The notes beneath the pieces are model-generated. The model was not told where the DNA came from and ran no database searches. It worked only from the letters and a program-made list of their open reading frames with translations. From Sulfurovum sp. (lineage in GTDB: Bacteria > Campylobacterota > Campylobacteria > Campylobacterales > Sulfurovaceae), in NCBI GenBank assembly GCA_027068485.1, contig JAMOSB010000027.1, forward strand, positions 1-64,000: a stretch of DNA of 64,000 nt, given 5' to 3'. The number at the start of each line of letters is the position of its first letter. Position 1 is the stretch's first letter. Below are positions 1 through 64,000 of the stretch, piece after piece. The position numbers and the translations under genes were made by a program.

Positions 1-2
1 CC

Positions 3-2696
3 TATGAGCATAGCCAGATGCTCCGTGCCATTCGACGCGTCTGGAGTGAAGAGGGGGCGGGGACACGGGAGATTATCGTCTCCTATCTCACACAGTCACA
101 CAAAGCGATCCCTACCCGCTACACCCCCAGTAGCACACCAACTACCACACCAGCCCCACTCGATAAGGTGGAGAAGATCGTATCTCTTTTGGCAGAGATC
201 CCCCACTCCAGAGCGGAAGAGCAGGCGATACTCAACGCCTTTATCGATAGCAAAAGTAGCAAACTCACCCAAGAGAAACTCCTCAACAAACTCCACTACT
301 TTCGTATGCGAGCAGAGATTGAGCAGTGGGAGGTCGATCTTGATGTCACCTTCAATACCCTCCATGAGATGCTCTTCTATCACCCGTTTACCTTTGCCTT
401 TGAGCAGGTGGAGTTTCACAAATCACTGCTCTGTCGCACCCTCCCTCTCCCTATGGAGCAGATACGCACCTTGAGCCAAGCGGATGCCATAGCACACCTT
501 GGGCGTATCAAAGAGGAGCAGATAGCGCAGAAACAAGCAGAGATCACCCACTTTATCCAGCACTACATCACCTCAGCACACCCCTATCTCACCCCCCAAG
601 AGATGCAGACCGCACTCAAAGCGATGGCACCTGATGAGGCACTCTACCATACCCCACTTGATCCGATGATCATCCAACGCATCATACACGCCACCCATCC
701 AGACTACCACCACTTTATCACCACCGACCATATCATCATAGAGCAGGATGCCTCCTACCAACTCTTTGGTACTCCCATAGACTACCGACTCTCAGTATCC
801 TATGAGAAACCCCTACTCTATCGTGAGATTTGGCATGGAGCGACACTCCCTATCGTAGCGGATATGCGTGCGGTAGAGGAGGAGAGTACGCGTCACTTTA
901 GCCTTGCGATTGAGGCACTCTATGAGGAGATGGAGGAGATGGCAGATCAACTCTCTCTTGCCCCCACCATACTCCATGAGTTTATTATCCGTTTTGTAGT
1001 GCCTCAGCTACGCACCGCACAGACGCTTAAGCTCAAAGAGAAGATCAAACGGCGGGTACTCTTCCACTTTATGGAGTATATCCGACCCCTCCAAGAGCAA
1101 CTCAAACGCGAAGCACTACTCGCTCAAAGTATCCGTGACTTCAAACAGCTCTTCCCTCTAGCTCGTACCCTCAAGCGAGAGATTATCTTCCATGTTGGGC
1201 CTACCAACTCAGGCAAGACCTACCACGCCCTCGAACACCTCAAAGAGGCAGATACAGGCTACTACCTTGCCCCCTTGCGTCTACTCGCCCTAGAGGGGTA
1301 TGAGAACCTCCAGAGATCCTCTGTAGCGGTCTCTCTCATCACAGGTGAAGAGGAGATTATCGATGAGGAGTCAACCCATATCAGCTCAACCATTGAGATG
1401 ATGAATGGGAGTATAGAGGTCGATGTCTGTGTAATCGATGAGATTCAGATGATTGCCGATAGAGATAGAGGGTGGGCGTGGGCCAATGCCCTAATCGGAG
1501 CCCCTGCCAAGCGGGTCATTCTCACAGGCTCTCATGATGCACGCGTCGCAGTCGAGGAGATCTGTGCCTACCTTGGTGAACCCCTAAAGGTGATAGAGTT
1601 CCAACGCAAAAGTAGCCTTACGGTGTGTTCGACCCCTATCCCCATCAAGCAGATAGCACCCCAGAGTGCCGTGGTAGCATTCTCCCGTAGAGAGGTACTC
1701 TCACTCAAACAACAGCTCAGCCAACACTACCGTGTCTCTGTCATCTATGGCAACCTCTCTCCTGAGGTACGACGCGAAGAGGCAAAACGCTTTCGAGAGG
1801 GAGAGAGTGAGATACTCGTCTCCACTGATGCGATCGCTATGGGACTCAACCTCCCCATCAAGACCCTTCTCTTTGCCAAAGACAATAAGTTTGATGGACT
1901 ACGAAGACGAGAGCTTCTACCTGCGGAGGTACAACAGATTGCAGGACGGGCGGGGCGGTATGGTCTGGAGGAGGAGGGATTTGTCGGTGCCTTGGAGACG
2001 GACGCACTAGAGACGATTGGGCGTGCCTTCTACACCCCCCTACCCGATATCACCCTCCCCGTCTGCGTCATGGCAAACCTTGAACATGTCCTACTCATTG
2101 GGGAGATACTCCAGACAGATAATATCTTGGAGATCTTGACCTTCTTTGCGGACAATATGGAGTTTGAGGGTCCCTTTGTCGCGGCCAATATCGACTCGAT
2201 GTTAGAGATTGCGACTATTGTGGATAGCTACACCTTAGACCTCAAGACCCGTTTTTTTCTCTCATGTGCCCCTGCGAGTATCTCCTCACCCTATATCGAA
2301 TCGGTCTTCCACCGCTATATCCGACAGATAGAGGCAGGAGGGTGTGTCCTCTATATCCCCCCACGAGATCTTCCTGCCTTTGCCCAAACCAACGATATGC
2401 TACTCAACGCAGAGGATCGGGTACGGGAGATCTCTCTCTATCTCTGGCTGAGCTTTAAGTTCCCTGATCTCTTCCAAGACACCGCCAAAGCCCTAGAGGC
2501 ACGCGTCCGACTCAATCAGTTTATCGAGAACTCCCTGCGTCAAGGACACTTCACCAAAAAGTGCCGTCGTTGTGGTAAGGTACTAGACTTCTCCTACCGC
2601 TTCTCGATCTGTGAGGGGTGTCACACACGCAACCAACGCCCAAGCAATGGCTCACGCCCCCCAAGACGCTCACGATATAGACGAAGGAGAGACTAA
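3..2696 (+). CDS. Suv3-type DExH RNA helicase, 5' end outside the window
   Basis: An ATP-dependent RNA helicase of the SUPV3L1/Suv3 family, which unwinds structured RNA and in other systems works with exonucleases. Counting from the ATG at 18, Walker A (GPTNSGKT) lies near residue 394, the DEIQ motif II near 474, motif III (LTGSHD) near 500 and motif VI (QIAGRAGRYG) near 640-648. The C-terminus has a CxxC-x14-CxxC zinc site (about 848-868) and a very basic Arg-rich tail, both likely RNA contacts. The frame stays open to the left edge, so the true start may lie upstream; the ATG at 18 has no visible ribosome site. The stop overlaps the next start by one base (TAATG), suggesting translational coupling with the pseudouridine synthase. 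The family call is confident; the biological role in this organism is inferred. Confidence 0.85.
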   Translation, partial: YEHSQMLRAIRRVWSEEGAGTREIIVSYLTQSHKAIPTRYTPSSTPTTTPAPLDKVEKIVSLLAEIPHSRAEEQAILNAFIDSKSSKLTQEKLLNKLHYFRMRAEIEQWEVDLDVTFNTLHEMLFYHPFTFAFEQVEFHKSLLCRTLPLPMEQIRTLSQADAIAHLGRIKEEQIAQKQAEITHFIQHYITSAHPYLTPQEMQTALKAMAPDEALYHTPLDPMIIQRIIHATHPDYHHFITTDHIIIEQDASYQLFGTPIDYRLSVSYEKPLLYREIWHGATLPIVADMRAVEEESTRHFSLAIEALYEEMEEMADQLSLAPTILHEFIIRFVVPQLRTAQTLKLKEKIKRRVLFHFMEYIRPLQEQLKREALLAQSIRDFKQLFPLARTLKREIIFHVGPTNSGKTYHALEHLKEADTGYYLAPLRLLALEGYENLQRSSVAVSLITGEEEIIDEESTHISSTIEMMNGSIEVDVCVIDEIQMIADRDRGWAWANALIGAPAKRVILTGSHDARVAVEEICAYLGEPLKVIEFQRKSSLTVCSTPIPIKQIAPQSAVVAFSRREVLSLKQQLSQHYRVSVIYGNLSPEVRREEAKRFREGESEILVSTDAIAMGLNLPIKTLLFAKDNKFDGLRRRELLPAEVQQIAGRAGRYGLEEEGFVGALETDALETIGRAFYTPLPDITLPVCVMANLEHVLLIGEILQTDNILEILTFFADNMEFEGPFVAANIDSMLEIATIVDSYTLDLKTRFFLSCAPASISSPYIESVFHRYIRQIEAGGCVLYIPPRDLPAFAQTNDMLLNAEDRVREISLYLWLSFKFPDLFQDTAKALEARVRLNQFIENSLRQGHFTKKCRRCGKVLDFSYRFSICEGCHTRNQRPSNGSRPPRRSRYRRRRD

Positions 2697-3565
2697 TGGC
2701 AGAACACTTTACGATACAACAGGAGGCGACCCTCCTCCCCTACCTCTTTGAACACCTCAAAGGGTGGTCAAAAAAACGGGTCAAACAGCGTCTACAGGGT
2801 GGCTATGTCACCCTCAATGGCACCATCACCACCCAACACAATGCACGCCTCAATGCGGGGGATACCCTAGAGGTAGGGGATGAGAGTGGGCGTGTGGCTC
2901 CCACTTTACCCCAACAGCGTCAACACCTAGAGATCCTCTATCAAGACCGTGACCTCATCGCTATCAACAAACCCCATGGACTCCTCTCCGTAGGGACAAC
3001 CCAAGAGAGACAACACCACGCCCTCGCACGCCTACGCACCCAACTCTCACGCAAAGATAGAGCCATCAAACTCTGGCCAGTCCATCGACTCGATCGGGAG
3101 ACCTCAGGGGTTCTGCTCTTTGCCACCTCCAAAGCGATGCGTGAAGCGGTCATGGCAGAGTGGCATCGTGCGAGTAAGGTCTACTTTGCTGTGGTAGAGG
3201 GTACACCCAAGCCTCCACACGGCACCATAGACCAACCCCTCTACCAAGATGAGCAGAGCTACCATATACATGTAGGCAACCACCCCAACGCCAAAGAGGC
3301 GATCACCCACTACCAAGTCGAGCGTAGCACGGCGACACGCGCTTTACTACGCGTGACCCTAGAGACTGGACGACAACATCAGATACGCGTACACCTCGCA
3401 TGGCTAGGGCATAGTGTCATTTCAGATGAACGCTACGGTACCAAGAGTAGCGTGCGTCTGGGGCTACACGCCCATCGTCTCACCTTTATCCACCCCAAAA
3501 GCCAAAAAGAGATCACGGTGAGTGTCCCACTCCCCGCTAGCCTCACTCAACTACTCAAGTACTAA
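2696..3565 (+). CDS. RluA-family rRNA/tRNA pseudouridine synthase
   Basis: Converts specific uridines in RNA to pseudouridine. It has an N-terminal S4 RNA-binding domain (about residues 15-60) and an RluA catalytic domain with the signature HRLDRETSG near residue 130, whose Asp is the catalytic nucleophile. INKPHGL near residue 90 and the GRxHQIRVHL motif near 223 are also typical. Length (289 aa) fits RluD/RluC-type enzymes, but the target position cannot be read from sequence, so no symbol is given. Its ATG overlaps the helicase stop codon by one base, and both genes concern RNA, so the pair is probably co-transcribed. The gene ends convergently against the outer-membrane barrel frame, with a 4 bp overlap. 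Confidence 0.9.
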   Translation: MAEHFTIQQEATLLPYLFEHLKGWSKKRVKQRLQGGYVTLNGTITTQHNARLNAGDTLEVGDESGRVAPTLPQQRQHLEILYQDRDLIAINKPHGLLSVGTTQERQHHALARLRTQLSRKDRAIKLWPVHRLDRETSGVLLFATSKAMREAVMAEWHRASKVYFAVVEGTPKPPHGTIDQPLYQDEQSYHIHVGNHPNAKEAITHYQVERSTATRALLRVTLETGRQHQIRVHLAWLGHSVISDERYGTKSSVRLGLHAHRLTFIHPKSQKEITVSVPLPASLTQLLKY

Positions 3566-4473
3566 AAATCTATCTTTACAAAGATACGCCCCTCTAGAAG
3601 CGGTATCCCCGCTTCACTCCGCCCAGACCATCGTGTATGCATATACTCATTGGAGTAGGCGATGAGTACCTTATCTCTCTGCCACCCAACAGAGAAGCTA
3701 TAGTCAGGCTCTGCATACTCTTGGAGATCAGGATCACTATAGTAGAAGAGGTTCCCCTTACAGAAGAAGTGATTATCAAACTCTCGCTTCGCAGAGAGAG
3801 CAACTTTGTGCTGATTGTAGTTGAGGACGCGTTCATACTCCAATGAGAGTGTGGTATCTCCTATCTGCTTCTCCCCCAAGAGTGCTACTGCGTTGTAGTC
3901 ATTGGAGGGGCGATACTTTAGCTTACTGATAAACTGTGTATCCCACGCATACCGACGGCAGTTGAGTTCCCATGTCCCATCTCGAAATCCTGAGACATTC
4001 TCTCCCGTATGGAACTGATTATTCTCATAATTGGCATATGAAAATCCACAACTATTAGGCTGATAGGAGGCGTAGCTAAAGGAGTAGTAGAAATCAGGCT
4101 GATAGTAGATATTTTCATATCCATTGGTATCGAGCATAAGCTGTGTGGAGAGGTGAAGATTAGTGATAGGTTCCACCTCTACAAAGAGACTAAGCATCTC
4201 TCGTGTGATATCACGCTGAGTGATATTGTTGAGGGAAGAGCTAAACTCCAACGAGAGCTTGAGCCACTTCTCCCATGGCTTCCACGCAAGAGCCACATGC
4301 TTCTCTTCCTTGCTCTTCCTTGCTCCTAGATGCTCTCTCTGGATAGGGGTACCCCCCGATAGACGAGGGGTCACGGGATTCACTTCTCTCGCATCAGATA
4401 GAGGTGTATCTGGTGGGGGAGTCAGAGCTACACTTGAGGGAGTAGCCTGCGTGGTCTCTAATGAAGCAGTCAC
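3562..4473 (-). CDS. Outer-membrane beta-barrel, probable C-terminal part of a frameshift-fused protein
   Basis: The last ~230 residues alternate polar and aromatic positions and end in Phe (IFVKIDF), as expected for an outer-membrane barrel. The first ~70 residues are a low-complexity Pro/Thr/Ser linker. The position given starts at a GTG with no Shine-Dalgarno sequence, and no signal peptide follows, so the frame could not reach the outer membrane alone. The frame is open further upstream, to the stop at 4624-4626, and this stretch overlaps the 3' end of the DUF3131 gene. A -1 shift (or one extra A) at the ten-A run 4601-4610 would fuse the two into a product of about 1,360 aa. I infer it is the export pore of the polysaccharide locus, comparable in role to the barrel of BcsC or PgaA. 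Alternatives are a decayed gene or a homopolymer sequencing error. Confidence 0.55.
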   Translation of the reverse strand: MTASLETTQATPSSVALTPPPDTPLSDAREVNPVTPRLSGGTPIQREHLGARKSKEEKHVALAWKPWEKWLKLSLEFSSSLNNITQRDITREMLSLFVEVEPITNLHLSTQLMLDTNGYENIYYQPDFYYSFSYASYQPNSCGFSYANYENNQFHTGENVSGFRDGTWELNCRRYAWDTQFISKLKYRPSNDYNAVALLGEKQIGDTTLSLEYERVLNYNQHKVALSAKREFDNHFFCKGNLFYYSDPDLQEYAEPDYSFSVGWQRDKVLIAYSNEYMHTRWSGRSEAGIPLLEGRIFVKIDF

Positions 4474-4553
4474 TACAACACCACTAGAGTGAGAGTGAAG
4501 CGGTGTTTGCTCCGAAGGAGTGGGGAGTGGGAGAGACTCCTCTCCACTTACGC

Positions 4554-7500
4554 TTAGTGTGGTGTGGGTGGTGTTACCATCACTTCGGGGGCGTGAAGGG
4601 TTTTTTTTTTGACTTGTGTAGGATCATAGGTGACAGGCAGGCGTAACTGCTTATCTTCTATTATCCTATTGGTATAAGGGAGACGATAGTCATACTCATA
4701 GTAGCGATTTGCCCATAAGAAGTCTGCGGAGTCTATGCTCCCCTGCTCAACCCTAAAGGTGGTATCGTTTGTATCATTCAAAAAGGTACGATTAAAGGTC
4801 TTGGGGTGAAGCGTGGTATCAAGCTGTGTCAGCAGATAGCGTGCTTGGGTCTTGGTATCAAATGACCCTACCGCCACCACATAGTTCTCCCCTCTACGCT
4901 CGATACGCACCAATGGCTGATCTTCAAACCGCTTTACCAACATCTTGGCATAGACAAAGAGCTTGATTGGGGGAGAGACAACAAAGTAGCGATTGGAGTC
5001 ATGAATAGGTTGATGCAGGCGTATCTTCTCTTGGCTTTTGGGGCTAAGATGGTAGTAGAAGTTTCCTACTTTTTTAAAGAATATCGACTCAAGCACCGCA
5101 GCATTGGTGTAGATACTCACAGAGGTATTGACCCGATCAAAATCTTTGTAGTAGCCTCCATACCACCCCACTCTTGGGCTATTGAATGAGGCAACACTCT
5201 CTTGGAGTACCTTAGCATAACTATCAGTATACCCATAGAGTGCATCATAGATAAAGGCGACTTTGGTACTGTAGGTAGAGAAGTCTAAGAGTGGTCTATT
5301 CTTCTCATCATAATCTCCCCAGTGGCTATTGTTGTTGTAGATATCATTAGAGACAAAGTAGGGTTCTTGACTGAGGTGCTCCTCACTTGAGGTGGTAATC
5401 TTCCCCGTGATCTCATAGCGTTGCTTCTGTGCCAGATAGATATTGGAGGAGAAGTGCTTATACTTCAGATAGTAGGGCAACTCAAGCATCGTCCACAAAA
5501 AGCTCTCCGCATTGGTCTTTTTGTACCAGTGTCCAGAGGGTACTTCATAGTCATAGATGCGTTGATAGGCGAGGTGTCTCTCATCGACAAGGTGGCTATA
5601 GCTCTCTTTGTTGATGAGTTTAAGTGCAGCATGGACATAGTACTCTTGGAGTGGGTCAGCGATCTGATAGAGCTTCTCATCTGTACCGTTATCGATCTGA
5701 GCATTAAACATCCCACCCGTAATCGCCCGATCAAACTTCATACTCGACAAGATCGCCAAGACCTCCTCTTTGTAGCGTGGATAGTAGCTCTGAAGGTGGT
5801 AGAGTCCACTCAAGAAGTGGGCGATATCGTAGATACTCCACCCCTCCTCATCGATAGGCTTGGCTTGGCTGGCTGAGTAGTATTTGTTGGGTAGCTCTTG
5901 GTGGTAGAGTGGTAGCTCCTTGAGAGTACGAAGGAGTCGACTCATACGCGTATGAAACTGCTCATCTGTGATGATATCGAGTGATCGAGCGGCAATCGTC
6001 CCCATGAGGGTTTTACCCACGGCACGCATCGAGACTCTATCGTAGTTCTCATACGCATTGACAATCCCCGTCTCGGGGTGGTAGTTATTCTCAAAGAACC
6101 TCCACGCGATCTTCGCTGCCTCTCTATCGGCATCGGTGAGGCGTTGAAGATTCATCATAGGGTTATAGGGTTCTAGTATGGTAGGTTTTGTCTCTTGAGG
6201 AAGACAGCGAAAATTATTGACATGGTTACGGTAGTAGTCATAGGTTCCCCGCTTCTTAATCTGATTGATCTTCTGAAGTGGCCCCATATTTTTAAAGAGT
6301 AGTGACTCCAAGATAATCGCATTGGTATTGAGTGTCAAGGCACGGTTTTTCCCTGCTTTGGTCTCATAGATCCCTGCGTAGTAACCTCGATCTTTGTTGT
6401 AGTTGTTGTCGATATAGTCAAAGAGCTTTTTGGTGTAGTTGGTATCAAAGAGTATCCGCATCCCGATGGCTGCCTTGGTACTCACCGACTTAAACTCACT
6501 GTAGTCTTGGGCGTGGTGGTTGATAATCTTCCACGGCTCAGAATCCTCATAGATGGTGTTGTAGAGGAAGTAGGGAGCCTCATCGATATGATCTTCGGTC
6601 ACCGCCGTGAGCTGAGAGGTCGCCTTGTAGCGTGCCTCTTGTACCTCATAGATACGCTTAATATACTTACCTGACTCATTATCATCGACCCCATAATCAA
6701 ACCCTGTATACCAAAACGACTCACTCCCCAAGAAGGCACTATAGAATTTTCGTGTCTCAGTAGGGACTTTGACCCCATAGATATCGACCTCTTTCATAAA
6801 CTTATAGCTTCGTGCCTCTTGGAGATCAAAGCCCCAATTCTCATAACTTCGTGCCGCATACTCCTCATAGCCTGTTAGCGTCTCTTGGTTGATCTTGGTC
6901 TGTCCCTGCTCATAGGTCGCACCATACATCGTCCCCTCTACACTGATACTACGACAGTAGCGGTAGCGAAGCAGAAGCTTCTCAATGGTAGGGTTGAGTG
7001 AAGCTTCACACTGCTGTATGAGGTTGAGTGAGGCTAAGAGCCGTGCGATATCGTTGATAGACCACCCAATCCCAGAGGGTTTCTCATTGTTACCGTAGTC
7101 GGTCATCTTAGCTGTTTTGGTATTGTAGGTTTTATTTGGCAGTTCATTGTTGAAGATCTCCATCTCCTGCATCGTCTCCAAAAACGCATTCATCATCTCT
7201 TCAAAACGATCTTGTGTAATGATCCCAAACTTCTTAGCCGTATAGATCGCATAGACACCATTTGACCAATCCCACACCGACGCAGAGGGGTAGTTATCTG
7301 CTGCGTTGATTAACCCTGTCTGCTCATTGAAGTTATTCTCGATGTACTTCCATGCGATGCGTGCCATCTTGAGTTGCTCTTTGGTGGGTTTAGTACGCAG
7401 TTTACACGGATCATCAGAATCCTCTTGGATCGAAAGTGTTTTATTCTCCTCTTGACAGCAACACATCGTCACACGCTTAGCACAGCATGGAGTCACCTCA

Positions 7501-7658
7501 CTTTTAGGAGGTGTTGTCGTTGTGGCTTGAAGTAGTGGCTCACCTACAGAGCGTTGAAACGAAGTAAATCCAAAGAGTGTGTAGAGTACCAAAAGTAAGA
7601 GGATAAACAGACCTACTACTATACCTATAAGTATTTTGCTGCGATTAGAGGTAGCCAT
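4554..7658 (-). CDS. Membrane-anchored protein with two DUF3131-type domains and a SPOR-like C-terminus
   Basis: A 1,034-aa protein. A hydrophobic segment near residues 9-31 acts as signal anchor, so the rest should be periplasmic. Two copies of the same ~380-residue unit follow, at about 94-480 and 508-880. Each opens with an IAW(K/R)-x-(I/F)ENN helix, then a TGxxNAxxNY turn, an ELPNK segment and a GWSIxDIA(R/H) motif. Near 915-965 is a SPOR-like stretch (VVAVGSFDTKTQARYL). An unusual Cys cluster (CC-x6-CCC, about residues 58-68) follows the anchor. I chose the ATG at 7658 because it lies one base after the stop of the preceding gene; a TTG at 7670 is the alternative. DUF3131 has no established activity. 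The alpha-helical architecture and the neighbouring GT2 synthase suggest a polysaccharide-binding or -modifying role. The 3' end holds the ten-A run leading into the barrel frame. Confidence 0.8.
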   Translation of the reverse strand: MATSNRSKILIGIVVGLFILLLLVLYTLFGFTSFQRSVGEPLLQATTTTPPKSEVTPCCAKRVTMCCCQEENKTLSIQEDSDDPCKLRTKPTKEQLKMARIAWKYIENNFNEQTGLINAADNYPSASVWDWSNGVYAIYTAKKFGIITQDRFEEMMNAFLETMQEMEIFNNELPNKTYNTKTAKMTDYGNNEKPSGIGWSINDIARLLASLNLIQQCEASLNPTIEKLLLRYRYCRSISVEGTMYGATYEQGQTKINQETLTGYEEYAARSYENWGFDLQEARSYKFMKEVDIYGVKVPTETRKFYSAFLGSESFWYTGFDYGVDDNESGKYIKRIYEVQEARYKATSQLTAVTEDHIDEAPYFLYNTIYEDSEPWKIINHHAQDYSEFKSVSTKAAIGMRILFDTNYTKKLFDYIDNNYNKDRGYYAGIYETKAGKNRALTLNTNAIILESLLFKNMGPLQKINQIKKRGTYDYYRNHVNNFRCLPQETKPTILEPYNPMMNLQRLTDADREAAKIAWRFFENNYHPETGIVNAYENYDRVSMRAVGKTLMGTIAARSLDIITDEQFHTRMSRLLRTLKELPLYHQELPNKYYSASQAKPIDEEGWSIYDIAHFLSGLYHLQSYYPRYKEEVLAILSSMKFDRAITGGMFNAQIDNGTDEKLYQIADPLQEYYVHAALKLINKESYSHLVDERHLAYQRIYDYEVPSGHWYKKTNAESFLWTMLELPYYLKYKHFSSNIYLAQKQRYEITGKITTSSEEHLSQEPYFVSNDIYNNNSHWGDYDEKNRPLLDFSTYSTKVAFIYDALYGYTDSYAKVLQESVASFNSPRVGWYGGYYKDFDRVNTSVSIYTNAAVLESIFFKKVGNFYYHLSPKSQEKIRLHQPIHDSNRYFVVSPPIKLFVYAKMLVKRFEDQPLVRIERRGENYVVAVGSFDTKTQARYLLTQLDTTLHPKTFNRTFLNDTNDTTFRVEQGSIDSADFLWANRYYEYDYRLPYTNRIIEDKQLRLPVTYDPTQVKKKTLHAPEVMVTPPTPH
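4601..4610 (-). other. Ten-A homopolymer joining two reading frames
   Basis: On the coding (minus) strand this is a run of ten A residues read as Val-Lys-Lys-Lys-Thr in the DUF3131 gene, 16 codons before its stop. Slipping back one base (or adding one A) leads into the barrel frame, which then stays open for about 346 codons. Such runs support transcriptional slippage, -1 ribosomal frameshifting or phase variation. It is also the commonest type of sequencing indel. Confidence 0.6.
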
Positions 7659-7659
7659 A

Positions 7660-8970
7660 CTATTTACCAATCCCCAAAAGTGGTCCTTTAGTGATATAGA
7701 GTAGAGAACTCAAGATAATCGCATTGGTATTACAAGTGACCGCACTATTGACACGATCCCCCTCCTCGTAGTAGCCTGCGTACCACCCTCGTTTACTCTG
7801 AAGGGCGGAGACTTTCTTGAGGAGTGTATGGGTATAGTCGGTACGATAGAGTGCGTACATCCCAAAAGAAGCTTTGGTACTCAGCAAGCGTTTGTGTGGA
7901 TAGACTGTTCCATGCTCATCGACTGCCACCCACGCTTGGTCATTGACAAAGATCGAGTTGTAGAGGAAATAGGGAGCCTCATCGATATGATCTTCGGTCA
8001 CTGCTGTCAAGATCCCCTCAGAGTTGTAGCGTGCCTCTTGGACTTGGTAGAGTCGGTAGCTAAACTCCCGAGAGATGGAGTCCCACCCAAACTCCAATCC
8101 ATCAAGCATATAGGGTTCCATCAAGACATAGTTGTTGGCCTTGAGCATCGAGCTATCACGGATATCATAGGGGATCTCAATCCCATAGATATCGGTATAC
8201 GCCAAGAAGCGGTTATACCGCATCGAACGCATCGCATCGACACCAAAGAGGGTGAAGACCTTCGCCGCATACTGTTCATAGCCGAGTCTACCCTCTTGGA
8301 GTAGTACCTCCTCCCCATCGCGTTGTACCACACCATAGAGTTCTCCATTTTTCTGCATTGCACTAAAGTCCCATCGATCCAAGAGTGAGAAGACCGCAGG
8401 GCTATGCTTTGGGTAGTGACGGAGGATATAGTTGAGTGGTGAGAGGATACGACCAATATCGATAACCGACCATCCGATCCCCCCCTCTACGACTTTATTG
8501 GTATAGTCTGTCATCTGTGCGGTTTGGGTGTTGTAGACCTTATTGGGGAGCTTTCCTTTGTAGAGTGGGACACGATTGAGTGTCGTAAGCAGGGTGGTGA
8601 GTCGTCTATCAAACGCCTCATGCCCAATCAACCCCAACTGCTCTGCTCCAATGAGTGCCACCATATAGTTTCCTGTATCCCACAGTGTGGTAGAGGGGAA
8701 GTTATCGACTGCATTGACCAAGCCTGTATCAGGATTGTAGTTGTGTTCAAAGTAGTGCCATGCCACCGTTGCCCACTGCTTCTCCTCTGAAGTCAAAGGG
8801 CGAGGAGCTACACGATCAAGCGGGGTATGACTCTGGACGATAGGGACACTACTGTAGCCCATCTTCTTGAGGTCAAGCTTGTTGAGGAAGTAGATCAGTA
8901 CCGATCCTACAATCAATGCAAGTAGAAAGATCAGGTGGTGTCTTGCCTTATAGAGATAGTTTTTGTTCAT
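7660..8970 (-). CDS. Membrane-anchored single-domain DUF3131-type protein
   Basis: A 436-aa paralogue of each repeat in the next gene, sharing the VAWHYFEHNY, TGLVNAVDNF, KLPNKVYNT and GWSVIDIGR segments and the C-terminal NAIILSSLL block. A single hydrophobic anchor (about residues 11-29) places the domain in the periplasm. The start is supported by the ribosome site AAAGGA about 9 bases upstream of the ATG at 8970, inside the end of the GT2 gene. Its stop is directly followed by the next DUF3131 gene. The gene sits between the synthase and the larger DUF3131 protein, so a role in periplasmic handling of the polymer is inferred. No catalytic residues can be assigned. Confidence 0.8.
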   Translation of the reverse strand: MNKNYLYKARHHLIFLLALIVGSVLIYFLNKLDLKKMGYSSVPIVQSHTPLDRVAPRPLTSEEKQWATVAWHYFEHNYNPDTGLVNAVDNFPSTTLWDTGNYMVALIGAEQLGLIGHEAFDRRLTTLLTTLNRVPLYKGKLPNKVYNTQTAQMTDYTNKVVEGGIGWSVIDIGRILSPLNYILRHYPKHSPAVFSLLDRWDFSAMQKNGELYGVVQRDGEEVLLQEGRLGYEQYAAKVFTLFGVDAMRSMRYNRFLAYTDIYGIEIPYDIRDSSMLKANNYVLMEPYMLDGLEFGWDSISREFSYRLYQVQEARYNSEGILTAVTEDHIDEAPYFLYNSIFVNDQAWVAVDEHGTVYPHKRLLSTKASFGMYALYRTDYTHTLLKKVSALQSKRGWYAGYYEEGDRVNSAVTCNTNAIILSSLLYITKGPLLGIGK

Positions 8971-8976
8971 ACTTTA

Positions 8977-10731
8977 TTATCCTTTAAATCTGTATCGTGC
9001 AGCGTTGACGATCGCCAAAAGTGCTAGTATATTATAGAGTGACCACAAGAGGTTGACACTAAATCCTGTCAAGTACTCCCGATAGTCAAAAAGCAACATC
9101 AGTGAAGCGTAGACAATCGCCACTAGATAGAGGAGTATCAGAGCGATCTGCACCCGTACAAGCGAGAGGAACTCTCCCTCTTTGGCGACCTTTGAGGTGA
9201 CCACAAACTCAATGGGTCTTCCCCGTATCACATCCCAAAAGGCTTGGAGTACCATCGGGAAGATGGCGATAAAAAACTGTGAACCTCTATTGGACTCCAC
9301 CCCCCATGTCGCGATCATTAAGGTGATCTGATTGAAGAACAAGAACGGCACAAGATGGATAAAAAATGTCATCGAGTAGCTCTCAACAGGAGCGATATTG
9401 GTAAACATATAGAGGATAGGAGAGAGGAGAAGTATCACCAACCAGATCGCTCCCGTGTAGGACCAGAAGGTACTAAAATACATCAACTTCTGCCCTAGTG
9501 AGAGTCCTGAGTTGATAAACTTTCCAAACTCTTTTTGCATCAAGTCAATCGTCCCTCCTGCGTAGCGAAAACGCTGGGCACTCCAAGTGAGCATATCCAG
9601 AGGAGAGAGCATCTTCGACTCCACATCGGGGTGGAGTACCGACTTATAGCTCTTATCTGCGTAGGCGTGTACCAAGAGGGAGGTGTAGATATCCTCTGAG
9701 GTGTGGTAGGCGATATACTCTACATCCAACTCCCCCATCACCTCTTGAGCGTTGTTGGCCTCTACCACCCGTTCTCCCCACCGCTTGAGTGCTACGGTAC
9801 GCAGGGCATCCGTACGGTGAATAGAGGTCGCCCCACAACAAAATGATGCATTGTAGTTGTTGCGTCGTCGCTGAATAATATCAAAAAAGACCTGCGGGTC
9901 ATTGGCAAAGAGATCACTCCCCGTCTCAAGCTTCCCAAAGAGCTTCTGTACCACCTTGGCACTCACCTCTCCAACCACACCCGCCTTCTCTCGCCATTTG
10001 GTGGTGAGACTCTCCCCTTGGGTAAGGTCACAAAACCACTGTGGAGTCTGCACCCATGCGACACTACTATCTTTGAAGTAGCCCATAGTGTTGAGTAGAA
10101 TATCCTCAAAGAGACGGGTATCGGAGTCGATAATGACCATAAAATCCCCCCCCGTGATATCCATCGCATTAACCATCGCACCTGCCTTTCGTCCCTTTTT
10201 ACCCTCACGGGTAATCTGCCGAACCCCCTCCTCTTGTGCCATCTGTGTCATCGCCTCATTACGGCTATCATCGAGTAAGAAGACTGCTACTTTCCAGTTG
10301 GGTAGACGCTTCACTTTTTTGGCTGCTTTGATCGTCTCACGAACCAAGGCAGGGTCTTCATTGAAGACAGGGACATAGATGTCTATCTGAATGGGTTGAT
10401 CTAGGTAGTAGGGTTGTGCTGAGGGGGCTACCACCTCTGCCATCGTATGGGGAGCGGACTGCTTGGGGGTATCGTTTTGTCTCCAAAACCCAATCACCAC
10501 CAAAATCGTCCCAATAAACATCATCGTCTCCGCAAACGCTAAAGGGATAGCAAACCAAAGAGCCTCCATATTGAGCGAGCTACTCCAACGGTAGTAGATA
10601 TACCATGCCCCTAGTAGCAGAGTAATCACTCCAAAAAACTGGAATAACAGCTCTCGTAGGGTTGAGTGAGCTTGAGGGGTGTAGGGGGTGCGTTGCTCAT
10701 ACGCCTTATCTAAAAAATATAATGCACTCAT
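8977..10731 (-). CDS. Cellulose-synthase-like processive GT2 glycosyltransferase
   Basis: An inner-membrane processive glycosyltransferase that should polymerise a sugar from a nucleotide donor while extruding the chain. Two N-terminal membrane segments (about residues 25-80) are followed by a GT-A domain with the family's catalytic landmarks. These are DDS near residue 152, the DSD metal site near 200, SED (in place of the usual TED) near 345 and QRFRY (the QxxRW box) near 384. Four to six C-terminal membrane segments follow. At 584 aa it ends without a recognisable PilZ domain, so direct c-di-GMP control as in BcsA is not indicated. It lies between the sugar-nucleotide gene and the DUF3131 genes. 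The polymer cannot be named: cellulose, other beta-glucans, hyaluronan-like or mannan-type products all fit. Confidence 0.88.
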   Translation of the reverse strand: MSALYFLDKAYEQRTPYTPQAHSTLRELLFQFFGVITLLLGAWYIYYRWSSSLNMEALWFAIPLAFAETMMFIGTILVVIGFWRQNDTPKQSAPHTMAEVVAPSAQPYYLDQPIQIDIYVPVFNEDPALVRETIKAAKKVKRLPNWKVAVFLLDDSRNEAMTQMAQEEGVRQITREGKKGRKAGAMVNAMDITGGDFMVIIDSDTRLFEDILLNTMGYFKDSSVAWVQTPQWFCDLTQGESLTTKWREKAGVVGEVSAKVVQKLFGKLETGSDLFANDPQVFFDIIQRRRNNYNASFCCGATSIHRTDALRTVALKRWGERVVEANNAQEVMGELDVEYIAYHTSEDIYTSLLVHAYADKSYKSVLHPDVESKMLSPLDMLTWSAQRFRYAGGTIDLMQKEFGKFINSGLSLGQKLMYFSTFWSYTGAIWLVILLLSPILYMFTNIAPVESYSMTFFIHLVPFLFFNQITLMIATWGVESNRGSQFFIAIFPMVLQAFWDVIRGRPIEFVVTSKVAKEGEFLSLVRVQIALILLYLVAIVYASLMLLFDYREYLTGFSVNLLWSLYNILALLAIVNAARYRFKG

Positions 10732-10740
10732 CAGACAACA

Positions 10741-11841
10741 CTACTCACGCGAATCACCAATCAAAAGCGTATGCCCCTCATCATCAAGGCTAATATACCC
10801 TCCCGCCTCATCAATGACATACTTGCTATTGATGATATTTTTAATAAAGTGCTGATGGGGACCTATCTTGGTATAGCGAAGCAGAATACTCTGCTCAAAA
10901 GTCACGCCCTCTTTGAGGATAGCACCCGACTCAATGACACACGGACCAATCACCTTGACCCCCTTCTCCATACGCACACTATTACCGATATAGAGTGGGG
11001 GGATAAGCTCTACACTATCCAAGTCAATATCACAGTTGATCCCCATCCATATCCCAGGACGCACCTCTTTGCCATAGAGTGGTAAAGAGGGGATCTCTCC
11101 TTGCATCAACTGCATATTTGCACGGTAGAAATCAGCAGTCGTTCCCACATCAATCCAGTGAAACACAGGGACAAACGCATAGAAGTCCACCCCTCTCTCA
11201 ACCAGAGAAGGAAGAAGCTCTCCGCCAATATCATACGCTTGGTCTTGCGGGATAAGTTCAAGGATCTCAGGATTGAAGATATAGATACCTGTATTGATAC
11301 AGTTACTCTTCGCCTCGGCTACAGTTGGTTTCTCTTGAAAGCTCTGGATTTTGTTCTCCTCGTCAGTCACCACAACACCATAGCGGTAGACCTCTGATTT
11401 GGGTACCTCTTTACAGACAACCGTTGCCATCCCACCATGGGCTTTGTGGTATGCCATCGCTTCAGCCAGATCCAAATCGGTAATCGCATCCCCACAGATC
11501 ACCAAAAAAGGCTCATCAAAGAAGTTGGAGTACTCCTGTACACGCTTTAATCCACCCGCAGACCCCAACGCATCGGGTACCACCTCACCATTCTCCACAC
11601 GCCCCTCTAGTGAATAGGCGATATACATCCCTCTTGAGCGTCCATTTTGGTAGTGATCTTTAAGCATATTGGCTTTGTAGCTCACTGTGACGATCACCTC
11701 ATCAAACCCATGGGTTTTGAGTAGATCAAAGAGATACCCCATGATAGGTTTTTCTATCACAGGTACCATCGGTTTGGGGAGATCGTAGGTAAGTGGTCTC
11801 ACCCGTGTCCCCTCTCCTCCACTCAATATCACTGCTTTCAT
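10741..11841 (-). CDS. Sugar-1-phosphate nucleotidylyltransferase with left-handed beta-helix tail
   Basis: Forms an NDP-sugar from NTP and sugar-1-phosphate. The N-terminus carries the nucleotide-binding signature GGEGTRVRPLT followed by PKPMVPV, and GDAITDLDL near residue 109 supplies the metal-binding Asp. Residues after about 250 form hexapeptide-type repeats (IGNSVRMEKGVKVIGPCVI), as in bacterial mannose-1-phosphate guanylyltransferase-like and glucose-1-phosphate thymidylyltransferase-like enzymes. Which nucleotide and sugar are used cannot be decided by eye. It directly precedes the GT2 synthase with a 9-base gap, so it most likely makes that enzyme's donor. Confidence 0.85.
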   Translation of the reverse strand: MKAVILSGGEGTRVRPLTYDLPKPMVPVIEKPIMGYLFDLLKTHGFDEVIVTVSYKANMLKDHYQNGRSRGMYIAYSLEGRVENGEVVPDALGSAGGLKRVQEYSNFFDEPFLVICGDAITDLDLAEAMAYHKAHGGMATVVCKEVPKSEVYRYGVVVTDEENKIQSFQEKPTVAEAKSNCINTGIYIFNPEILELIPQDQAYDIGGELLPSLVERGVDFYAFVPVFHWIDVGTTADFYRANMQLMQGEIPSLPLYGKEVRPGIWMGINCDIDLDSVELIPPLYIGNSVRMEKGVKVIGPCVIESGAILKEGVTFEQSILLRYTKIGPHQHFIKNIINSKYVIDEAGGYISLDDEGHTLLIGDSRE

Positions 11842-11863
11842 TGCACATCCTCCTTTTTTACTG

Positions 11864-12178
11864 TTATACTTTGTCTATTGCTAGAATACGCATTAATCCT
11901 GCAGTAGTCATTATCTCACGCGGTTGTGTTGCCAAGTGGATAATCTCAAGACTTTTCTGGTGGCGTGTTGCCCACTGATGAAGTCGTACCAGTAGACTCA
12001 CGCCACTCGCATCAACAAACTCAACCCCAGCCAAATCGACTATCACACACCTAGCACCTGACTCAAACGCTTCTATAGCGTGTTGTTCTAAGGCTTTGGC
12101 AAGCTCAAACCGTACTACAGGCTTCTCAAAACAGATCCGTACAGAGACGTTCTCTTCTGCTGATACCACGATAGACAT
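11864..12178 (-). CDS. STAS-domain regulator (anti-sigma-factor-antagonist type)
   Basis: A 104-aa single STAS domain. The conserved loop reads DLAGVEFVDASGVSLLVRL, with Ser58 in DASG at the position phosphorylated in SpoIIAA-type proteins. STAS proteins of this type switch partners according to that phosphorylation. No cognate kinase or phosphatase is encoded nearby. It lies between the hydrolase-like lipoprotein and the pyrophosphorylase on the same strand with short gaps, so it is probably part of the same operon. SypA of Vibrio fischeri is a STAS protein that controls a polysaccharide locus, which makes a similar role here plausible but unproven. Confidence 0.8.
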   Translation of the reverse strand: MSIVVSAEENVSVRICFEKPVVRFELAKALEQHAIEAFESGARCVIVDLAGVEFVDASGVSLLVRLHQWATRHQKSLEIIHLATQPREIMTTAGLMRILAIDKV

Positions 12179-12196
12179 TATGCTACTCCTAGCTGT

Positions 12197-13552
12197 TTAG
12201 TTTGAAAAGAGTGCATCAAAGATACTCCCTTTAAAGCTGATATCTCCCATCATATACTTATCGACTTCATCTCGTGCAGAGGTCTTGATAATCCCCAAAT
12301 GATACTCATTATTCAGAAAATACTGATATCCATTAATATCATGTTGAGGATCATCAAAGAGTTTCATCACCGCAAACCCAAAGAGACCACTCTGATAGAG
12401 TTCCTCTTTACGATCCATCATAGCCAGATAGAAGTTCTCTGCTACATCCTCCCAACCACTCAAATCTAGCTCCGACTCCTCAATAGCACCATTGCTATTG
12501 TCATCACTCCATGTTGCGGTTGCAATCGTAATGTGAGAGAGGAAGACGGGCTTATGGTACTTCTCGTTCATATAGGTAGAGAGATTGATAATCCGTGTAT
12601 CAAGATACTCAATCCCTAGCTCATCGTTGGTGTAACTACGAGGATTGGGACTCTCTTGGCTTCCAGGGTCATCATGGTCACGACTAAACTGCCCTACCAT
12701 CTCACTAAATGAGAGAAAATCAAGCTTAGGAAGGAGTAGCGTATAGATCGGCTCAACACTATCCCACATCTTCTTATCTCCCAAGGCACACGGGCTATAG
12801 CCACATGAGACATGGCTATCGGTAGCACTACGAAGCCCAGCATCCATCATGGATAGAGAGAAGAGGGTATCTTCAGTTCCACCTCTTAGCGTATCGATCG
12901 CCTGAGCCAAAGTCTTGGCAAAAGTCTCTTGCTCCTCTTGGGTAGGGGTATGGACTACACTATTTTTATTGAACTCTGGTTCCATAATAACAATCTTCTT
13001 ACCCTTGAGCTTCTGAAGAAACTTGAGAACCTTTTGGTTGTGTGTGTAGTACTCCTGCGTGGTATCGGCATCAGGAAGCCCCCCTGCGAGTTCATCAGCA
13101 AAGTACCAGTAGTTGAAGACAGGAACATAGCCTAGATCCATAGCCGATTGAATATCATCGACACTCACCCAGTTCTCTTCCCAATACTTGCTGATCCAAT
13201 AGACCACATACTTGGTCTTTTTAAGCTTGGACTGTAGCTCCTTGAAGGCAGCCCCATCAAACTTCTCAATAGGCTGATAGCGAGAGACCTGATCTATCTT
13301 ATCATTGAAGATCAAATCGGCACTACTGAGCCATATTGGTGTATCACTTCCATCACTAAAGGGGTAGGCACCATCCATTCCTATACCGACATTAAAACTC
13401 TCATAGAGCGTATCCCATTTTGTTGAGTCATTTGTCTCTGTATTGTCTATCATCTCTTTAGGTGAGGTATCTGATGAACCCCCTCCACCACTACATCCAA
13501 CCATTATCAGTAATAGTATACTCCATACTATCACTCCTCCTATGCGTCTCAT
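12197..13552 (-). CDS. Lipoprotein with a glycoside-hydrolase-like fold (putative)
   Basis: The N-terminus is a lipoprotein signal (hydrophobic stretch then MVGC lipobox, Cys about residue 20), followed by a Gly/Ser spacer. The rest contains the segment types of a TIM-barrel glycosidase: YVVYWISKYW, VPVFNYWYF, VIMEPEFNK (a Glu at a beta-strand end), DFLSFSEM and KPVFLSHITIA. An Asp/Asn-rich loop (DDNSNGAIEESELD) resembles an EF-hand-type calcium site. No family can be named with confidence. As first gene of the minus-strand polysaccharide locus it fits the usual accessory hydrolase of synthase-dependent systems, which trims or releases polymer. It is transcribed divergently from the asparaginase-domain gene. 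Confidence 0.6.
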   Translation of the reverse strand: MRRIGGVIVWSILLLIMVGCSGGGGSSDTSPKEMIDNTETNDSTKWDTLYESFNVGIGMDGAYPFSDGSDTPIWLSSADLIFNDKIDQVSRYQPIEKFDGAAFKELQSKLKKTKYVVYWISKYWEENWVSVDDIQSAMDLGYVPVFNYWYFADELAGGLPDADTTQEYYTHNQKVLKFLQKLKGKKIVIMEPEFNKNSVVHTPTQEEQETFAKTLAQAIDTLRGGTEDTLFSLSMMDAGLRSATDSHVSCGYSPCALGDKKMWDSVEPIYTLLLPKLDFLSFSEMVGQFSRDHDDPGSQESPNPRSYTNDELGIEYLDTRIINLSTYMNEKYHKPVFLSHITIATATWSDDNSNGAIEESELDLSGWEDVAENFYLAMMDRKEELYQSGLFGFAVMKLFDDPQHDINGYQYFLNNEYHLGIIKTSARDEVDKYMMGDISFKGSIFDALFSN

Positions 13553-13581
13553 TGCGTATCTCCATTCTCTTAAGTGGTGCC

Positions 13582-13587
13582 ATTCTA
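13582..13587 (-). promoter_or_regulatory. Candidate -10 box for the polysaccharide locus
   Basis: On the minus strand this reads TAGAAT, 30 bases upstream of the lipoprotein ATG, in a 198-bp divergent intergenic region that also contains an eight-base T run (13612-13619). No clear -35 is visible, which is normal for this phylum. Confidence 0.35.
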
Positions 13588-13688
13588 AACAAAACTACTT
13601 TATAGTCGCCTTTTTTTTAGCCCATAGTCTATTAAAAGGAGTAATCTATATGATTACTTTTTTATATTCAACGAAGAGAAACGAATCT

Positions 13689-13694
13689 TATACT
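13689..13694 (+). promoter_or_regulatory. Candidate -10 box for the asparaginase-domain gene
   Basis: TATACT lies about 57 bases upstream of the start at 13751, in an AT-rich stretch. The gene itself has a good ribosome site (AGAAGGAG) about 9 bases before the ATG. Confidence 0.35.
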
Positions 13695-13750
13695 AAAATA
13701 GTTACGAAATGATTACAAAATGACAATCAAGAAGTAGAAGGAGTCCAATC

Positions 13751-14251
13751 ATGAGAAAAATAGTCCTTATCGATACAGGAGGCACCTTTAATAAATGTTA
13801 CAATCGTGTTACGGGTAGACTAGAGATTGATACGAGTGGTCACGCACTCCAGATGATAGCCAAACAGTGGCTCTGTGCATTTGAGACGATTCAGATCATC
13901 GGAAAAGATAGTCTGCTGATAGAGGAGGAGGATAGAGCCCTTCTTGCACAGACGATTCTATCACACAATGCGAGTCACTATGTGATCATCCACGGTACCG
14001 ATACCATTGATATCACCGCACACTATCTTCAGCAATACCTAGGCTCTCAACGGGTTGTCCTCACAGGAGCGATGGTACCCTTCTCTATTGACCCCATTGA
14101 GGCGACAGCCAATCTCGCCTTGGCGATAGGCTACCTCACCGCAGAGGACTCCCCCACCATCGCCATCGCACTCAATGGAGTCGTCGATCACTATAGACAA
14201 ATCAAAAAAGATCGGATACGGGGTAAATTTATCTCCTATCCGTTACAATAG
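13751..14251 (+). CDS. Stand-alone asparaginase N-terminal-domain protein
   Basis: A 166-aa protein matching only the N-terminal domain of type I/II L-asparaginases. The first catalytic motif TGGTF (Thr12) and the second motif HGTDT (about residues 87-91) are both present, and VVLTGAMVP follows as in the full enzymes. Full-length asparaginases are about 330 aa and complete the active site with the C-terminal domain, which is absent. The stop is followed by an unrelated lipoprotein gene, so this is a naturally short form or an old truncation. Short asparaginase-domain proteins occur in other Campylobacterota as far as I recall. Activity on asparagine is uncertain. Confidence 0.75.
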   Translation: MRKIVLIDTGGTFNKCYNRVTGRLEIDTSGHALQMIAKQWLCAFETIQIIGKDSLLIEEEDRALLAQTILSHNASHYVIIHGTDTIDITAHYLQQYLGSQRVVLTGAMVPFSIDPIEATANLALAIGYLTAEDSPTIAIALNGVVDHYRQIKKDRIRGKFISYPLQ

Positions 14252-14280
14252 CACTTTAAGTTTGCCCAAAAGGAACCCTT

Positions 14281-14631
14281 ATGAACCACTCAAGACTACT
14301 CCCCCTCCTCCTAGCACTAGGTCTAACCGCTTGTACTCCACCAACACCTACACCTACCAAACCCCATACCACCTATGAAGCCCCCACGCCACAGAAACAA
14401 CAACGCTACCAAGCAACCATGATAAAGATCGCTTCAACCATCAAGGATGACAAACACTACAGACGCATCGCCCTTGATACACCAGAGAAAAAAGCGTGGT
14501 TTAAATCCCTCACTTACCGTCTATGGGATAGACAGATTACCCGCCATCAGTTTATCGCAGAGGGACTCGCGAAGTACCCTACACATCGCTATGAGTTTGC
14601 CTTTGTGGTCAAAGGCTTCTCACGCTACTAA
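14281..14631 (+). CDS. Small lipoprotein of unknown function
   Basis: A 116-aa protein with a lipoprotein signal peptide (LALGLTAC, Cys about residue 18), a Pro/Thr-rich spacer and a short basic helical domain. A ribosome site (AAAAGGA) sits about 8 bases upstream. It lies 29 bases after the asparaginase-domain gene and may be co-transcribed with it. Its 3' end overlaps the convergent queC by 4 bases. I do not recognise a family. Confidence 0.7.
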   Translation: MNHSRLLPLLLALGLTACTPPTPTPTKPHTTYEAPTPQKQQRYQATMIKIASTIKDDKHYRRIALDTPEKKAWFKSLTYRLWDRQITRHQFIAEGLAKYPTHRYEFAFVVKGFSRY

Positions 14632-15296
14632 GCCTCATAGACAATGGGGTCAACTACCCCCGCCTGCTCAAAGCCATGCAACCGCAATCGACAGCTATCA
14701 CACACCCCGCACGCCCTCTCTTGGGACTGATAACAGCTCCAAGTATCCTCTAGGGGTACGCCAAGAGTGAGAGATTTGGCTACAATCTCAGACTTCTTAA
14801 GGTGTACCAGAGGCATCTCGATACTAAGATGTGTTGACTCCTTTGTCCCAAGATTGATCGCGGATTCCATCTGCTCGATATAGTGCTGACGACAATCAGG
14901 ATAGCCACTACTATCCTCCTCCACCACACCGATATAGAGAGCCGTAGCCCCATGCTTCTCCGCAATAGCAGTCGCAATCGAGAGAAAGATACCATTACGA
15001 AACGGCACATAGGTCACAGGTACCCCCTCCTCTACTCCACCCGTAGGGACGGCAATACCCTTATCAATCAACGCCGATGCACCAATCTGTGCAAAGAAAT
15101 CCAGATCGACCTCATAAGACGCTACTGCTCCTAGATAATCCCTCATCTTACGAAACGCCTCAAGCTCTTTGGCTTGGGTACGCTGTGCATAGTTAAAGTG
15201 TAACGCGATAATCTCATACCCCGCCTCCTGTGCGATCTTCGCACTCAAGGCACTATCCATACCCCCAGAGATAATACAGACTGCTTTTTTCTTCAT
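14628..15296 (-). CDS. queC: 7-cyano-7-deazaguanine synthase
   Basis: Converts 7-carboxy-7-deazaguanine to preQ0 with ATP and ammonia, in the queuosine tRNA-modification pathway. The PP-loop ATP pyrophosphatase motif SGGMDSAL is at residues 10-17. The C-terminus carries the zinc site (CYQSQERACGVCDSC pattern, about residues 188-202). Length (222 aa) is normal. It is read from its own promoter divergently from ybeY, with very little space between the two starts. No other queuosine genes are in the window. Confidence 0.93.
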   Translation of the reverse strand: MKKKAVCIISGGMDSALSAKIAQEAGYEIIALHFNYAQRTQAKELEAFRKMRDYLGAVASYEVDLDFFAQIGASALIDKGIAVPTGGVEEGVPVTYVPFRNGIFLSIATAIAEKHGATALYIGVVEEDSSGYPDCRQHYIEQMESAINLGTKESTHLSIEMPLVHLKKSEIVAKSLTLGVPLEDTWSCYQSQERACGVCDSCRLRLHGFEQAGVVDPIVYEA

Positions 15297-15346
15297 TGGC
15301 GACTCTTTTTTACTGCCATTTTACCAAGATTTGGATAAACTTCGGC

Positions 15347-15784
15347 ATGCTAATAGACTTAGAGAACCAAACCCATCTCACTGTAGATACGACCCTCCTT
15401 GAAGCGATTGCGTCGCGTTTGACGACTCAGGGTATTGAGCTTATCCTCACAGACAACACCACCATCGCCAAGCTCAATCAAACACATCGCAATAAGGCAA
15501 CCCCTACAGATGTACTAAGCTTCCCCCTAGAGACTCCCTTTACACAAGAGTCACTCTGTGGTATGCCTCTAGGCTCTGTGGTGATCTCCGCAGACTTTGT
15601 CAAGTCAGGAGCTAAGGCGTTTGGGCATACTGAGCAAGAGGAGCTTACCCTCCTCTTTATCCATGGGCTACTCCATCTTTTGGGGTATGATCATGAGTGT
15701 GATAGTGGAGAGATGCGTCAAGAGGAGCAGGCTCTCATTGAAGCGTTTGGACTCCCCTCTAGTCTTATAGTCAGAACAGTTTAA
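15347..15784 (+). CDS. ybeY: YbeY endoribonuclease / rRNA maturation factor
   Basis: A single-strand endoribonuclease needed for 16S rRNA 3'-end processing and ribosome quality control. The zinc-binding signature HGLLHLLGYDHE is at about residues 105-116, and the three His are present. I start it at the ATG at 15347 (145 aa); a longer frame to a TTG at 15296 would overlap the queC start and adds residues not typical of the family. The exchanger gene follows 14 bases after its stop. Confidence 0.92.
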   Translation: MLIDLENQTHLTVDTTLLEAIASRLTTQGIELILTDNTTIAKLNQTHRNKATPTDVLSFPLETPFTQESLCGMPLGSVVISADFVKSGAKAFGHTEQEELTLLFIHGLLHLLGYDHECDSGEMRQEEQALIEAFGLPSSLIVRTV

Positions 15785-15798
15785 TAGATAGGATAGTA

Positions 15799-16734
15799 AT
15801 GGATTTTGTTATATTTGTACTCGCCATGGGCGTATTGATATGGGGTGCGGATCTCCTCATCGACCAGAGTGAGCGTATTGCGTTGCAGTTTAAGATACCT
15901 GAGTTTATCATCGGGGCGACACTCATCGCACTGGGTACCTCCCTACCAGAGATGGCAGCAAGTATCGTTGCGAGTATTAATGGTCAAGCAGAGATTGCCA
16001 TCGCCAATGTTATCGGAAGTAATGTACTCAATATCACCTTGGTACTCGCCACTGTCTTCCTTGTTGCTAAAAATATCAACCCCACACGCGACTTTTTTGC
16101 CAAAGATAGTACTTGGGCATTGGTACCTGTATTGGTCTTTGTCTTGATGATCATTGATGGGACGATCTCTCGTTTTGATGCCTCACTACTCCTGCTTTTG
16201 ATGGGATCGTATATCCTCTTTTTACTCTATGATGCCAAGGATATTCCACTCGAAATAGATGACAAAGAGGAGGCAGCAAGTGACTTTAGCTGGGCAAAGG
16301 TGATACCAATACTCCTTGGGGGATTGGTACTAGTGATTATTGGGGCACACTTCACTGTCGAGAGTGCTTCTGAGATCGCTAGAGCCTTCGGGGTAAGTGA
16401 GTGGATTATTGGGATTATTATGATCTCTCTTGGTACCTCTCTTCCTGAGCTTGTTGTGAGTATCTCCGCAGCGATTAAAGGGAAAGTCGATATGGCAATA
16501 GGCAATATCATCGGCTCCAATATGGCAAATACCACCATCGTCCTTGGTGCGGCTGCGATGGTCAACCCTATGAGCTTCACAGTCTCATCCTATCTCTTCG
16601 ATATTGCCACGATGGGGATAGCTACCCTTCTGCTTGTCTTCATCACCGCTAACAAACTCTACAACAAATCAGCGGGTATTAGTCTGATTATCATCTTGGG
16701 ACTCTTCTTGGAGCATACACTCCAGAGCCTCTAA
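15799..16734 (+). CDS. Na+/Ca2+ (CaCA family) exchanger
   Basis: An integral membrane antiporter of the YrbG/CaxA type that expels calcium in exchange for sodium. The two inverted alpha-repeats are visible: GTSLPEMAASIVASI followed by IGSNVLN at about residues 49-80, and GTSLPELVVSISAAI followed by IGSNMAN at about 213-245. Each has the GTS(L/x)PE ion-binding signature. Ten membrane segments fit the 311-aa length. It follows ybeY closely and ends convergently against mrdA with a hairpin terminator between them. Confidence 0.9.
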   Translation: MDFVIFVLAMGVLIWGADLLIDQSERIALQFKIPEFIIGATLIALGTSLPEMAASIVASINGQAEIAIANVIGSNVLNITLVLATVFLVAKNINPTRDFFAKDSTWALVPVLVFVLMIIDGTISRFDASLLLLLMGSYILFLLYDAKDIPLEIDDKEEAASDFSWAKVIPILLGGLVLVIIGAHFTVESASEIARAFGVSEWIIGIIMISLGTSLPELVVSISAAIKGKVDMAIGNIIGSNMANTTIVLGAAAMVNPMSFTVSSYLFDIATMGIATLLLVFITANKLYNKSAGISLIIILGLFLEHTLQSL

Positions 16735-16738
16735 TCCA

Positions 16739-16766
16739 CCCCCTCTTGGGGGAGAGAGCCTCCCCC
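16739..16766. terminator. Two overlapping GC hairpins between convergent genes
   Basis: CCCCC-tctt-GGGGG (16739-16752) and GGGGGAG-agagc-CTCCCCC (16748-16766) share the central G run, so only one can form at a time. They sit exactly between the ends of the exchanger gene and mrdA and probably end transcription in both directions, though neither has a long T run. Confidence 0.6.
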
Positions 16767-18553
16767 TACTTCGTCACAAAGTACCCCTTCCTATACAACC
16801 ACTTATAGATATCTGCGGCTATAGGTCCAGCCGTACTCCCTCCATGCCCTCCATGCTCCACTAGTACAGTCACGACAATCTTAGGGTTGACAAATGGGGC
16901 ATAGGTGGTAATCCACGCATGCGAACGACGATAGTATTTGAGCTCCTCCTCTTTGAGGCGTTTGATCGTTGATTGTGCGATAGAGACCACCTGAGAGGTT
17001 CCTGTCTTCCCTGCGATGAGGATAGGGAGCTTACTCATCGTCTTAAAGGCGGTTCCCTTTTTAGTATTACACACCTCGTACATCCCTTGGCGTATCTCAT
17101 TGAGGACAGGGGCATCAAACTCCATCGCTTTGGCATAAGGTTTCTTCTCCTTACCATCAATCGCATGTGCCATCAAGGGGGTGACCAGCTCACTGGTCGC
17201 AAGCAGTACGGTATAGCGGGCGATCTGCAAGGGGGTGAAGAGGTCATACCCTTGCCCAATCGAGGCGATAACCGTCTCTCCGATATACCACGGCTGTTTA
17301 TACCGCTTCATCTTCCATGCCTTATCTGGCATAATCCCTTGATACTCACGCGGGAGATCTACTCCACTCTTGACACCTAGCCCAAAGGATTTCAGGTAGC
17401 GTGCCATCTCATCGATGCCGACTTTGAGGCTCTTATTGTAGAAGTAGACATCACAACTCTCTCGTATCGCCTTACGCAAAGAGACATCACCATGCCCCCA
17501 TGTCTTCCAACAGCGAAACTTATGCTTACGGTGTCCTAGTTTGATATGCCCATTACAGTACTCATTCTCCCAGACAATCCCCTTTTTGGATTTGGAAAAT
17601 GCCAAGACCATTCCCATCTTAATGGTCGATCCTGGAGGGTAGGTTCCATGGATAAACTTATTGGTAAAGGGGTGGTCAATATCCTCTTGGAGTGCACGCC
17701 AATCCTTCTGACTAATCCCTCCAACAAAGAGATTGGGATCATAGCTTGGTGCACTCACCGCAGCGAGTACCTCTCCATTGGTACGCATCACCACCGCTAC
17801 ACCTGAGTCATCTCCAAACCGCTCATAAATCATCTTCTGTAGCTCAATATCGATATTGAGCTGGAGGTTTTTGTTGTCTTGTGGGGGGTGGTTCTCTAGT
17901 ACCTCTATCTCTTTATTGGTTGCGGTGACCTTACTGATTTTGTAACCCAGATCCCCCTGTAAGACACGGTTGTAGTAGCGTTCGAGTCCACTTTTACCTA
18001 TCTTGCCAACGATATCCACCACGGAGTCATTTTGATTCTCTTTGCTATTGGAACGACCTGTATAGCCCACGATATGTGCCCCATACTTTCCATATGGATA
18101 GTATCGTTTGGTCTCTGCTTCTATCTTCAGCTCAGGATAGAGACTCAGACGAGGATAGGCTCCCATCATCTTCGGGTAGTGGATAAAATCCACGACTTTG
18201 ATGGGTTTATGGTTGTAGGGAGAGTTGTGTTTGCTATAGACCTTGAGCATCACTGTGGCATTGAGTTCAGGGAAGGTATCGACCAGTTTCTCAACAAGCT
18301 CAGTGAGTCGTGGCTCTTTACGCTTGAGGTGGGGTCTAATCGAGATTGAAAATCCGATCTGATTCATCGCAAGTAGCTTCCCGTTGCGGTCGGTGATCTC
18401 CCCTCGCACAGGCTTGATATACTGCTTGCGTTCGATATTCTCCTTAGCAAGCCCTTCGTAGTAAAAGTTGGATTTGATACTCACATGGTAGAGCCGTGCA
18501 ATCATCAATCCCCAAAAAAGCATAAAGATCCCAATGACTATCTTATACTTCAT
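16766..18553 (-). CDS. mrdA: Penicillin-binding protein 2 (elongasome transpeptidase)
   Basis: The peptidoglycan D,D-transpeptidase of the rod-shape elongasome. An N-terminal membrane anchor (residues 5-22) precedes the dimerisation domain and the transpeptidase domain. The SxxK active site is in PPGSTIKMG (about residue 307), the second motif SCD near 365 and KTGT near 515. Length (595 aa) is normal. It is the last gene of a long minus-strand envelope operon; its ATG overlaps the stop of the preceding membrane-protein gene by 4 bases. The same order (pbp2 after a small hypothetical and engB) occurs in Helicobacter. Confidence 0.93.
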   Translation of the reverse strand: MKYKIVIGIFMLFWGLMIARLYHVSIKSNFYYEGLAKENIERKQYIKPVRGEITDRNGKLLAMNQIGFSISIRPHLKRKEPRLTELVEKLVDTFPELNATVMLKVYSKHNSPYNHKPIKVVDFIHYPKMMGAYPRLSLYPELKIEAETKRYYPYGKYGAHIVGYTGRSNSKENQNDSVVDIVGKIGKSGLERYYNRVLQGDLGYKISKVTATNKEIEVLENHPPQDNKNLQLNIDIELQKMIYERFGDDSGVAVVMRTNGEVLAAVSAPSYDPNLFVGGISQKDWRALQEDIDHPFTNKFIHGTYPPGSTIKMGMVLAFSKSKKGIVWENEYCNGHIKLGHRKHKFRCWKTWGHGDVSLRKAIRESCDVYFYNKSLKVGIDEMARYLKSFGLGVKSGVDLPREYQGIMPDKAWKMKRYKQPWYIGETVIASIGQGYDLFTPLQIARYTVLLATSELVTPLMAHAIDGKEKKPYAKAMEFDAPVLNEIRQGMYEVCNTKKGTAFKTMSKLPILIAGKTGTSQVVSIAQSTIKRLKEEELKYYRRSHAWITTYAPFVNPKIVVTVLVEHGGHGGSTAGPIAADIYKWLYRKGYFVTK

Positions 18554-19008
18554 AGTATCACCACAAGCAGAAGATCCACCACCAGTGAGTAGAGCAGGAT
18601 ATTGTCTAGTACCACGGTCGTCGTCCCAAAGATAAAGTCATAGGCGAGTAGATTACCTAGATAGATCGTATCGATAAAGAGTACACTCAAGATAGGCTTA
18701 CAGATAAGACACTGATGAAAATAGGTGAGTGTATGGTAGAAGAAGAGATAGAAGAGCATCACCGAGAGTAGTGTCAGAAAAAAGGGCAATGAGAGATTGA
18801 GTTCAAGGTTGACAAAATAGAAAATCGCAATAATAATCGCAGAGTTTTTCTGCTTCTCCATCCCCTCAATAAAGAGGTACCCCATCGCACCAATCAGCAG
18901 AGGCAAAAATACATAGATAGAGATAAGCATCGGATAGAGTAGGACAAACCCCACCACCCATACCCACCCTATCATCCGCCAAACACTACTAGGAGATCGT
19001 CTCATCAA
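18550..19008 (-). CDS. Small multi-pass membrane protein in the MreD position
   Basis: A 152-aa protein with about four to five hydrophobic segments, almost without charged loops, and no recognised motif. It sits directly before mrdA with a 4-base overlap, where many bacteria carry mreD, and its size and topology match MreD. I see no sequence signature to prove this. The equivalent Helicobacter gene is annotated hypothetical as I recall. Confidence 0.6.
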   Translation of the reverse strand: MMRRSPSSVWRMIGWVWVVGFVLLYPMLISIYVFLPLLIGAMGYLFIEGMEKQKNSAIIIAIFYFVNLELNLSLPFFLTLLSVMLFYLFFYHTLTYFHQCLICKPILSVLFIDTIYLGNLLAYDFIFGTTTVVLDNILLYSLVVDLLLVVIL

Positions 19009-19010
19009 TC

Positions 19011-19472
19011 TTAGAGCTTATAGACGAGTGCCGTCTCGTTACAGACAGGAAAGTGCATACACTTGATACAGTCTGCCCAGATCTTATGCTCAGGGATCAC
19101 CTCTTTGGCGATCTCTTCAAATCCAAGCTTCTCAAAAAATGCAGGAAGATAGGTCAAGACCAATACATCCTCTTCCACACCTAATAGGGTCGCCTCTTTG
19201 AGGGTATACTCCACCATCATACGCCCGATACTTCGCCCCCGCTCTTGGGCATCAACGATCAAACTGCGTATCTCTGCAAGTCGTGGGGAGTGGATATGGA
19301 GTGCGGTGTAGCCGAGTAGTCTCCCCGCCTCTTTTGCCAAGACATAGGAACGGATATGGGTCGCAACCTCATCTTGGCTACGGTTGAGTATTACTCCCTC
19401 CTTGACCTCCTCTATCACCAACGCCTGCATCGCAGGGATATCTTGGAGTGTCGCCTTGACCAGTGTAATCAC
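19011..19472 (-). CDS. GNAT N-acetyltransferase, likely N-acetylglutamate synthase type
   Basis: A 153-aa acetyl-CoA-dependent acetyltransferase. The GNAT acetyl-CoA loop is visible as VDAQERGRSIGRMMVE (about residues 73-88). The C-terminus DCIKCMHFPVCNETAL matches the Cys-containing tail of short ArgA-type amino-acid N-acetyltransferases, which make N-acetylglutamate for arginine synthesis. argC lies elsewhere in the window. It overlaps the engB stop by 4 bases, so is part of the envelope operon, an odd partner by function. Confidence 0.75.
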   Translation of the reverse strand: MITLVKATLQDIPAMQALVIEEVKEGVILNRSQDEVATHIRSYVLAKEAGRLLGYTALHIHSPRLAEIRSLIVDAQERGRSIGRMMVEYTLKEATLLGVEEDVLVLTYLPAFFEKLGFEEIAKEVIPEHKIWADCIKCMHFPVCNETALVYKL

Positions 19473-20083
19473 ACACGCCCCCCAACCCCAAAGATCGTCT
19501 GTAGTATCTCACGATGTACCTGCTCATGACCATTTTTTTTGAGGTTGCTAATCGTAATCGCATCAGGAAACTCCCGCTTGAGCTTATTGCGTTCTTTTTG
19601 GTTGAGCTTATCAATCTTGGTAAAGACCGTCAAGTAACGCTGATCGGGACGAATCAGCTCAGAGATATACTGCTCTACATCATCATCGATCTTGGCATGG
19701 GGGTGACGGGCATCACGCAGGTGGATAAAGAGCCGTATCGAGATACGCTCCTTGATAAACTCCACAAGGTTCTTCTGCCACACCTCTTTGAGTGACTTAG
19801 AGACCTTGGCATACCCAAACCCAGGGAGGTCAACAAACCGCACAGGATACCCCACCTCATTGTAGAGATAACGGGTCTCAAAGAAGTTGATCAGCTGGGT
19901 CTTCCCTGGTGTAGCTGAACACTTCGCAAGGCTCTTGCGTTGGGTGAGTCCATTGAGTGTGGAGCTTTTGCCCACATTGGAGCGACCCAAAAAGACCACC
20001 TCACTCATATCTTCATTGAGTGCATCACTCATACTCTGTGCTGATTTTATAAAGTTCGCCTCTACGATGCGTGGTGGTATCAT
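19469..20083 (-). CDS. engB: Ribosome-biogenesis GTPase YihA/EngB
   Basis: An essential GTPase for large-subunit assembly. The G1 loop GRSNVGKSS is at about residues 33-41, G3 DLPGFGYA near 79 and G4 TKIDK near 147. Length (204 aa) is normal. Its ATG overlaps the lptA stop by 4 bases. Same neighbour as in Helicobacter, where the gene follows lptA. Confidence 0.93.
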   Translation of the reverse strand: MIPPRIVEANFIKSAQSMSDALNEDMSEVVFLGRSNVGKSSTLNGLTQRKSLAKCSATPGKTQLINFFETRYLYNEVGYPVRFVDLPGFGYAKVSKSLKEVWQKNLVEFIKERISIRLFIHLRDARHPHAKIDDDVEQYISELIRPDQRYLTVFTKIDKLNQKERNKLKREFPDAITISNLKKNGHEQVHREILQTIFGVGGRV

Positions 20084-20544
20084 TGTTTCTGCTCCATCTC
20101 AAAAATAAATTTTACGGGTTTTTTACGGTTACCCTCTACTTGGGCATTGCCTGTGGTCATATCAAGGGTAATTAGATCTCCTTGTACATAACGCTTATTG
20201 ATCAGATCATCAATCACTGCTTTGCCCTTGAGGACATATTTTGACTCCGCAGGGTAGTAGACCACCCGCTTGGCTGAGCCTGTGTAGGCACTCTTCTCCT
20301 CCTCAAAGGCAAAAGTCACGGAGCCTATCGCCTCATACATCTTCGTCTCATTCTTCTCATCAAAATAGACAATGACCTTATCTCCATGGAGTTGACTCTT
20401 CTGCTGTTTTATCGTCACATTCCCGATAAAATGCACCTCTTTTTCAAGGTTGACCGCACGCATAGAGTCTGAGGTGATCTCCACCTTATTGGCAAAGAGA
20501 AGGGTAGTGAGTATGATAAAAAATATCAGTTTTAGTGTATTCAA
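20080..20544 (-). CDS. lptA: LPS transport periplasmic protein LptA
   Basis: Periplasmic bridge of the Lpt machine that carries lipopolysaccharide to the outer membrane. A Sec signal peptide (about residues 1-18, cleaved after LLFA) precedes one OstA-like beta-jellyroll domain with the characteristic ITSDSMRAVN and GNVTIKQ segments. It is 154 aa, close to the usual length. Follows lptC by 49 bases. Confidence 0.88.
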   Translation of the reverse strand: MNTLKLIFFIILTTLLFANKVEITSDSMRAVNLEKEVHFIGNVTIKQQKSQLHGDKVIVYFDEKNETKMYEAIGSVTFAFEEEKSAYTGSAKRVVYYPAESKYVLKGKAVIDDLINKRYVQGDLITLDMTTGNAQVEGNRKKPVKFIFEMEQKQ

Positions 20545-20593
20545 TTCTATCCTTTACAAAAAAGTATTATAGCATCTATTAAGCCAAATCCCT

Positions 20594-21118
20594 CTAGGGT
20601 GTACTGTTGTGGTCAATAGGGTAGAGTGTGGCATTGACCTCATGTGCCAAGACCGCCTTAGAGCGTGTATCGTACCGCAATCTTGCTCCACGGATTAGAT
20701 TCTCATTCATCTGAGCCACAAAGGAGGAGGTGAGGGTCAAGATCGCTTGCTTCTTCTCATAGACTGCATGCTCTGTATGGTAGTCAAACCCCTGCTTCTG
20801 ATGGAGTGTCACATTGCCATCAAGGTAGAAACGACTCCCCTTAAGCCTCCCATGCCTCGCACTCAACTGCTCAATCGTATCGGTATGGTAGCGGATATGC
20901 TCAAGGGTAAAGAGCTCCGCATGCTTCACCCCATAGCGACTAAAAGTTCGACTTAGAAGCCGAGACTGATCCACCTCAATAAAGGTCGTCGCATTGAACT
21001 CTAGTAGCTTCCCTGAAGGGGTATAGGAGGGGATATCCCCCCCTAGCTTTAGGGTCAATGAAAATGCCACAATCGCTACAATACTAACCAGTAGTAGACT
21101 CTCCAACCTTATGCCCAT
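20594..21118 (-). CDS. lptC: LPS export protein LptC
   Basis: Single-pass inner-membrane protein that passes LPS from the LptBFG transporter to LptA. One N-terminal membrane helix (residues 6-24) is followed by a periplasmic OstA-like beta fold. Sequence is divergent, as usual for LptC, so position between kdsC and lptA carries much of the weight. Its start overlaps the kdsC 3' end by 10 bases. Confidence 0.8.
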   Translation of the reverse strand: MGIRLESLLLVSIVAIVAFSLTLKLGGDIPSYTPSGKLLEFNATTFIEVDQSRLLSRTFSRYGVKHAELFTLEHIRYHTDTIEQLSARHGRLKGSRFYLDGNVTLHQKQGFDYHTEHAVYEKKQAILTLTSSFVAQMNENLIRGARLRYDTRSKAVLAHEVNATLYPIDHNSTP

Positions 21119-21606
21119 AGTTGCAGATACTTCTCCTCAAGCTCCTCTTTGATGATGAGATACTCAATCATCTCCCGTACCGCACCATCTCCCCCTTTTT
21201 TAGTAAGAATGACATCTGCCTCACGCTCTACATAGCCACTCGCATCTCTAGGGACAAATGCGAGCTTCGCCTCTCGTAGCATCGAGAGGTCATTGAGGTC
21301 ATCTCCTATCGCAGCGACTTGACTCATCTCCAGATCCAACCGCTCCAGTAGCTCAGTGAGTACCCGCTTCTTATCTGCGACCCCTTGGTAGAAGTGTTCT
21401 ATATGAAGCTCCTTAGCACGACGCGCAACGATCTCCGACTTCCGCCCTGTGATAATCGCCACCTGCTTACCAAGCCGTCGCCAACTCACGATCGCCAATC
21501 CATCCTTGACATTAAAGGACTTAATCTCATCCCCTACTTGTGAGTAGGTGATACGGCTATCGGTCAAGGTTCCATCGACATCAAGGACGATTAGCTCAAT
21601 ACTCAT
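21109..21606 (-). CDS. kdsC: 3-deoxy-D-manno-octulosonate 8-phosphate phosphatase
   Basis: HAD-family phosphatase that makes free Kdo for LPS inner core. DVDGTLTD at residues 8-15 carries the nucleophile and acid Asp, TGRKS near 53 is motif II, and GDDLNDL near 100 is motif IV. It is 165 aa, the small-HAD length typical of KdsC. The ATG overlaps the hisB stop by 4 bases and the gene leads directly into lptC/lptA. Confidence 0.92.
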   Translation of the reverse strand: MSIELIVLDVDGTLTDSRITYSQVGDEIKSFNVKDGLAIVSWRRLGKQVAIITGRKSEIVARRAKELHIEHFYQGVADKKRVLTELLERLDLEMSQVAAIGDDLNDLSMLREAKLAFVPRDASGYVEREADVILTKKGGDGAVREMIEYLIIKEELEEKYLQLWA

Positions 21607-22175
21607 AGTACCCCCTTGGTGCTAGGGATACCCGCGTTGGCATTGGGGGTGACTGCCCGTCGCAGGGCAACGGCTAACGCCTTGAATGCCCCCTCGATGA
21701 TATGGTGTCGGTTTTTACCACGATTGCAGATGAGATGGAGAGTCAACGGAAGGTTGAAGGCAAACGCCCGAAAGAACTCCTCCACCAACTCCACATCAAA
21801 TCGCCCCACCTGTCCCTCAAGCGGAAGCTCAAAGACCAAAAATGCACGATTGGAGAGGTCGATATCACAGCTGATACTCGCTTCATCCATCACCACTGTA
21901 GCATTACCAAACCGCTCTATCGCCTTGACAGGGTAGATTGCTTCTCGTAGTGTCTGCCCAATCACGATCGCTACATCCTCTACACTATGGTGATCATCGA
22001 TATGGGTATCGCCCACACACTTCACCTCCATATCAAGGTGTGCATGCTTGGTAAAAGACTCTAGCATATGATCTAAAAACCCTACCCCTGTATCGATTGA
22101 GGCTTTCCCCTTACCATAGAGATTGAGCTTGACCTCAATCTTTGTCTCTTTTGTCTCTCGTTTGACTACTATCAT
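21603..22175 (-). CDS. hisB: Imidazoleglycerol-phosphate dehydratase
   Basis: Histidine biosynthesis, dehydrating IGP to imidazole-acetol phosphate. The metal-binding motifs HxxHH-type are seen: GFLDHML near residue 36 and DDHHSVEDVAIVIG near 62. It is a monofunctional dehydratase of 190 aa. I start at the ATG at 22175, which has a strong ribosome site (AGAGGAGAG) directly upstream; a GTG at 22193 is less likely. The only histidine gene here, inserted into an envelope operon. Confidence 0.92.
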   Translation of the reverse strand: MIVVKRETKETKIEVKLNLYGKGKASIDTGVGFLDHMLESFTKHAHLDMEVKCVGDTHIDDHHSVEDVAIVIGQTLREAIYPVKAIERFGNATVVMDEASISCDIDLSNRAFLVFELPLEGQVGRFDVELVEEFFRAFAFNLPLTLHLICNRGKNRHHIIEGAFKALAVALRRAVTPNANAGIPSTKGVL

Positions 22176-22185
22176 CTTCTCTCCT

Positions 22186-22968
22186 CTACTCACTGACTAT
22201 AAATGTACTGCCAAGGTCATGACGACTACGAAAGACCTCCGCCTCCTCTTGTGTCCTAAATCCACTCAACCAGACGCGATAGAGTACCCGACCATCTGCC
22301 TCTTGGGTGCGTTTGATACGCGGTTTGTAGCGAGGGTCTACGCTCCCATAGCGTCGCTGATAGACCTTCGCCCCCTCATAGTGACCAAATGCCCCAAGTT
22401 GTATCGCAAAGTGCGAAAGCTTGACACGCATCAGGTGGGGGCGTGGGACGCGTTGCGGTGGGGTGGAGGGGTATGGAGCCTTTGGGGTAGGACGCACACG
22501 GCGTGCAGGTTCAACCCGTCCACCAAATCCTATCACTTCTATCTCCACTTTGGCGATACCTCTCTTATCGAGTCCTATCCGTCGCCCTGCCTCATAACTA
22601 CAGTCGATAATCCTCCCACGCACAAAAGGACCTCTATCATTAATGCGTACCACCACACTACGATGATTTTCGAGGTTGGTGACGCGTAGCATCGTATTCA
22701 TCGGCCAAGTCTTGTGTGCGGCAGTCATTGCGTGCATATCGTAGCGTTCACCATTGCTCGTGCGTTTACCATGAAAGTTGGGACCATACCAGCTAGAGAT
22801 ACCACGCATCTTCTGCCCAAGGGTGACATAGGTCGGTCGGTAGTTGTGACCACGAATCGTATAGGGACGCATCGACCCCTTACCATAAGGTTTGTGTGTA
22901 CATCCCGTCCCCAACACTAAAACAACGGCAACCCCAAGGAGCAACCAAAAAGAACCTCTCTCTCTCAT
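22186..22968 (-). CDS. rlpA: RlpA septal-type lytic transglycosylase lipoprotein with SPOR domain
   Basis: An outer-membrane lipoprotein (VLGTGC lipobox, Cys about residue 23). The double-psi beta-barrel RlpA domain (about residues 53-140) includes SSWYGPNFHGKRTSNGE and VVVRINDRGPF, with the catalytic-type Asp in NDRGPF. A C-terminal SPOR domain (about 183-260) binds denuded glycan. In Pseudomonas RlpA cleaves naked glycan strands at septa. Located upstream of hisB and 9 bases after the SYLF gene. Confidence 0.9.
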   Translation of the reverse strand: MRERGSFWLLLGVAVVLVLGTGCTHKPYGKGSMRPYTIRGHNYRPTYVTLGQKMRGISSWYGPNFHGKRTSNGERYDMHAMTAAHKTWPMNTMLRVTNLENHRSVVVRINDRGPFVRGRIIDCSYEAGRRIGLDKRGIAKVEIEVIGFGGRVEPARRVRPTPKAPYPSTPPQRVPRPHLMRVKLSHFAIQLGAFGHYEGAKVYQRRYGSVDPRYKPRIKRTQEADGRVLYRVWLSGFRTQEEAEVFRSRHDLGSTFIVSE

Positions 22969-22977
22969 CTTATCACA

Positions 22978-23529
22978 CTATTGAGGGATAATGCGTGTAA
23001 ACTTCGTCCCCTCAATGGTGAGATTATACATCAAGCCCTTCGCACCAAAGACAAACGCATAGATCGGTTTCTCAAAGCTCAAAGAGCTGATATCTTTACC
23101 TTTACCCCACTTGGCTACGGTAATAGCTCCATCGACACCCGCCTCCCATCCGTTGCTCTTGATGAAGTTCTCCATGGCGGTTTGGGAGATAAATGCGATG
23201 ATATAGGAGGTCTTCTGTAACCCCATCTGGAACCCTACTGACGCAGAGGTGATAGAGAAGTAGTGTTGGGTCTCACCATTGACACGCAAGGCTCCCTCTC
23301 CATACTCACCCCCAACAACAAATCCACCCTTCATCACAGAGGGGAAAACCAGATACCCCTTGGTCTTTGCCAAAAATGCTTCCCCCCCTTCAACCTCTTT
23401 GGCAAACTCTTTAATCGCTTCATTGACTTTGGCTTCGATGATGGATGCAGGCTCTGCTACGGCTGTAGTATTGAGAAGTAAAAAAGCCGTTAGGATAAAG
23501 AGTAGTGGCGTTAAGATACGCTGTTTCAT
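22978..23529 (-). CDS. Secreted SYLF-domain (Ysc84-like) lipid-binding protein
   Basis: A 183-aa protein with a Sec signal peptide (about residues 1-25, ending VAEPA) and a SYLF domain covering the rest: AKTKGYLVFPSVMKGGFVVGG, GFQMGLQ and a C-terminal DISSLSF-type segment. SYLF domains bind phosphoinositides in eukaryotes; the bacterial role is unclear but periplasmic. First gene of the minus-strand run down to mrdA. Confidence 0.83.
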   Translation of the reverse strand: MKQRILTPLLFILTAFLLLNTTAVAEPASIIEAKVNEAIKEFAKEVEGGEAFLAKTKGYLVFPSVMKGGFVVGGEYGEGALRVNGETQHYFSITSASVGFQMGLQKTSYIIAFISQTAMENFIKSNGWEAGVDGAITVAKWGKGKDISSLSFEKPIYAFVFGAKGLMYNLTIEGTKFTRIIPQ

Positions 23530-23609
23530 AAAATTCCTTCTAGGTAGTTTTTCAAATTATATCAAATAATATGTACAATATTGGTTACAATACCCAAGAA
23601 AGGATAAAA

Positions 23610-23909
23610 ATGCAAAAGTTAACTCCCAAGGCATATGCCATCCAACAAAAGATGAGTCTCTTTCATGTCATCAAAGCGATTAAGTCAGGTAAACTAGAGA
23701 GTAAGGTGATCACAGAAGAGGGCAAAGAGGTCACCTATGTACTGCTCGATGAGAAGAGACCCCCACTCGCCCAAGAGCCTGTCCAAAAACAGACAAGCCC
23801 TGAGATAGCCACCATGAAGCGAGAGATAGCCACCCTCCAAAAGGAGCTACTCACCCTCAAAAGAGAGATGATAGAGATGAAAAAATCCCTCAAAATCAGT
23901 CAAGCTTAA
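23610..23909 (+). CDS. Small helix-turn-helix-like coiled-coil protein
   Basis: A 99-aa protein. The first ~45 residues (LTPKAYAIQQKMSLFHVIKAI then KSGKLESKVI) look like an excisionase/MerR-type small HTH. A linker and a C-terminal heptad coiled coil (about residues 66-95, rich in Lys/Glu/Leu) follow. The ATG at 23610 is chosen because a ribosome site (AAAGGATA) sits just before it. It precedes feoB by 88 bases but the Fur-like box lies between them. Function unknown; a small DNA-binding regulator is a guess. Confidence 0.6.
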   Translation: MQKLTPKAYAIQQKMSLFHVIKAIKSGKLESKVITEEGKEVTYVLLDEKRPPLAQEPVQKQTSPEIATMKREIATLQKELLTLKREMIEMKKSLKISQA

Positions 23910-23945
23910 GAGTAAAAAGAGTAAATTACAGAATCAGAAAAACTA

Positions 23946-23964
23946 AATGATAATTGTTTTCATT
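23946..23964 (+). promoter_or_regulatory. Fur-box-like operator upstream of feoB
   Basis: A 19-base AT-rich imperfect palindrome with AATGATAAT on the left and TCATT at the right end, placed 34 bases before the feoB ATG. It resembles the iron-repressor consensus, and flanking CAGAAAA/TTTTCTG (23930s and 23963-23969) extend the symmetry. Iron control of feo is well established in general. Confidence 0.5.
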
Positions 23965-23997
23965 TTCTGAATTAAATAAATAGAAGGAACTTTTTCT

Positions 23998-26067
23998 ATG
24001 AAACCCATCGTGATCGCCCTTGCGGGACAACCCAATGTAGGTAAATCCTCACTCATCAATGCCCTCTCCAATGCCACACTCAAAGTAGGGAACTTCTCAG
24101 GGGTCACTGTCGATAAGACTGAGATCATCTTCAACCTCTGCGATGTCATCTCTTCTACCGACTATGAGATCCATATCATCGACCTCCCAGGTGCCTACTC
24201 TTTGACCGAGTACACCATCGAGGAGAAGGTGACCAAGAGCTTTTTACAAAGTGATGAGTATGATATCATCGTCAATGTCGTCGACTCCACCAACCTCCAA
24301 CGCAACCTCCTCTTCACCACACAGCTCCTAGAGACAGGCAAGAAGGTCGTCGTCGCACTCAATATGGACGATGAAGCACAAAAAGAGGGGATTGAGATCG
24401 ATGCGGAGCAACTCTCTGCGATCTTGGGAGTCCCTTGTATCAAGACCTCCGCAGCCAATAAAGAGGGGATAGAGCCACTCAAAGAGGCGATTATTGAGGT
24501 CTTCAATAGACCCCAGACCTCTGCAAAGGTCATCTACTCAGATCCTATCGAAGAGGAGATTGCCCATATCGTCAACTTTATGGAGCAGAAACACTTCAAA
24601 TCTCCCCTCCCCTACCGTCACCTCGCCGTCAAGCTCCTCCAAGAGGATGAGACAACCTACAAGCAGATGCACGATAAGCCTATCTGGATAGAGCTACTCC
24701 CTATCATACGCCAATCCCTCCAACACATCTACCTCCACACCACGACCAAAGATCTCGATGAGATATTTGCCGATGAGCATTTTGCGTTTGCCAAGGGTGC
24801 CAAAATGGAGGTGATGTCACTCAAGTCGATGCGTGCTAAGAACCTCACCCAGAAGATAGACAATCTCCTCATCAATAATGTCTTGGGGATTCCCCTCTTT
24901 CTGCTCTTTATGTGGGGGCTATTTCAGCTCACATTTGAGCTGGGCTCCTTACCTATGGATCTTATCGACAGTGCCTTTGGGTGGCTAGGAGATCAGACCA
25001 AAGTGCTACTAGGCGATGGGGGGCTTGGCTCCTTGGTCGCAGATGGGATGATTGGTGGGGTGGGAGCAGTGCTGATGTTCCTCCCCAATATCGTCATCCT
25101 CTTTCTAGGTATAGCCCTGCTGGAGACCACGGGTTATATGGCACGGGTGGCATTTTTGCTAGATGGATTTTTCCATAAGTTTGGACTCCACGGCAAGAGC
25201 TTTATCCCACTGGTGACAGGGTTTGGATGCTCAGTACCTGCCTATATGGCAGCCCGTACCCTCAAAAATGAAAAAGACCGTCTCATCACCCTCTTTATCA
25301 TCGGCTTTATGAGTTGTGGAGCAAGGCTTCCGATCTATGTCCTCTTTGCGGGGGCATTCTTTAGCCAAGAGGATGCGGGTAATATCCTCTTTATTATCTA
25401 TATAAGTGGGGCGATGCTTGGGCTTCTAATGGCAAAAGCCCTTAAGCTTTTTGTCTTCAAGGGAGAGGATGAGCCATTTGTGATGGAGATGCCAAAATAC
25501 CGCCTCCCCTCACTCAAACTCATCTGGCACACCGTCTATGGACAAGCCAAGAGCTATATGAAAAAGGCGGGGACCTTTATCCTTTTTGCCTCTATCCTCA
25601 TCTGGTTTGCTAGCAACTACCCCAAAGTCGATGCCCCAACCCACCTAGAGAGCAACCAAGTCAAACTCTATGAATTAGAGCATAGCTACCTTGGGATTAT
25701 GGGACACGCCTCAGAGCCGTTTTTTGCTCCACTAGGGATGGATTGGCGTATGGCAGTCTCCCTAGAGGCGGGACTCGCGGCCAAAGAGGTCGTAGTCTCA
25801 ACACTCGGTGTTCTCTACGCACTAGGGGATGATGTCGATGAGGGGAGTGAGGGGCTTATCGCACAGATTAGAGCCAATATCCCCTTCGCGTCAGCCATCG
25901 CCTTTATCGTCTTTGTGATGATCTATCTCCCGTGCCTTGCTGCTTCCATGGTCTTTGCCAAAGAGGCAGGGGGTTGGAAGTACCTCGTCTACCTCTTTGT
26001 TATGACCACTGCGAGTGCGTGGATACTTAGCTTTGTCGCCTATCGGGTGACGCAACTCATCATCTAA
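23998..26067 (+). CDS. feoB: Ferrous iron transporter FeoB
   Basis: The main bacterial Fe(II) uptake permease. The N-terminal G domain has G1 GQPNVGKSS (about residues 10-18), G3 DLPGAYSL near 62 and G4 NMDD near 121. Two Gate/core domains follow with the Cys-containing motif GFGCSVPAY near 408, and about 8 membrane helices. It is 689 aa, at the short end of normal. feoA follows 12 bases later, the reverse of the common feoAB order. A Fur-like box lies upstream. Confidence 0.95.
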   Translation: MKPIVIALAGQPNVGKSSLINALSNATLKVGNFSGVTVDKTEIIFNLCDVISSTDYEIHIIDLPGAYSLTEYTIEEKVTKSFLQSDEYDIIVNVVDSTNLQRNLLFTTQLLETGKKVVVALNMDDEAQKEGIEIDAEQLSAILGVPCIKTSAANKEGIEPLKEAIIEVFNRPQTSAKVIYSDPIEEEIAHIVNFMEQKHFKSPLPYRHLAVKLLQEDETTYKQMHDKPIWIELLPIIRQSLQHIYLHTTTKDLDEIFADEHFAFAKGAKMEVMSLKSMRAKNLTQKIDNLLINNVLGIPLFLLFMWGLFQLTFELGSLPMDLIDSAFGWLGDQTKVLLGDGGLGSLVADGMIGGVGAVLMFLPNIVILFLGIALLETTGYMARVAFLLDGFFHKFGLHGKSFIPLVTGFGCSVPAYMAARTLKNEKDRLITLFIIGFMSCGARLPIYVLFAGAFFSQEDAGNILFIIYISGAMLGLLMAKALKLFVFKGEDEPFVMEMPKYRLPSLKLIWHTVYGQAKSYMKKAGTFILFASILIWFASNYPKVDAPTHLESNQVKLYELEHSYLGIMGHASEPFFAPLGMDWRMAVSLEAGLAAKEVVVSTLGVLYALGDDVDEGSEGLIAQIRANIPFASAIAFIVFVMIYLPCLAASMVFAKEAGGWKYLVYLFVMTTASAWILSFVAYRVTQLII

Positions 26068-26079
26068 AAGGAGCTATAA

Positions 26080-26307
26080 ATGCAACTCAACCAACTCAAC
26101 AAAGGTGACCACGCCACCATCATCAAGATTAATGCTAACAAGATACTCAAAGACCGCTTCGCCTCCTTTGGCATTATGCGTGGGGAGGAGATCAGTGTCA
26201 AAGGATACTCGATAGGAAAACAGACGATGGAGATAGAAGCGGGAGCGACCCTCATCGCTCTGAGAGCTGATGAAGCGATGAAGATAGAGGTGGAGAAGAG
26301 AGCCTAA
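26080..26307 (+). CDS. feoA: FeoA SH3-like accessory protein
   Basis: A 75-aa FeoA-domain protein needed for FeoB-dependent Fe(II) uptake. It shows the LNQLNKGDHATIIKI opening and GIMRGEEISV segment typical of FeoA. A ribosome site (AAAAGGAG) lies before the ATG at 26080. It ends convergently against the UvrD-type helicase. Confidence 0.9.
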   Translation: MQLNQLNKGDHATIIKINANKILKDRFASFGIMRGEEISVKGYSIGKQTMEIEAGATLIALRADEAMKIEVEKRA

Positions 26308-26321
26308 CACAGAGGAGTAGA

Positions 26322-28358
26322 CTACCCTTTCTCTTCGACAAACTCCCCTTTGACTAAGCCCGCTTCATGGAGGAACTGAGAGGGTTTATAGTCGATTTTC
26401 TTGACCTTGTCATACTTGGCTAGAGAGAGCGAGAGCCGATCTTTGGCTCTCGTGACAGCCACATAGAAGAGGCGACGCTCCTCCTCTACTGAGCTCATCA
26501 TCTTACGATTGGGGAAGCGTCCATCGACAAGGTCTACCACATAGACCTCAGCAAACTCCAATCCCTTACTCGCATGGACAGTGAGGAGATTGACCCCCTC
26601 CCCTTCACTCAGCTCACCACCCCCTAGTACCATCGCATTGACAAAGCGTCTAAGCTCCTTATACTGCTTTGAGAGATCGAGTAGAAGGGTCGCTTTACGG
26701 TCGATACGCTCTTTGGCTTCTTTTCTCTTCTCCTCATCAACTTCACCAGACTTCAGTCGTCCTCTCTGAGAGGCAAGCATCTCAACAATCCCACGATAGA
26801 GTGTCGAGGTGATCGTCTTGCGAAGGAGACTTGCGGGGTTCTCTACCCCTTGGAGTTCTCGTAGCAACTGATAGAAGTCTTGAAAGAACTTCACCCCATC
26901 TTGGATCAATTTTGGGTGTTTGAGTAGTGGGTGACTATAGACCTCATGGGGAAGCTCAAGGTGTCTAAATCGTGCCGCCGAACCGATCTCATGATCATCA
27001 TCAAAGAGTCCAAGTTGGATATTTTTATTGGGGTTGAGCTTGGGGAGGTCAAGTACCTGAGGGGAGAGAACCCCCTGCTTGAAGCTCCCATTACCAAAGT
27101 GTAAAAAGCACTGAAAAAACTCCTTGGAGAGAGCCGATCCAACTCCTGAAGCGTACTCAAAGATATGGATAAATGCCATCATATCTTTGGGGTTGACTAA
27201 CAGTGCCAAGATATCGAGAAGAAACTTAATCTCCTTGGCATCAAAAAAGCTCGTCCCCCCTTTACGCTTACAGGGGATACCCACCTCTCGAAGACTCGCC
27301 TCGATCCCATCTGCTGAGGCGTTGTTACGAAAAATCACCGCAATAGCATCATTGGGGGTATGGGTCTGCTTGATACTCTGAGCGATCGCCTGATACTGCT
27401 CAAAGAGATCGGCATAGATAAGGAGTCGTGGGGGGTAGCTCTTGCCTACGCGTCCCACCTCTAGCTTCTTGGGGTAGATGCGTTCATTGCGTTGAATAAC
27501 ACGATTGGCAAGTGAGAGGATCGAAGCAGTGGAGCGGTAGTTGGTCTTCAGCGTAAAGACCCTCGCATCAGGGTAACGCTTCGCATAGGTAGCGATATTT
27601 TCGATATTGGCACCATTAAACGCATAGATACTCTGATCATAATCGCCAACACAGAAGAGTGAACGGGGCTTAAGGGTGTCTATCAAAGCTCCTTGGAGAG
27701 TGTTGGTATCTTGATACTCATCGACGAGTACCTCCTCAAAGAGAATCTGATGCTCCTCTAGGTGGCGTTTCATCCGTAACAGCAGGTCATTGAATGAGGC
27801 AAATCCATACTCTTGCTTCTCCCGCTCAAACTCCTCCGTGATATCCATATAAGTATCCATCACCACCTCATGCTCTGGATACTTCTCCAAAAACCAGCTA
27901 TCAAAACACTCTAGTGAGGCATTTTGGTAGAGGCTATACATCTCATAGAGATAGGTAGCCGAAAAGGGAGCGATGGGGAGATTCATCCGCTCAAAGTTGC
28001 GTTTCTCATAGATACTACGAAAAAGTGTTTTGAGTTCGGCGGGCTGCTTGAGTGCGAGTGTAGGGTGAAGCTCCTTGAGCCAACGGTAACTCACCGCATG
28101 AAAAGTTCCTGACTCTATCTGTGAGACAATCTTCTTAGGAAAGTAGCGTTCAAGTCGTGCGATCATCTCGCCTGCGGCTTTATTGGTAAAGGTAAGGAGA
28201 AGAATCTTCGAGGGGTCAACCCCTTGATGGATAAGGTGTCCAATACGCCCTACGATGGTAGAGGTCTTACCCGTACCCGCAGAGGCGATAATGAGGTTGT
28301 GTCCTAGCGTAGCAGTCGCAGCACTAAGCTGTTCTGCGTTGAGGGAAGTGAGGGGCAA
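26322..28358 (-). CDS. UvrD/Rep-family 3'-5' DNA helicase
   Basis: A superfamily I DNA helicase of 678 aa. Motif I ASAGTGKTS is at about residues 26-34, motif II VDEYQDTN near 210, motif V LTVHASKGLEF near 585 and motif VI VAVTRAKDRL near 630. It belongs with UvrD/PcrA/Rep but I cannot decide which. The start is a TTG at 28358, immediately after the stop of the preceding small gene; no internal Met is placed to give an intact motif I. Translational coupling is likely. Confidence 0.88.
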   Translation of the reverse strand: MPLTSLNAEQLSAATATLGHNLIIASAGTGKTSTIVGRIGHLIHQGVDPSKILLLTFTNKAAGEMIARLERYFPKKIVSQIESGTFHAVSYRWLKELHPTLALKQPAELKTLFRSIYEKRNFERMNLPIAPFSATYLYEMYSLYQNASLECFDSWFLEKYPEHEVVMDTYMDITEEFEREKQEYGFASFNDLLLRMKRHLEEHQILFEEVLVDEYQDTNTLQGALIDTLKPRSLFCVGDYDQSIYAFNGANIENIATYAKRYPDARVFTLKTNYRSTASILSLANRVIQRNERIYPKKLEVGRVGKSYPPRLLIYADLFEQYQAIAQSIKQTHTPNDAIAVIFRNNASADGIEASLREVGIPCKRKGGTSFFDAKEIKFLLDILALLVNPKDMMAFIHIFEYASGVGSALSKEFFQCFLHFGNGSFKQGVLSPQVLDLPKLNPNKNIQLGLFDDDHEIGSAARFRHLELPHEVYSHPLLKHPKLIQDGVKFFQDFYQLLRELQGVENPASLLRKTITSTLYRGIVEMLASQRGRLKSGEVDEEKRKEAKERIDRKATLLLDLSKQYKELRRFVNAMVLGGGELSEGEGVNLLTVHASKGLEFAEVYVVDLVDGRFPNRKMMSSVEEERRLFYVAVTRAKDRLSLSLAKYDKVKKIDYKPSQFLHEAGLVKGEFVEEKG

Positions 28359-28697
28359 CTACTCTTGACCCAAGATATAGTAGGTGTTTTTTTGATCTAC
28401 TTTTTTCAGCGTGACTTTATACTTCTCAGCCCAGTGTGTCACGAGTGCTTCAAACGCTTCGAGATTGTGTGCTTGCGTATCTGCGTCACACTTGATTTTG
28501 AGATAGTTTTCAGAGTTTGACATCCCGATAAAGCCCTTCTCAACAGCAAGAGCATCTTGTAGTGAGAGTAGGTGTTGAGAAAATTTATCAAACCCTTTGG
28601 TGTTAGCGATAATTGCATTGATTTGAGCTAGTTCAGCCTCGCTCTTGGGGTAGCCAAGTTGTGCCAAAATAGCTTCAGGCGTTAGGTCTAGGTGCAT
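28359..28697 (-). CDS. Conserved-looking small protein of unknown function
   Basis: A soluble 112-aa protein of mixed alpha/beta character, with no signal peptide or membrane segment. It ends directly before the TTG start of the helicase gene and is probably co-transcribed with it. I recognise no motif. Confidence 0.65.
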   Translation of the reverse strand: MHLDLTPEAILAQLGYPKSEAELAQINAIIANTKGFDKFSQHLLSLQDALAVEKGFIGMSNSENYLKIKCDADTQAHNLEAFEALVTHWAEKYKVTLKKVDQKNTYYILGQE

Positions 28698-28752
28698 GAG
28701 TATTCTCCAGTCATAAAATTAAAAAAATGATTGTAGCAGATTTTTAATTAGA

Positions 28753-29265
28753 CTACTCTACCCTCGCAATCAAATCTTTGTAGTGTTCCACATTTTGAAA
28801 TGCCTTCTCATAACGCCATCGTAAGACAAACTCAATAATCTCATTTTTGAGTCGTTCATCCAAAGACTCTGCCTTACCAAAGTAGCCAAGAGAGATATTT
28901 TTGGCTTTCTTCTTACCGTTTTTATCAGGTTCGTAGGTGATTGCAATAATCTGGATATACTTCCCCTCACGCACCTGACCAAAGTCCTCCTCTTTGAGTC
29001 CAATACCTGAGAGGTTCATCGCCTTATAGATAAAGATCCGATCAAAATCGGGTGACTTCTCAAAAATCTTCAACTTCTCATAGAGATAGGCGACACGCTC
29101 TGTATTGGCACGACGCAGAGGGTTCTCCTCAGACTTCTCCTGTAGGGGCTGACTCTCCCCCATATAGACTACCTCATCCACAGAGGGAATGACCCTATTC
29201 TCTATCCCTATCTTCTCTTCCAGACGATTATTGAGTGCTTTGAGTTTATCTAAACTGCTAGACAT
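28753..29265 (-). CDS. Soluble protein of unknown function
   Basis: A 170-aa charged protein, N-terminal half predicted helical and the rest alpha/beta (GKYIQIIAITYEP, NISLGYFGKAESLDERL). No signal peptide. Lies 55 bases upstream of the small protein at 28359 on the same strand and divergently from murA. No family recognised. Confidence 0.65.
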   Translation of the reverse strand: MSSSLDKLKALNNRLEEKIGIENRVIPSVDEVVYMGESQPLQEKSEENPLRRANTERVAYLYEKLKIFEKSPDFDRIFIYKAMNLSGIGLKEEDFGQVREGKYIQIIAITYEPDKNGKKKAKNISLGYFGKAESLDERLKNEIIEFVLRWRYEKAFQNVEHYKDLIARVE

Positions 29266-29430
29266 GGTTTCCCTCTTTTCTCTACCTATACACTTATACT
29301 TATGGGTTGGCGTAGTATTATATTAGAAAATATGATACACTAGATTTAATAACAGAATCTTTAAAATCATACTTAATAATATGAATTTTAACAATCTCCT
29401 CTAAAATACACGCTTTACTAACAAACCTTT

Positions 29431-29439
29431 TGCTAGAAT
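29431..29439 (+). promoter_or_regulatory. Extended -10 promoter of murA
   Basis: TGCTAGAAT, a near-perfect extended -10 element, 27 bases before the murA ATG. The region 29266-29430 is very AT-rich and shows nothing else. Confidence 0.55.
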
Positions 29440-29465
29440 ATACAAATTTTTTCAAGGAAGAGCAG

Positions 29466-30734
29466 ATGGATTATCTCCAGATAGAAGGCGGAAAACAACT
29501 CAGCGGTAGTGTGACAATTAGTGGGGCGAAGAATGCCGCACTCCCTATCATCGCAGCAACGCTCCTAAGCGATAAACCCATTACATTGACCAATCTTCCT
29601 AATGTGGTGGATATCCGTACACTCCTCAAGCTTCTCACGATGCTAGGGGGGAGTGTGGAGCATAACCAAACCACGGCTCAGATAGACAACAGTACCATCA
29701 CCTCCACCAAAGCGGTCTACGAGATCGTCTCTCAGATGCGTGCCTCTATCTTAGTACTCGGGCCGCTACTTGCACGGTTTGGTGAGTGTGAGGTGAGTCT
29801 ACCTGGTGGGTGTGCCATCGGTCAACGCCCTATCGATCTACACCTCAAAGCCCTAGAGTCTATGGGAGCGGTGATCGAGATCAAAGGAGGGTATGTCCAT
29901 GCGATGGCTCCAAAGGGACTCAAAGGGGCGAAGATCATCTTCGATAAGATTACGGTAGGGGGTACGGAGAATATCCTTATGGCAGCAGCCCTCGCCCATG
30001 GTACGACCACTATCATCAACGCAGCTAAAGAGCCTGAGATTGTACAGTTGTGTGAGATGCTACAGAGTGCAGGTGTCACTATCAGTGGCGTGGGGACGAG
30101 TGAACTCACGATTGAGGGAACAGATCAAACTCCTCTCTCCTTTGAGGATATAGCGATTATCCCTGATCGTATCGAAGCGGGTACCTACCTCTGTGCTGCG
30201 GCGATTACCCACTCCTCTATCGATCTTGAGCGGGTCAACCCTGCCCATATTCGAGCAACGATTGATAAGTTGGAGTTTATGGGGTGTACCTTTGAGATAG
30301 AGGCAGAGCGTATGACGATTCATGCTCCCAAACGCCTCAAACCTGTCAACCTCACCACCACAGAGTACCCAGGCTTTCCTACCGATATGCAAGCCCAACT
30401 GATGGCTGTCTCGGTGATGACACATGGGGAGAGTATGATTGAGGAGCGACTCTTTGAGAACCGATTTATGCATGTGAGTGAACTCAACCGCCTAGGAGCA
30501 GATATCTGGCTCAAAGGTAATATCGCAGCGGTCAAAGGGGTCGAAGCACTCTATGGTGCTGATGTGATGGCGACTGACCTTAGAGCAAGCTCCGCACTGG
30601 TCTTGGCAGCACTGGTTGCCAAGGGTACAACCAATGTCCACCGTATCTACCATCTCGATAGAGGATATGATAACCTAGAGGGCAAACTTCTCGCCCTTGG
30701 AGCCTCTATCCAACGCAAACAAGAGGCACACTAA
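29466..30734 (+). CDS. murA: UDP-N-acetylglucosamine 1-carboxyvinyltransferase
   Basis: First committed step of peptidoglycan synthesis: transfer of enolpyruvate from PEP to UDP-GlcNAc. The conserved Lys/Asn pair is in SGAKNAALP (about residues 19-27), and the catalytic Cys in [11 protein letters not shown] (about 117), so the enzyme should be fosfomycin-sensitive. 422 aa from the ATG at 29466, which has ribosome site AAGGAAG upstream; the earlier start at 29430 falls within the promoter. Confidence 0.95.
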
Positions 30735-30750
30735 GCCTCCTGCCTCCTCC

Positions 30751-31269
30751 TTACTTCTCTATCACCTCAACAGCAGACATCACCTCTATACGCTCACCTG
30801 ATGGGGTGGTGGTTGTAGGTGCGAGCTTAAGCTTGGCACTCCCCTCTCCTACCTGTACAGGGACAGAGAAGGCACGCACACCACGCCCCTCTATCTCAAC
30901 TAAAAGCTTCACATAGTAGCGTCCCTCCTGTGTGGAGAGGAGCTGTAGGTGGAGAGGAAACTCCTTGGCACTCCCTAGTGTAAAACGATTACTCAACGCA
31001 TCACCACCTGTCTGACGCAACCCCTCATCAAGACGCATCGCTACACGCATACTTCCCTCTTTTGCACGGGTCGTAAGCGTGATATCAACCATCGCAATCT
31101 CATCAGCTCCCACCTTACTACTCTTATAGGTGAGATCCACAGGAGCACCAGGCTTCTGATACGATCCAAGCGTTGTCCCCTCTAGTAGACTGACGGGCTT
31201 CTCTACTTTTGTACTCATCGCCATAAGGGAACTCCCCATAAGCAGTGATGCGATTATTAATTTTTTCAT
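30751..31269 (-). CDS. Periplasmic beta-rich protein of unknown function
   Basis: A 172-aa protein with a Sec signal peptide (residues 1-18). The mature part is beta-strand rich, resembling an Ig-like or transglutaminase-inhibitor-like fold (VDITLTTRAKEGSMRVAM, GRYYVKLLVEIEGRGVRAFSV). It follows the metalloprotease gene by 16 bases with its own strong ribosome site (AGGAGA), so the two are probably one unit. A partner or inhibitor role is possible but unproven. Confidence 0.65.
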   Translation of the reverse strand: MKKLIIASLLMGSSLMAMSTKVEKPVSLLEGTTLGSYQKPGAPVDLTYKSSKVGADEIAMVDITLTTRAKEGSMRVAMRLDEGLRQTGGDALSNRFTLGSAKEFPLHLQLLSTQEGRYYVKLLVEIEGRGVRAFSVPVQVGEGSAKLKLAPTTTTPSGERIEVMSAVEVIEK

Positions 31270-31285
31270 TCTTTTCTCCTTTTTT

Positions 31286-33136
31286 TTATGGCTTGACCGT
31301 TACATCAAAGCAGGCACTCGTGAGGTTGTTATAGTCTAAGATATCAAGAAGATACTCCCCTGCATCCAGTGTGATACGCTTACTCTCTAGCCCTGTAGAG
31401 CTTGCCGTATCTGAACCATTGATACGCTCTAGTGGTTGTTTACTATAGAGGTAGAAGTCAGGATCTGCATCACTTCCATTACTCTGTGCTATCTTAATCG
31501 TATAGCTATCTGCACTAGAGACGGTAAACTTCACATAACGACGATTACTCAGCTTATTGTAGTTTCCATCATCACTAGAGAGACAGACATTGACCGCACT
31601 CCCTCCAACAGTTACATTACTGTAGGGGGTACCACTGCGTCCATTACCATAGATATCAGTAATAGTGTCGATATTTTCATGGGCAACAATCTCATCAATC
31701 TTATCAGCATCTGCACTGTTTGCACGCTTAAGCTCCGTAATAAAACTAAAGAGACTTGTAAAGGCAGGGGTCTGCTTCTGCGCCCCGATAAAGAGGCGAT
31801 GAAGTGGAGCAAACCCCATACTAAGGGTATCGCTACTCTCATCATCACTATCATAGAGATCATAGAGGATGCGTTGGATAGAGGCTTCACTAAACCACCC
31901 TGGGTTATTTTTGGATTCAGATTCGATATTCATACTCCAACCACCCGCTTGCCCACTCCCTGCGGTATCGTAGTAGAGAGGGTCTTGGAGTGCCATAGCA
32001 GAGACAGCATTACCAAAACCTTCACCAAAGGCAACACGGATATCAAGGGTGTCACCTCCACCATGAGATCCTCCGATACTATCAGAACGAGAGAACTTAT
32101 CCTCGTAGTAGTGTCCCCACTCATGTGCGATGACATGGTTATCATACTCATCGGTATCGGAGTCCTTATCTCCCAAGATAAAGAGATTGCTATTGGAGTA
32201 GTAGGAGGTACCAATCTCCCCCTGATTGACATTACCACTTGTGGCTTTATTATAGGTCGACCAGTTGACAACCAGTGGAGGAAATACCACTGTACTCTCC
32301 GCACCAAGTACCATATTCATAGAGTGGTAGATATCATCCAAGATAGCAAAAGGAGCTGCTACGCGTGTCGAGGTGTAGTCACTACCTGACCACCCAGATG
32401 GAGCAAGAAGAGTTCGACGGCTATCACTACTTCCACTATTACTCAATGCCCCCTCCATAACATAGACCGCACCACTATTGGTATTGTCTACGACTTTAAC
32501 ATCCCAGCTTGGGCTACCATGCTGTAGCATCTTAGCCGAGATACGAAGCTTTACATCGGTCTGAGCAGGCACAGCGGTAAGCTGATAGGCACCACTACTA
32601 TCCGTAGTCGTACTATCGACCACATTTCCAGTGCTATCGACTGCCTCTACGAGAACCCACTTTGCACCCTCTTGAGTGATACTGGTGTAGTCTAGCCCCT
32701 CTCCTGTACTCTTAACGGGAACCTTCTCATAGAGGATACTTCCTGCTATGGTTACCTTGGCTACCTGCTCTATAATTTGGAGTGATATCGTTTTGATTGA
32801 GGAGTTGACCGTACCATCATTGACACGAAAACTAAAGCTATCACTTCCTAGATAATCACTCGTAGGTGTATAGACGAGATTAGGAGCTGTCCCACTAATC
32901 TGACCATGTGTAGGCTGTGTTGTCACAGTATAGCTCAAGGTATCCCCATCGACATCACTTCCAGAGAGGGTGATGGAGAGATTGCTATTTTTCTCTACTG
33001 TAAGTGATTGTGCATTGGCGATAGGTGCGTGATTGCTAGAGGGGGTCTCATCATCACTCCCAGAAGTACTATCGACACACCCACTCAGTGTCAATGCTCC
33101 CAAGAGTAAAATAGCCGTTACTTGTGATAATTTCAT
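31286..33136 (-). CDS. Lipoprotein zinc metalloprotease with cadherin-like and PPC domains
   Basis: A 616-aa lipoprotein (LTLSGC lipobox, Cys about residue 20). A cadherin-like/Big_9-type domain (SGSDVDGDTLSYTV and GSDSFSFRVNDG, about residues 35-125) comes first. A carboxypeptidase-regulatory-like beta region follows (about 130-225). The peptidase part carries AHEWGHYYED near 335, an HExxH zinc site. The C-terminus (about 510-616) looks like a bacterial pre-peptidase C-terminal (PPC) domain. Surface or periplasmic protein processing is the likely role; the substrate is unknown. Confidence 0.78.
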   Translation of the reverse strand: MKLSQVTAILLLGALTLSGCVDSTSGSDDETPSSNHAPIANAQSLTVEKNSNLSITLSGSDVDGDTLSYTVTTQPTHGQISGTAPNLVYTPTSDYLGSDSFSFRVNDGTVNSSIKTISLQIIEQVAKVTIAGSILYEKVPVKSTGEGLDYTSITQEGAKWVLVEAVDSTGNVVDSTTTDSSGAYQLTAVPAQTDVKLRISAKMLQHGSPSWDVKVVDNTNSGAVYVMEGALSNSGSSDSRRTLLAPSGWSGSDYTSTRVAAPFAILDDIYHSMNMVLGAESTVVFPPLVVNWSTYNKATSGNVNQGEIGTSYYSNSNLFILGDKDSDTDEYDNHVIAHEWGHYYEDKFSRSDSIGGSHGGGDTLDIRVAFGEGFGNAVSAMALQDPLYYDTAGSGQAGGWSMNIESESKNNPGWFSEASIQRILYDLYDSDDESSDTLSMGFAPLHRLFIGAQKQTPAFTSLFSFITELKRANSADADKIDEIVAHENIDTITDIYGNGRSGTPYSNVTVGGSAVNVCLSSDDGNYNKLSNRRYVKFTVSSADSYTIKIAQSNGSDADPDFYLYSKQPLERINGSDTASSTGLESKRITLDAGEYLLDILDYNNLTSACFDVTVKP

Positions 33137-33255
33137 ATCTGTCCCTTTAAATTATAGATTGCACAACCCCAAAGAAATTGTACATAATTGAGGTAGATTA
33201 TAGCTAAAAAGTGGCAAAAACTAAAGCACTCTCCTACTTCCTATCTAATTTTGAG

Positions 33256-33261
33256 TATAAT
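33256..33261 (+). promoter_or_regulatory. -10 box of the barrel gene at 33292
   Basis: TATAAT 31 bases before the ATG, followed by a strong ribosome site (AAGGAG). Confidence 0.5.
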
Positions 33262-33291
33262 CAAAACCCTAAATACTACTAAGGAGAAACC

Positions 33292-34206
33292 ATGTCTTTT
33301 TATCGTGCCTCTAGCCATCTGCTAGCGACACTCCTGCTACTCACTAGCACCACACACGCCCTAGAGATCAACTTTGGAAAAGGGGATTTTCAGTGGGAAG
33401 TGGGCATCACAGGAGTCTATCGAACCGATGTCACACTCGATATCGATCTACTCAAGATCAATGAACAACACTTCACCCTCAATCACTCCCCCTACTACCT
33501 CTTTGGTAATCTCGATATCTATAGCTCCAAAAAAGTCGATCAGCTGACTGATATCGTCGATAGTATTATGCTTCAGTCACTCCCGATCACCCCCCTCCCT
33601 AGCCTCTTTGGCATTGAGACAGACTCCCTCAATGCGATCCTAGGTAATCTCGTTCCCGTACCCAGTAGCTATAAGATTAGTGGAGTGGATTTTGATATTG
33701 GGGTAGGATATGACCTCCTCACCAGCCCCAAAGGGTATCTAGGAGCAGGGCTAATGACGGGGATCTCTATGCCCTTTATGCGGATGGAGAATCCCCTTGA
33801 GGCGATGGAGTTTATCGATGACCTACTCACCAAAACCCACACTGATATCAAGACCTACAAAGCAGGGGTGACACTCCAAGCTGGCTACCAAGCCACCCCC
33901 GAACTCACACTCTACACCACCCTCCTCTACGCCTACCAGACAGGAAGTATCAAAAACTCGATCATCAAGAGTAGTATGGATGTCGATGGGAGCTACCGAG
34001 CGATAGATATCGGAATGACATTTGCCCCCAAGCATACCTATATCCCCAAAAAGCTCTACTTCAATGCAGGCTACAGTAAAAAGCAATGGACAATGGATAG
34101 TGTAGAGGTGGAGATAATAGGAGTCAATCTACCAGGCATCTCCTCATTTTTAAGTAATGCCTTTGAGTCAGACTACCTCTATCTGGGTGTGGGGTATCAC
34201 TTTTAG
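33292..34206 (+). CDS. Outer-membrane beta-barrel protein
   Basis: A 304-aa protein with a signal peptide (about residues 1-24, ending THA). The mature protein shows repeated amphipathic strands and ends with a typical barrel terminal strand (YLYLGVGYHF). Residues 165-183 (MEFIDDLLTKTHTDIKTYK) would be an extracellular loop or plug. No substrate can be assigned. It ends convergently 2 bases from the L,D-transpeptidase gene. Confidence 0.72.
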   Translation: MSFYRASSHLLATLLLLTSTTHALEINFGKGDFQWEVGITGVYRTDVTLDIDLLKINEQHFTLNHSPYYLFGNLDIYSSKKVDQLTDIVDSIMLQSLPITPLPSLFGIETDSLNAILGNLVPVPSSYKISGVDFDIGVGYDLLTSPKGYLGAGLMTGISMPFMRMENPLEAMEFIDDLLTKTHTDIKTYKAGVTLQAGYQATPELTLYTTLLYAYQTGSIKNSIIKSSMDVDGSYRAIDIGMTFAPKHTYIPKKLYFNAGYSKKQWTMDSVEVEIIGVNLPGISSFLSNAFESDYLYLGVGYHF

Positions 34207-34208
34207 GA

Positions 34209-35117
34209 TTAGTTGACGATGGTGACCTTCGTCCCTTTTTTTACCTTGGCAAAAACCGTCTGAGCTACTTTATAGGGAAGACGGATACAACCATTGGTAC
34301 CAGGGTATCGCTTGACATACTTACTTGCATGAAGCCCGATCCCTGAGCTAGTCAGACGCATCCAGTTTTTAAGTGATGCTCCGACATACTTCGCAGGAGG
34401 TCCTTTGTACTTGCGTCTATCCCCTTTGTAGACAAGTTTACCATTGCGGTAGTACTTTCCAAAGATTGTTGAGCGTTTATCGGCAATCTTCTCTTGGATA
34501 CGGAAACTCCCCTTAGGGGTACGCTTATCGCGGATCGTACGGGTATTGGGTTCGAGCTTTCGTTTGGCTCCTGTCGTACAGGGAGAGCAGAGTGCCACCT
34601 TACCATTGACATAGAGTCTGAGGCGTTGCTCTGAGATATCGACCTTGAGAGAGGTATTGTGTCCATTGGCTTGACGCAACAGTGCCACATCCTTAAAGAC
34701 CTTATAGCTTCGTCGCATATTGGTATGTTTCTTAAAGACCGCATAACAGCTACTCTTGGTACGAGGAGATTTCTTCTGTGTGATCTTAGGGAGCTTTAGA
34801 TTGCCATAGCACTCTGTAAGCTTGCGTTTGGTTCGTCCTCCAACATAGCCCGCTACGGGAGTCACCCCATAGTGTGCTTGGAACTGCTCTACCGCCTCTT
34901 GAGTCCTCTTCCCCCACTTGCCATCTACCACAAGAGAGAGTCCAAGATCACTATCTGAGTTGAGTGCGAGTTGCAGATTACGCACCTCTTGTGTATAGTT
35001 AGGACACGATTGATCCTCCGCCTCACTACACATATCATCATAGTTACGAAACGAAGTAGAGGAGAAAGAGAGTGAGAAGAGTATCAGGGGAAGTAGTAGT
35101 AGTTTAGCTAGTTGCAT
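34209..35117 (-). CDS. L,D-transpeptidase (YkuD) with peptidoglycan-binding domain
   Basis: Signal peptide (LLLLPLILFSLSFSS), then a PG_binding_1-type domain (about residues 48-100, VDGKWGKRTQEAVEQFQ) and a YkuD catalytic domain (about 165-302). The catalytic motif is HASKYVKRYPGTNGCIRLP, with nucleophilic Cys near 281. Such enzymes form 3-3 cross-links or attach proteins to peptidoglycan. The ATG at 35117 gives a normal signal peptide (302 aa); the longer frame to 35168 adds non-signal residues. Confidence 0.88.
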   Translation of the reverse strand: MQLAKLLLLPLILFSLSFSSTSFRNYDDMCSEAEDQSCPNYTQEVRNLQLALNSDSDLGLSLVVDGKWGKRTQEAVEQFQAHYGVTPVAGYVGGRTKRKLTECYGNLKLPKITQKKSPRTKSSCYAVFKKHTNMRRSYKVFKDVALLRQANGHNTSLKVDISEQRLRLYVNGKVALCSPCTTGAKRKLEPNTRTIRDKRTPKGSFRIQEKIADKRSTIFGKYYRNGKLVYKGDRRKYKGPPAKYVGASLKNWMRLTSSGIGLHASKYVKRYPGTNGCIRLPYKVAQTVFAKVKKGTKVTIVN

Positions 35118-35401
35118 TAAGACTCCAAAAGTAAGATAGGGGTATTCTACCCTATCAAGATAAATCAAAAATAAATACCTACTTAAACTTTGCTTAATTT
35201 TGAAGATTACAGGACAAAAATATCCCTAAATAGCCATTATTTCACTTCAAATACAATATCCCCCCTACCCACACATCACCTTGGCACTCGGGACAACACT
35301 TTGAGAGCGTTCGATCTGTATCCCTCCAGAAATGGCGTGTTAATGCTAAGCCAAAACCAGACATAGACTCTCCCTCAAAATCACCCTAACCAAACTTTGG
35401 C

Positions 35402-35407
35402 TATAAT
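35402..35407 (+). promoter_or_regulatory. -10 box of cysS
   Basis: TATAAT in a GGCTATAATC context, 31 bases before the cysS ATG; ribosome site AAAGG follows. The 270-bp divergent region 35168-35437 shows no other clear signal. Confidence 0.5.
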
Positions 35408-35437
35408 CACACTTATTTTCCACAAAGGTTACACCCT

Positions 35438-36838
35438 ATGCAACTCTATGACAGTGTACAGAAAACTAAACGACCGTTTGAGCCAATCCAGCCCAAGCAC
35501 GCCTCTATCTATGTCTGTGGTCCTACAGTCTATGATGATGCACACCTAGGACACGCACGCAGTGCCTTGGCATTTGATCTACTCTCTCGTACACTTCACG
35601 CCGTGGGCTACCATGTCACAATGGGTAAGAACTTCACCGATATTGATGACAAGATCATCAAAAAGGTCGAAGAGAGTGGTAAGCCTATGGATGAGATCAC
35701 CGACTACTATATTGACCGCTACCTCCAAGAGATGGATGCCCTTGGGGTACGCAGAGCCGATATCGAGCCAAAAGCCACCGAGTCCCTCGATGCCATCGAG
35801 TCGATGATACAACGCCTTCTTGATCAAAATATCGCCTACACAACCCCTAGTGGGGATGTCTACTTTGACACCTCCAGAGATAGCCACTATGGGGAGCTAT
35901 CGGGTCGCGTCGCCGAGGAGGAGGGGTCTCAAAGCCGTGTCGCACACACCCAATACAAACGCAACCCCAAGGATTTTGCCCTCTGGAAAGCCTGTAAAGG
36001 AGAGGAGGATATCTGCTTTGATATGCCATTTTCTCGGGGTCGACCAGGGTGGCATATCGAGTGTTCGGCGATGATTGAGAAGCACTTCCAAGGTGATGGG
36101 GAGTATAGTATCGATATCCACGGAGGGGGAGCTGATCTCCTCTTCCCTCACCATGAAAATGAAGCCGCACAGAGTCGCTGTAGTACAGGGCATGAGCTTG
36201 CCAAGTACTGGATGCACAACGGCTTTGTACAGATCGATGGGGAGAAGATGAGTAAATCCCTTGGCAATAGCTTCTTCCTCAAAGATGCCCTTGCCCTCTA
36301 TGATGGTGAGGTACTTCGCTACTACCTCAACTCAGTCCACTACCGCAATGACTTTAACTTCTCAGAGGAGGAGCTAGCGATCGCCAAGCGACGACTCGAC
36401 AAGCTCTACCGCCTCAAAAAACGCGTCACCCCCACCAAGCCCTCTAGTGTCAACCAAGGGTTCAAACACGCCCTACTCGAAGCGATGAAGGATGACCTCA
36501 ATATCTCTGTGGCACTCTCTATTATTGATGAGATGATCGCTACTACCAATGAGCTACTCGATAGCAACCCCAAAGATAAAGCCCTCAAAAAAGAGACCCT
36601 TGCCAATATCGCATGGATCGATACCCTCCTTGGATTTGGAGGTAAAGAGCCCTTTAGCTACTTCCAGATAGGCGTTGATGAGGCACTCAAAGCCAAGATA
36701 GAAGTCCTCATTGAGCGTCGGACTCAGGCAAAAAAGGCTAAAGATTTTGCCACCTCAGATGCGATCCGAGAGGAGCTTGTCTCACTAGGGATTGCCATTA
36801 TGGATACGGCTGAGGGGACGCTGTGGGAGCGAGCATAG
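35438..36838 (+). CDS. cysS: Cysteinyl-tRNA synthetase
   Basis: Charges tRNA-Cys. Class I signature: zinc-ligand Cys in YVCGPTVYDDAHLGHAR (about residues 26-42, HLGH as the HIGH motif) and KMSKSLGN at about 270. Metal-binding CSAMI and HHENE segments are present. 466 aa is normal length. Monocistronic as far as I can see. Confidence 0.96.
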   Translation: MQLYDSVQKTKRPFEPIQPKHASIYVCGPTVYDDAHLGHARSALAFDLLSRTLHAVGYHVTMGKNFTDIDDKIIKKVEESGKPMDEITDYYIDRYLQEMDALGVRRADIEPKATESLDAIESMIQRLLDQNIAYTTPSGDVYFDTSRDSHYGELSGRVAEEEGSQSRVAHTQYKRNPKDFALWKACKGEEDICFDMPFSRGRPGWHIECSAMIEKHFQGDGEYSIDIHGGGADLLFPHHENEAAQSRCSTGHELAKYWMHNGFVQIDGEKMSKSLGNSFFLKDALALYDGEVLRYYLNSVHYRNDFNFSEEELAIAKRRLDKLYRLKKRVTPTKPSSVNQGFKHALLEAMKDDLNISVALSIIDEMIATTNELLDSNPKDKALKKETLANIAWIDTLLGFGGKEPFSYFQIGVDEALKAKIEVLIERRTQAKKAKDFATSDAIREELVSLGIAIMDTAEGTLWERA

Positions 36839-36863
36839 ACCAAGTCTTTTATAACCCTAAAAG

Positions 36864-36872
36864 TGCTATACT
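36864..36872 (+). promoter_or_regulatory. Extended -10 promoter of the small barrel gene
   Basis: TGCTATACT, 27 bases before the ATG at 36899; ribosome site AGAAGGA follows. Confidence 0.45.
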
Positions 36873-36898
36873 CCACCCAATTTTTCAGAAGGAATTGA

Positions 36899-37390
36899 AT
36901 GCTCACTAGATTGATAGTTTTACTCTTTTTTACGGTTTCACTCTCCGCTATGGAGGCGGAGAAGTTCCCCTTTGTCGGGATTGGAGTATCGAACCAAAGT
37001 ATCGATATCTTTGATCAAAGAGACCATGAGACGACCTTCTCCTTACGCTATGGACAGCAGACAGTCGATTGGCGGACGACACTCTTCTACGAATTTCACA
37101 AGAGTGAGTATCAGAGTCTCTCCATAGAGATCGACAAGATCCTACGCGACAGACTCTTTGGTACTCCCAAAATCAGACCCTACCTAGGACTTACCCTAGG
37201 GACACTCAAGTACAAAGAGGATCTCCTCCCCGATACGAGTGGCTACTACTATGGGGGGAGTGCGGGACTTATCCTCTATGTCACCGATACCATTGATGCT
37301 GATATCAGCTACCACCACCATATCATACAAGAGATAGAGTCCCTTGATACCATCAAGGGCTTTAGCCTCTCGTTTCACTATTTTTTCTAA
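36899..37390 (+). CDS. Small outer-membrane beta-barrel protein
   Basis: A 163-aa protein with a signal peptide (about 1-18, LSAMEAE) and eight or so amphipathic strands ending in Phe (FSLSFHYFF). Resembles OmpA/OmpW-type eight-stranded barrels or periplasmic-facing porin-like proteins. No function can be assigned. It ends 15 bases before the pyrD start and may be co-transcribed. Confidence 0.68.
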   Translation: MLTRLIVLLFFTVSLSAMEAEKFPFVGIGVSNQSIDIFDQRDHETTFSLRYGQQTVDWRTTLFYEFHKSEYQSLSIEIDKILRDRLFGTPKIRPYLGLTLGTLKYKEDLLPDTSGYYYGGSAGLILYVTDTIDADISYHHHIIQEIESLDTIKGFSLSFHYFF

Positions 37391-37405
37391 TCTATGGAGC
37401 CTACT

Positions 37406-38476
37406 ATGTCACTACTCTCATACCAAACCCTCAAACCCCTACTCTTCAAACTCGATCCTGAGACTGCCCATAGCCTTGCGGGGCTTGGACTCAAATTTGC
37501 GACCAAGTGTCCCCCCCTCTCACGCTTTTTAACCAAGCGGTACTTTGTCTCTGACCCGTGCCTCACCCAACAACTCTTTGGGCGTACCTTCCAAAACCCC
37601 GTAGGATTAGGGGCAGGATTTGACAAAAATGGTGAGTATATCACCGCGATGCCGACCCTAGGCTTTGGGTTTACAGAGATCGGGACGATCACCCCCAAGC
37701 CCCAAGATGGCAACCCCAAACCTCGTCTCTTCCGCCTTATCGAAGACCGCTCAATCCAAAATGCGATGGGCTTCAACAACAAAGGGAGTGAGGCGATGCT
37801 CACCGCACTCCAGAAGATAGCGTTTTTTGACTACCCTATCGGTATCAATATCGGCAAAAACAAACTCACCTCAGAGGCTGACGCACTCGAAGACTACCGT
37901 ATCCTCTTTGAGAAGTTTAAGGGGTATGGGGACTATGTCGTGATCAATATCTCCTCCCCCAACACCCCAGGGCTAAGAGATCTCCAAAATGAGCAGTTTA
38001 TCAATGATATCTTTGCGATGGCAAAAGCGATCACCACTCAGCCTATCCTACTCAAGATAGCACCCGATATGCTCCCCCAAGATGCGATTACTCTGTGCAA
38101 GACTGCGGTAGAGGCGGGAGCCGATGGGATTATCGCGACCAATACCACCATCGACTATAGCCTCACCGATAGCCCACGCAAGCAGGACTTTGGGGGGATC
38201 TCTGGAGCGTTACTCACACAGAAGAGCTATGAGCTTTTTAGAGCAATCGCCAAAGAGCTCTATGGCAAGACCCTCCTCATCTCGGTGGGAGGGATCGACT
38301 CTGCCCAAGAGGCGTACCGACGCATCAAAGCAGGAGCCTCTCTCGTCCAGGTCTATAGTATGCTCGTCTATGAAGGGCCTCGACTCATCAAAGAGATCAA
38401 TGAGGGACTCATTCAACTACTCAAAGCAGATGGCTATACCCATATCTCAGAAGCCATCGGAAGTGACTGGAAGTAG
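37406..38476 (+). CDS. pyrD: Dihydroorotate dehydrogenase (quinone), class 2
   Basis: Membrane-associated flavoenzyme of pyrimidine synthesis. Class 2 features: hydrophobic N-terminal helices, GLGAGFDKNGE, NRMGFNN-type QNAMGFNNKG, NIGKNK, ISSPNTPGLRDLQ with the catalytic Ser position, and GGISG. 356 aa from the ATG at 37406, which has ribosome site GGAG. First gene of the block pyrD-M16-dapA-SDR-pgsA that I recall from Helicobacter. Confidence 0.94.
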   Translation: MSLLSYQTLKPLLFKLDPETAHSLAGLGLKFATKCPPLSRFLTKRYFVSDPCLTQQLFGRTFQNPVGLGAGFDKNGEYITAMPTLGFGFTEIGTITPKPQDGNPKPRLFRLIEDRSIQNAMGFNNKGSEAMLTALQKIAFFDYPIGINIGKNKLTSEADALEDYRILFEKFKGYGDYVVINISSPNTPGLRDLQNEQFINDIFAMAKAITTQPILLKIAPDMLPQDAITLCKTAVEAGADGIIATNTTIDYSLTDSPRKQDFGGISGALLTQKSYELFRAIAKELYGKTLLISVGGIDSAQEAYRRIKAGASLVQVYSMLVYEGPRLIKEINEGLIQLLKADGYTHISEAIGSDWK

Positions 38477-38482
38477 TCCAGT

Positions 38483-39811
38483 ATGTCACTATCAATCATC
38501 AAAAAAGTAGCACTTACACTACTAACCACAGGAGTCTTAATGGGCAACTCACTACCCAAGCACTTTAGCCAAACACTCGATAATGGGATGCAAGTCGTTG
38601 TCATCCCTATGGCAAACCACTCAGGTGTTATCACCACGGATATCTACTACAAAGTCGGCTCTCGCAATGAGGTGATGGGCAAGAGTGGTATGGCACATAT
38701 GCTCGAACACCTCAGCTTCAAATCCACCCATAAACTCAAAGAAGGGGAGTTTGATGAGATCGTCAAGAGCCGTGGAGGGGTCAACAACGCAGCTACAGGC
38801 TTCGATAAGACCCACTACTACATCAAGACCGCAAGCCAAAACCTCCCCATGACCCTCGAACTCTTCAGTGAGCTGATGGTCAATCTCAATCTCACCGATG
38901 AGGAGTTTCAAAAGGAGCGTGATGTCGTAGCTGAAGAGCGTCGTCTGCGTACCGACAACTCCCCCATGGGCTACCTCTACTTTAGGCTTTTTAACACCCA
39001 CTTCACCTACCACCCCTACCACTGGCTCCCTATTGGGTTTATGCACGATATCCTCTCATGGAAGATAGAGGATATCCGTAGCTTCTACCACCGCTACTAC
39101 CAACCCAACAACGCCATCCTCGTTGTCGCAGGAGATATCGACCCTGATACGGTCTTTGCAGAAGCAAAGAAGCAGTTTGGAACGATTAGCAACCCTAACA
39201 GTATCCCCAAAGTCACTGCCGTAGAACCCAAAACCGACGGAGCCAAACGGGCGATACTCCACAAGAAGAGCAACCAAGTCAACACCCTCGCTATCACCTA
39301 CAGTATCCCCAACTATGCCCATGAAGATCAAGTGGCACTCTCTGCGATTAGCCATATCCTCAGTGCGGGGAAAAGCTCCCGTTTTGAGCGTGTCTTAGTC
39401 CATGAAAAACACCTCGTCAATCAGATCTATGGCTACAATATGGAGCTTAAAGACCCTGGAGTCTTCCTCATCATGGCACTCTGTGCAGAGGGAGTCACCC
39501 CCCAACAGGTCGAAGAGGCGATACTCATAGAGCTAGAGCGACTCAAAGCGGGTGATGTGACCCAAGCGGAGCTTGACAAAGTCAAACTCAACACCAAAGC
39601 GGAGTTTATCTACTCACTAGAGAGCTCTAGCTCAGTAGCGGGACTCTATGGAGACTACCTTGTCAAGGGGAGTCTTGATCCTTTACTTGAATATGAAGAG
39701 AAATTGGATAAAATAACGCTCAAAGAGATTAGTGAAGTGGCAAAACGCTATTTTGACCACGACTACTCCACAACCGTGATACTTAAAAAACAGGAAAAAA
39801 ACCATGAGTAA
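38483..39811 (+). CDS. Periplasmic M16 zinc protease
   Basis: A 442-aa insulinase-family protease with a signal peptide (about residues 1-22). The inverted zinc motif HMLEH is at about residues 72-76 and the third ligand Glu lies in the ERRLRTDNS region. Both N- and C-terminal M16 domains are present. Its 3' end overlaps dapA by 8 bases. Confidence 0.9.
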   Translation: MSLSIIKKVALTLLTTGVLMGNSLPKHFSQTLDNGMQVVVIPMANHSGVITTDIYYKVGSRNEVMGKSGMAHMLEHLSFKSTHKLKEGEFDEIVKSRGGVNNAATGFDKTHYYIKTASQNLPMTLELFSELMVNLNLTDEEFQKERDVVAEERRLRTDNSPMGYLYFRLFNTHFTYHPYHWLPIGFMHDILSWKIEDIRSFYHRYYQPNNAILVVAGDIDPDTVFAEAKKQFGTISNPNSIPKVTAVEPKTDGAKRAILHKKSNQVNTLAITYSIPNYAHEDQVALSAISHILSAGKSSRFERVLVHEKHLVNQIYGYNMELKDPGVFLIMALCAEGVTPQQVEEAILIELERLKAGDVTQAELDKVKLNTKAEFIYSLESSSSVAGLYGDYLVKGSLDPLLEYEEKLDKITLKEISEVAKRYFDHDYSTTVILKKQEKNHE

Positions 39812-40697
39812 CTACATTACAGGTGCAACGACGGCACTGATTACGCCATTTAAAAATGGTACCCTCGATGAGGCGACCTTCGCGACCCTCATTCAAAGAC
39901 AGATCAACAACGGTATCGATGCCGTCTGCCCTGTCGGCACAACTGGAGAGAGTGCAACACTCAGCCATGACGAACACAAACGCTGTATCGAGATCGCGGT
40001 AGAGGTCTGTAGAGATACTAGCACCAAAGTCCTTGCAGGAGCAGGAAGCAACGCAACCCATGAGGCAATCGATATCGCCAAACATGCTGAAGCGTGTGGA
40101 GTCGATGCCCTCTTCTCTGTGAGTCCCTACTACAACAAACCAAGCCAAGAGGGACTCTACCAACACTACAAAGCGATCGCTAGTGCCGTCAAAGTCCCCT
40201 TTATGCTCTACAATGTCCCAGGGCGTACAGGGGTCGATATCCTCCCTGACACCGTTAAGCGACTCTTTGATGATGTAGAGAATATTATGGGGATCAAAGA
40301 GGCGACAGGGTCGATTGAACGCACCGTAGAGCTTCTTGCCAAAGTCCCTGATCTCTACCTCTTTAGTGGGGATGATGCGATCGATTTTCCAATCCTTGCG
40401 AGTGGAGGCAAAGGGGTCACTTCTGTCACCTCCAACCTCCTCCCAGACAAGAAGAGTGCCTTGGTACACAAAGCCCTTGAGGGAGATCTCAAAGGCTCTA
40501 AGATGATCAATGATGAACTCTTTGCGATCAATAAGGTACTCTTCTGTGAGAGCAACCCTATCCCTATCAAGGCAGCGATGTATATCGCAGGGCTGATTGA
40601 TACCCTAGAGTATCGTCTACCGCTTGTTGCACCCAGCACCCAAAACATGAAGAGGATCGAGTCTATCATGAAACAATACACTATAGTAGGAGCGTAA
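39804..40697 (+). CDS. dapA: 4-hydroxy-tetrahydrodipicolinate synthase
   Basis: Condenses pyruvate with aspartate semialdehyde for lysine and diaminopimelate. TTGESATL (about residues 44-51), YYNKPSQEG near 111 and the Schiff-base Lys in GIKEATGS near 165 are present. 297 aa. Overlaps the protease gene and is followed directly by the SDR gene. Confidence 0.95.
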   Translation: MSNYITGATTALITPFKNGTLDEATFATLIQRQINNGIDAVCPVGTTGESATLSHDEHKRCIEIAVEVCRDTSTKVLAGAGSNATHEAIDIAKHAEACGVDALFSVSPYYNKPSQEGLYQHYKAIASAVKVPFMLYNVPGRTGVDILPDTVKRLFDDVENIMGIKEATGSIERTVELLAKVPDLYLFSGDDAIDFPILASGGKGVTSVTSNLLPDKKSALVHKALEGDLKGSKMINDELFAINKVLFCESNPIPIKAAMYIAGLIDTLEYRLPLVAPSTQNMKRIESIMKQYTIVGA

Positions 40698-40698
40698 G

Positions 40699-41478
40699 AT
40701 GTCAAGTATGAAAGGTAAAACCGTAGTCATCACGGGAGCCACCAAAGGGATAGGAAAAGCGTGTGCGGAGAAGTTTGCACAAGAGGGTGTCAATGTCGCC
40801 TTCACCTACAACTCCAACAAAGAGATTGCCGATAGTATCGCTTCAGAGTTAGAGAGCAAGTATGGTATCAAAGCCAAAGCCTATCCACTCAATATCCTAG
40901 AGCTTGATGAGTTTAAGCCACTCTTCTTAGCCATTGATGAGGATTTTGATCGTATCGACTTCTTTGTGAGCAATGCAATGATCTATGGTCGTCCTGTGGT
41001 TGGAGGCTATGGTAAGTTTATGCGTCTCAAACCCAAAAAGGGTCTCACCAATATCTACACCGCTACGGTCGGGGCATTTGTATGTGGTTCACAAGAGGCA
41101 GCCAAACGCATGGAGAAGGTCGGAGGGGGAGCGATCGTCACCCTCAGCTCCACGGGTAACCTCATCTATATCGACAACTACGCAGGGCATGGTACCAACA
41201 AAGCAGCCGTAGAGGCGATGAGTCGTTATGCGGCGGTAGAGCTTGGTGAGATGGGTATCCGTGTCAATGCTGTCTCAGGAGGTCCTATCGATACCGATGC
41301 CCTCAAAGCCTTCACCAACTACGAAGAGGTCAAAGCAGAGACGATCAAACGCTCCGCGGTCAACCGTATGGGTAGCCCAGAGGATTTAGCAGGCTCTGTC
41401 TACTTCCTCTGTACCGATGAAGCAAGCTGGATCACAGGTCAAACCCTCGTCGTCGATGGTGGGACGACTTTCCGTTAA
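40699..41478 (+). CDS. SDR oxidoreductase with a FabL/FabI-type active site
   Basis: A 259-aa short-chain dehydrogenase. The NADP-binding GATKGIG motif is at about residues 13-19 and VSNAMIY replaces the usual NNAG. The catalytic block is YAGHGTNK: Tyr and Lys are six residues apart (Y-x6-K), the spacing of enoyl-ACP reductases FabI and FabL rather than the Y-x3-K of ordinary SDRs. This suggests a FabL-like enoyl-ACP reductase. The Helicobacter gene at the same place carries an old hydroxysteroid dehydrogenase label. It lies between dapA and pgsA, next to membrane-lipid synthesis. Confidence 0.8.
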   Translation: MSSMKGKTVVITGATKGIGKACAEKFAQEGVNVAFTYNSNKEIADSIASELESKYGIKAKAYPLNILELDEFKPLFLAIDEDFDRIDFFVSNAMIYGRPVVGGYGKFMRLKPKKGLTNIYTATVGAFVCGSQEAAKRMEKVGGGAIVTLSSTGNLIYIDNYAGHGTNKAAVEAMSRYAAVELGEMGIRVNAVSGGPIDTDALKAFTNYEEVKAETIKRSAVNRMGSPEDLAGSVYFLCTDEASWITGQTLVVDGGTTFR

Positions 41479-41503
41479 TCAAATCATAGCCATGGAGTCC
41501 AAA

Positions 41504-42067
41504 ATGTCACAAGCACAGATTGTCAATATCCCCAATATCTTGGCGTTTATTCGCCTACTGCTTGCTCCTGTGATGTTCCTCTTTCTTGTCAACCAAGAGA
41601 GTAGCCTCTTTGAGGGAATAGACCCCTCATGGCTCAACTACTTTGCGGCATTTATCTTCGTTTTGGCTTCAGCAACGGACTTCTTCGATGGCTATATTGC
41701 CCGTACTTTTGACCAGATCACTATCCTAGGCTCTATCCTCGACCCCTTAGCGGACAAGATGCTCACCCTCGCGGGCTTTTTGGGATTGATGGTCTTAGGC
41801 AGTGCCTCGCCGTGGGCGATCTTCCTCATCCTCACTCGTGAACTCTTCATTACGGGACTGCGTGTCTCCGCAGTGAGTCAAGGTCTCGATATCTCTGCCT
41901 CATGGATGGGTAAGATCAAGACTGTCACACAGATGATTGCCATTGGGTTTTTACTCATGGGCTGGGAGGGTGGTAGCCTACTCTTGTGGATTGCCGTAGC
42001 ATTAACACTCTACTCTGGCTATGAGTATGTACGAGATTTTTTCCGACACACACTCCCCTCCTCTTAG
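41504..42067 (+). CDS. pgsA: CDP-diacylglycerol-glycerol-3-phosphate 3-phosphatidyltransferase
   Basis: Membrane enzyme of phosphatidylglycerol synthesis. The CDP-alcohol phosphotransferase motif is complete: D-x2-DG-x2-AR-x8-G-x3-D-x3-D, seen in ATDFFDGYIAR to LDPLADK. About five membrane helices. I start at the ATG at 41504, with ribosome site GGAG 7 bases upstream (187 aa); a frame open upstream overlaps the SDR gene and is not needed. Confidence 0.92.
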   Translation: MSQAQIVNIPNILAFIRLLLAPVMFLFLVNQESSLFEGIDPSWLNYFAAFIFVLASATDFFDGYIARTFDQITILGSILDPLADKMLTLAGFLGLMVLGSASPWAIFLILTRELFITGLRVSAVSQGLDISASWMGKIKTVTQMIAIGFLLMGWEGGSLLLWIAVALTLYSGYEYVRDFFRHTLPSS

Positions 42068-42079
42068 GCAATTGCCTAA
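42064..42079. repeat. Perfect 16-bp palindrome after pgsA
   Basis: TTAGGCAATTGCCTAA is perfectly self-complementary and starts on the pgsA stop codon. Without a loop or T run it is a weak terminator; a protein-binding operator is also possible. Confidence 0.45.
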
Positions 42080-42113
42080 AAATCAACCATACACGCTAGC
42101 TATCTTCAACCTA

Positions 42114-42143
42114 AACTATGGTATATTCAACTATGGTATATTC
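42114..42143 (+). repeat. Exact 15-bp tandem duplication upstream of the porin
   Basis: AACTATGGTATATTC occurs twice with no gap (42114-42128 and 42129-42143). Each copy contains TGGTATATT, which resembles an extended -10 element, so the duplication may create two promoters. It lies about 30-60 bases before the porin ATG at 42173. Confidence 0.65.
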
Positions 42144-42172
42144 CCCTATACAGTTTACTATAAGGAATATAG

Positions 42173-43273
42173 ATGAAATTTACAAAACTTAGCCTCGTGG
42201 CTATCTTGGCAGTTAGTTCAACATTTGCTGCTGGAGAGATCGATTGCAATAGCAGTACAACTATCAGCGGTAAAGCGGTAGGTTACTACTACACAGATGA
42301 TACCGTTGATCTCTTTGATGAGAAGAGTTCAGAGCTTGGTACTGCAGTCACACTCGATGTCTCTCACAAACTACTCGATGGTATCACAGCCAACTTCTCA
42401 GCAGTAGGATATGCCAATCTTCTTGATGATGGTGGATATATGGAGAGTAGTGAGACAGGTGCGTTCTTCAATGTAGCCAATATCACAGCCACTTTTGGGG
42501 ATACCACACTAATCGCAGGTCGCCAACTCATCGACTCTCCAATGTTTGGTTCACTTGATTGGCTTCTTGCTCAAAGCTCATTTGAAGCCTACACCGTGCT
42601 CAATAAATCAGTTGCTGACCTGACTTTGGTAGGGACTTATGTAAGACAACACAGAGCGTTTAATGCGGGTGATACTTGGACAGATCTTACAGATATCAAT
42701 GATGGTAACAACTACGCAGTGGGTGCTGTCTATGGTGCAGGTGACATCACAGCCAACCTCTAGTACTACAATATCGATGCTGCGACCTATACACAAGTCT
42801 ATGCCGATGCTGGATATGACTTTGGTGTAGCCAAACTAGAAACACAGGTCGCAGCGACAGACTATGATGCAGGAGATGACTCTACCGCATATGCTGTTAA
42901 AGCCTCTACAGAACTCTCAGGATTTAATCTCTCAGCAGCGGTGAGTATGGTGACAGATAGAGCAGCTGGTTATGTCGATAGAGATGGTTTCTATACCAGT
43001 TCATGGAATAGATTTGCCTCTGACGCGGCAGCTACCAATGATGATACACTCTCATGGAAAGTCGGTGCCTCTACAGAGCTTTCTGGTATCAGTACTGAAG
43101 CATCATTTGCAGGCTATGGGGATGAAGGATCAGAACTTGACCTTATCGTAGGATACAACCCTACCTCAAGTGTGAGCCTCAGTTCTGTCTATAGTATGAC
43201 AGACTATGATACGGCGATATCTGCTACAGATGAAGTCAATGCCTTTGAACTTTTTGCTACTTACAGCTTCTAA
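42173..43273 (+). pseudogene. Porin-like outer-membrane protein interrupted by one amber codon
   Basis: Signal peptide (residues 1-20, AILAVSSTFAAG) followed by a ~346-residue barrel ending in Phe (ELFATYSF). The frame is open throughout except for TAG at 42761-42763 (codon 197), between ITANL and YYNIDAA. Sequence quality and strand pattern are the same on both sides, so the change is recent: one base from CAG (Gln) or TAC (Tyr). It has a good ribosome site (AAGGAA). Options are a true nonsense mutation, a sequencing error or suppression. A truncated 196-aa barrel would not fold normally. Resembles the single-chain porins of Campylobacterota. Confidence 0.75.
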
Positions 43274-43578
43274 GATAGACTTTCGTTAAACTCCCTACTG
43301 CCCCCTTCGTGGGGGTACCCTCTCCCTATAATACCCCAAGAAAACCCAACAATTTTTAAAAAAGTCTAATTCTCCAAATTCCAAATTTAGATAAAATTAG
43401 ACAATAAAAAGAAGGGTAAAGTATGAGTAGAAACAAGACTACATACAGTAAAAGAGTACAATGATAATTATGAAAATTCTAATGAAATTACGGTGTAAGA
43501 TGATTGATTTGGAAGGGAATTAGATTTTTTTAAATTGTCTTGACTTTTGGGGTAGGATACCGTCCCGATAATCCAATG
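43274..43578. other. Porin-lpxH intergenic region with hairpin and a 13-codon frame
   Basis: This 305-bp stretch holds a CCCCC-ttcgt-GGGGG hairpin (43301-43315) that could end porin transcription, then AT-rich sequence. A well-formed ribosome site (AGAAGGG) precedes ATG at 43423, opening a 13-codon frame (MSRNKTTYSKRVQ). That peptide resembles the very beginning of IS3-type OrfA transposases, but nothing after it does. A decayed gene start is possible; otherwise I see nothing. Confidence 0.4.
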
Positions 43579-44277
43579 CTACTCCCCTATCTTAGAAGCC
43601 CCTGCAAATACAATATTACCCCCCTCGACAACCCCTACCTCCCCTTGACACGCCAGTGAGGGGAGTGAGAGGTAGCGTCCTAGCACAACACCTTGATGAA
43701 AATGCCCCTCGATGACGCGTATATCAGAGGGGTAGTAGGAGAGGATCTTCTCTACTCGTTTCTCAAACCCCTCAAACTCCCGACAGATCGCTTTGTTCTG
43801 GAGTTTGGTACATTGCCACGCAATGAGCCACTGACCAAAGGGGTGAAGTAGACGCAGTATCCACGGGCTACGCACCAGTGCGGTATAGACCTCGTAGAGT
43901 ATCCCCATCCCATAGCGATCTCCATGCGAAAGTGCGACATGCTCCCCTCCTAGTGATGCCATCAAAGGCTGTTTGGCTCTTGGGTAGAGATGGATAGTCT
44001 CAAATATCGGTGCGAGAGCGAAGTCGTGATTGCCCTCAAGGTAGTGTATCTCGATGCGTCTGGAGAGTCGTTGGAGGAGGCTGATAGCTCTTGGGTAGAT
44101 CTGAAGTAGGGTCTCATTGTACCCAAAGAGTAGATCGAAGTTGTCACCCATCAAGAAGAGTTGAGGGGTGGAGAGGCTCCCCTCCTCTAGCCTCTCTAGG
44201 AGCGTAAGGAAAGCATCTCCATGGTGAGGATAGTGTGAATCCGCGACAAATATCGCCCCCTCTTCTATCGTGAGCAT
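43579..44277 (-). CDS. lpxH: UDP-2,3-diacylglucosamine diphosphatase
   Basis: Lipid A synthesis, cleaving UDP-diacylglucosamine to lipid X. A calcineurin-type phosphoesterase of 232 aa with ordered metal motifs: VADSHYPHHGD (residues 11-21), GDNFDLLFG near 43, EGNHDFAL near 80, SHGDRYG near 115 and GHFHQG near 194. Last of the greA-argC-lpxH run on the minus strand. Confidence 0.85.
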   Translation of the reverse strand: MLTIEEGAIFVADSHYPHHGDAFLTLLERLEEGSLSTPQLFLMGDNFDLLFGYNETLLQIYPRAISLLQRLSRRIEIHYLEGNHDFALAPIFETIHLYPRAKQPLMASLGGEHVALSHGDRYGMGILYEVYTALVRSPWILRLLHPFGQWLIAWQCTKLQNKAICREFEGFEKRVEKILSYYPSDIRVIEGHFHQGVVLGRYLSLPSLACQGEVGVVEGGNIVFAGASKIGE

Positions 44278-44284
44278 CGTATCA

Positions 44285-45292
44285 CTAGGGCATACAGGGG
44301 ATACGCGGTAGCCCTAGCCCCTCCTCATAGCCACACATCAAGTTGGCAGCGGCGAGGGCTTGGGAGCTAGCTCCTCGTAGGAGGTTGTCGATAGCAGAGG
44401 AGACAAACAGCCCCCGTTCGTTACGAGCAGCAAAGATATCACAAAAGTGCGTCCCCGCCGTCTGCTTGATCCCCACAGGTCTCTCACGGACACGCACAAA
44501 GGGGTCATTGGCGTAGTGTGCTTTGAGTATCGCTAGGGGGTCGATGTCCTCTTTGAGGGTGGCATAGACAGAGACCAGCTCCCCACGCGTCGCAGGGATG
44601 AGATGGGGGACGAAGTTAACACTCATCGTGACCCCATGGATCTTCTCTATCTTCTCTACGATCTCTGGAGCGTGACGGTGTTTGAGAGGATTGTAGGCGA
44701 AGATATTATCATTGACCGTGACAAAGTGTGTCGTCTCCGAGAGCTTCTTCCCTGCACCACTCACCCCAGACTTGGCATCCACAAAGAGGGGTGCGGTAGT
44801 ATCGATATAGGAGATAAAGGGCAAGATACCCAATAGGGTCGCTGTGGGATAGCACCCGGGACTTGCGACAAGCTGTGTGGTTTTGAGTGCCTCTTTGTAG
44901 TACTCAGGGAGTCCATAGACCGCTTGGGATAGGTGGGCGATATCCTCATGGGGACAGTAGTGCTTTTCATAAGTCTCAAGCTCCAAGCGATAATCCGCAG
45001 AGAGGTCGACTACTTTGAGACCCGCTTCGAGTAGCCCCTTGGCAAACCCCATCGCTGTCTTGTGCGGTAGTGCCAAAAAGACCAACTCACACGCCTCAAC
45101 TACAGAGCTAACTGTTGCCTTCTCCACGGGGTGACTCACCACCCCCTCTAGGGAGCTATGGAGTGCTTCTATCGTGGTGTCTCCTGAGGTCGTCGCTAGA
45201 TAACTCAGCTCAAACTTGGGATGCGTCACCAACATCTTGACCAGCTCCAAGCCCGTGTATCCACTCGCGCCTACTACACCTACGCGTATCAT
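44285..45292 (-). CDS. argC: N-acetyl-gamma-glutamyl-phosphate reductase
   Basis: Arginine biosynthesis, reducing N-acetylglutamyl phosphate with NADPH. The dinucleotide motif GASGYTGLEL is at residues 9-18 and the catalytic Cys in SPGCYPT near 145. 335 aa. Its ATG overlaps the greA stop by 4 bases. Confidence 0.94.
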   Translation of the reverse strand: MIRVGVVGASGYTGLELVKMLVTHPKFELSYLATTSGDTTIEALHSSLEGVVSHPVEKATVSSVVEACELVFLALPHKTAMGFAKGLLEAGLKVVDLSADYRLELETYEKHYCPHEDIAHLSQAVYGLPEYYKEALKTTQLVASPGCYPTATLLGILPFISYIDTTAPLFVDAKSGVSGAGKKLSETTHFVTVNDNIFAYNPLKHRHAPEIVEKIEKIHGVTMSVNFVPHLIPATRGELVSVYATLKEDIDPLAILKAHYANDPFVRVRERPVGIKQTAGTHFCDIFAARNERGLFVSSAIDNLLRGASSQALAAANLMCGYEEGLGLPRIPCMP

Positions 45293-45777
45293 TTGATTAC
45301 AATCTCTTCATACAACACCTCTTCGATATCGTACTTCATGCGTCCTTTGGGGAGTACCAGTGCGACCTCATCCCCCTCCTCCTTGCCTAGCAACACTTTT
45401 GCCATAGGAGAGCCTATTGAGATAAGACCTTGTGCGGGATTGGACTCATACGCCCCGACGATGGTATACTTCACCTCCTCTTCACTCTCCTGATCACACA
45501 ACACCACGGTAGATCCAAAACTGATGCGTTCATGGGCGAGGTTTTGAGGGTCTACCACCTGTGCCCGCCCGACTACATCGGTTAACTCTGCGATGCGTGC
45601 CTCCATAAGCCCCTGCTTATCTTTGGCTGCGTGGTACTCCGCATTCTCCTTGAGATCCCCCAACTCTCTCGCCTCATCAATCACCTTAGCGATAATCCCT
45701 CTCTCTTTGGTCTTGAGTTGCTCTAATTCTGCAGAGAGCTTCTCATAAGTTGCTCGTAACATCGGCTCTTTTTGCAC
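45289..45777 (-). CDS. greA: Transcript-cleavage factor GreA
   Basis: Rescues backtracked RNA polymerase. N-terminal coiled coil (about residues 10-75) with ARELGDLKENAEYHAAK, the acidic tip motif, and the C-terminal FKBP-like domain with ISIGSPMAK. 162 aa. First gene of the argC/lpxH run, divergent from surE. Confidence 0.94.
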   Translation of the reverse strand: MQKEPMLRATYEKLSAELEQLKTKERGIIAKVIDEARELGDLKENAEYHAAKDKQGLMEARIAELTDVVGRAQVVDPQNLAHERISFGSTVVLCDQESEEEVKYTIVGAYESNPAQGLISIGSPMAKVLLGKEEGDEVALVLPKGRMKYDIEEVLYEEIVIK

Positions 45778-45824
45778 TATGTGTCCTTTGGTTTCTTTGA
45801 TTTAGAGTATTATACCAAAAAGGT

Positions 45825-45830
45825 TATAAT
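45825..45830 (+). promoter_or_regulatory. -10 box of surE
   Basis: TATAAT 22 bases before the surE ATG in the 74-bp region divergent from greA. Confidence 0.45.
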
Positions 45831-45851
45831 AGCATTTAAAAAGAGCTTTGT

Positions 45852-46631
45852 ATGAAAAAAATACTCATCACCAATGATGACGGCTATGACTCTGAGGGGC
45901 TTTTGGCTCTCGTTGAAGCCCTCCGACCCTTTGCCCATGTTATGGTAGTCGCTCCAACGACAGAGAAGTCTGCGTGCGGACACTCCTTGACACTCACGCG
46001 TCCCCTACACTTTATCGAAGTGGAACAAGACTTCTATAAGCTCGATGATGGCACCCCAACAGACTGTGTCTTCCTCTCCCTTACCAAGCTCTTCACCCAT
46101 GAGCAACGCCCCGATCTGGTCATCTCAGGGATCAATATCGGAGCCAATATGGGAGAGGATATCACCTACTCAGGGACGGCAAGTGCTGCGATGGAAGCGG
46201 TACTCCAAGGGATCCCTGCTATCGCCATTAGCCAAGTCTACCACGATAGCGGTGCGACAATCAAGCAGTATGGCTACACCCTCGCCCAAGAGAGTATCGT
46301 CACACTCGTTAAGCGTATCTTCGCAGGCTCTTTCCCACTCCCTCCGCGGAAGTTTCTCAATGTCAATATCCCCCCTATCCCCGCTAGCCAATGCCGAGGC
46401 TTCAAGGTCACACGAGCAGGGAACAAAAAGTATGGCTTTGATGCAGCAGTACACTACAACCCACGAGGCAAAGAGTACTACTGGATCGGACTCCCTCGCC
46501 TAGAGTGGATGGAGACGCAGGGGCATACCACAGACTTCGAGGCAGTAGGAGCAGGGTATATCTCCCTCACCCCTATCATGCTCGATATGACGGCACACGA
46601 TGAGATAAAAGCCCTTGAGGGGTGGTTATGA
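45852..46631 (+). CDS. surE: 5'/3'-nucleotidase SurE
   Basis: Metal-dependent nucleoside monophosphate phosphatase. The N-terminal metal motif ITNDDGYDSEG (residues 5-15, paired Asp) and SGINIGANMGEDITYSGTA near 97 are characteristic. 259 aa. Overlaps the next gene (ATGA). Confidence 0.93.
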   Translation: MKKILITNDDGYDSEGLLALVEALRPFAHVMVVAPTTEKSACGHSLTLTRPLHFIEVEQDFYKLDDGTPTDCVFLSLTKLFTHEQRPDLVISGINIGANMGEDITYSGTASAAMEAVLQGIPAIAISQVYHDSGATIKQYGYTLAQESIVTLVKRIFAGSFPLPPRKFLNVNIPPIPASQCRGFKVTRAGNKKYGFDAAVHYNPRGKEYYWIGLPRLEWMETQGHTTDFEAVGAGYISLTPIMLDMTAHDEIKALEGWL

Positions 46632-47269
46632 GGTTTGAGCGATGTCGTCACCTCTTTGGAGAGGAGGGGTTTGCCAAGATAGCTCAGAGCAAGATACTCA
46701 TCTTGGGGGTGGGCGGGGTCGGTTCCTACGCCCTTGACTGCCTCTACCGCTCAGGTGTCCAAGATATCACTATCGTCGACTACGATACCTACGATGAGTC
46801 CAACCGCAACCGTCAGATAGGCTCTGATGCGGTAGGCAAAAGCAAGGTCGCCACCCTCGCCTCACACTACCCCACCATCACCCCCATCGAACAACAGATG
46901 GATATGGCATGGGTGGAGGCATTTGACTTTGAACCATATGATATCATCATCGACGCAGCAGACACCACCAGAGTCAAACTCGAAGTCGCCAAGAGGTGCT
47001 ACAAGAAGCTCATCATGTCTGTAGGCTCTGCGAAGCGGTATGATACCAATAAGATAGAGGTCGCCTCGATCTGGAAGACCCACGGAGATGCCCTCGCCCG
47101 CAAGATACGCAACGAACTCAAAAAAGCCAAGTTTGACCGTAACTTCACCGTGGTCTTCTCTCCCGAAGAGGATCGCTGTCAGGGCAAAGGGTCATTTGTC
47201 GGGGTGACAGGAGCGTTTGGACTCACCATCTGCTCAGAAGCGATCAAGAGGATCACCCACACAAAGTAG
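46628..47269 (+). CDS. ThiF/E1-like enzyme, TcdA (tRNA t6A dehydratase) type
   Basis: An ATP-dependent adenylating enzyme of 213 aa. The Rossmann motif GVGGVGSYALD is at about residues 29-39, with RNRQIG (ATP contact) near 62. The opening RFERCRHLFGEEGF and overall length match TcdA/CsdL, which cyclises t6A in tRNAs to ct6A. The usual catalytic-Cys segment of sulfur-carrier E1s is not evident. I start at the ATG at 46628, overlapping the surE stop. Confidence 0.83.
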   Translation: MRFERCRHLFGEEGFAKIAQSKILILGVGGVGSYALDCLYRSGVQDITIVDYDTYDESNRNRQIGSDAVGKSKVATLASHYPTITPIEQQMDMAWVEAFDFEPYDIIIDAADTTRVKLEVAKRCYKKLIMSVGSAKRYDTNKIEVASIWKTHGDALARKIRNELKKAKFDRNFTVVFSPEEDRCQGKGSFVGVTGAFGLTICSEAIKRITHTK

Positions 47270-47273
47270 TCCC

Positions 47274-48017
47274 CTACCCACCAAACATCTTCTGGGCTAG
47301 CAGTATCACGGCGAGTAGATAGAGGAGGAGGAGAGAGGTTTTGTGATGGGTGTCGGTGATATGATCTTTGAGCCAGATTCCAAAGCTCACACCAATCAAC
47401 GAGGCAAACGCGACGATAAGCCCATGCTCAAAGTCGATCGTCCCCGAACCCAAACGGCTCATCATTCCTGCGATAGAGGAGAAGACCACAAAGAAGAGTC
47501 CTGCACTAACCGCTTTCTTGATGGGGTAGTGGAGGAGTCCTACGAGAAGAGGTGTGAGGATGATAGACCCCCCAATCCCTAGTGTGATAGAGAAGACCCC
47601 AATCCCCACTCCAATCACCAAGAGTAGCCACTTCTCAAGGCTCTTGGTCTGCGTCTCATCATCATGAGAGGCGGAGAAGAAGAGTCTAAAGAGTGCAAAG
47701 AGAAGCACTCCAAAGAAGATATACTGTAGCAGTACATCAGGGACAAACCGCGTCACATACCCCCCAACATAGCCTCCAAGAAACCCCCCAAATCCAACCC
47801 AAATCCCCTCACCAATAACCAGTGAGCCTTTTTTGTGGTTGAGATAGGAGCCAAAGATAGAGGAGAAGACCATCTGTATGATGGAGATACCAATAGCATC
47901 TTTGATATCAAACCCCAGTGCCAAGAGTAGCGGGACGAGGATCATCCCACCCCCAATACCAAAGAACCCTGACATACTTCCAATAAAAATCCCCACCATA
48001 CCCAACTCGATCAACAC
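47274..48017 (-). CDS. TSUP (TauE/SafE) family membrane permease
   Basis: A 247-aa protein with seven to eight membrane helices. Both halves open with the family's Gly-rich motif (GSMSGFFGIGGGMILVPLL at about residues 16-34 and ITLGIGGSIILTPLL near 146). TSUP members export or import sulfonates, sulfite or thiosulfate; the substrate here is unknown. Convergent with the ThiF-family gene, with 4 bases between stops. Confidence 0.85.
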   Translation of the reverse strand: MLIELGMVGIFIGSMSGFFGIGGGMILVPLLLALGFDIKDAIGISIIQMVFSSIFGSYLNHKKGSLVIGEGIWVGFGGFLGGYVGGYVTRFVPDVLLQYIFFGVLLFALFRLFFSASHDDETQTKSLEKWLLLVIGVGIGVFSITLGIGGSIILTPLLVGLLHYPIKKAVSAGLFFVVFSSIAGMMSRLGSGTIDFEHGLIVAFASLIGVSFGIWLKDHITDTHHKTSLLLLYLLAVILLAQKMFGG

Positions 48018-48018
48018 C

Positions 48019-48510
48019 TTAAACTCCTCTTCGCTCTTTGGTCTGCATCTGAAGCTTCACTTGAAGCCTCTCCCGCTCTTGACGCAAGTTGTTGCGTTCT
48101 TGCTCCATACGCTCATAGCTCTCTAGGAGTCGTTTGTAGTAGTTTTGGAGTGATTCTAGCTCCTTTTGGGTGGTGCTGAGTGACTCTGTTGCACCCTTGG
48201 CACGCGCTTCAGACTCCAAGAGGCTCTTTTGTGCCATTTGAAGTCGCTGTTTGATCGTATCAAACGCCTCAACCCGCTGGCTATACTCCATCATATGCTC
48301 ATGCAACACCGCATGCTCCTGCTCTAGGCGTGTGAGCTGTTGAGTGGCGAGTTTTTGGGAGACTTGGGCATTGAGGTAGCCCACTTTATAGTTACGGATA
48401 CGGATACTTGCGATGACGACTACCAAGACGATAAAGAGTATCACCGCTAGCACAAGCACTACAAAAAAGAGTAGCGTCGGATCTCTAAAAAGCTCTTCTA
48501 ACGCTTCCAT
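48019..48510 (-). CDS. Membrane-anchored coiled-coil protein
   Basis: A 163-aa protein with one N-terminal membrane helix (about residues 13-38) and a long Lys/Glu/Gln/Leu heptad coiled coil for the rest, probably cytoplasmic (positive RIRNYK follows the helix). It lies with 1-base spacings between lolA and the TSUP gene. Topology resembles RmuC or YhcB-like envelope proteins, but I cannot assign a family. Confidence 0.65.
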   Translation of the reverse strand: MEALEELFRDPTLLFFVVLVLAVILFIVLVVVIASIRIRNYKVGYLNAQVSQKLATQQLTRLEQEHAVLHEHMMEYSQRVEAFDTIKQRLQMAQKSLLESEARAKGATESLSTTQKELESLQNYYKRLLESYERMEQERNNLRQERERLQVKLQMQTKERRGV

Positions 48511-49032
48511 CTAACCACGAATCCTATCGTAATCGCGTGGTGCCTCACACTGCATACTCTTGGGAGGAAGGTTCTTATGCCCATACTGCATCCCCCAGAA
48601 GAGTATCTGGACTTTGTTGTCAAGATCATCAAAGTACGCCACACTCTCCAACTGCTCCTTGGCATTGAGCTTGATGGTGTAGTGTCGGTTCTCATAATCT
48701 GCGATATAGATAGAGGGGGCGTGGCGTTTGGCGTGGCGGAGTATCTTCCCTAGATCAAATCCCTTGTCGATAAGATAGTTGGAGACCTGCTCTAGGTCAT
48801 GGTCGACTACGATTAGCTCATAGCCATCACTACAAACCTCTTTTTGGGTGGGGGTGCGATAGAGCCACTTAAAGAGCATACTATCAGAGAAGCGTACCTT
48901 CCCTGTGTAACTAATCACCTTTTTTTTGGGATTGGTAATGGTCTGTTTGAAGTGAGCATGAAAGCTCTGAGGCAAGCGAATAGTAGCAGAAGCAAGTGTC
49001 AATGAGACGATCAATAGGATGAGGATTTTCAT
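48511..49032 (-). CDS. lolA: Outer-membrane lipoprotein carrier protein LolA
   Basis: Periplasmic chaperone moving lipoproteins from LolCDE to the outer membrane. Signal peptide (about residues 1-16), then the LolA fold with FHAHFKQTITNPKKKVISYTGKVRF, FKWLYRTP and VDHDLEQVSNYLI. 173 aa. Divergent from secA, as in Helicobacter where lolA and secA are also neighbours. Confidence 0.87.
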   Translation of the reverse strand: MKILILLIVSLTLASATIRLPQSFHAHFKQTITNPKKKVISYTGKVRFSDSMLFKWLYRTPTQKEVCSDGYELIVVDHDLEQVSNYLIDKGFDLGKILRHAKRHAPSIYIADYENRHYTIKLNAKEQLESVAYFDDLDNKVQILFWGMQYGHKNLPPKSMQCEAPRDYDRIRG

Positions 49033-49044
49033 ACGACTCCTTAA

Positions 49045-49110
49045 GGGTATAGAGTGTAAATATACCCAAAAGCCACTTGGATACCTATTAAGGGTGACCT
49101 TAATCTCTTT
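49045..49110 (+). promoter_or_regulatory. Two inverted repeats in the lolA-secA divergent region
   Basis: GGGTATA/TATACCC (49045-49051 and 49061-49067) and ATTAAGG-gtga-CCTTAAT (49087-49104). The second is followed by CTCTTTTT, a terminator- or attenuator-like layout pointing at secA. They could be operators, or a leader hairpin if secA transcription starts upstream of 49087. Confidence 0.4.
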
Positions 49111-49151
49111 TTGGATAAAATAATCGGAATTTATAAAAGGGCAAGTAGAAG

Positions 49152-51788
49152 ATGATAAAAAAGATACTCAATATTTTTGGCACACGAAACGATAAAATCG
49201 TAAAAAGCTACCTCAAAAAAATCAAACATATCAACGCACTTGAGGCGACCTATCAACCACTCAGTGATAGGGAACTCAAAGAGGCATTTAATACGCTTAG
49301 AGCCAGTGTAGTGGAGGGGGCTAAGTCTCTTGAGGAGGTCTGCTATGACTCTTTTGCTATCACCCGAGAGGCGAGTAAGCGTACCCTTGGACTTCGCCAC
49401 TATGATGTACAGCTTGTGGGGGGCTTGGTACTCAACGATGGCAATATCGCAGAGATGAAAACAGGAGAGGGCAAGACACTGGTTGCAACCCTTGCGGTAA
49501 TACTCAACGCGATGGAGGGCAAAGGGGTTCATGTCGTCACGGTCAATGACTACCTTGCTAAGCGGGATGCCAAAGAGATGGCACCACTCTATGAGTTTTT
49601 GGGCTACAGTGTAGGGAGTATCACCGCCGATATCCCCGATGAGATGAGTCGCAAGGCCCAGTATGAGGCGGATATCACCTATGGTACCAACAATGAGTAT
49701 GGATTTGACTACCTGCGTGACAATATGAAAGTGCGTGCAGAGGAGAAGGTACAACGCCTCCACCACTTCGCGATCGTCGATGAGGTCGACTCTATCCTCA
49801 TCGATGAAGCACGAACCCCACTTATCATCTCAGGACCAACCCAGAGAGATCATAACCACTACGCCAAAGCCAATGAGATCGCCATCGCTATGGAGCGTGG
49901 AGAGAAGAAAGAGACCCGACCAGGGGAGCCAGAGGAGACCACAGGGGACTTCATCGTCGATGAGAAGAACCGTACCATCATCATGACAGAAGATGGACTC
50001 CAAAAAGCCCAAGATCTCTTTGAGGTGGAGAACCTCTACAACCTTGAGAATGCTGCCCTCTCCCACCACCTCGACCAAGCCCTCAAAGCCCACTATATCT
50101 TCGAGAAAGATGTCGACTATGTAGTACAAAACGATGAGATTATCATTGTCGATGAGTTTACGGGTCGACTCTCTGAGGGGCGACGCTACTCTGAGGGACT
50201 CCACCAAGCACTCGAAGCCAAAGAGGGAGTTGCTATCCAAGAGGAATCACAAACCCTCGCAGAGATCACCTACCAAAACTACTTTAGACTCTACGAGAAG
50301 CTTGCGGGTATGACAGGGACGGCACAGACCGAGGCGACAGAGTTTGCACAGATCTATGACCTTGATGTCATCTCTATCCCGACCAATCTCCCTATCGCCC
50401 GTCTCGACAAAAATGACCTCATATACAACACCGAACGAGAGAAGCTCGATGCGGTAGTACGCCGTGTCAAAGAGCTCAATGCCAAGGGGCAACCTGTCCT
50501 CATCGGAACAGCATCCATCGAGAAGTCTGAACTCATCGATGAACGACTCAAAAAAGAGAAGATCGCCCACAATATGCTCAATGCCAAAAACCACTTCCAA
50601 GAGGCGGAGATCATCATGAACGCAGGGCAAAAAGGTGCTGTCACCGTCGCGACCAACATGGCGGGGCGTGGAGTCGATATCAAGATCGATGATGAGGTTA
50701 GAGCGTTGGGTGGATTGATGATCCTAGGGACAGAACGCCACGAGTCACGCCGTATCGACAACCAACTTAGAGGGCGTTCGGGTCGTCAAGGTGACCCAGG
50801 AGAGAGCCAGTTCTTCTTGAGTCTTGATGACAACCTCTTGCGTATCTTTGGTGGAGAGAAGATCCGCAATATCATGAGCCGTCTCGGGGTCGAAGAGGGG
50901 GAGTATATCGACTCCAAGATCGTCACCCGTTCGGTCGAAAAGGCACAGAAAAAGGTCGAAAATCAGCACTATGAGTCACGAAAACATATCTTAGAGTATG
51001 ATGATGTCGCCAACCACCAACGAAAAGCGATCTATGGCTTTAGAAATCAGCTCCTCGATAGCACCTTTGATATCGGAGCAAAGATCAAAGAGAACCGTGA
51101 AGAGTATATCCTCCACCTCCTTGAACTCTCTGAGATCTTTGAGGGGATTGCCAAAGAGGACTTCAACTTAGAGAAGCTCATCGCACTCATCGAAGAGGAG
51201 CTCAATATCGTTGTCGATATCGAAGCCTTCAAAGAGAAAGAGGTCTCACAACTCACGGAGATGATCCGAGAGATGATGGAGAACCTCTACGAAGAGAAGA
51301 TGGCACAACTCGCACCAGATCAGCGAGAGGAGATAGAGCGTATCCTCTACCTCCAAGTGCTTGACCCACAGTGGAGAGATCACCTCTATGAGATGGATGT
51401 CCTCAAGACAGGTATCGGACTGAGAGGCTATAACCAAAAAGACCCACTCACGGAGTATAAGCAAGATAGCTACAAACTCTTCACCGACTTGGTACAACGC
51501 ATCAAATATGAGGCGGTCAAGACCCTTCAGCTTGTACAGTTTGACTTCCGCTCTCCCGATGAGGAGGAGGCAGCACTAGAGCAGATGCGTGAGAAGCTTG
51601 AGCATGATATCCAAGAGGCACAACTCAACCAATCGTTTGAGGAGGGGGAGATCGTCGATGAGGCGATTATGCAACCGATTACGGGTACCAAAAAACCCAA
51701 GCGAAACGACCCCTGCCCGTGTGGTTCGGGTGACAAATATAAAAACTGCTGCGGACAGAGCGGACCCAAAAAAGGGGTCTTCGCCTAA
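49152..51788 (+). CDS. secA: Preprotein translocase ATPase SecA
   Basis: Motor of the Sec pathway. Walker A in [13 protein letters not shown] (about residues 100-112), [14 protein letters not shown] (DEAD region, near 211), a preprotein cross-linking domain, helicase domain 2 with GRGVDIK and [10 protein letters not shown] near 540. The C-terminal zinc motif [13 protein letters not shown] is near 860. 878 aa is normal. Overlaps the next gene by one base (TAATG). Confidence 0.96.
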
Positions 51789-53014
51789 TGTCCCACTCCA
51801 CCACCTCTCTCCCACCCAACAAACACTTTGTTGGGCATATCATCCAACACTACCTCAAGTATGATAGAGAGAACCCCTTTATCTTCATCTCTGCACTCTT
51901 AGCCTTTTTGGGGATTGCTACGGGGGTGATGGTACTGATGATCGCTATGGGGATTATGAACGGAACCCAACAGGAGTTTACCAAAAAGCTCTTTGTGATG
52001 AACTACCCCCTTACCCTTCTACCTATCGAAGAGGGTGCCATCGATGATAGACTTATCACTCAACTCTCCCACGACTTTCCTACACTAAAGTTTAGCCCCT
52101 ACTACACCACCCAAGTCATCACCAAAAACAGTGACGCAGTCCAAGGCTCCCTCCTCTATGGGGTAGACTATACCAAAGAGAGTGCCATCAACCCTATCTT
52201 TGCCAAGGGACAAGGAGAGGGAGAGAGTCGATTTCGTCTGGTGATGGGAGAGGGACTCTCCTTTGAGATGGACGCACCCATTGGAGAGAAGGTCACCCTC
52301 TACTTCTCAGAGCAACAAGCTGTGGGGTTTGGTACTATGCCCCTACAGAAACGCTTTGTCGTGGATGGAGTCTTCAAATCAGGACTCAAAGCCTATGATA
52401 AGGCGATCATGTACGCACCCTTAGAGGCGTTTGAGAAGCTCCTCAAACGCCCTCATGGGGTCTATGATGGACTTCATATCTACACCACTGAGCCGATGGA
52501 AGCGATCAAAGAGATCCAAGCACACCTCCCCTCCACGGTGATGATAGAGGGGTGGTGGGAGCAAAATGGCAACTTCTTCTCCGCAATGGAGATGGAGAAG
52601 AAAGCCCTCTTCTTGGTACTCCTGCTCATTATCCTCATCGCCTCACTCAATATCATCTCCTCACTACTGATGACGGTGATGAGTCGTCGTAGTGAGATCG
52701 CTTTGATGCGGACACTCGGAGCCACTCAGCAGGAGATACGCATGATCTTCTTCCGTTTAGGGGTGATCATCGGGAGTGCGGGTATCGTCACGGGTACCCT
52801 CCTTGGGGGGCTTGGCATCTGGGTGCTGACCACCTTTGATATCATCTCGATGCCAGCAGATGTCTATGGAACGAGCCGTCTCCCCGTGGACTTGACCCTC
52901 AGTGACTTTGGGTTGATACTCCTTGGTACGACTCTTATCATCCTACTCTCCTCACGCTACCCTGCCAAGAAAGCCTCTCAGACCGACCCCCTACTCGTCC
53001 TCAAAAACGAGTAG
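51788..53014 (+). CDS. LolC/LolE-type lipoprotein-release ABC permease
   Basis: A 408-aa MacB/FtsX-type permease: one N-terminal membrane helix, a periplasmic domain (about residues 55-265), then three C-terminal helices, with the conserved SRRSEIALMRTLGATQQEI loop. Only one permease is present, as in Helicobacter, suggesting a single-permease LolF-like arrangement. The partner ATPase LolD is not in the window. lolA is 2.7 kb away on the other side of secA. Confidence 0.85.
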   Translation: MSHSTTSLPPNKHFVGHIIQHYLKYDRENPFIFISALLAFLGIATGVMVLMIAMGIMNGTQQEFTKKLFVMNYPLTLLPIEEGAIDDRLITQLSHDFPTLKFSPYYTTQVITKNSDAVQGSLLYGVDYTKESAINPIFAKGQGEGESRFRLVMGEGLSFEMDAPIGEKVTLYFSEQQAVGFGTMPLQKRFVVDGVFKSGLKAYDKAIMYAPLEAFEKLLKRPHGVYDGLHIYTTEPMEAIKEIQAHLPSTVMIEGWWEQNGNFFSAMEMEKKALFLVLLLIILIASLNIISSLLMTVMSRRSEIALMRTLGATQQEIRMIFFRLGVIIGSAGIVTGTLLGGLGIWVLTTFDIISMPADVYGTSRLPVDLTLSDFGLILLGTTLIILLSSRYPAKKASQTDPLLVLKNE

Positions 53015-53021
53015 TCACCCG

Positions 53022-55583
53022 CTACTTATTGATGATATGCCGTGGGGCTTCGAGTGTACGCTTGAGTAGCTTAAGGGGTAGAGAGAGGATATCATCCATC
53101 GCACTGGTCTTGACCTTGGGTCGGTTCAGTGTACCCGTGACACGCAGTCCCACGGTCATACTCTTATCCTTGCCCATGATGATATAGCCTAGCAGTGGGA
53201 TACTCCCGACAACCTTACCAAACTCCCGTGCGGTCTGTATGGCAAGGTTCATCTTGAGCCGTTTAGTTTTGAGATTGACCTCCCCTTTCCCTACGATGGT
53301 GGCGGATTTGCCCTTGATATAGATAGAGTCAAAAAAGACTTTATCTCCTATCATACGGTACTCTACCACCCCACTCTTGACCCGAAACCCCTTCTCAGAG
53401 AACCCTGGACTACTTAGTGTCGCAAGGGCAGGGAGGGTATTGATCAGGGCGAGGAGGTTGTTGTAGACTTTGAAGTTGCTAATCACCCCACCCTCTACGA
53501 TAATGCGTCCTCGCATCACCCCGTTAGGATTGCCCGACTGTTTGAGGGAGTAGCGTCCCCGCTGTAGCCCCTTAAACCCGATGAGGGGCTGAAGGAGCTT
53601 ATCTTTGATACGCAGGGCTTGCAGTGAGATCCTCTTCCCTTTTTGGGTAAACTTGACAATATCCCCACCAAGACTCCCCACCGCTTTGATATTGCCACAA
53701 GGAGAGATCTCGATATCGTAGCTGTCGGTAAGGAGCTTGTAGCGACCATAACGCAATTGACTATTGGTACCGATGACGACTAGCTTTTTACGCTTGGTGC
53801 TACGACGCTTCTCTTGAATGGAGAGGAGCTTCTTTAGATCGATATTGAGATGCGTTAGACGGATGCGTGACTTGTGTGCATTATAGTAGAGGCGTTTGCC
53901 AAAGGCGTAGAAGTAGAGGCCACGCGGTGTCACCTTTCCACGACACGGGATAGAGGTGTGGCAGAGGCTATCTTTTTCATAGAAGAAGCAGTCCCGACGC
54001 GTAATCGACCCGCTAAAGTGATAGGTCCTAAAGTCTTTGGTCTGGATAGAGAGCCGTCCATCATTGAGGGAGATACCGATATTTTTGAGGTAGGGTTTGA
54101 GCTTTTTGAGGCGTGTAGCGACAATCTCTACCCCCTTGGGCTGACTCTGGACTCTCAACCCCAAGCGAGGAATCACCACCTTCACACGGTCACGGTAGTC
54201 AAGGTAGAGTGGCAGATGCTTCTTTTGAATCACCAAAAACTTCTCTCTCCCCTGCCCTATGGCAATCTCTTTGGCATCAAAGAGCAGCGTCGCATTCTGC
54301 TCTTTGAGTGCGATATCCCCACTCACATTACCCTCATACCATGAGGATTTGAGCCAGACCCTCTCCACTCTCACATGCCCCTCACGATAGGAGATGCTTC
54401 CTGCTTTGACGGGGAGGGTTACACGACCGATCGAGAGGTTGCCCTCACCGAGTACCACATCGACTTTGACGGTGAGCTTAGAGGGGGCTTGGGTGAGAGG
54501 GATAGCGATCCAGATAGCCAACTCTGTGTTGGGGTTGTCATGAAGCACAGGGATAGTGAGATGGTAGGCGTTGAGTATCTTCTGCACCACCGCATCGACT
54601 TGACTCTTGATTTTGAGATCGAGTATCAAGCGGGGGGTCTCCTCATTGGTGAGATTGAGGATAGTGATCTTACTGCCATTGAGATCACGCCCCTCATAGC
54701 GTGGAGAGTCTAGATCAAAGTAGAGTCCCCCATGATGATAACGCAACAGAAAGCTATCGGCAAGGACGGGAGAGAGTCCCTCTTTGTAGGCGATGGTGAC
54801 ATGGTTGAAGCCTATCTTCCCCTCTAGGGAGTCCATATCCATCTCAAACCCCTCCTCACCCCAGACCCCCTTGCCCGATAGGGTGTAGAGTTCATAGGAG
54901 TCTGCGGTAATCTTATCGACAATCCACGCTTTGATTGTCTCACTCAAAGGAGTTTTGGCTATCAGTTTGCGTAGACTCTTAAAACGATCTGTATGTAGCG
55001 TGAAGTCTATCTTCTTGGCACGCTTATGTGCCTCTAACTCCCCCGTGATACCCAGTAGATCAAAGGAGGCATTGAGCCAGAGGTGATCCTCATTGGGCTG
55101 ATAGTGTAGGGTAGCAGTGGCTCTGCTCTGCTCTGCTTTGGCATAGAGCAGTGGGATATCGATATGATAGCTATTATCCTCGAGGCGATGGATCGTCCCT
55201 GCGATCTCATAGCCATCTAGCACCCCATAGAAGATACCCTCTGCGTAGAAGAGGGTCATCGTCTGCTCTTGGATCTGAATGTGATTGAGTTCTATCGTCT
55301 CAAAAAAGCTCAAAAGATACTTCATCCTATCAAAAGTCTCATCAAGTTCAAGAGGGGAAGAGGAGGCTTCGCTAGGGGGGAGTGTGATATTCTTGGCTTT
55401 GAGTATCAGTTTTTTATCGAGTTTGATGTATAATCGTTCGACGGTGTACTCACCCAATGCGAGTCGATCGACTTCAATCCCTACCTTAAGCCAGACAAAA
55501 AGAGCCAACATCATGACGACTAAAAAAAGTAGACTATTTCGCAGTAGTGTATGGATTGAGAATACTATAATCCTTCTTATCAT
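53022..55583 (-). CDS. Large AsmA-like (YhdP/TamB-related) envelope protein
   Basis: An 853-aa protein with an N-terminal membrane anchor (residues 12-34) and a long beta-strand-rich periplasmic region. The C-terminal ~130 residues (GVVEYRMIGDKVFFDSIYIKG, ATIVGKGEVNLKTKRLKMNL) match the AsmA-like C-terminal domain. Such proteins are thought to form hydrophobic grooves that carry phospholipids to the outer membrane. The start at 55583 has a ribosome site (AAAAGG, 8 bases spacing); it overlaps the mltG 5' end on the other strand by 71 bases. A later ATG at 55514 would remove most of the anchor and lacks a ribosome site. Confidence 0.8.
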   Translation of the reverse strand: MIRRIIVFSIHTLLRNSLLFLVVMMLALFVWLKVGIEVDRLALGEYTVERLYIKLDKKLILKAKNITLPPSEASSSPLELDETFDRMKYLLSFFETIELNHIQIQEQTMTLFYAEGIFYGVLDGYEIAGTIHRLEDNSYHIDIPLLYAKAEQSRATATLHYQPNEDHLWLNASFDLLGITGELEAHKRAKKIDFTLHTDRFKSLRKLIAKTPLSETIKAWIVDKITADSYELYTLSGKGVWGEEGFEMDMDSLEGKIGFNHVTIAYKEGLSPVLADSFLLRYHHGGLYFDLDSPRYEGRDLNGSKITILNLTNEETPRLILDLKIKSQVDAVVQKILNAYHLTIPVLHDNPNTELAIWIAIPLTQAPSKLTVKVDVVLGEGNLSIGRVTLPVKAGSISYREGHVRVERVWLKSSWYEGNVSGDIALKEQNATLLFDAKEIAIGQGREKFLVIQKKHLPLYLDYRDRVKVVIPRLGLRVQSQPKGVEIVATRLKKLKPYLKNIGISLNDGRLSIQTKDFRTYHFSGSITRRDCFFYEKDSLCHTSIPCRGKVTPRGLYFYAFGKRLYYNAHKSRIRLTHLNIDLKKLLSIQEKRRSTKRKKLVVIGTNSQLRYGRYKLLTDSYDIEISPCGNIKAVGSLGGDIVKFTQKGKRISLQALRIKDKLLQPLIGFKGLQRGRYSLKQSGNPNGVMRGRIIVEGGVISNFKVYNNLLALINTLPALATLSSPGFSEKGFRVKSGVVEYRMIGDKVFFDSIYIKGKSATIVGKGEVNLKTKRLKMNLAIQTAREFGKVVGSIPLLGYIIMGKDKSMTVGLRVTGTLNRPKVKTSAMDDILSLPLKLLKRTLEAPRHIINK

Positions 55584-56463
55584 CGCATTTACCTTTTATA
55601 TTACACTACCCATCAAAACAACACAGACACTCTTTGTACCACAAGGCTCTATTGGACACATTATAACACAGCTGACTAAAAAAGGGTATGCTTTAAGCCC
55701 CATCGATAAATATCTTCTTGCCCTTCTAGGCAAGCCACAGAGCGGATGGGTGCATATCGGTAAGACTTCACTCAATCGTATCGATTTTCTACACAAACTC
55801 GCCACGGCTAAAGCCAAGATAGAGGAGGTCACACTGATCCCAGGAGAGACCAAACCACTCTTCTTCGCCTCTCTAGCCCACGATCTCTCACTCGACCCCA
55901 AGAAACTCGACACCTACTATAGCCAATCTAGCCCCTACCCCGAGGCGGGTATCTATGCCGATACCTACTATGTACCCTATGGTATCACCGAGAAGCACCT
56001 CATCTACTTTCTACTCCATGAGTCACAAAAGAAGTATGAGAAGATCTCCAAGAAGATCTATGGTGTCTACAATCCCAAGCAGTGGTTGAGGATACTCACC
56101 ATCGCCTCCATCATCCAAAAAGAGGCTGCCAACACCCAAGAGATGCCACTGGTCTCCTCTGTCATCTACAACCGTCTCAAAAAAGGGATGCCTCTACAGA
56201 TGGATGGGACACTCAATTACGGACGCTACTCCCATACCAAAGTCACCCCCCAACGCATCAAGCGTGACACCACACGCTTCAACACCTACAAGTACAAAGG
56301 ACTCCCCCCCTCTCCCATCGGATCGGTGAGTCTGGATGCCATTCTCGCAGCGACCAAACCAGCAAAGAGTAACTATCTCTACTTTATGAAAAACCGATCA
56401 GGGGTACATGACTTCACCCATAGCTACCGCTCTCATCGGCACAATATCCAAAAAGCTCGCTAA
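55513..56463 (+). CDS. mltG: Endolytic murein transglycosylase MltG
   Basis: Membrane-anchored YceG-family enzyme that cuts new glycan strands. One N-terminal helix (about residues 15-35), then the YceG domain with the catalytic Glu in IIQKEAANTQEMPLVSSVIYN (about 198-218) and PLQMDGTLNYG near 228. 316 aa from the ATG at 55513; the longer frame to 55285 is antisense coding of the AsmA-like gene. Its first 71 bases overlap the AsmA-like 5' end. Confidence 0.9.
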   Translation: MTTKKSRLFRSSVWIENTIILLIIAFTFYITLPIKTTQTLFVPQGSIGHIITQLTKKGYALSPIDKYLLALLGKPQSGWVHIGKTSLNRIDFLHKLATAKAKIEEVTLIPGETKPLFFASLAHDLSLDPKKLDTYYSQSSPYPEAGIYADTYYVPYGITEKHLIYFLLHESQKKYEKISKKIYGVYNPKQWLRILTIASIIQKEAANTQEMPLVSSVIYNRLKKGMPLQMDGTLNYGRYSHTKVTPQRIKRDTTRFNTYKYKGLPPSPIGSVSLDAILAATKPAKSNYLYFMKNRSGVHDFTHSYRSHRHNIQKAR

Positions 56464-56468
56464 CGCAC

Positions 56469-56660
56469 CTACGCGTTATCACGCCTAAAACGACAGCTCC
56501 CAAGGGTGATCTGCTTCCCTTTGGCGATCTCAGACTCGATATAGGCGAGGGTTCCCTCAGCATCAGTCTCAGGCATCTCCTCTGCGATTATACGCAACGC
56601 CTCTTCACGACTCGTCTTCAGCCAGCGTTTCTCATGGGTGTACTGCGTATAGAGTGACAC
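56469..56660 (-). CDS. Small soluble protein of unknown function (63 aa)
   Basis: A 63-aa charged protein with a GTG start that overlaps the last base of the preceding small gene's stop (TAGTG). Predicted two-helix protein, no motif. Its pairing with the 64-aa gene suggests a two-gene unit. Confidence 0.6.
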   Translation of the reverse strand: MSLYTQYTHEKRWLKTSREEALRIIAEEMPETDAEGTLAYIESEIAKGKQITLGSCRFRRDNA

Positions 56661-56854
56661 TACTTCCAGCCTAGCTCATCAAAGATCGGTTGCATCTCTA
56701 GCCACCAGTTCTCAAAACGAACGGCGATATCATTGATCGCATTATCCTCATTTTTCCACTCATTGAGCTTCTCCAGAATAAGGGGTTTACTCTCTACTTT
56801 GAGTTGCTCCGACTGCTCCACATGGTCAATGACCTCTTGAATTTTTGCTTTCAT
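56660..56854 (-). CDS. Small helical protein of unknown function (64 aa)
   Basis: A 64-aa all-helical acidic protein (KIQEVIDHVEQSEQ, NEWKNEDNAINDIAVRFENWW). Ribosome site (AGGAGA) precedes the ATG at 56854. Followed directly by the 63-aa gene. No family recognised. Confidence 0.6.
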   Translation of the reverse strand: MKAKIQEVIDHVEQSEQLKVESKPLILEKLNEWKNEDNAINDIAVRFENWWLEMQPIFDELGWK

Positions 56855-56914
56855 TATCTCTCCTTTTTTGATTAGTATAACACAGTTTTAGTTTAATGGG
56901 AGTTTCGTAGTGCA

Positions 56915-56948
56915 ATCTCCAAACACTCCTAGGTTGGAGATCCTTTTT
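56915..56948 (+). terminator. Plus-oriented hairpin with T-rich tail
   Basis: ATCTCCAA (56915-56922) pairs with TTGGAGAT (56934-56941) and CCTTTTTCTT follows. The orientation suits plus-strand transcripts, although the genes on both sides are on the minus strand. It may stop antisense or read-through RNA from the mltG side. Confidence 0.45.
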
Positions 56949-56949
56949 C

Positions 56950-58527
56950 TTAAGATTTCATGACCTGTTTAAGCACCATTGAGAGTCGTTCTTGACTCAG
57001 TGGTTTGGTGAGATACTCATCCATTCCTGCATTGAGAAACCGCTCTCGATCTCCCTTGAGGGCATTGGCAGTCAGGGCGATAATAGGTGTATGGGGGAGA
57101 TTATTTTTGCGACTATAGGCAACAATCTGCCGTGTCGCCTCTATCCCATTCATATTGGGCATATTCTCATCCATCAAAATCGCATCATACTGGTTTGATT
57201 GAAACATCTCTACCGCTTCGACTCCATCATTGGCAATATCAAAGGAGAGATTGAGTTTTTTGAACACTACCTTCATAAACATCTGATTGGCTTTGTTGTC
57301 CTCTACGAGTAGCACCCGCTTAGAACTAAAATCAATCGATTTGAGTGGGAGGCTCTTCTGCTCAATCGCAGAACCGATGGTCGCAGGAATAGCAAAGTAG
57401 AACTCACTTCCAACCCCTACTTCACTCTTGAGCTTCAGCTCCCCACCAAGAAGTGTCACGAGTTCACGACTGATAGAGAGTCCCAACCCTGTTCCACCAT
57501 ACTTACGGGTGATACTGCTATCTTCTTGATTGAACGCTTCAAAGATATGCCCCTGCTTCTCAGGAGCGATACCGATCCCCTCATCGCGTACACTCACCTC
57601 TAACTGCCCCTCTGCGTAGCCAATCGTCACAAAGATATGCTTCCCCTCTGGGGTAAACTTAATCGCATTACCAATAAGATTGGAGATAATCTGTTTGATA
57701 CGCAGTGGGTCGGTGTTGAGGATAGGAGGAAGATTCTCATCAATATCGAGGCAGAGTGAGATATTTTTATGACTCGCCTTTGCCTGAAAGAGATACATCA
57801 CGACACTAAACTCATCGTTTGTATTGAAGTCGATCTTATCGATATCGAGTTTACCCGATTCGATTTTGGAGAAGTCAAGTATATCTTCTATAATCTGTAA
57901 GAGTACCATACTAGAGCTATCGATGATATTGACATACTCTAGTGCTTTACGCCCCCGACTCTCATTCTTGAGAATATCAATAAACCCCATAATTGCATTG
58001 AGTGGGGTGCGTATCTCATGACTCATATTGGCTAGAAACTCCGATTTGGCTTTGGTCGCCTGCTCTAGCTCTACGACTTTGACTTTGAGTTTTTCTTTAT
58101 CCTGACGGTTCTCATGGGTTAGTTTCAGGCGTGAGATCACCTTGTAGACCGTATCTAAAAACTGCTTGATCTCAATGGGCTTGAGGATATAGTCATCGAC
58201 TCCTAGCTTGATAGAGTCTAAAAAGTAGTTACTCTCATTGTGAGCAGAGAGGATAATACACGGGACTTCACTATCAGACTCCTTGACCTGCTTAATCATC
58301 TCAATCCCATTCATCAGTGGCATATTGATATCCGTAAAGAGTATCTCAAAGGGGTGCTGTTTCGCCTGAGCCTCCTTAAACTTCTCCAATCCATCCTCTC
58401 CATTGACTGCGACAGTGATATCCTCAAAGATATTACTCAAAAACCCAAGGGTTGCCTCTCTCGCCTCTTCATTATCCTCAACATAGAGTACTTTTAAGTG
58501 CTTTGAAAACTCAAGAATCTCTTTCAT
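56950..58527 (-). CDS. Hybrid signalling protein: receiver, histidine kinase, receiver
   Basis: A cytoplasmic 525-aa protein without membrane segments. The N-terminal receiver (about residues 11-125) has acceptor Asp66 in FTDINMP. A short coiled coil leads to the HisKA box with His170 in MSHEIRTPLN, then HATPase (DEGIGIAPEKQG and TGLGLSI near 320-350). A second receiver (about 400-520) has its Asp in LMDENMP near 452. No output domain. Its start overlaps the preceding kinase gene by 17 bases, so it probably receives phosphate from the kinase genes upstream. Confidence 0.9.
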   Translation of the reverse strand: MKEILEFSKHLKVLYVEDNEEAREATLGFLSNIFEDITVAVNGEDGLEKFKEAQAKQHPFEILFTDINMPLMNGIEMIKQVKESDSEVPCIILSAHNESNYFLDSIKLGVDDYILKPIEIKQFLDTVYKVISRLKLTHENRQDKEKLKVKVVELEQATKAKSEFLANMSHEIRTPLNAIMGFIDILKNESRGRKALEYVNIIDSSSMVLLQIIEDILDFSKIESGKLDIDKIDFNTNDEFSVVMYLFQAKASHKNISLCLDIDENLPPILNTDPLRIKQIISNLIGNAIKFTPEGKHIFVTIGYAEGQLEVSVRDEGIGIAPEKQGHIFEAFNQEDSSITRKYGGTGLGLSISRELVTLLGGELKLKSEVGVGSEFYFAIPATIGSAIEQKSLPLKSIDFSSKRVLLVEDNKANQMFMKVVFKKLNLSFDIANDGVEAVEMFQSNQYDAILMDENMPNMNGIEATRQIVAYSRKNNLPHTPIIALTANALKGDRERFLNAGMDEYLTKPLSQERLSMVLKQVMKS

Positions 58528-61402
58528 TATGCCCCTTTGGTAATTTTTCTTCTGCTAGAGGGATTTGGATACAAAAGCACGCCCCCTCTGGGGTATTGGA
58601 TACAGATAAGATACCACCACAATGCTCTTCAATAATCGTCTTGGACATATAGAGTCCTAGCCCCATACCATCCTTCTTACTTTTGGTTGAGAAGTATGGA
58701 TCAAATATTCTATCAAGTATCTCCTTAGGTACACCCCCACCATTATCATACACCTCGAGGGTGGCATACTCCGCTTCATCATAGGTCACAACCCTAATGT
58801 AGGGATCTGCCACCCTCTTCTCAATCAGAATATCTTCCGCATTTTTCAGAAGGTTTAGTATCACCTGTCGCAGCTCATTGGGGTAGGTACTCACCCGCTT
58901 ATGAGAGTGGCACTCTACTTTGAGGGTGATGTTACAGTTGGCTATCGAAGTAGCGATGATATCCATCGCCCCTTTGACGACAGTAGCATACTCCACTTCA
59001 ACACACGCCTTATCCTCTTTGTAGAACTCTCGAAAATCATCAATCGTGGTACTAAGATACTGAGAAAAGCTCCCTATCTTCTCTAGCTTCTGTGTAAAAT
59101 AACTCGGCTCATACTTCTCTAACATCACCTTCAAACTTAAATCACTCGCAGTAGCAGAGATCGCGGTGAGCGGTTGTCGCCACTGATGGGCTATCATACT
59201 AATCATCTCTCCCATCTGAGCGAGCTTTGTTTGATGAAACATCGCCTTATCTTTCTCACGGTTCTTTACCACCTCCTCTTTGATCTTTCGTTTGAGGTGG
59301 GTATTGAGTGATCGTAGCTCATTTTGAGTCTTCTTAAGTTTGCTTAGATCAATGGTCGTTGAGATACGGATGCGTTTGGCACGATCGATATAGATCCCCT
59401 TGATGAGTGCGGGGAATGTCGTCCCATCTTTGCGTCGCATCTGAGCACGATAGGGTTGAGCATCCCCTTGTATCTTCTCTTTGACCAGTGATCTTGAGTG
59501 GCTAGAGACAAACTCCAATATCCCAACCCCACGCATCTCCTCATGTGAATGATAGCCAAAGAGCTTAAGGGCTTGAGGGTTAGCATCTTGTACCCGTCCA
59601 TCCTTAAAGACAATCACCCCCTCAATGGTGGAGTTGATGAGTTTTTGTAGCTTTTTATTATTCTCTCGTAGCAAGACAACAAACCCCAAAATCACAATCA
59701 GAAGAAGTAAGAATCCCCCTACAATCTGCCAAATCAACTGGTAGTTACGATGCTCTTCTATCGTGACACTATACCAGTGGTTTAAGATCGCCTCTCTCTC
59801 TTTGATGGAGGTCATCTCTAGTGCTTTATCAAGGATAGAGAGGAGCAGAGGTTCACGGTTGCTCACCCCAAAGCTCCCCTCTATAGGATGTGCTATCGCC
59901 TTACCCATAATCTTCAAACAACCACTATACTCCTTGGCTATTTTCGAACTTGCCGTATAGGCAAACGACACATAGGCGAAGATCTCCCCACTCTCTACCT
60001 TTTGATAGGGGTGATCGGCTATTGAGACTATCTGAAGTGAGGGATAGAGTGTCTGAAGATGCTTTCTGAGATTTTCAAACCCATACTTGATCCCTATCTT
60101 CTGATTTTTGAGTGCCTCTAATCCTACGATATAGGGCTGATCGATCTTGGTCACAAAGACTAAGTTATCTTCTATATAGGAGGAGGTAGGGGTCAAAAAG
60201 GTGTAGTAGTTGGGTTTACGCATCGCTAGAAGATTCATATCACAGATACTATTTTTGAGCGATTTGAGTTGGAGTATCCAGTTATCAGTCTCCACAAACT
60301 CCGCGTCTAACTCTACGGTACGAAGTATCAACTGGCTCATCTCCACCGCAGAGCCTGAGGCATTCCCCTTCTCACTATAGGAGAAGGGGTAGAAGGTTTT
60401 ATCATAACAGATTCGTACCGTTTTTTTCTCACGGATATAGGCTTGCTCTTGGGCTGTCAAGAGACGCATCACCCCTTTGTTGGGGTGATAGATAAATCTA
60501 TCAAGGGTTGAAAGTGGATAGTAGACCCCTTTGATAAGATTGATAATCTGAGCAATACTCTTAACCTTCTCTCGATCAAACTGACCAAAGTTTATCCCAA
60601 ATCCACTAAGCTCTTGAAGGGTGTTGGCTTCATAGATCAGTGCCTCTTTGGTCTTGGAGAGGGTGTTGTAGTCTTGGTAGATACGATCGATACTCTCTTG
60701 CTTATGGTGCCACACATACTCCCACCCCCGTTTGGTTGCTTCATAGAACCGCTTGACTCTATCGGGGTGTGCTTTGAGCATCGCTTGAGAGGTGAAGAGG
60801 ATATCGCCATACGCTTCAAAACCGTAGTTTTTAGGGACAAAGTAGTCTACCTCTAGATTTTGCATCTTGGCAAGGTAGGGTTCATTGGAGATATAGGCGA
60901 TCATCATATCCACCTTTCCCTCTTTGAGTTGTTTGAGGTCAAATATCGGGGGGGTCGCCTCATAGACAATCCCATTACTCTTAAGCATCGTCTGAATCGC
61001 AATCCCCTCCAACCCTTTGGAGAGAGAGAGTCTCCTTCCATTGATATCTTTGAGTGTTTTGATACCTGCGGAGCGAAGCCCCATCAAGATAAAGGGGCTG
61101 TTTTGGAAGATAGGCATCAATCCCACAACCGCCTTACCTTGAAGGGCATCATAGATCAACGCAGAGTCACTGATACCAAAATCACTCTTGGCATGGAGTA
61201 CCTCATCGGTGATATTGATCCCCTCTTCAAACTCCTTAAAGGTGACATCTAACCCCGCCTCACGATAGAAGCCCTTCTCTTTTGCCATGATAAATCCCGC
61301 AAACTGAAACTGATATTTCCATTTTAGCTGTAGGGAGACTGGCTCTAGTACCTCTGCGTGTAGTAGCATACTAAGCATAAGAAGTAGTATTAGCTTACCC
61401 AT
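58511..61402 (-). CDS. Sensor kinase with NMT1-like and SBP3-like binding domains, PAS and HisKA
   Basis: A 963-aa inner-membrane sensor. Signal peptide (1-16), then an NMT1/THI5-like binding domain (about 20-310, LKWKYQFQFAGFIMAKEKGFY opening), then a family-3 solute-binding domain (about 325-545, VRICYDKTFYPFSY opening). A membrane helix (about 553-577) and PAS domain (about 590-700) follow. The HisKA box is AHQWRQPL near residue 739, and HATPase has NLLKNAED near 854 and GLGLYMSKT near 915. Both ligand domains should be periplasmic. The kinase half is nearly identical to that of the upstream gene. Its start overlaps that gene's stop by one base (TAATG). Confidence 0.88.
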   Translation of the reverse strand: MGKLILLLMLSMLLHAEVLEPVSLQLKWKYQFQFAGFIMAKEKGFYREAGLDVTFKEFEEGINITDEVLHAKSDFGISDSALIYDALQGKAVVGLMPIFQNSPFILMGLRSAGIKTLKDINGRRLSLSKGLEGIAIQTMLKSNGIVYEATPPIFDLKQLKEGKVDMMIAYISNEPYLAKMQNLEVDYFVPKNYGFEAYGDILFTSQAMLKAHPDRVKRFYEATKRGWEYVWHHKQESIDRIYQDYNTLSKTKEALIYEANTLQELSGFGINFGQFDREKVKSIAQIINLIKGVYYPLSTLDRFIYHPNKGVMRLLTAQEQAYIREKKTVRICYDKTFYPFSYSEKGNASGSAVEMSQLILRTVELDAEFVETDNWILQLKSLKNSICDMNLLAMRKPNYYTFLTPTSSYIEDNLVFVTKIDQPYIVGLEALKNQKIGIKYGFENLRKHLQTLYPSLQIVSIADHPYQKVESGEIFAYVSFAYTASSKIAKEYSGCLKIMGKAIAHPIEGSFGVSNREPLLLSILDKALEMTSIKEREAILNHWYSVTIEEHRNYQLIWQIVGGFLLLLIVILGFVVLLRENNKKLQKLINSTIEGVIVFKDGRVQDANPQALKLFGYHSHEEMRGVGILEFVSSHSRSLVKEKIQGDAQPYRAQMRRKDGTTFPALIKGIYIDRAKRIRISTTIDLSKLKKTQNELRSLNTHLKRKIKEEVVKNREKDKAMFHQTKLAQMGEMISMIAHQWRQPLTAISATASDLSLKVMLEKYEPSYFTQKLEKIGSFSQYLSTTIDDFREFYKEDKACVEVEYATVVKGAMDIIATSIANCNITLKVECHSHKRVSTYPNELRQVILNLLKNAEDILIEKRVADPYIRVVTYDEAEYATLEVYDNGGGVPKEILDRIFDPYFSTKSKKDGMGLGLYMSKTIIEEHCGGILSVSNTPEGACFCIQIPLAEEKLPKGHNERDS

Positions 61403-62853
61403 TAGATACCCTTTGGAAGCCGTACTTTAAAGATCGCTCCCTCATCACTATTGGTCACACTCAGCTCACCACCACAATGCTCCTCAATAATTGTCTTGGA
61501 CATATAGAGTCCCAACCCTGTACCATTTTTGTCTAGCTTGGTAGAGAAGTAGGGGTGAAAGATCTTCTCCATAATCTCAAGAGGGATTCCTCCACCATTG
61601 TCGGATACTTCTAGTGTCACAAAGCCAAACTCCTCATAGGTCTTGATAAGAATATAGGGTGCGATAACCTGCTTCTCTAATAGGATATCTTCCGCATTTT
61701 TGAGTAGATTGAGTACCACTTGCCGTAACTCATTGGGGTAGGTTGAGATCATCACATGACACTGGAAGTCGACTTTGAGGGTGATATTGCGGTTGCTAAT
61801 CGCCGTGGAGATGATATCTAATGCCCCCTTGACGACCGTCGAGTAGTCTATCGCAATACGCTCCTTATCCTCCTTGTAAAACTCCCGAAAATCATCAATT
61901 GTTGTACTGAGATGCTGAGAGAACTCCACTATCTTCTCTAACTTTTGGGTAAAGTACCCCACTTCATACTTCTCAAGCATCACCTTAAAGATCAGATCAT
62001 TGGCACTAGCCGATATCGCAGCAAGAGGCTGTCGCCACTGGTGGGCGATCATACTAATCATCTCTCCCATCTGAGCGAGTTTCGTCTGCTGAAGCATCGC
62101 CTTGTCCTTCTCTCGGTTTTTGGCAACCTCTACTTGTACCTTCTGAGCCAAGCGTTCATTAAAAGTCAAAAGCTCTCTAGAGCGTTTACTATCGATATAA
62201 GCAACCACAATAATCGCAAAGAAGACCACAATCCCCAAGAGGATAATCATCGCCAAGACACGATCAAGCTCCTCTAGGGAGTCGTTGATAAGGGTATGCC
62301 CTTGCATCGAGAAATCCACCACTAGCAGGGCTTGAGTCTGATTCTCCTTGACAATAGGCTTGATAAAAGTCATCCAAACCCCTTTGGCATCCTTCTGGGT
62401 GAAGTAGACCTCTTTTTGGGTCTGATAGGCTTCGATAAACTTACTTGGATTGAGCGGTTCGTAGAGCTCTTCAAACTCACTCCGCTCCTCCTCATCAATC
62501 GCCCCATCAAGTAGAAAGCGAAACCCTTTCCCCTCTTCGGGTCTATCAACTACATAGATATAGCGGTAGCGATCAGAGATAAAGAGCTGTAGACTCTTCT
62601 CTAGCTCATCACGGAGTATACTATCGTGCTTGAGGGTACTGTAGAGGTCGGAGAGGAGCGGTGTCTCAATCATACTAGAGATATTTTTGGTGATATCATA
62701 GATATAGTTGATATAGATATCCTCCGTCGTCTCCTCGACAAAATCCCTCGTCTGCTTAAACGAGATATAGGTCGTCAAGTAGCCCAAGAGTACCAAAAAT
62801 GCCAAACCATTAAAGAGATAATTAAATCTAAAAAACTTCAACTCTTTGATCAT
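61402..62853 (-). CDS. Membrane histidine kinase paralogous to the next gene's kinase
   Basis: A 483-aa sensor kinase: membrane helices at about residues 12-33 and 197-219 enclose a periplasmic domain of ~160 residues of no recognised family (possibly Cache-like). The kinase has AHQWRQPL near residue 269, FREFYKED, NLLKNAED near 385 and GTGLGLYMSKT near 445. The kinase module shares long identical blocks with the 963-aa protein, so one arose by duplication. The ATG overlaps the upstream small gene's stop (ATGA). Confidence 0.87.
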   Translation of the reverse strand: MIKELKFFRFNYLFNGLAFLVLLGYLTTYISFKQTRDFVEETTEDIYINYIYDITKNISSMIETPLLSDLYSTLKHDSILRDELEKSLQLFISDRYRYIYVVDRPEEGKGFRFLLDGAIDEEERSEFEELYEPLNPSKFIEAYQTQKEVYFTQKDAKGVWMTFIKPIVKENQTQALLVVDFSMQGHTLINDSLEELDRVLAMIILLGIVVFFAIIVVAYIDSKRSRELLTFNERLAQKVQVEVAKNREKDKAMLQQTKLAQMGEMISMIAHQWRQPLAAISASANDLIFKVMLEKYEVGYFTQKLEKIVEFSQHLSTTIDDFREFYKEDKERIAIDYSTVVKGALDIISTAISNRNITLKVDFQCHVMISTYPNELRQVVLNLLKNAEDILLEKQVIAPYILIKTYEEFGFVTLEVSDNGGGIPLEIMEKIFHPYFSTKLDKNGTGLGLYMSKTIIEEHCGGELSVTNSDEGAIFKVRLPKGI

Positions 62854-63263
62854 TTGGCATACCGTTTGAGTGCGTTAGGGAGGGTGAGGTGATAGCGACG
62901 CATCACCTCTTCTCTAAATCGAATCTGAGGACGACCCTTCCGCCAATAGAACGCCCCAAAGCTATTGGGATTATCCTTGAATGCCTTATAGCTTGTTACA
63001 AAGAGTGGCTTCTCTTGACAGTTGACTTGAGGAAGATCCAACACTTTAGCTACGATGAGGATATGGGCTTTATGACACTGCTTCACCATCACAAACTTAC
63101 GGCTATGCCTCAAGAGCTTAGAGACCTCACTATCTCCATATACCTTAATGGGTCGATGCTTGAAAATGGCAGGGATCACCTTCTCATAGAGTTTGAGTTC
63201 ATAGTTGTCCCCTGCCCTCAATACCATACCAAAGAGGAGTAAAATCAAAAATATCTTATACAT
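62850..63263 (-). CDS. Small periplasmic protein, possibly YfiR-like
   Basis: A 137-aa protein with a signal peptide (residues 1-17). The layout (KHRPIKVYGDSEVSKLL, CHKAHILIV, a Gly/Ala turn and a final FREEVMRRYHLTLPNALKRYA) resembles YfiR/DUF4154 proteins, which are periplasmic regulators of signalling enzymes. Two Cys residues are present. It lies between the receptor gene and the first kinase with 1-4 base overlaps, so an adaptor between them is a reasonable guess. The family call is by eye only. Confidence 0.55.
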   Translation of the reverse strand: MYKIFLILLLFGMVLRAGDNYELKLYEKVIPAIFKHRPIKVYGDSEVSKLLRHSRKFVMVKQCHKAHILIVAKVLDLPQVNCQEKPLFVTSYKAFKDNPNSFGAFYWRKGRPQIRFREEVMRRYHLTLPNALKRYAK

Positions 63264-64000
63264 TAGAAGGTGTACTCGATACTTAAGAGTAGCTTTCTAT
63301 CGATAGGAGAGATACGCAAAGAACGCTCCTGTACGAGTGTCTCAGGGCTGATACGCAGATACTCTGAGACTTTAGCATTATCAAAAAGGTTGGTACCTTT
63401 AAGCGAGAGAGTCAGATCATCACTTTGATGATAGAGTACTCCCAAAGAGTAGTCATAACGATTTTCCTCCTCATAATCATCACGATAGAAGATCACTTCA
63501 TTAAAGAACTCAAAATTATCCAGTGTGGTAAAGTTTCTCAAAGTCATCGCATACTGAGTGAGAACATCCAAGACGGGTAGGTTATTGATGGTATTGACAC
63601 CAATAGAGAGTTCGAGCTTATCATAGGCTCCATAGGAGTTGGTGTAGCGTGTGAGTAGACTGGTGATATCAACCCCTTTACTACAGACAGCAAGATGTCC
63701 CGTCTCATCTGGAAGAAGCTGATTGCGTAGTGCCATATAGCTCAAGATCACATCATACGCTTCTGCTCCATTGGTATATTTGAAGTTTTGGATATAGTTA
63801 GTCTGTTGAGACTTCTTGACATGCTTGGTAGGCTCACTAAGGTAGCCACTATTGACCAGATAGGGATCGATACTAAACTCGATATGGGAGATCGTCGTCT
63901 TGGAGACAAACTGCTCCTCCGTATAGGTGTACCCTACACGATAACTCAGAAGGTCATCATCTTGATTGGAGTAGTTGTTGCGTACCTGAGCAAAAGAGAC
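63263..64000 (-). CDS. Outer-membrane receptor-like barrel (TonB-dependent type), 5' part outside the window
   Basis: The frame is open to the right edge without a convincing start, so only the C-terminal ~245 residues are present. They form alternating beta strands and end in Phe (LLLSIEYTF). The penultimate segment (LTLSLKGTNLFDNAKVSEYL) is typical of TonB-dependent receptors, and the region near 63470-63540 looks like barrel hairpins. No plug domain is visible because it would lie upstream. Followed by the YfiR-like gene with a one-base overlap. Confidence 0.7.
   Translation of the reverse strand, partial: VSFAQVRNNYSNQDDDLLSYRVGYTYTEEQFVSKTTISHIEFSIDPYLVNSGYLSEPTKHVKKSQQTNYIQNFKYTNGAEAYDVILSYMALRNQLLPDETGHLAVCSKGVDITSLLTRYTNSYGAYDKLELSIGVNTINNLPVLDVLTQYAMTLRNFTTLDNFEFFNEVIFYRDDYEEENRYDYSLGVLYHQSDDLTLSLKGTNLFDNAKVSEYLRISPETLVQERSLRISPIDRKLLLSIEYTF

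Follow-up and report, generated by a model that had tools for sequence, protein, structure and literature searches.

Synthase-dependent exopolysaccharide systems include outer-membrane barrels of the BcsC, PgaA and AlgE type. The locus described here resembles these systems in that a predicted outer-membrane barrel, joined to a periplasmic module, stands in an operon with a family 2 glycosyltransferase. It departs from them in its periplasmic part, which consists of two DUF3131 domains and a SPOR domain, in a barrel frame without an export signal of its own, and in the lack of a match between this barrel and any known family or solved structure.

The way in which the barrel appears to be attached recalls recoded genes. 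In tssM1, a type VI secretion gene of Citrobacter rodentium, transcriptional slippage at an A11 run before the stop codon amounts to about 20-25%. Function depends on both length variants and on the ratio between them, and the slipped and unslipped products have exchanged roles in the Yersinia tssM homologue (PMC4256274). tssM1 and the present gene, both envelope genes assigned to the inner membrane, share an A-run just ahead of their stop codons and a slipped C-terminus that would reach the outer-membrane side, and the Yersinia role reversal resembles two relatives reported below (G158 and G236). The gene family differs, however, and the part added here is a whole predicted barrel; moreover, slippery sites are uncommon in tssM, whereas the present candidate site is conserved across families. 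A tract of roughly nine A's is prone to slippage, and selection usually acts against such tracts (PMC1088944). In dnaX, recoding relies on transcriptional slippage at A9 in Thermus (PMC1088944) and on a -1 ribosomal frameshift in E. coli (PMC5009743). Here too, slippage in one lineage and a heptamer with a hairpin in another would lead to an equal outcome, but the recoded product is usually longer, while that of dnaX is usually shorter, and the swap of signals falls inside one GTDB genus (G522 and G525).

The window, i.e. the whole 64,000-nt stretch of Sulfurovum sp. DNA analysed, carries an A10 run at the end of a tandem-DUF3131 gene. We propose, with a probability of about 0.7, that this run is a site of programmed recoding, mainly by slippage of RNA polymerase, through which one exopolysaccharide gene would yield both a short and a fused protein. 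To our knowledge, conserved transcriptional slippage in ordinary cellular genes has seldom been documented. If the proposal is correct, this would be a case conserved over three families, in which in-frame and ribosomal-frameshift versions serve as built-in controls, and a new design of polysaccharide export with an enzyme-to-pore fusion dosed by slippage, possibly with a single protein that reaches from one membrane to the other. In standard gene calling, the predicted fusion is cut in two, and its barrel half, which lacks a signal peptide, is reported as a fragment. A literature search returned no account of this DUF3131-barrel recoding; DUF3131 is barely mentioned, and PMC11756786 merely cites a review of frameshifting.

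The A10 run and its reading frames

The tandem-DUF3131 gene is read on the minus strand from an ATG at 7658 to a TAA at 4554-4556, and the ten-A run reported near its end in the original prediction was located at 4601-4610 (Table 1), where the DUF3131 frame reads GTC AAA AAA AAA ACC. Across the 1,731,404 bases and 38 contigs of the genome, A10/T10 occurs once, at this position, which, together with the A9-A11 runs at the matching place in homologous loci, speaks against a chance occurrence. The barrel frame closes with a TAA at 3562-3564 and is open back to 4623, across the run as predicted, the nearest upstream stop being a TGA at 4624-4626. Ahead of the barrel, the candidate starts are four GTG codons only (codons 51, 81, 84 and 110 of the open frame), and neither a good Shine-Dalgarno site before these four nor a signal-peptide-like or hydrophobic export segment in the window barrel frame was found, in agreement with the earlier description of a frame with GTG starts, no signal peptide and no ribosome site.

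Table 1. Positions of the features in the window and the basis on which each was assigned
Feature	Positions	Strand	Basis or remark
A10 run, candidate slippage site	4601..4610	-	T10 on + strand; sole A10/T10 of genome; A9-A11 in relatives
Zero-frame tandem-DUF3131 gene, 1034 aa: hydrophobic N-terminus, two DUF3131, SPOR-like domain	4554..7658	-	ORF and Pfam
Two-frame overlap, 70 nt; a single shift must fall inside	4554..4623	-	ORF comparison
-1 frame: Pro/Ser/Thr-rich linker, then barrel domain; 353 codons and stop	3562..4623	-	ORF
N-terminal hydrophobic segment, probable signal-anchor	7572..7634	-	Read from sequence
SPOR-like domain (peptidoglycan binding, predicted)	4818..4940	-	Pfam SPOR 16.6 bits, cut-off 21
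Barrel-like domain, ~242 residues, last residue Phe	3565..4290	-	Aligned with 11 relatives; beta periodicity
Second DUF3131 protein, 436 aa	7660..8970	-	Pfam 441.8 bits
Cellulose-synthase-like family 2 glycosyltransferase	8977..10731	-	Domain searches
Sugar-phosphate nucleotidyltransferase	10741..11841	-	Pfam NTP_transferase 185.7 bits

Addition of one A creates a fusion of 1382 residues from stop to stop, or 1365 aa counted from the ATG at 7658, which bears out the earlier estimate of about 1,360 aa, while removal of one A terminates the product no more than about 10 codons past the run. As is expected of programmed transcriptional slippage of the tssM, dnaX and mxiE type, the two-frame overlap encloses a homopolymer of at least about nine A or T. 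The run also contains, at the overlap, an in-frame heptamer of the X_XXY_YYZ form (A_AAA_AAA), as is expected of -1 ribosomal frameshifting of the dnaX and IS911 type. No stimulatory structure was found close to the window A10, the best fold being a hairpin about 50 nt off (z -2.2); stimulators of -1 ribosomal frameshifting are common, but not obligatory.

Junctions in related Campylobacterales

The arrangement is shared by 15 Campylobacterales loci from seven genera and three families. The first relatives, found by a scan of genome contigs and a genus search, have the same gene order and an A10 ending the DUF3131 gene, and one of them is a Sulfurovum MAG of the same genus as the window. A profile search of the order recovered ten genomes, which represent seven genera and three families, and a family-wide search added three genomes with substantial matches; no further members came from searches that covered the phylum, the class and the families to which G081 and G235 belong. 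Among the genomes sampled from the order, exactly ten contain the DUF3131-SPOR C-terminus, and the barrel occurs in these ten and no others. Within the family, the system is patchy and was seen in 14 of 175 genomes (including one 59-aa fragment), many of the searched genomes being draft assemblies.

Twelve of the 14 loci scored for frame require the same -1 shift, two are in frame and none occupies the third frame, counts to which no formal probability is attached because G171, G313 and G158 are close relatives. The tract comparison suggested with the original prediction showed that 14 of the 15 loci have A9-A11 at the position of the window run, where the DUF3131 gene ends. Among the shifted loci, the run is A10 in G000, G031, G013, G194, G171 and G313, A9 in G235, G423, G522 and G523 (the G523 contig begins near the junction, and its frame was taken from the sequence) and A11 in G081, while G525 has no long run. 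The stretch open in both frames measures 13-109 nt, and in all of the examined A9-A11 loci the run lies inside it; the 13 nt of G081 consist almost entirely of the run. In G013, G171, G236, G158, G313, G194 and G031, two to five A10/T10 runs occur per genome, and the junction is always one of them. The fifteenth locus, in G071, has an A10 but was left out of the frame counts, its DUF3131 ORF being broken as well: several frame breaks affect the DUF3131 gene and the barrel (L007, G071:C13, 5507-9513), and they reflect either an indel-rich assembly or a decaying copy. At L001 3415-3514, a run of N separates two copies of a TSPLKVIKKETTKKE-coding linker repeat, and for this reason the linker length there is uncertain.

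Natural single-frame fusions had been named as a check, and two were found: G158, with an A11 and 1381 residues from stop to stop, and G236, with an A10 in frame and 1455 residues. Both retain the run, and a one-base slip there gives the short product. The A10 of G313 against the in-frame A11 of its near relative G158 shows that the tract is mutable.

The predicted product and its operon

DUF3131 (PF11329) matches the window gene in two stretches with 649 bits against a Pfam cut-off of 20.3, and SPOR reaches 33.7 bits in relative G081, above the cut-off of 21. In each of the 12 members, the last residue of the barrel-like domain is F or Y, and the mean beta z of this domain is 2.2, compared with -1.0 for the DUF3131 stretches, whose region is alpha-periodic. 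An aromatic C-terminus and amphipathic beta periodicity, the marks of outer-membrane beta-barrels, are thus both present. Pfam and PDB searches with the barrel returned no family or solved-structure match, and an AF2 model built from two sequences only had a pLDDT of 31. In loci where the shift alone can express the barrel, dN/dS of the barrel frame is 0.15-0.18, similar to the 0.10-0.20 of the DUF3131 frame; the barrel frame is under purifying selection. The barrel fold and an anchoring of the gene product in the inner membrane are predictions from sequence. Most N-termini are signal-anchor-like, and the N-terminus of G081, which looks like a cleavable signal peptide, counts against an inner-membrane anchor in every member.

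Upstream of the genes in Table 1 and in the same direction lie a STAS-domain protein (11864-12178) and a protein of 451 aa, probably a lipoprotein, that matches no Pfam family clearly (12197-13552); both may belong to the same operon. The relatives' loci additionally contain genes of the OpgC-type acyltransferase, BD-FAE esterase and GH2-like kinds. This gene set is compatible with a membrane synthase that makes a decorated exopolysaccharide, for which the barrel would be the outlet.

Proposed origin of two predicted products

According to the proposed mechanism, RNA polymerase would slip on the A10, so that a share of the mRNA would gain one A or lose two. Translation of the faithful mRNA would give the short 1034-aa protein, with its hydrophobic N-terminus, two DUF3131 domains and SPOR-like domain, and slipped mRNA would extend it by the Pro-rich linker and an outer-membrane barrel of about 240 residues into the 1365-aa fusion, the N-terminus of the gene providing the export signal that is absent from the barrel frame. 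The fusion would couple the synthase side of the envelope to the polymer outlet pore, and production of two forms from a single gene would fix the ratio of enzyme to pore. The proposal rests on what was observed of the run and its conservation, the reading frames, the fusions found in nature, the selection acting on the barrel frame and the different signal of G525 described below; slippage itself, the two proteins, the barrel fold, the topology and polymer export are all deduced from sequence. Conservation of the run in homologues (14 of 15 loci), together with selection on the downstream frame, is what programmed slippage would lead one to expect. Slippage would also buffer mutation of the tract, since either tract length, A10 or A11, would yield the two products, in differing proportions.

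On the fuller architecture the odds seem even. A single polypeptide would have an inner-membrane anchor, a SPOR domain that binds peptidoglycan and, at its end, an outer-membrane barrel, with polymerase slippage setting its proportion to a barrel-less twin. The dual output would be strongly selected, one lineage having swapped the run for a ribosomal frameshift signal and others having come into frame with the run kept. A protein spanning both membranes is the step held least certain.

It is unlikely that in all species the ribosome shifts by -1 on faithful mRNA, at an A_AAA_AAA or A_AAA_AAG inside the run, although a slippery heptamer in the right frame lies inside every run and two loci lend the idea substance. 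G235 has A_AAA_AAG with a small hairpin nearby. In G525 (site at L046, G525:C106, 6521-6570), which is without a long A-run, A_AAA_AAG occurs in frame only once in the DUF3131 gene, and 3 nt beyond it begins a hairpin of -18.1 kcal/mol, the most stable of 2192 sampled 42-nt windows of the 11-kb locus (z -3.6). In layouts for -1 ribosomal frameshifting, stems usually begin 5-8 nt downstream (PMC4066793). The candidate site of G525 is a classical layout of this kind, with a stem that starts a little too near to the heptamer, unless the A-U pairs at its base come apart. Seven A's would suffice for the heptamer, yet all the other loci hold rare runs of 9-11, and no consistent RNA structure was found just downstream of the long runs. 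G525 groups in trees as the sister of G522, which has an A9 and belongs to the same GTDB genus. Compared with its relatives, G525 seems to have exchanged transcriptional slippage for ribosomal frameshifting, inside a single genus; between it and the long-run loci, the predicted outcome is conserved and the signal is changed. For the window, transcription is the favoured level of slippage, although the ribosome could slip on A10 too; ribosomal slippage is a possible added contributor alongside the polymerase.

Phase variation, in which replication slippage on the run would toggle the fusion between cells, is improbable as the main explanation. Homopolymer tracts are mutable, and a tract length that varies between relatives, as is typical of phase-variable genes, was seen in G313 and G158. 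However, such genes are also expected to occupy all reading frames among relatives, and here the third frame was never seen (0 of 14 scored loci) and 12 share one shifted frame; in addition, G525 has a hairpin in place of a homopolymer, and the barrel frames of the shifted loci are under purifying selection. The original prediction had left programmed frameshifting, transcriptional slippage and phase variation side by side. Programmed slippage is now favoured over pure phase variation, because the direction of the shift and the length of the run are conserved and the run of G525 is replaced by a frameshift signal.

A separate barrel gene, whose translation would re-initiate once the DUF3131 frame has stopped, is very improbable: the frames overlap or almost touch, as coupled genes do, but no barrel frame has an export signal, no start or ribosome site is conserved, G081 has no ATG, GTG or TTG at all ahead of the barrel, and two natural fusions exist. 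This candidate was rejected for the absence of signal peptides and conserved starts; a free-standing barrel gene with its own signal peptide, the finding that would have spoken against the predicted fusion, occurs in none of the 15 loci. Sequencing or assembly errors hiding in-frame genomes throughout are scarcely credible, since the shift has the same direction in 12 genomes across A9, A10 and A11 and is present in G525 without a homopolymer, even if homopolymers are error-prone, in-frame relatives exist and G071 carries several indels.

Two C-terminal barrel fragments lie without a DUF3131 gene nearby, one of 105 aa at L029 (G171:C26, 8856-9173) and one of 59 aa at L047 (G074:C18, 2613-2792 of the reverse complement); they are either remnants or binning errors. 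In G158 (L025), the barrel is nearly identical to that of G313 (L026; dS 0.014), the DUF3131 part is further apart (dS 0.116) and the N-terminus matches G171 (L024), a mosaic which suggests recombination inside the gene.
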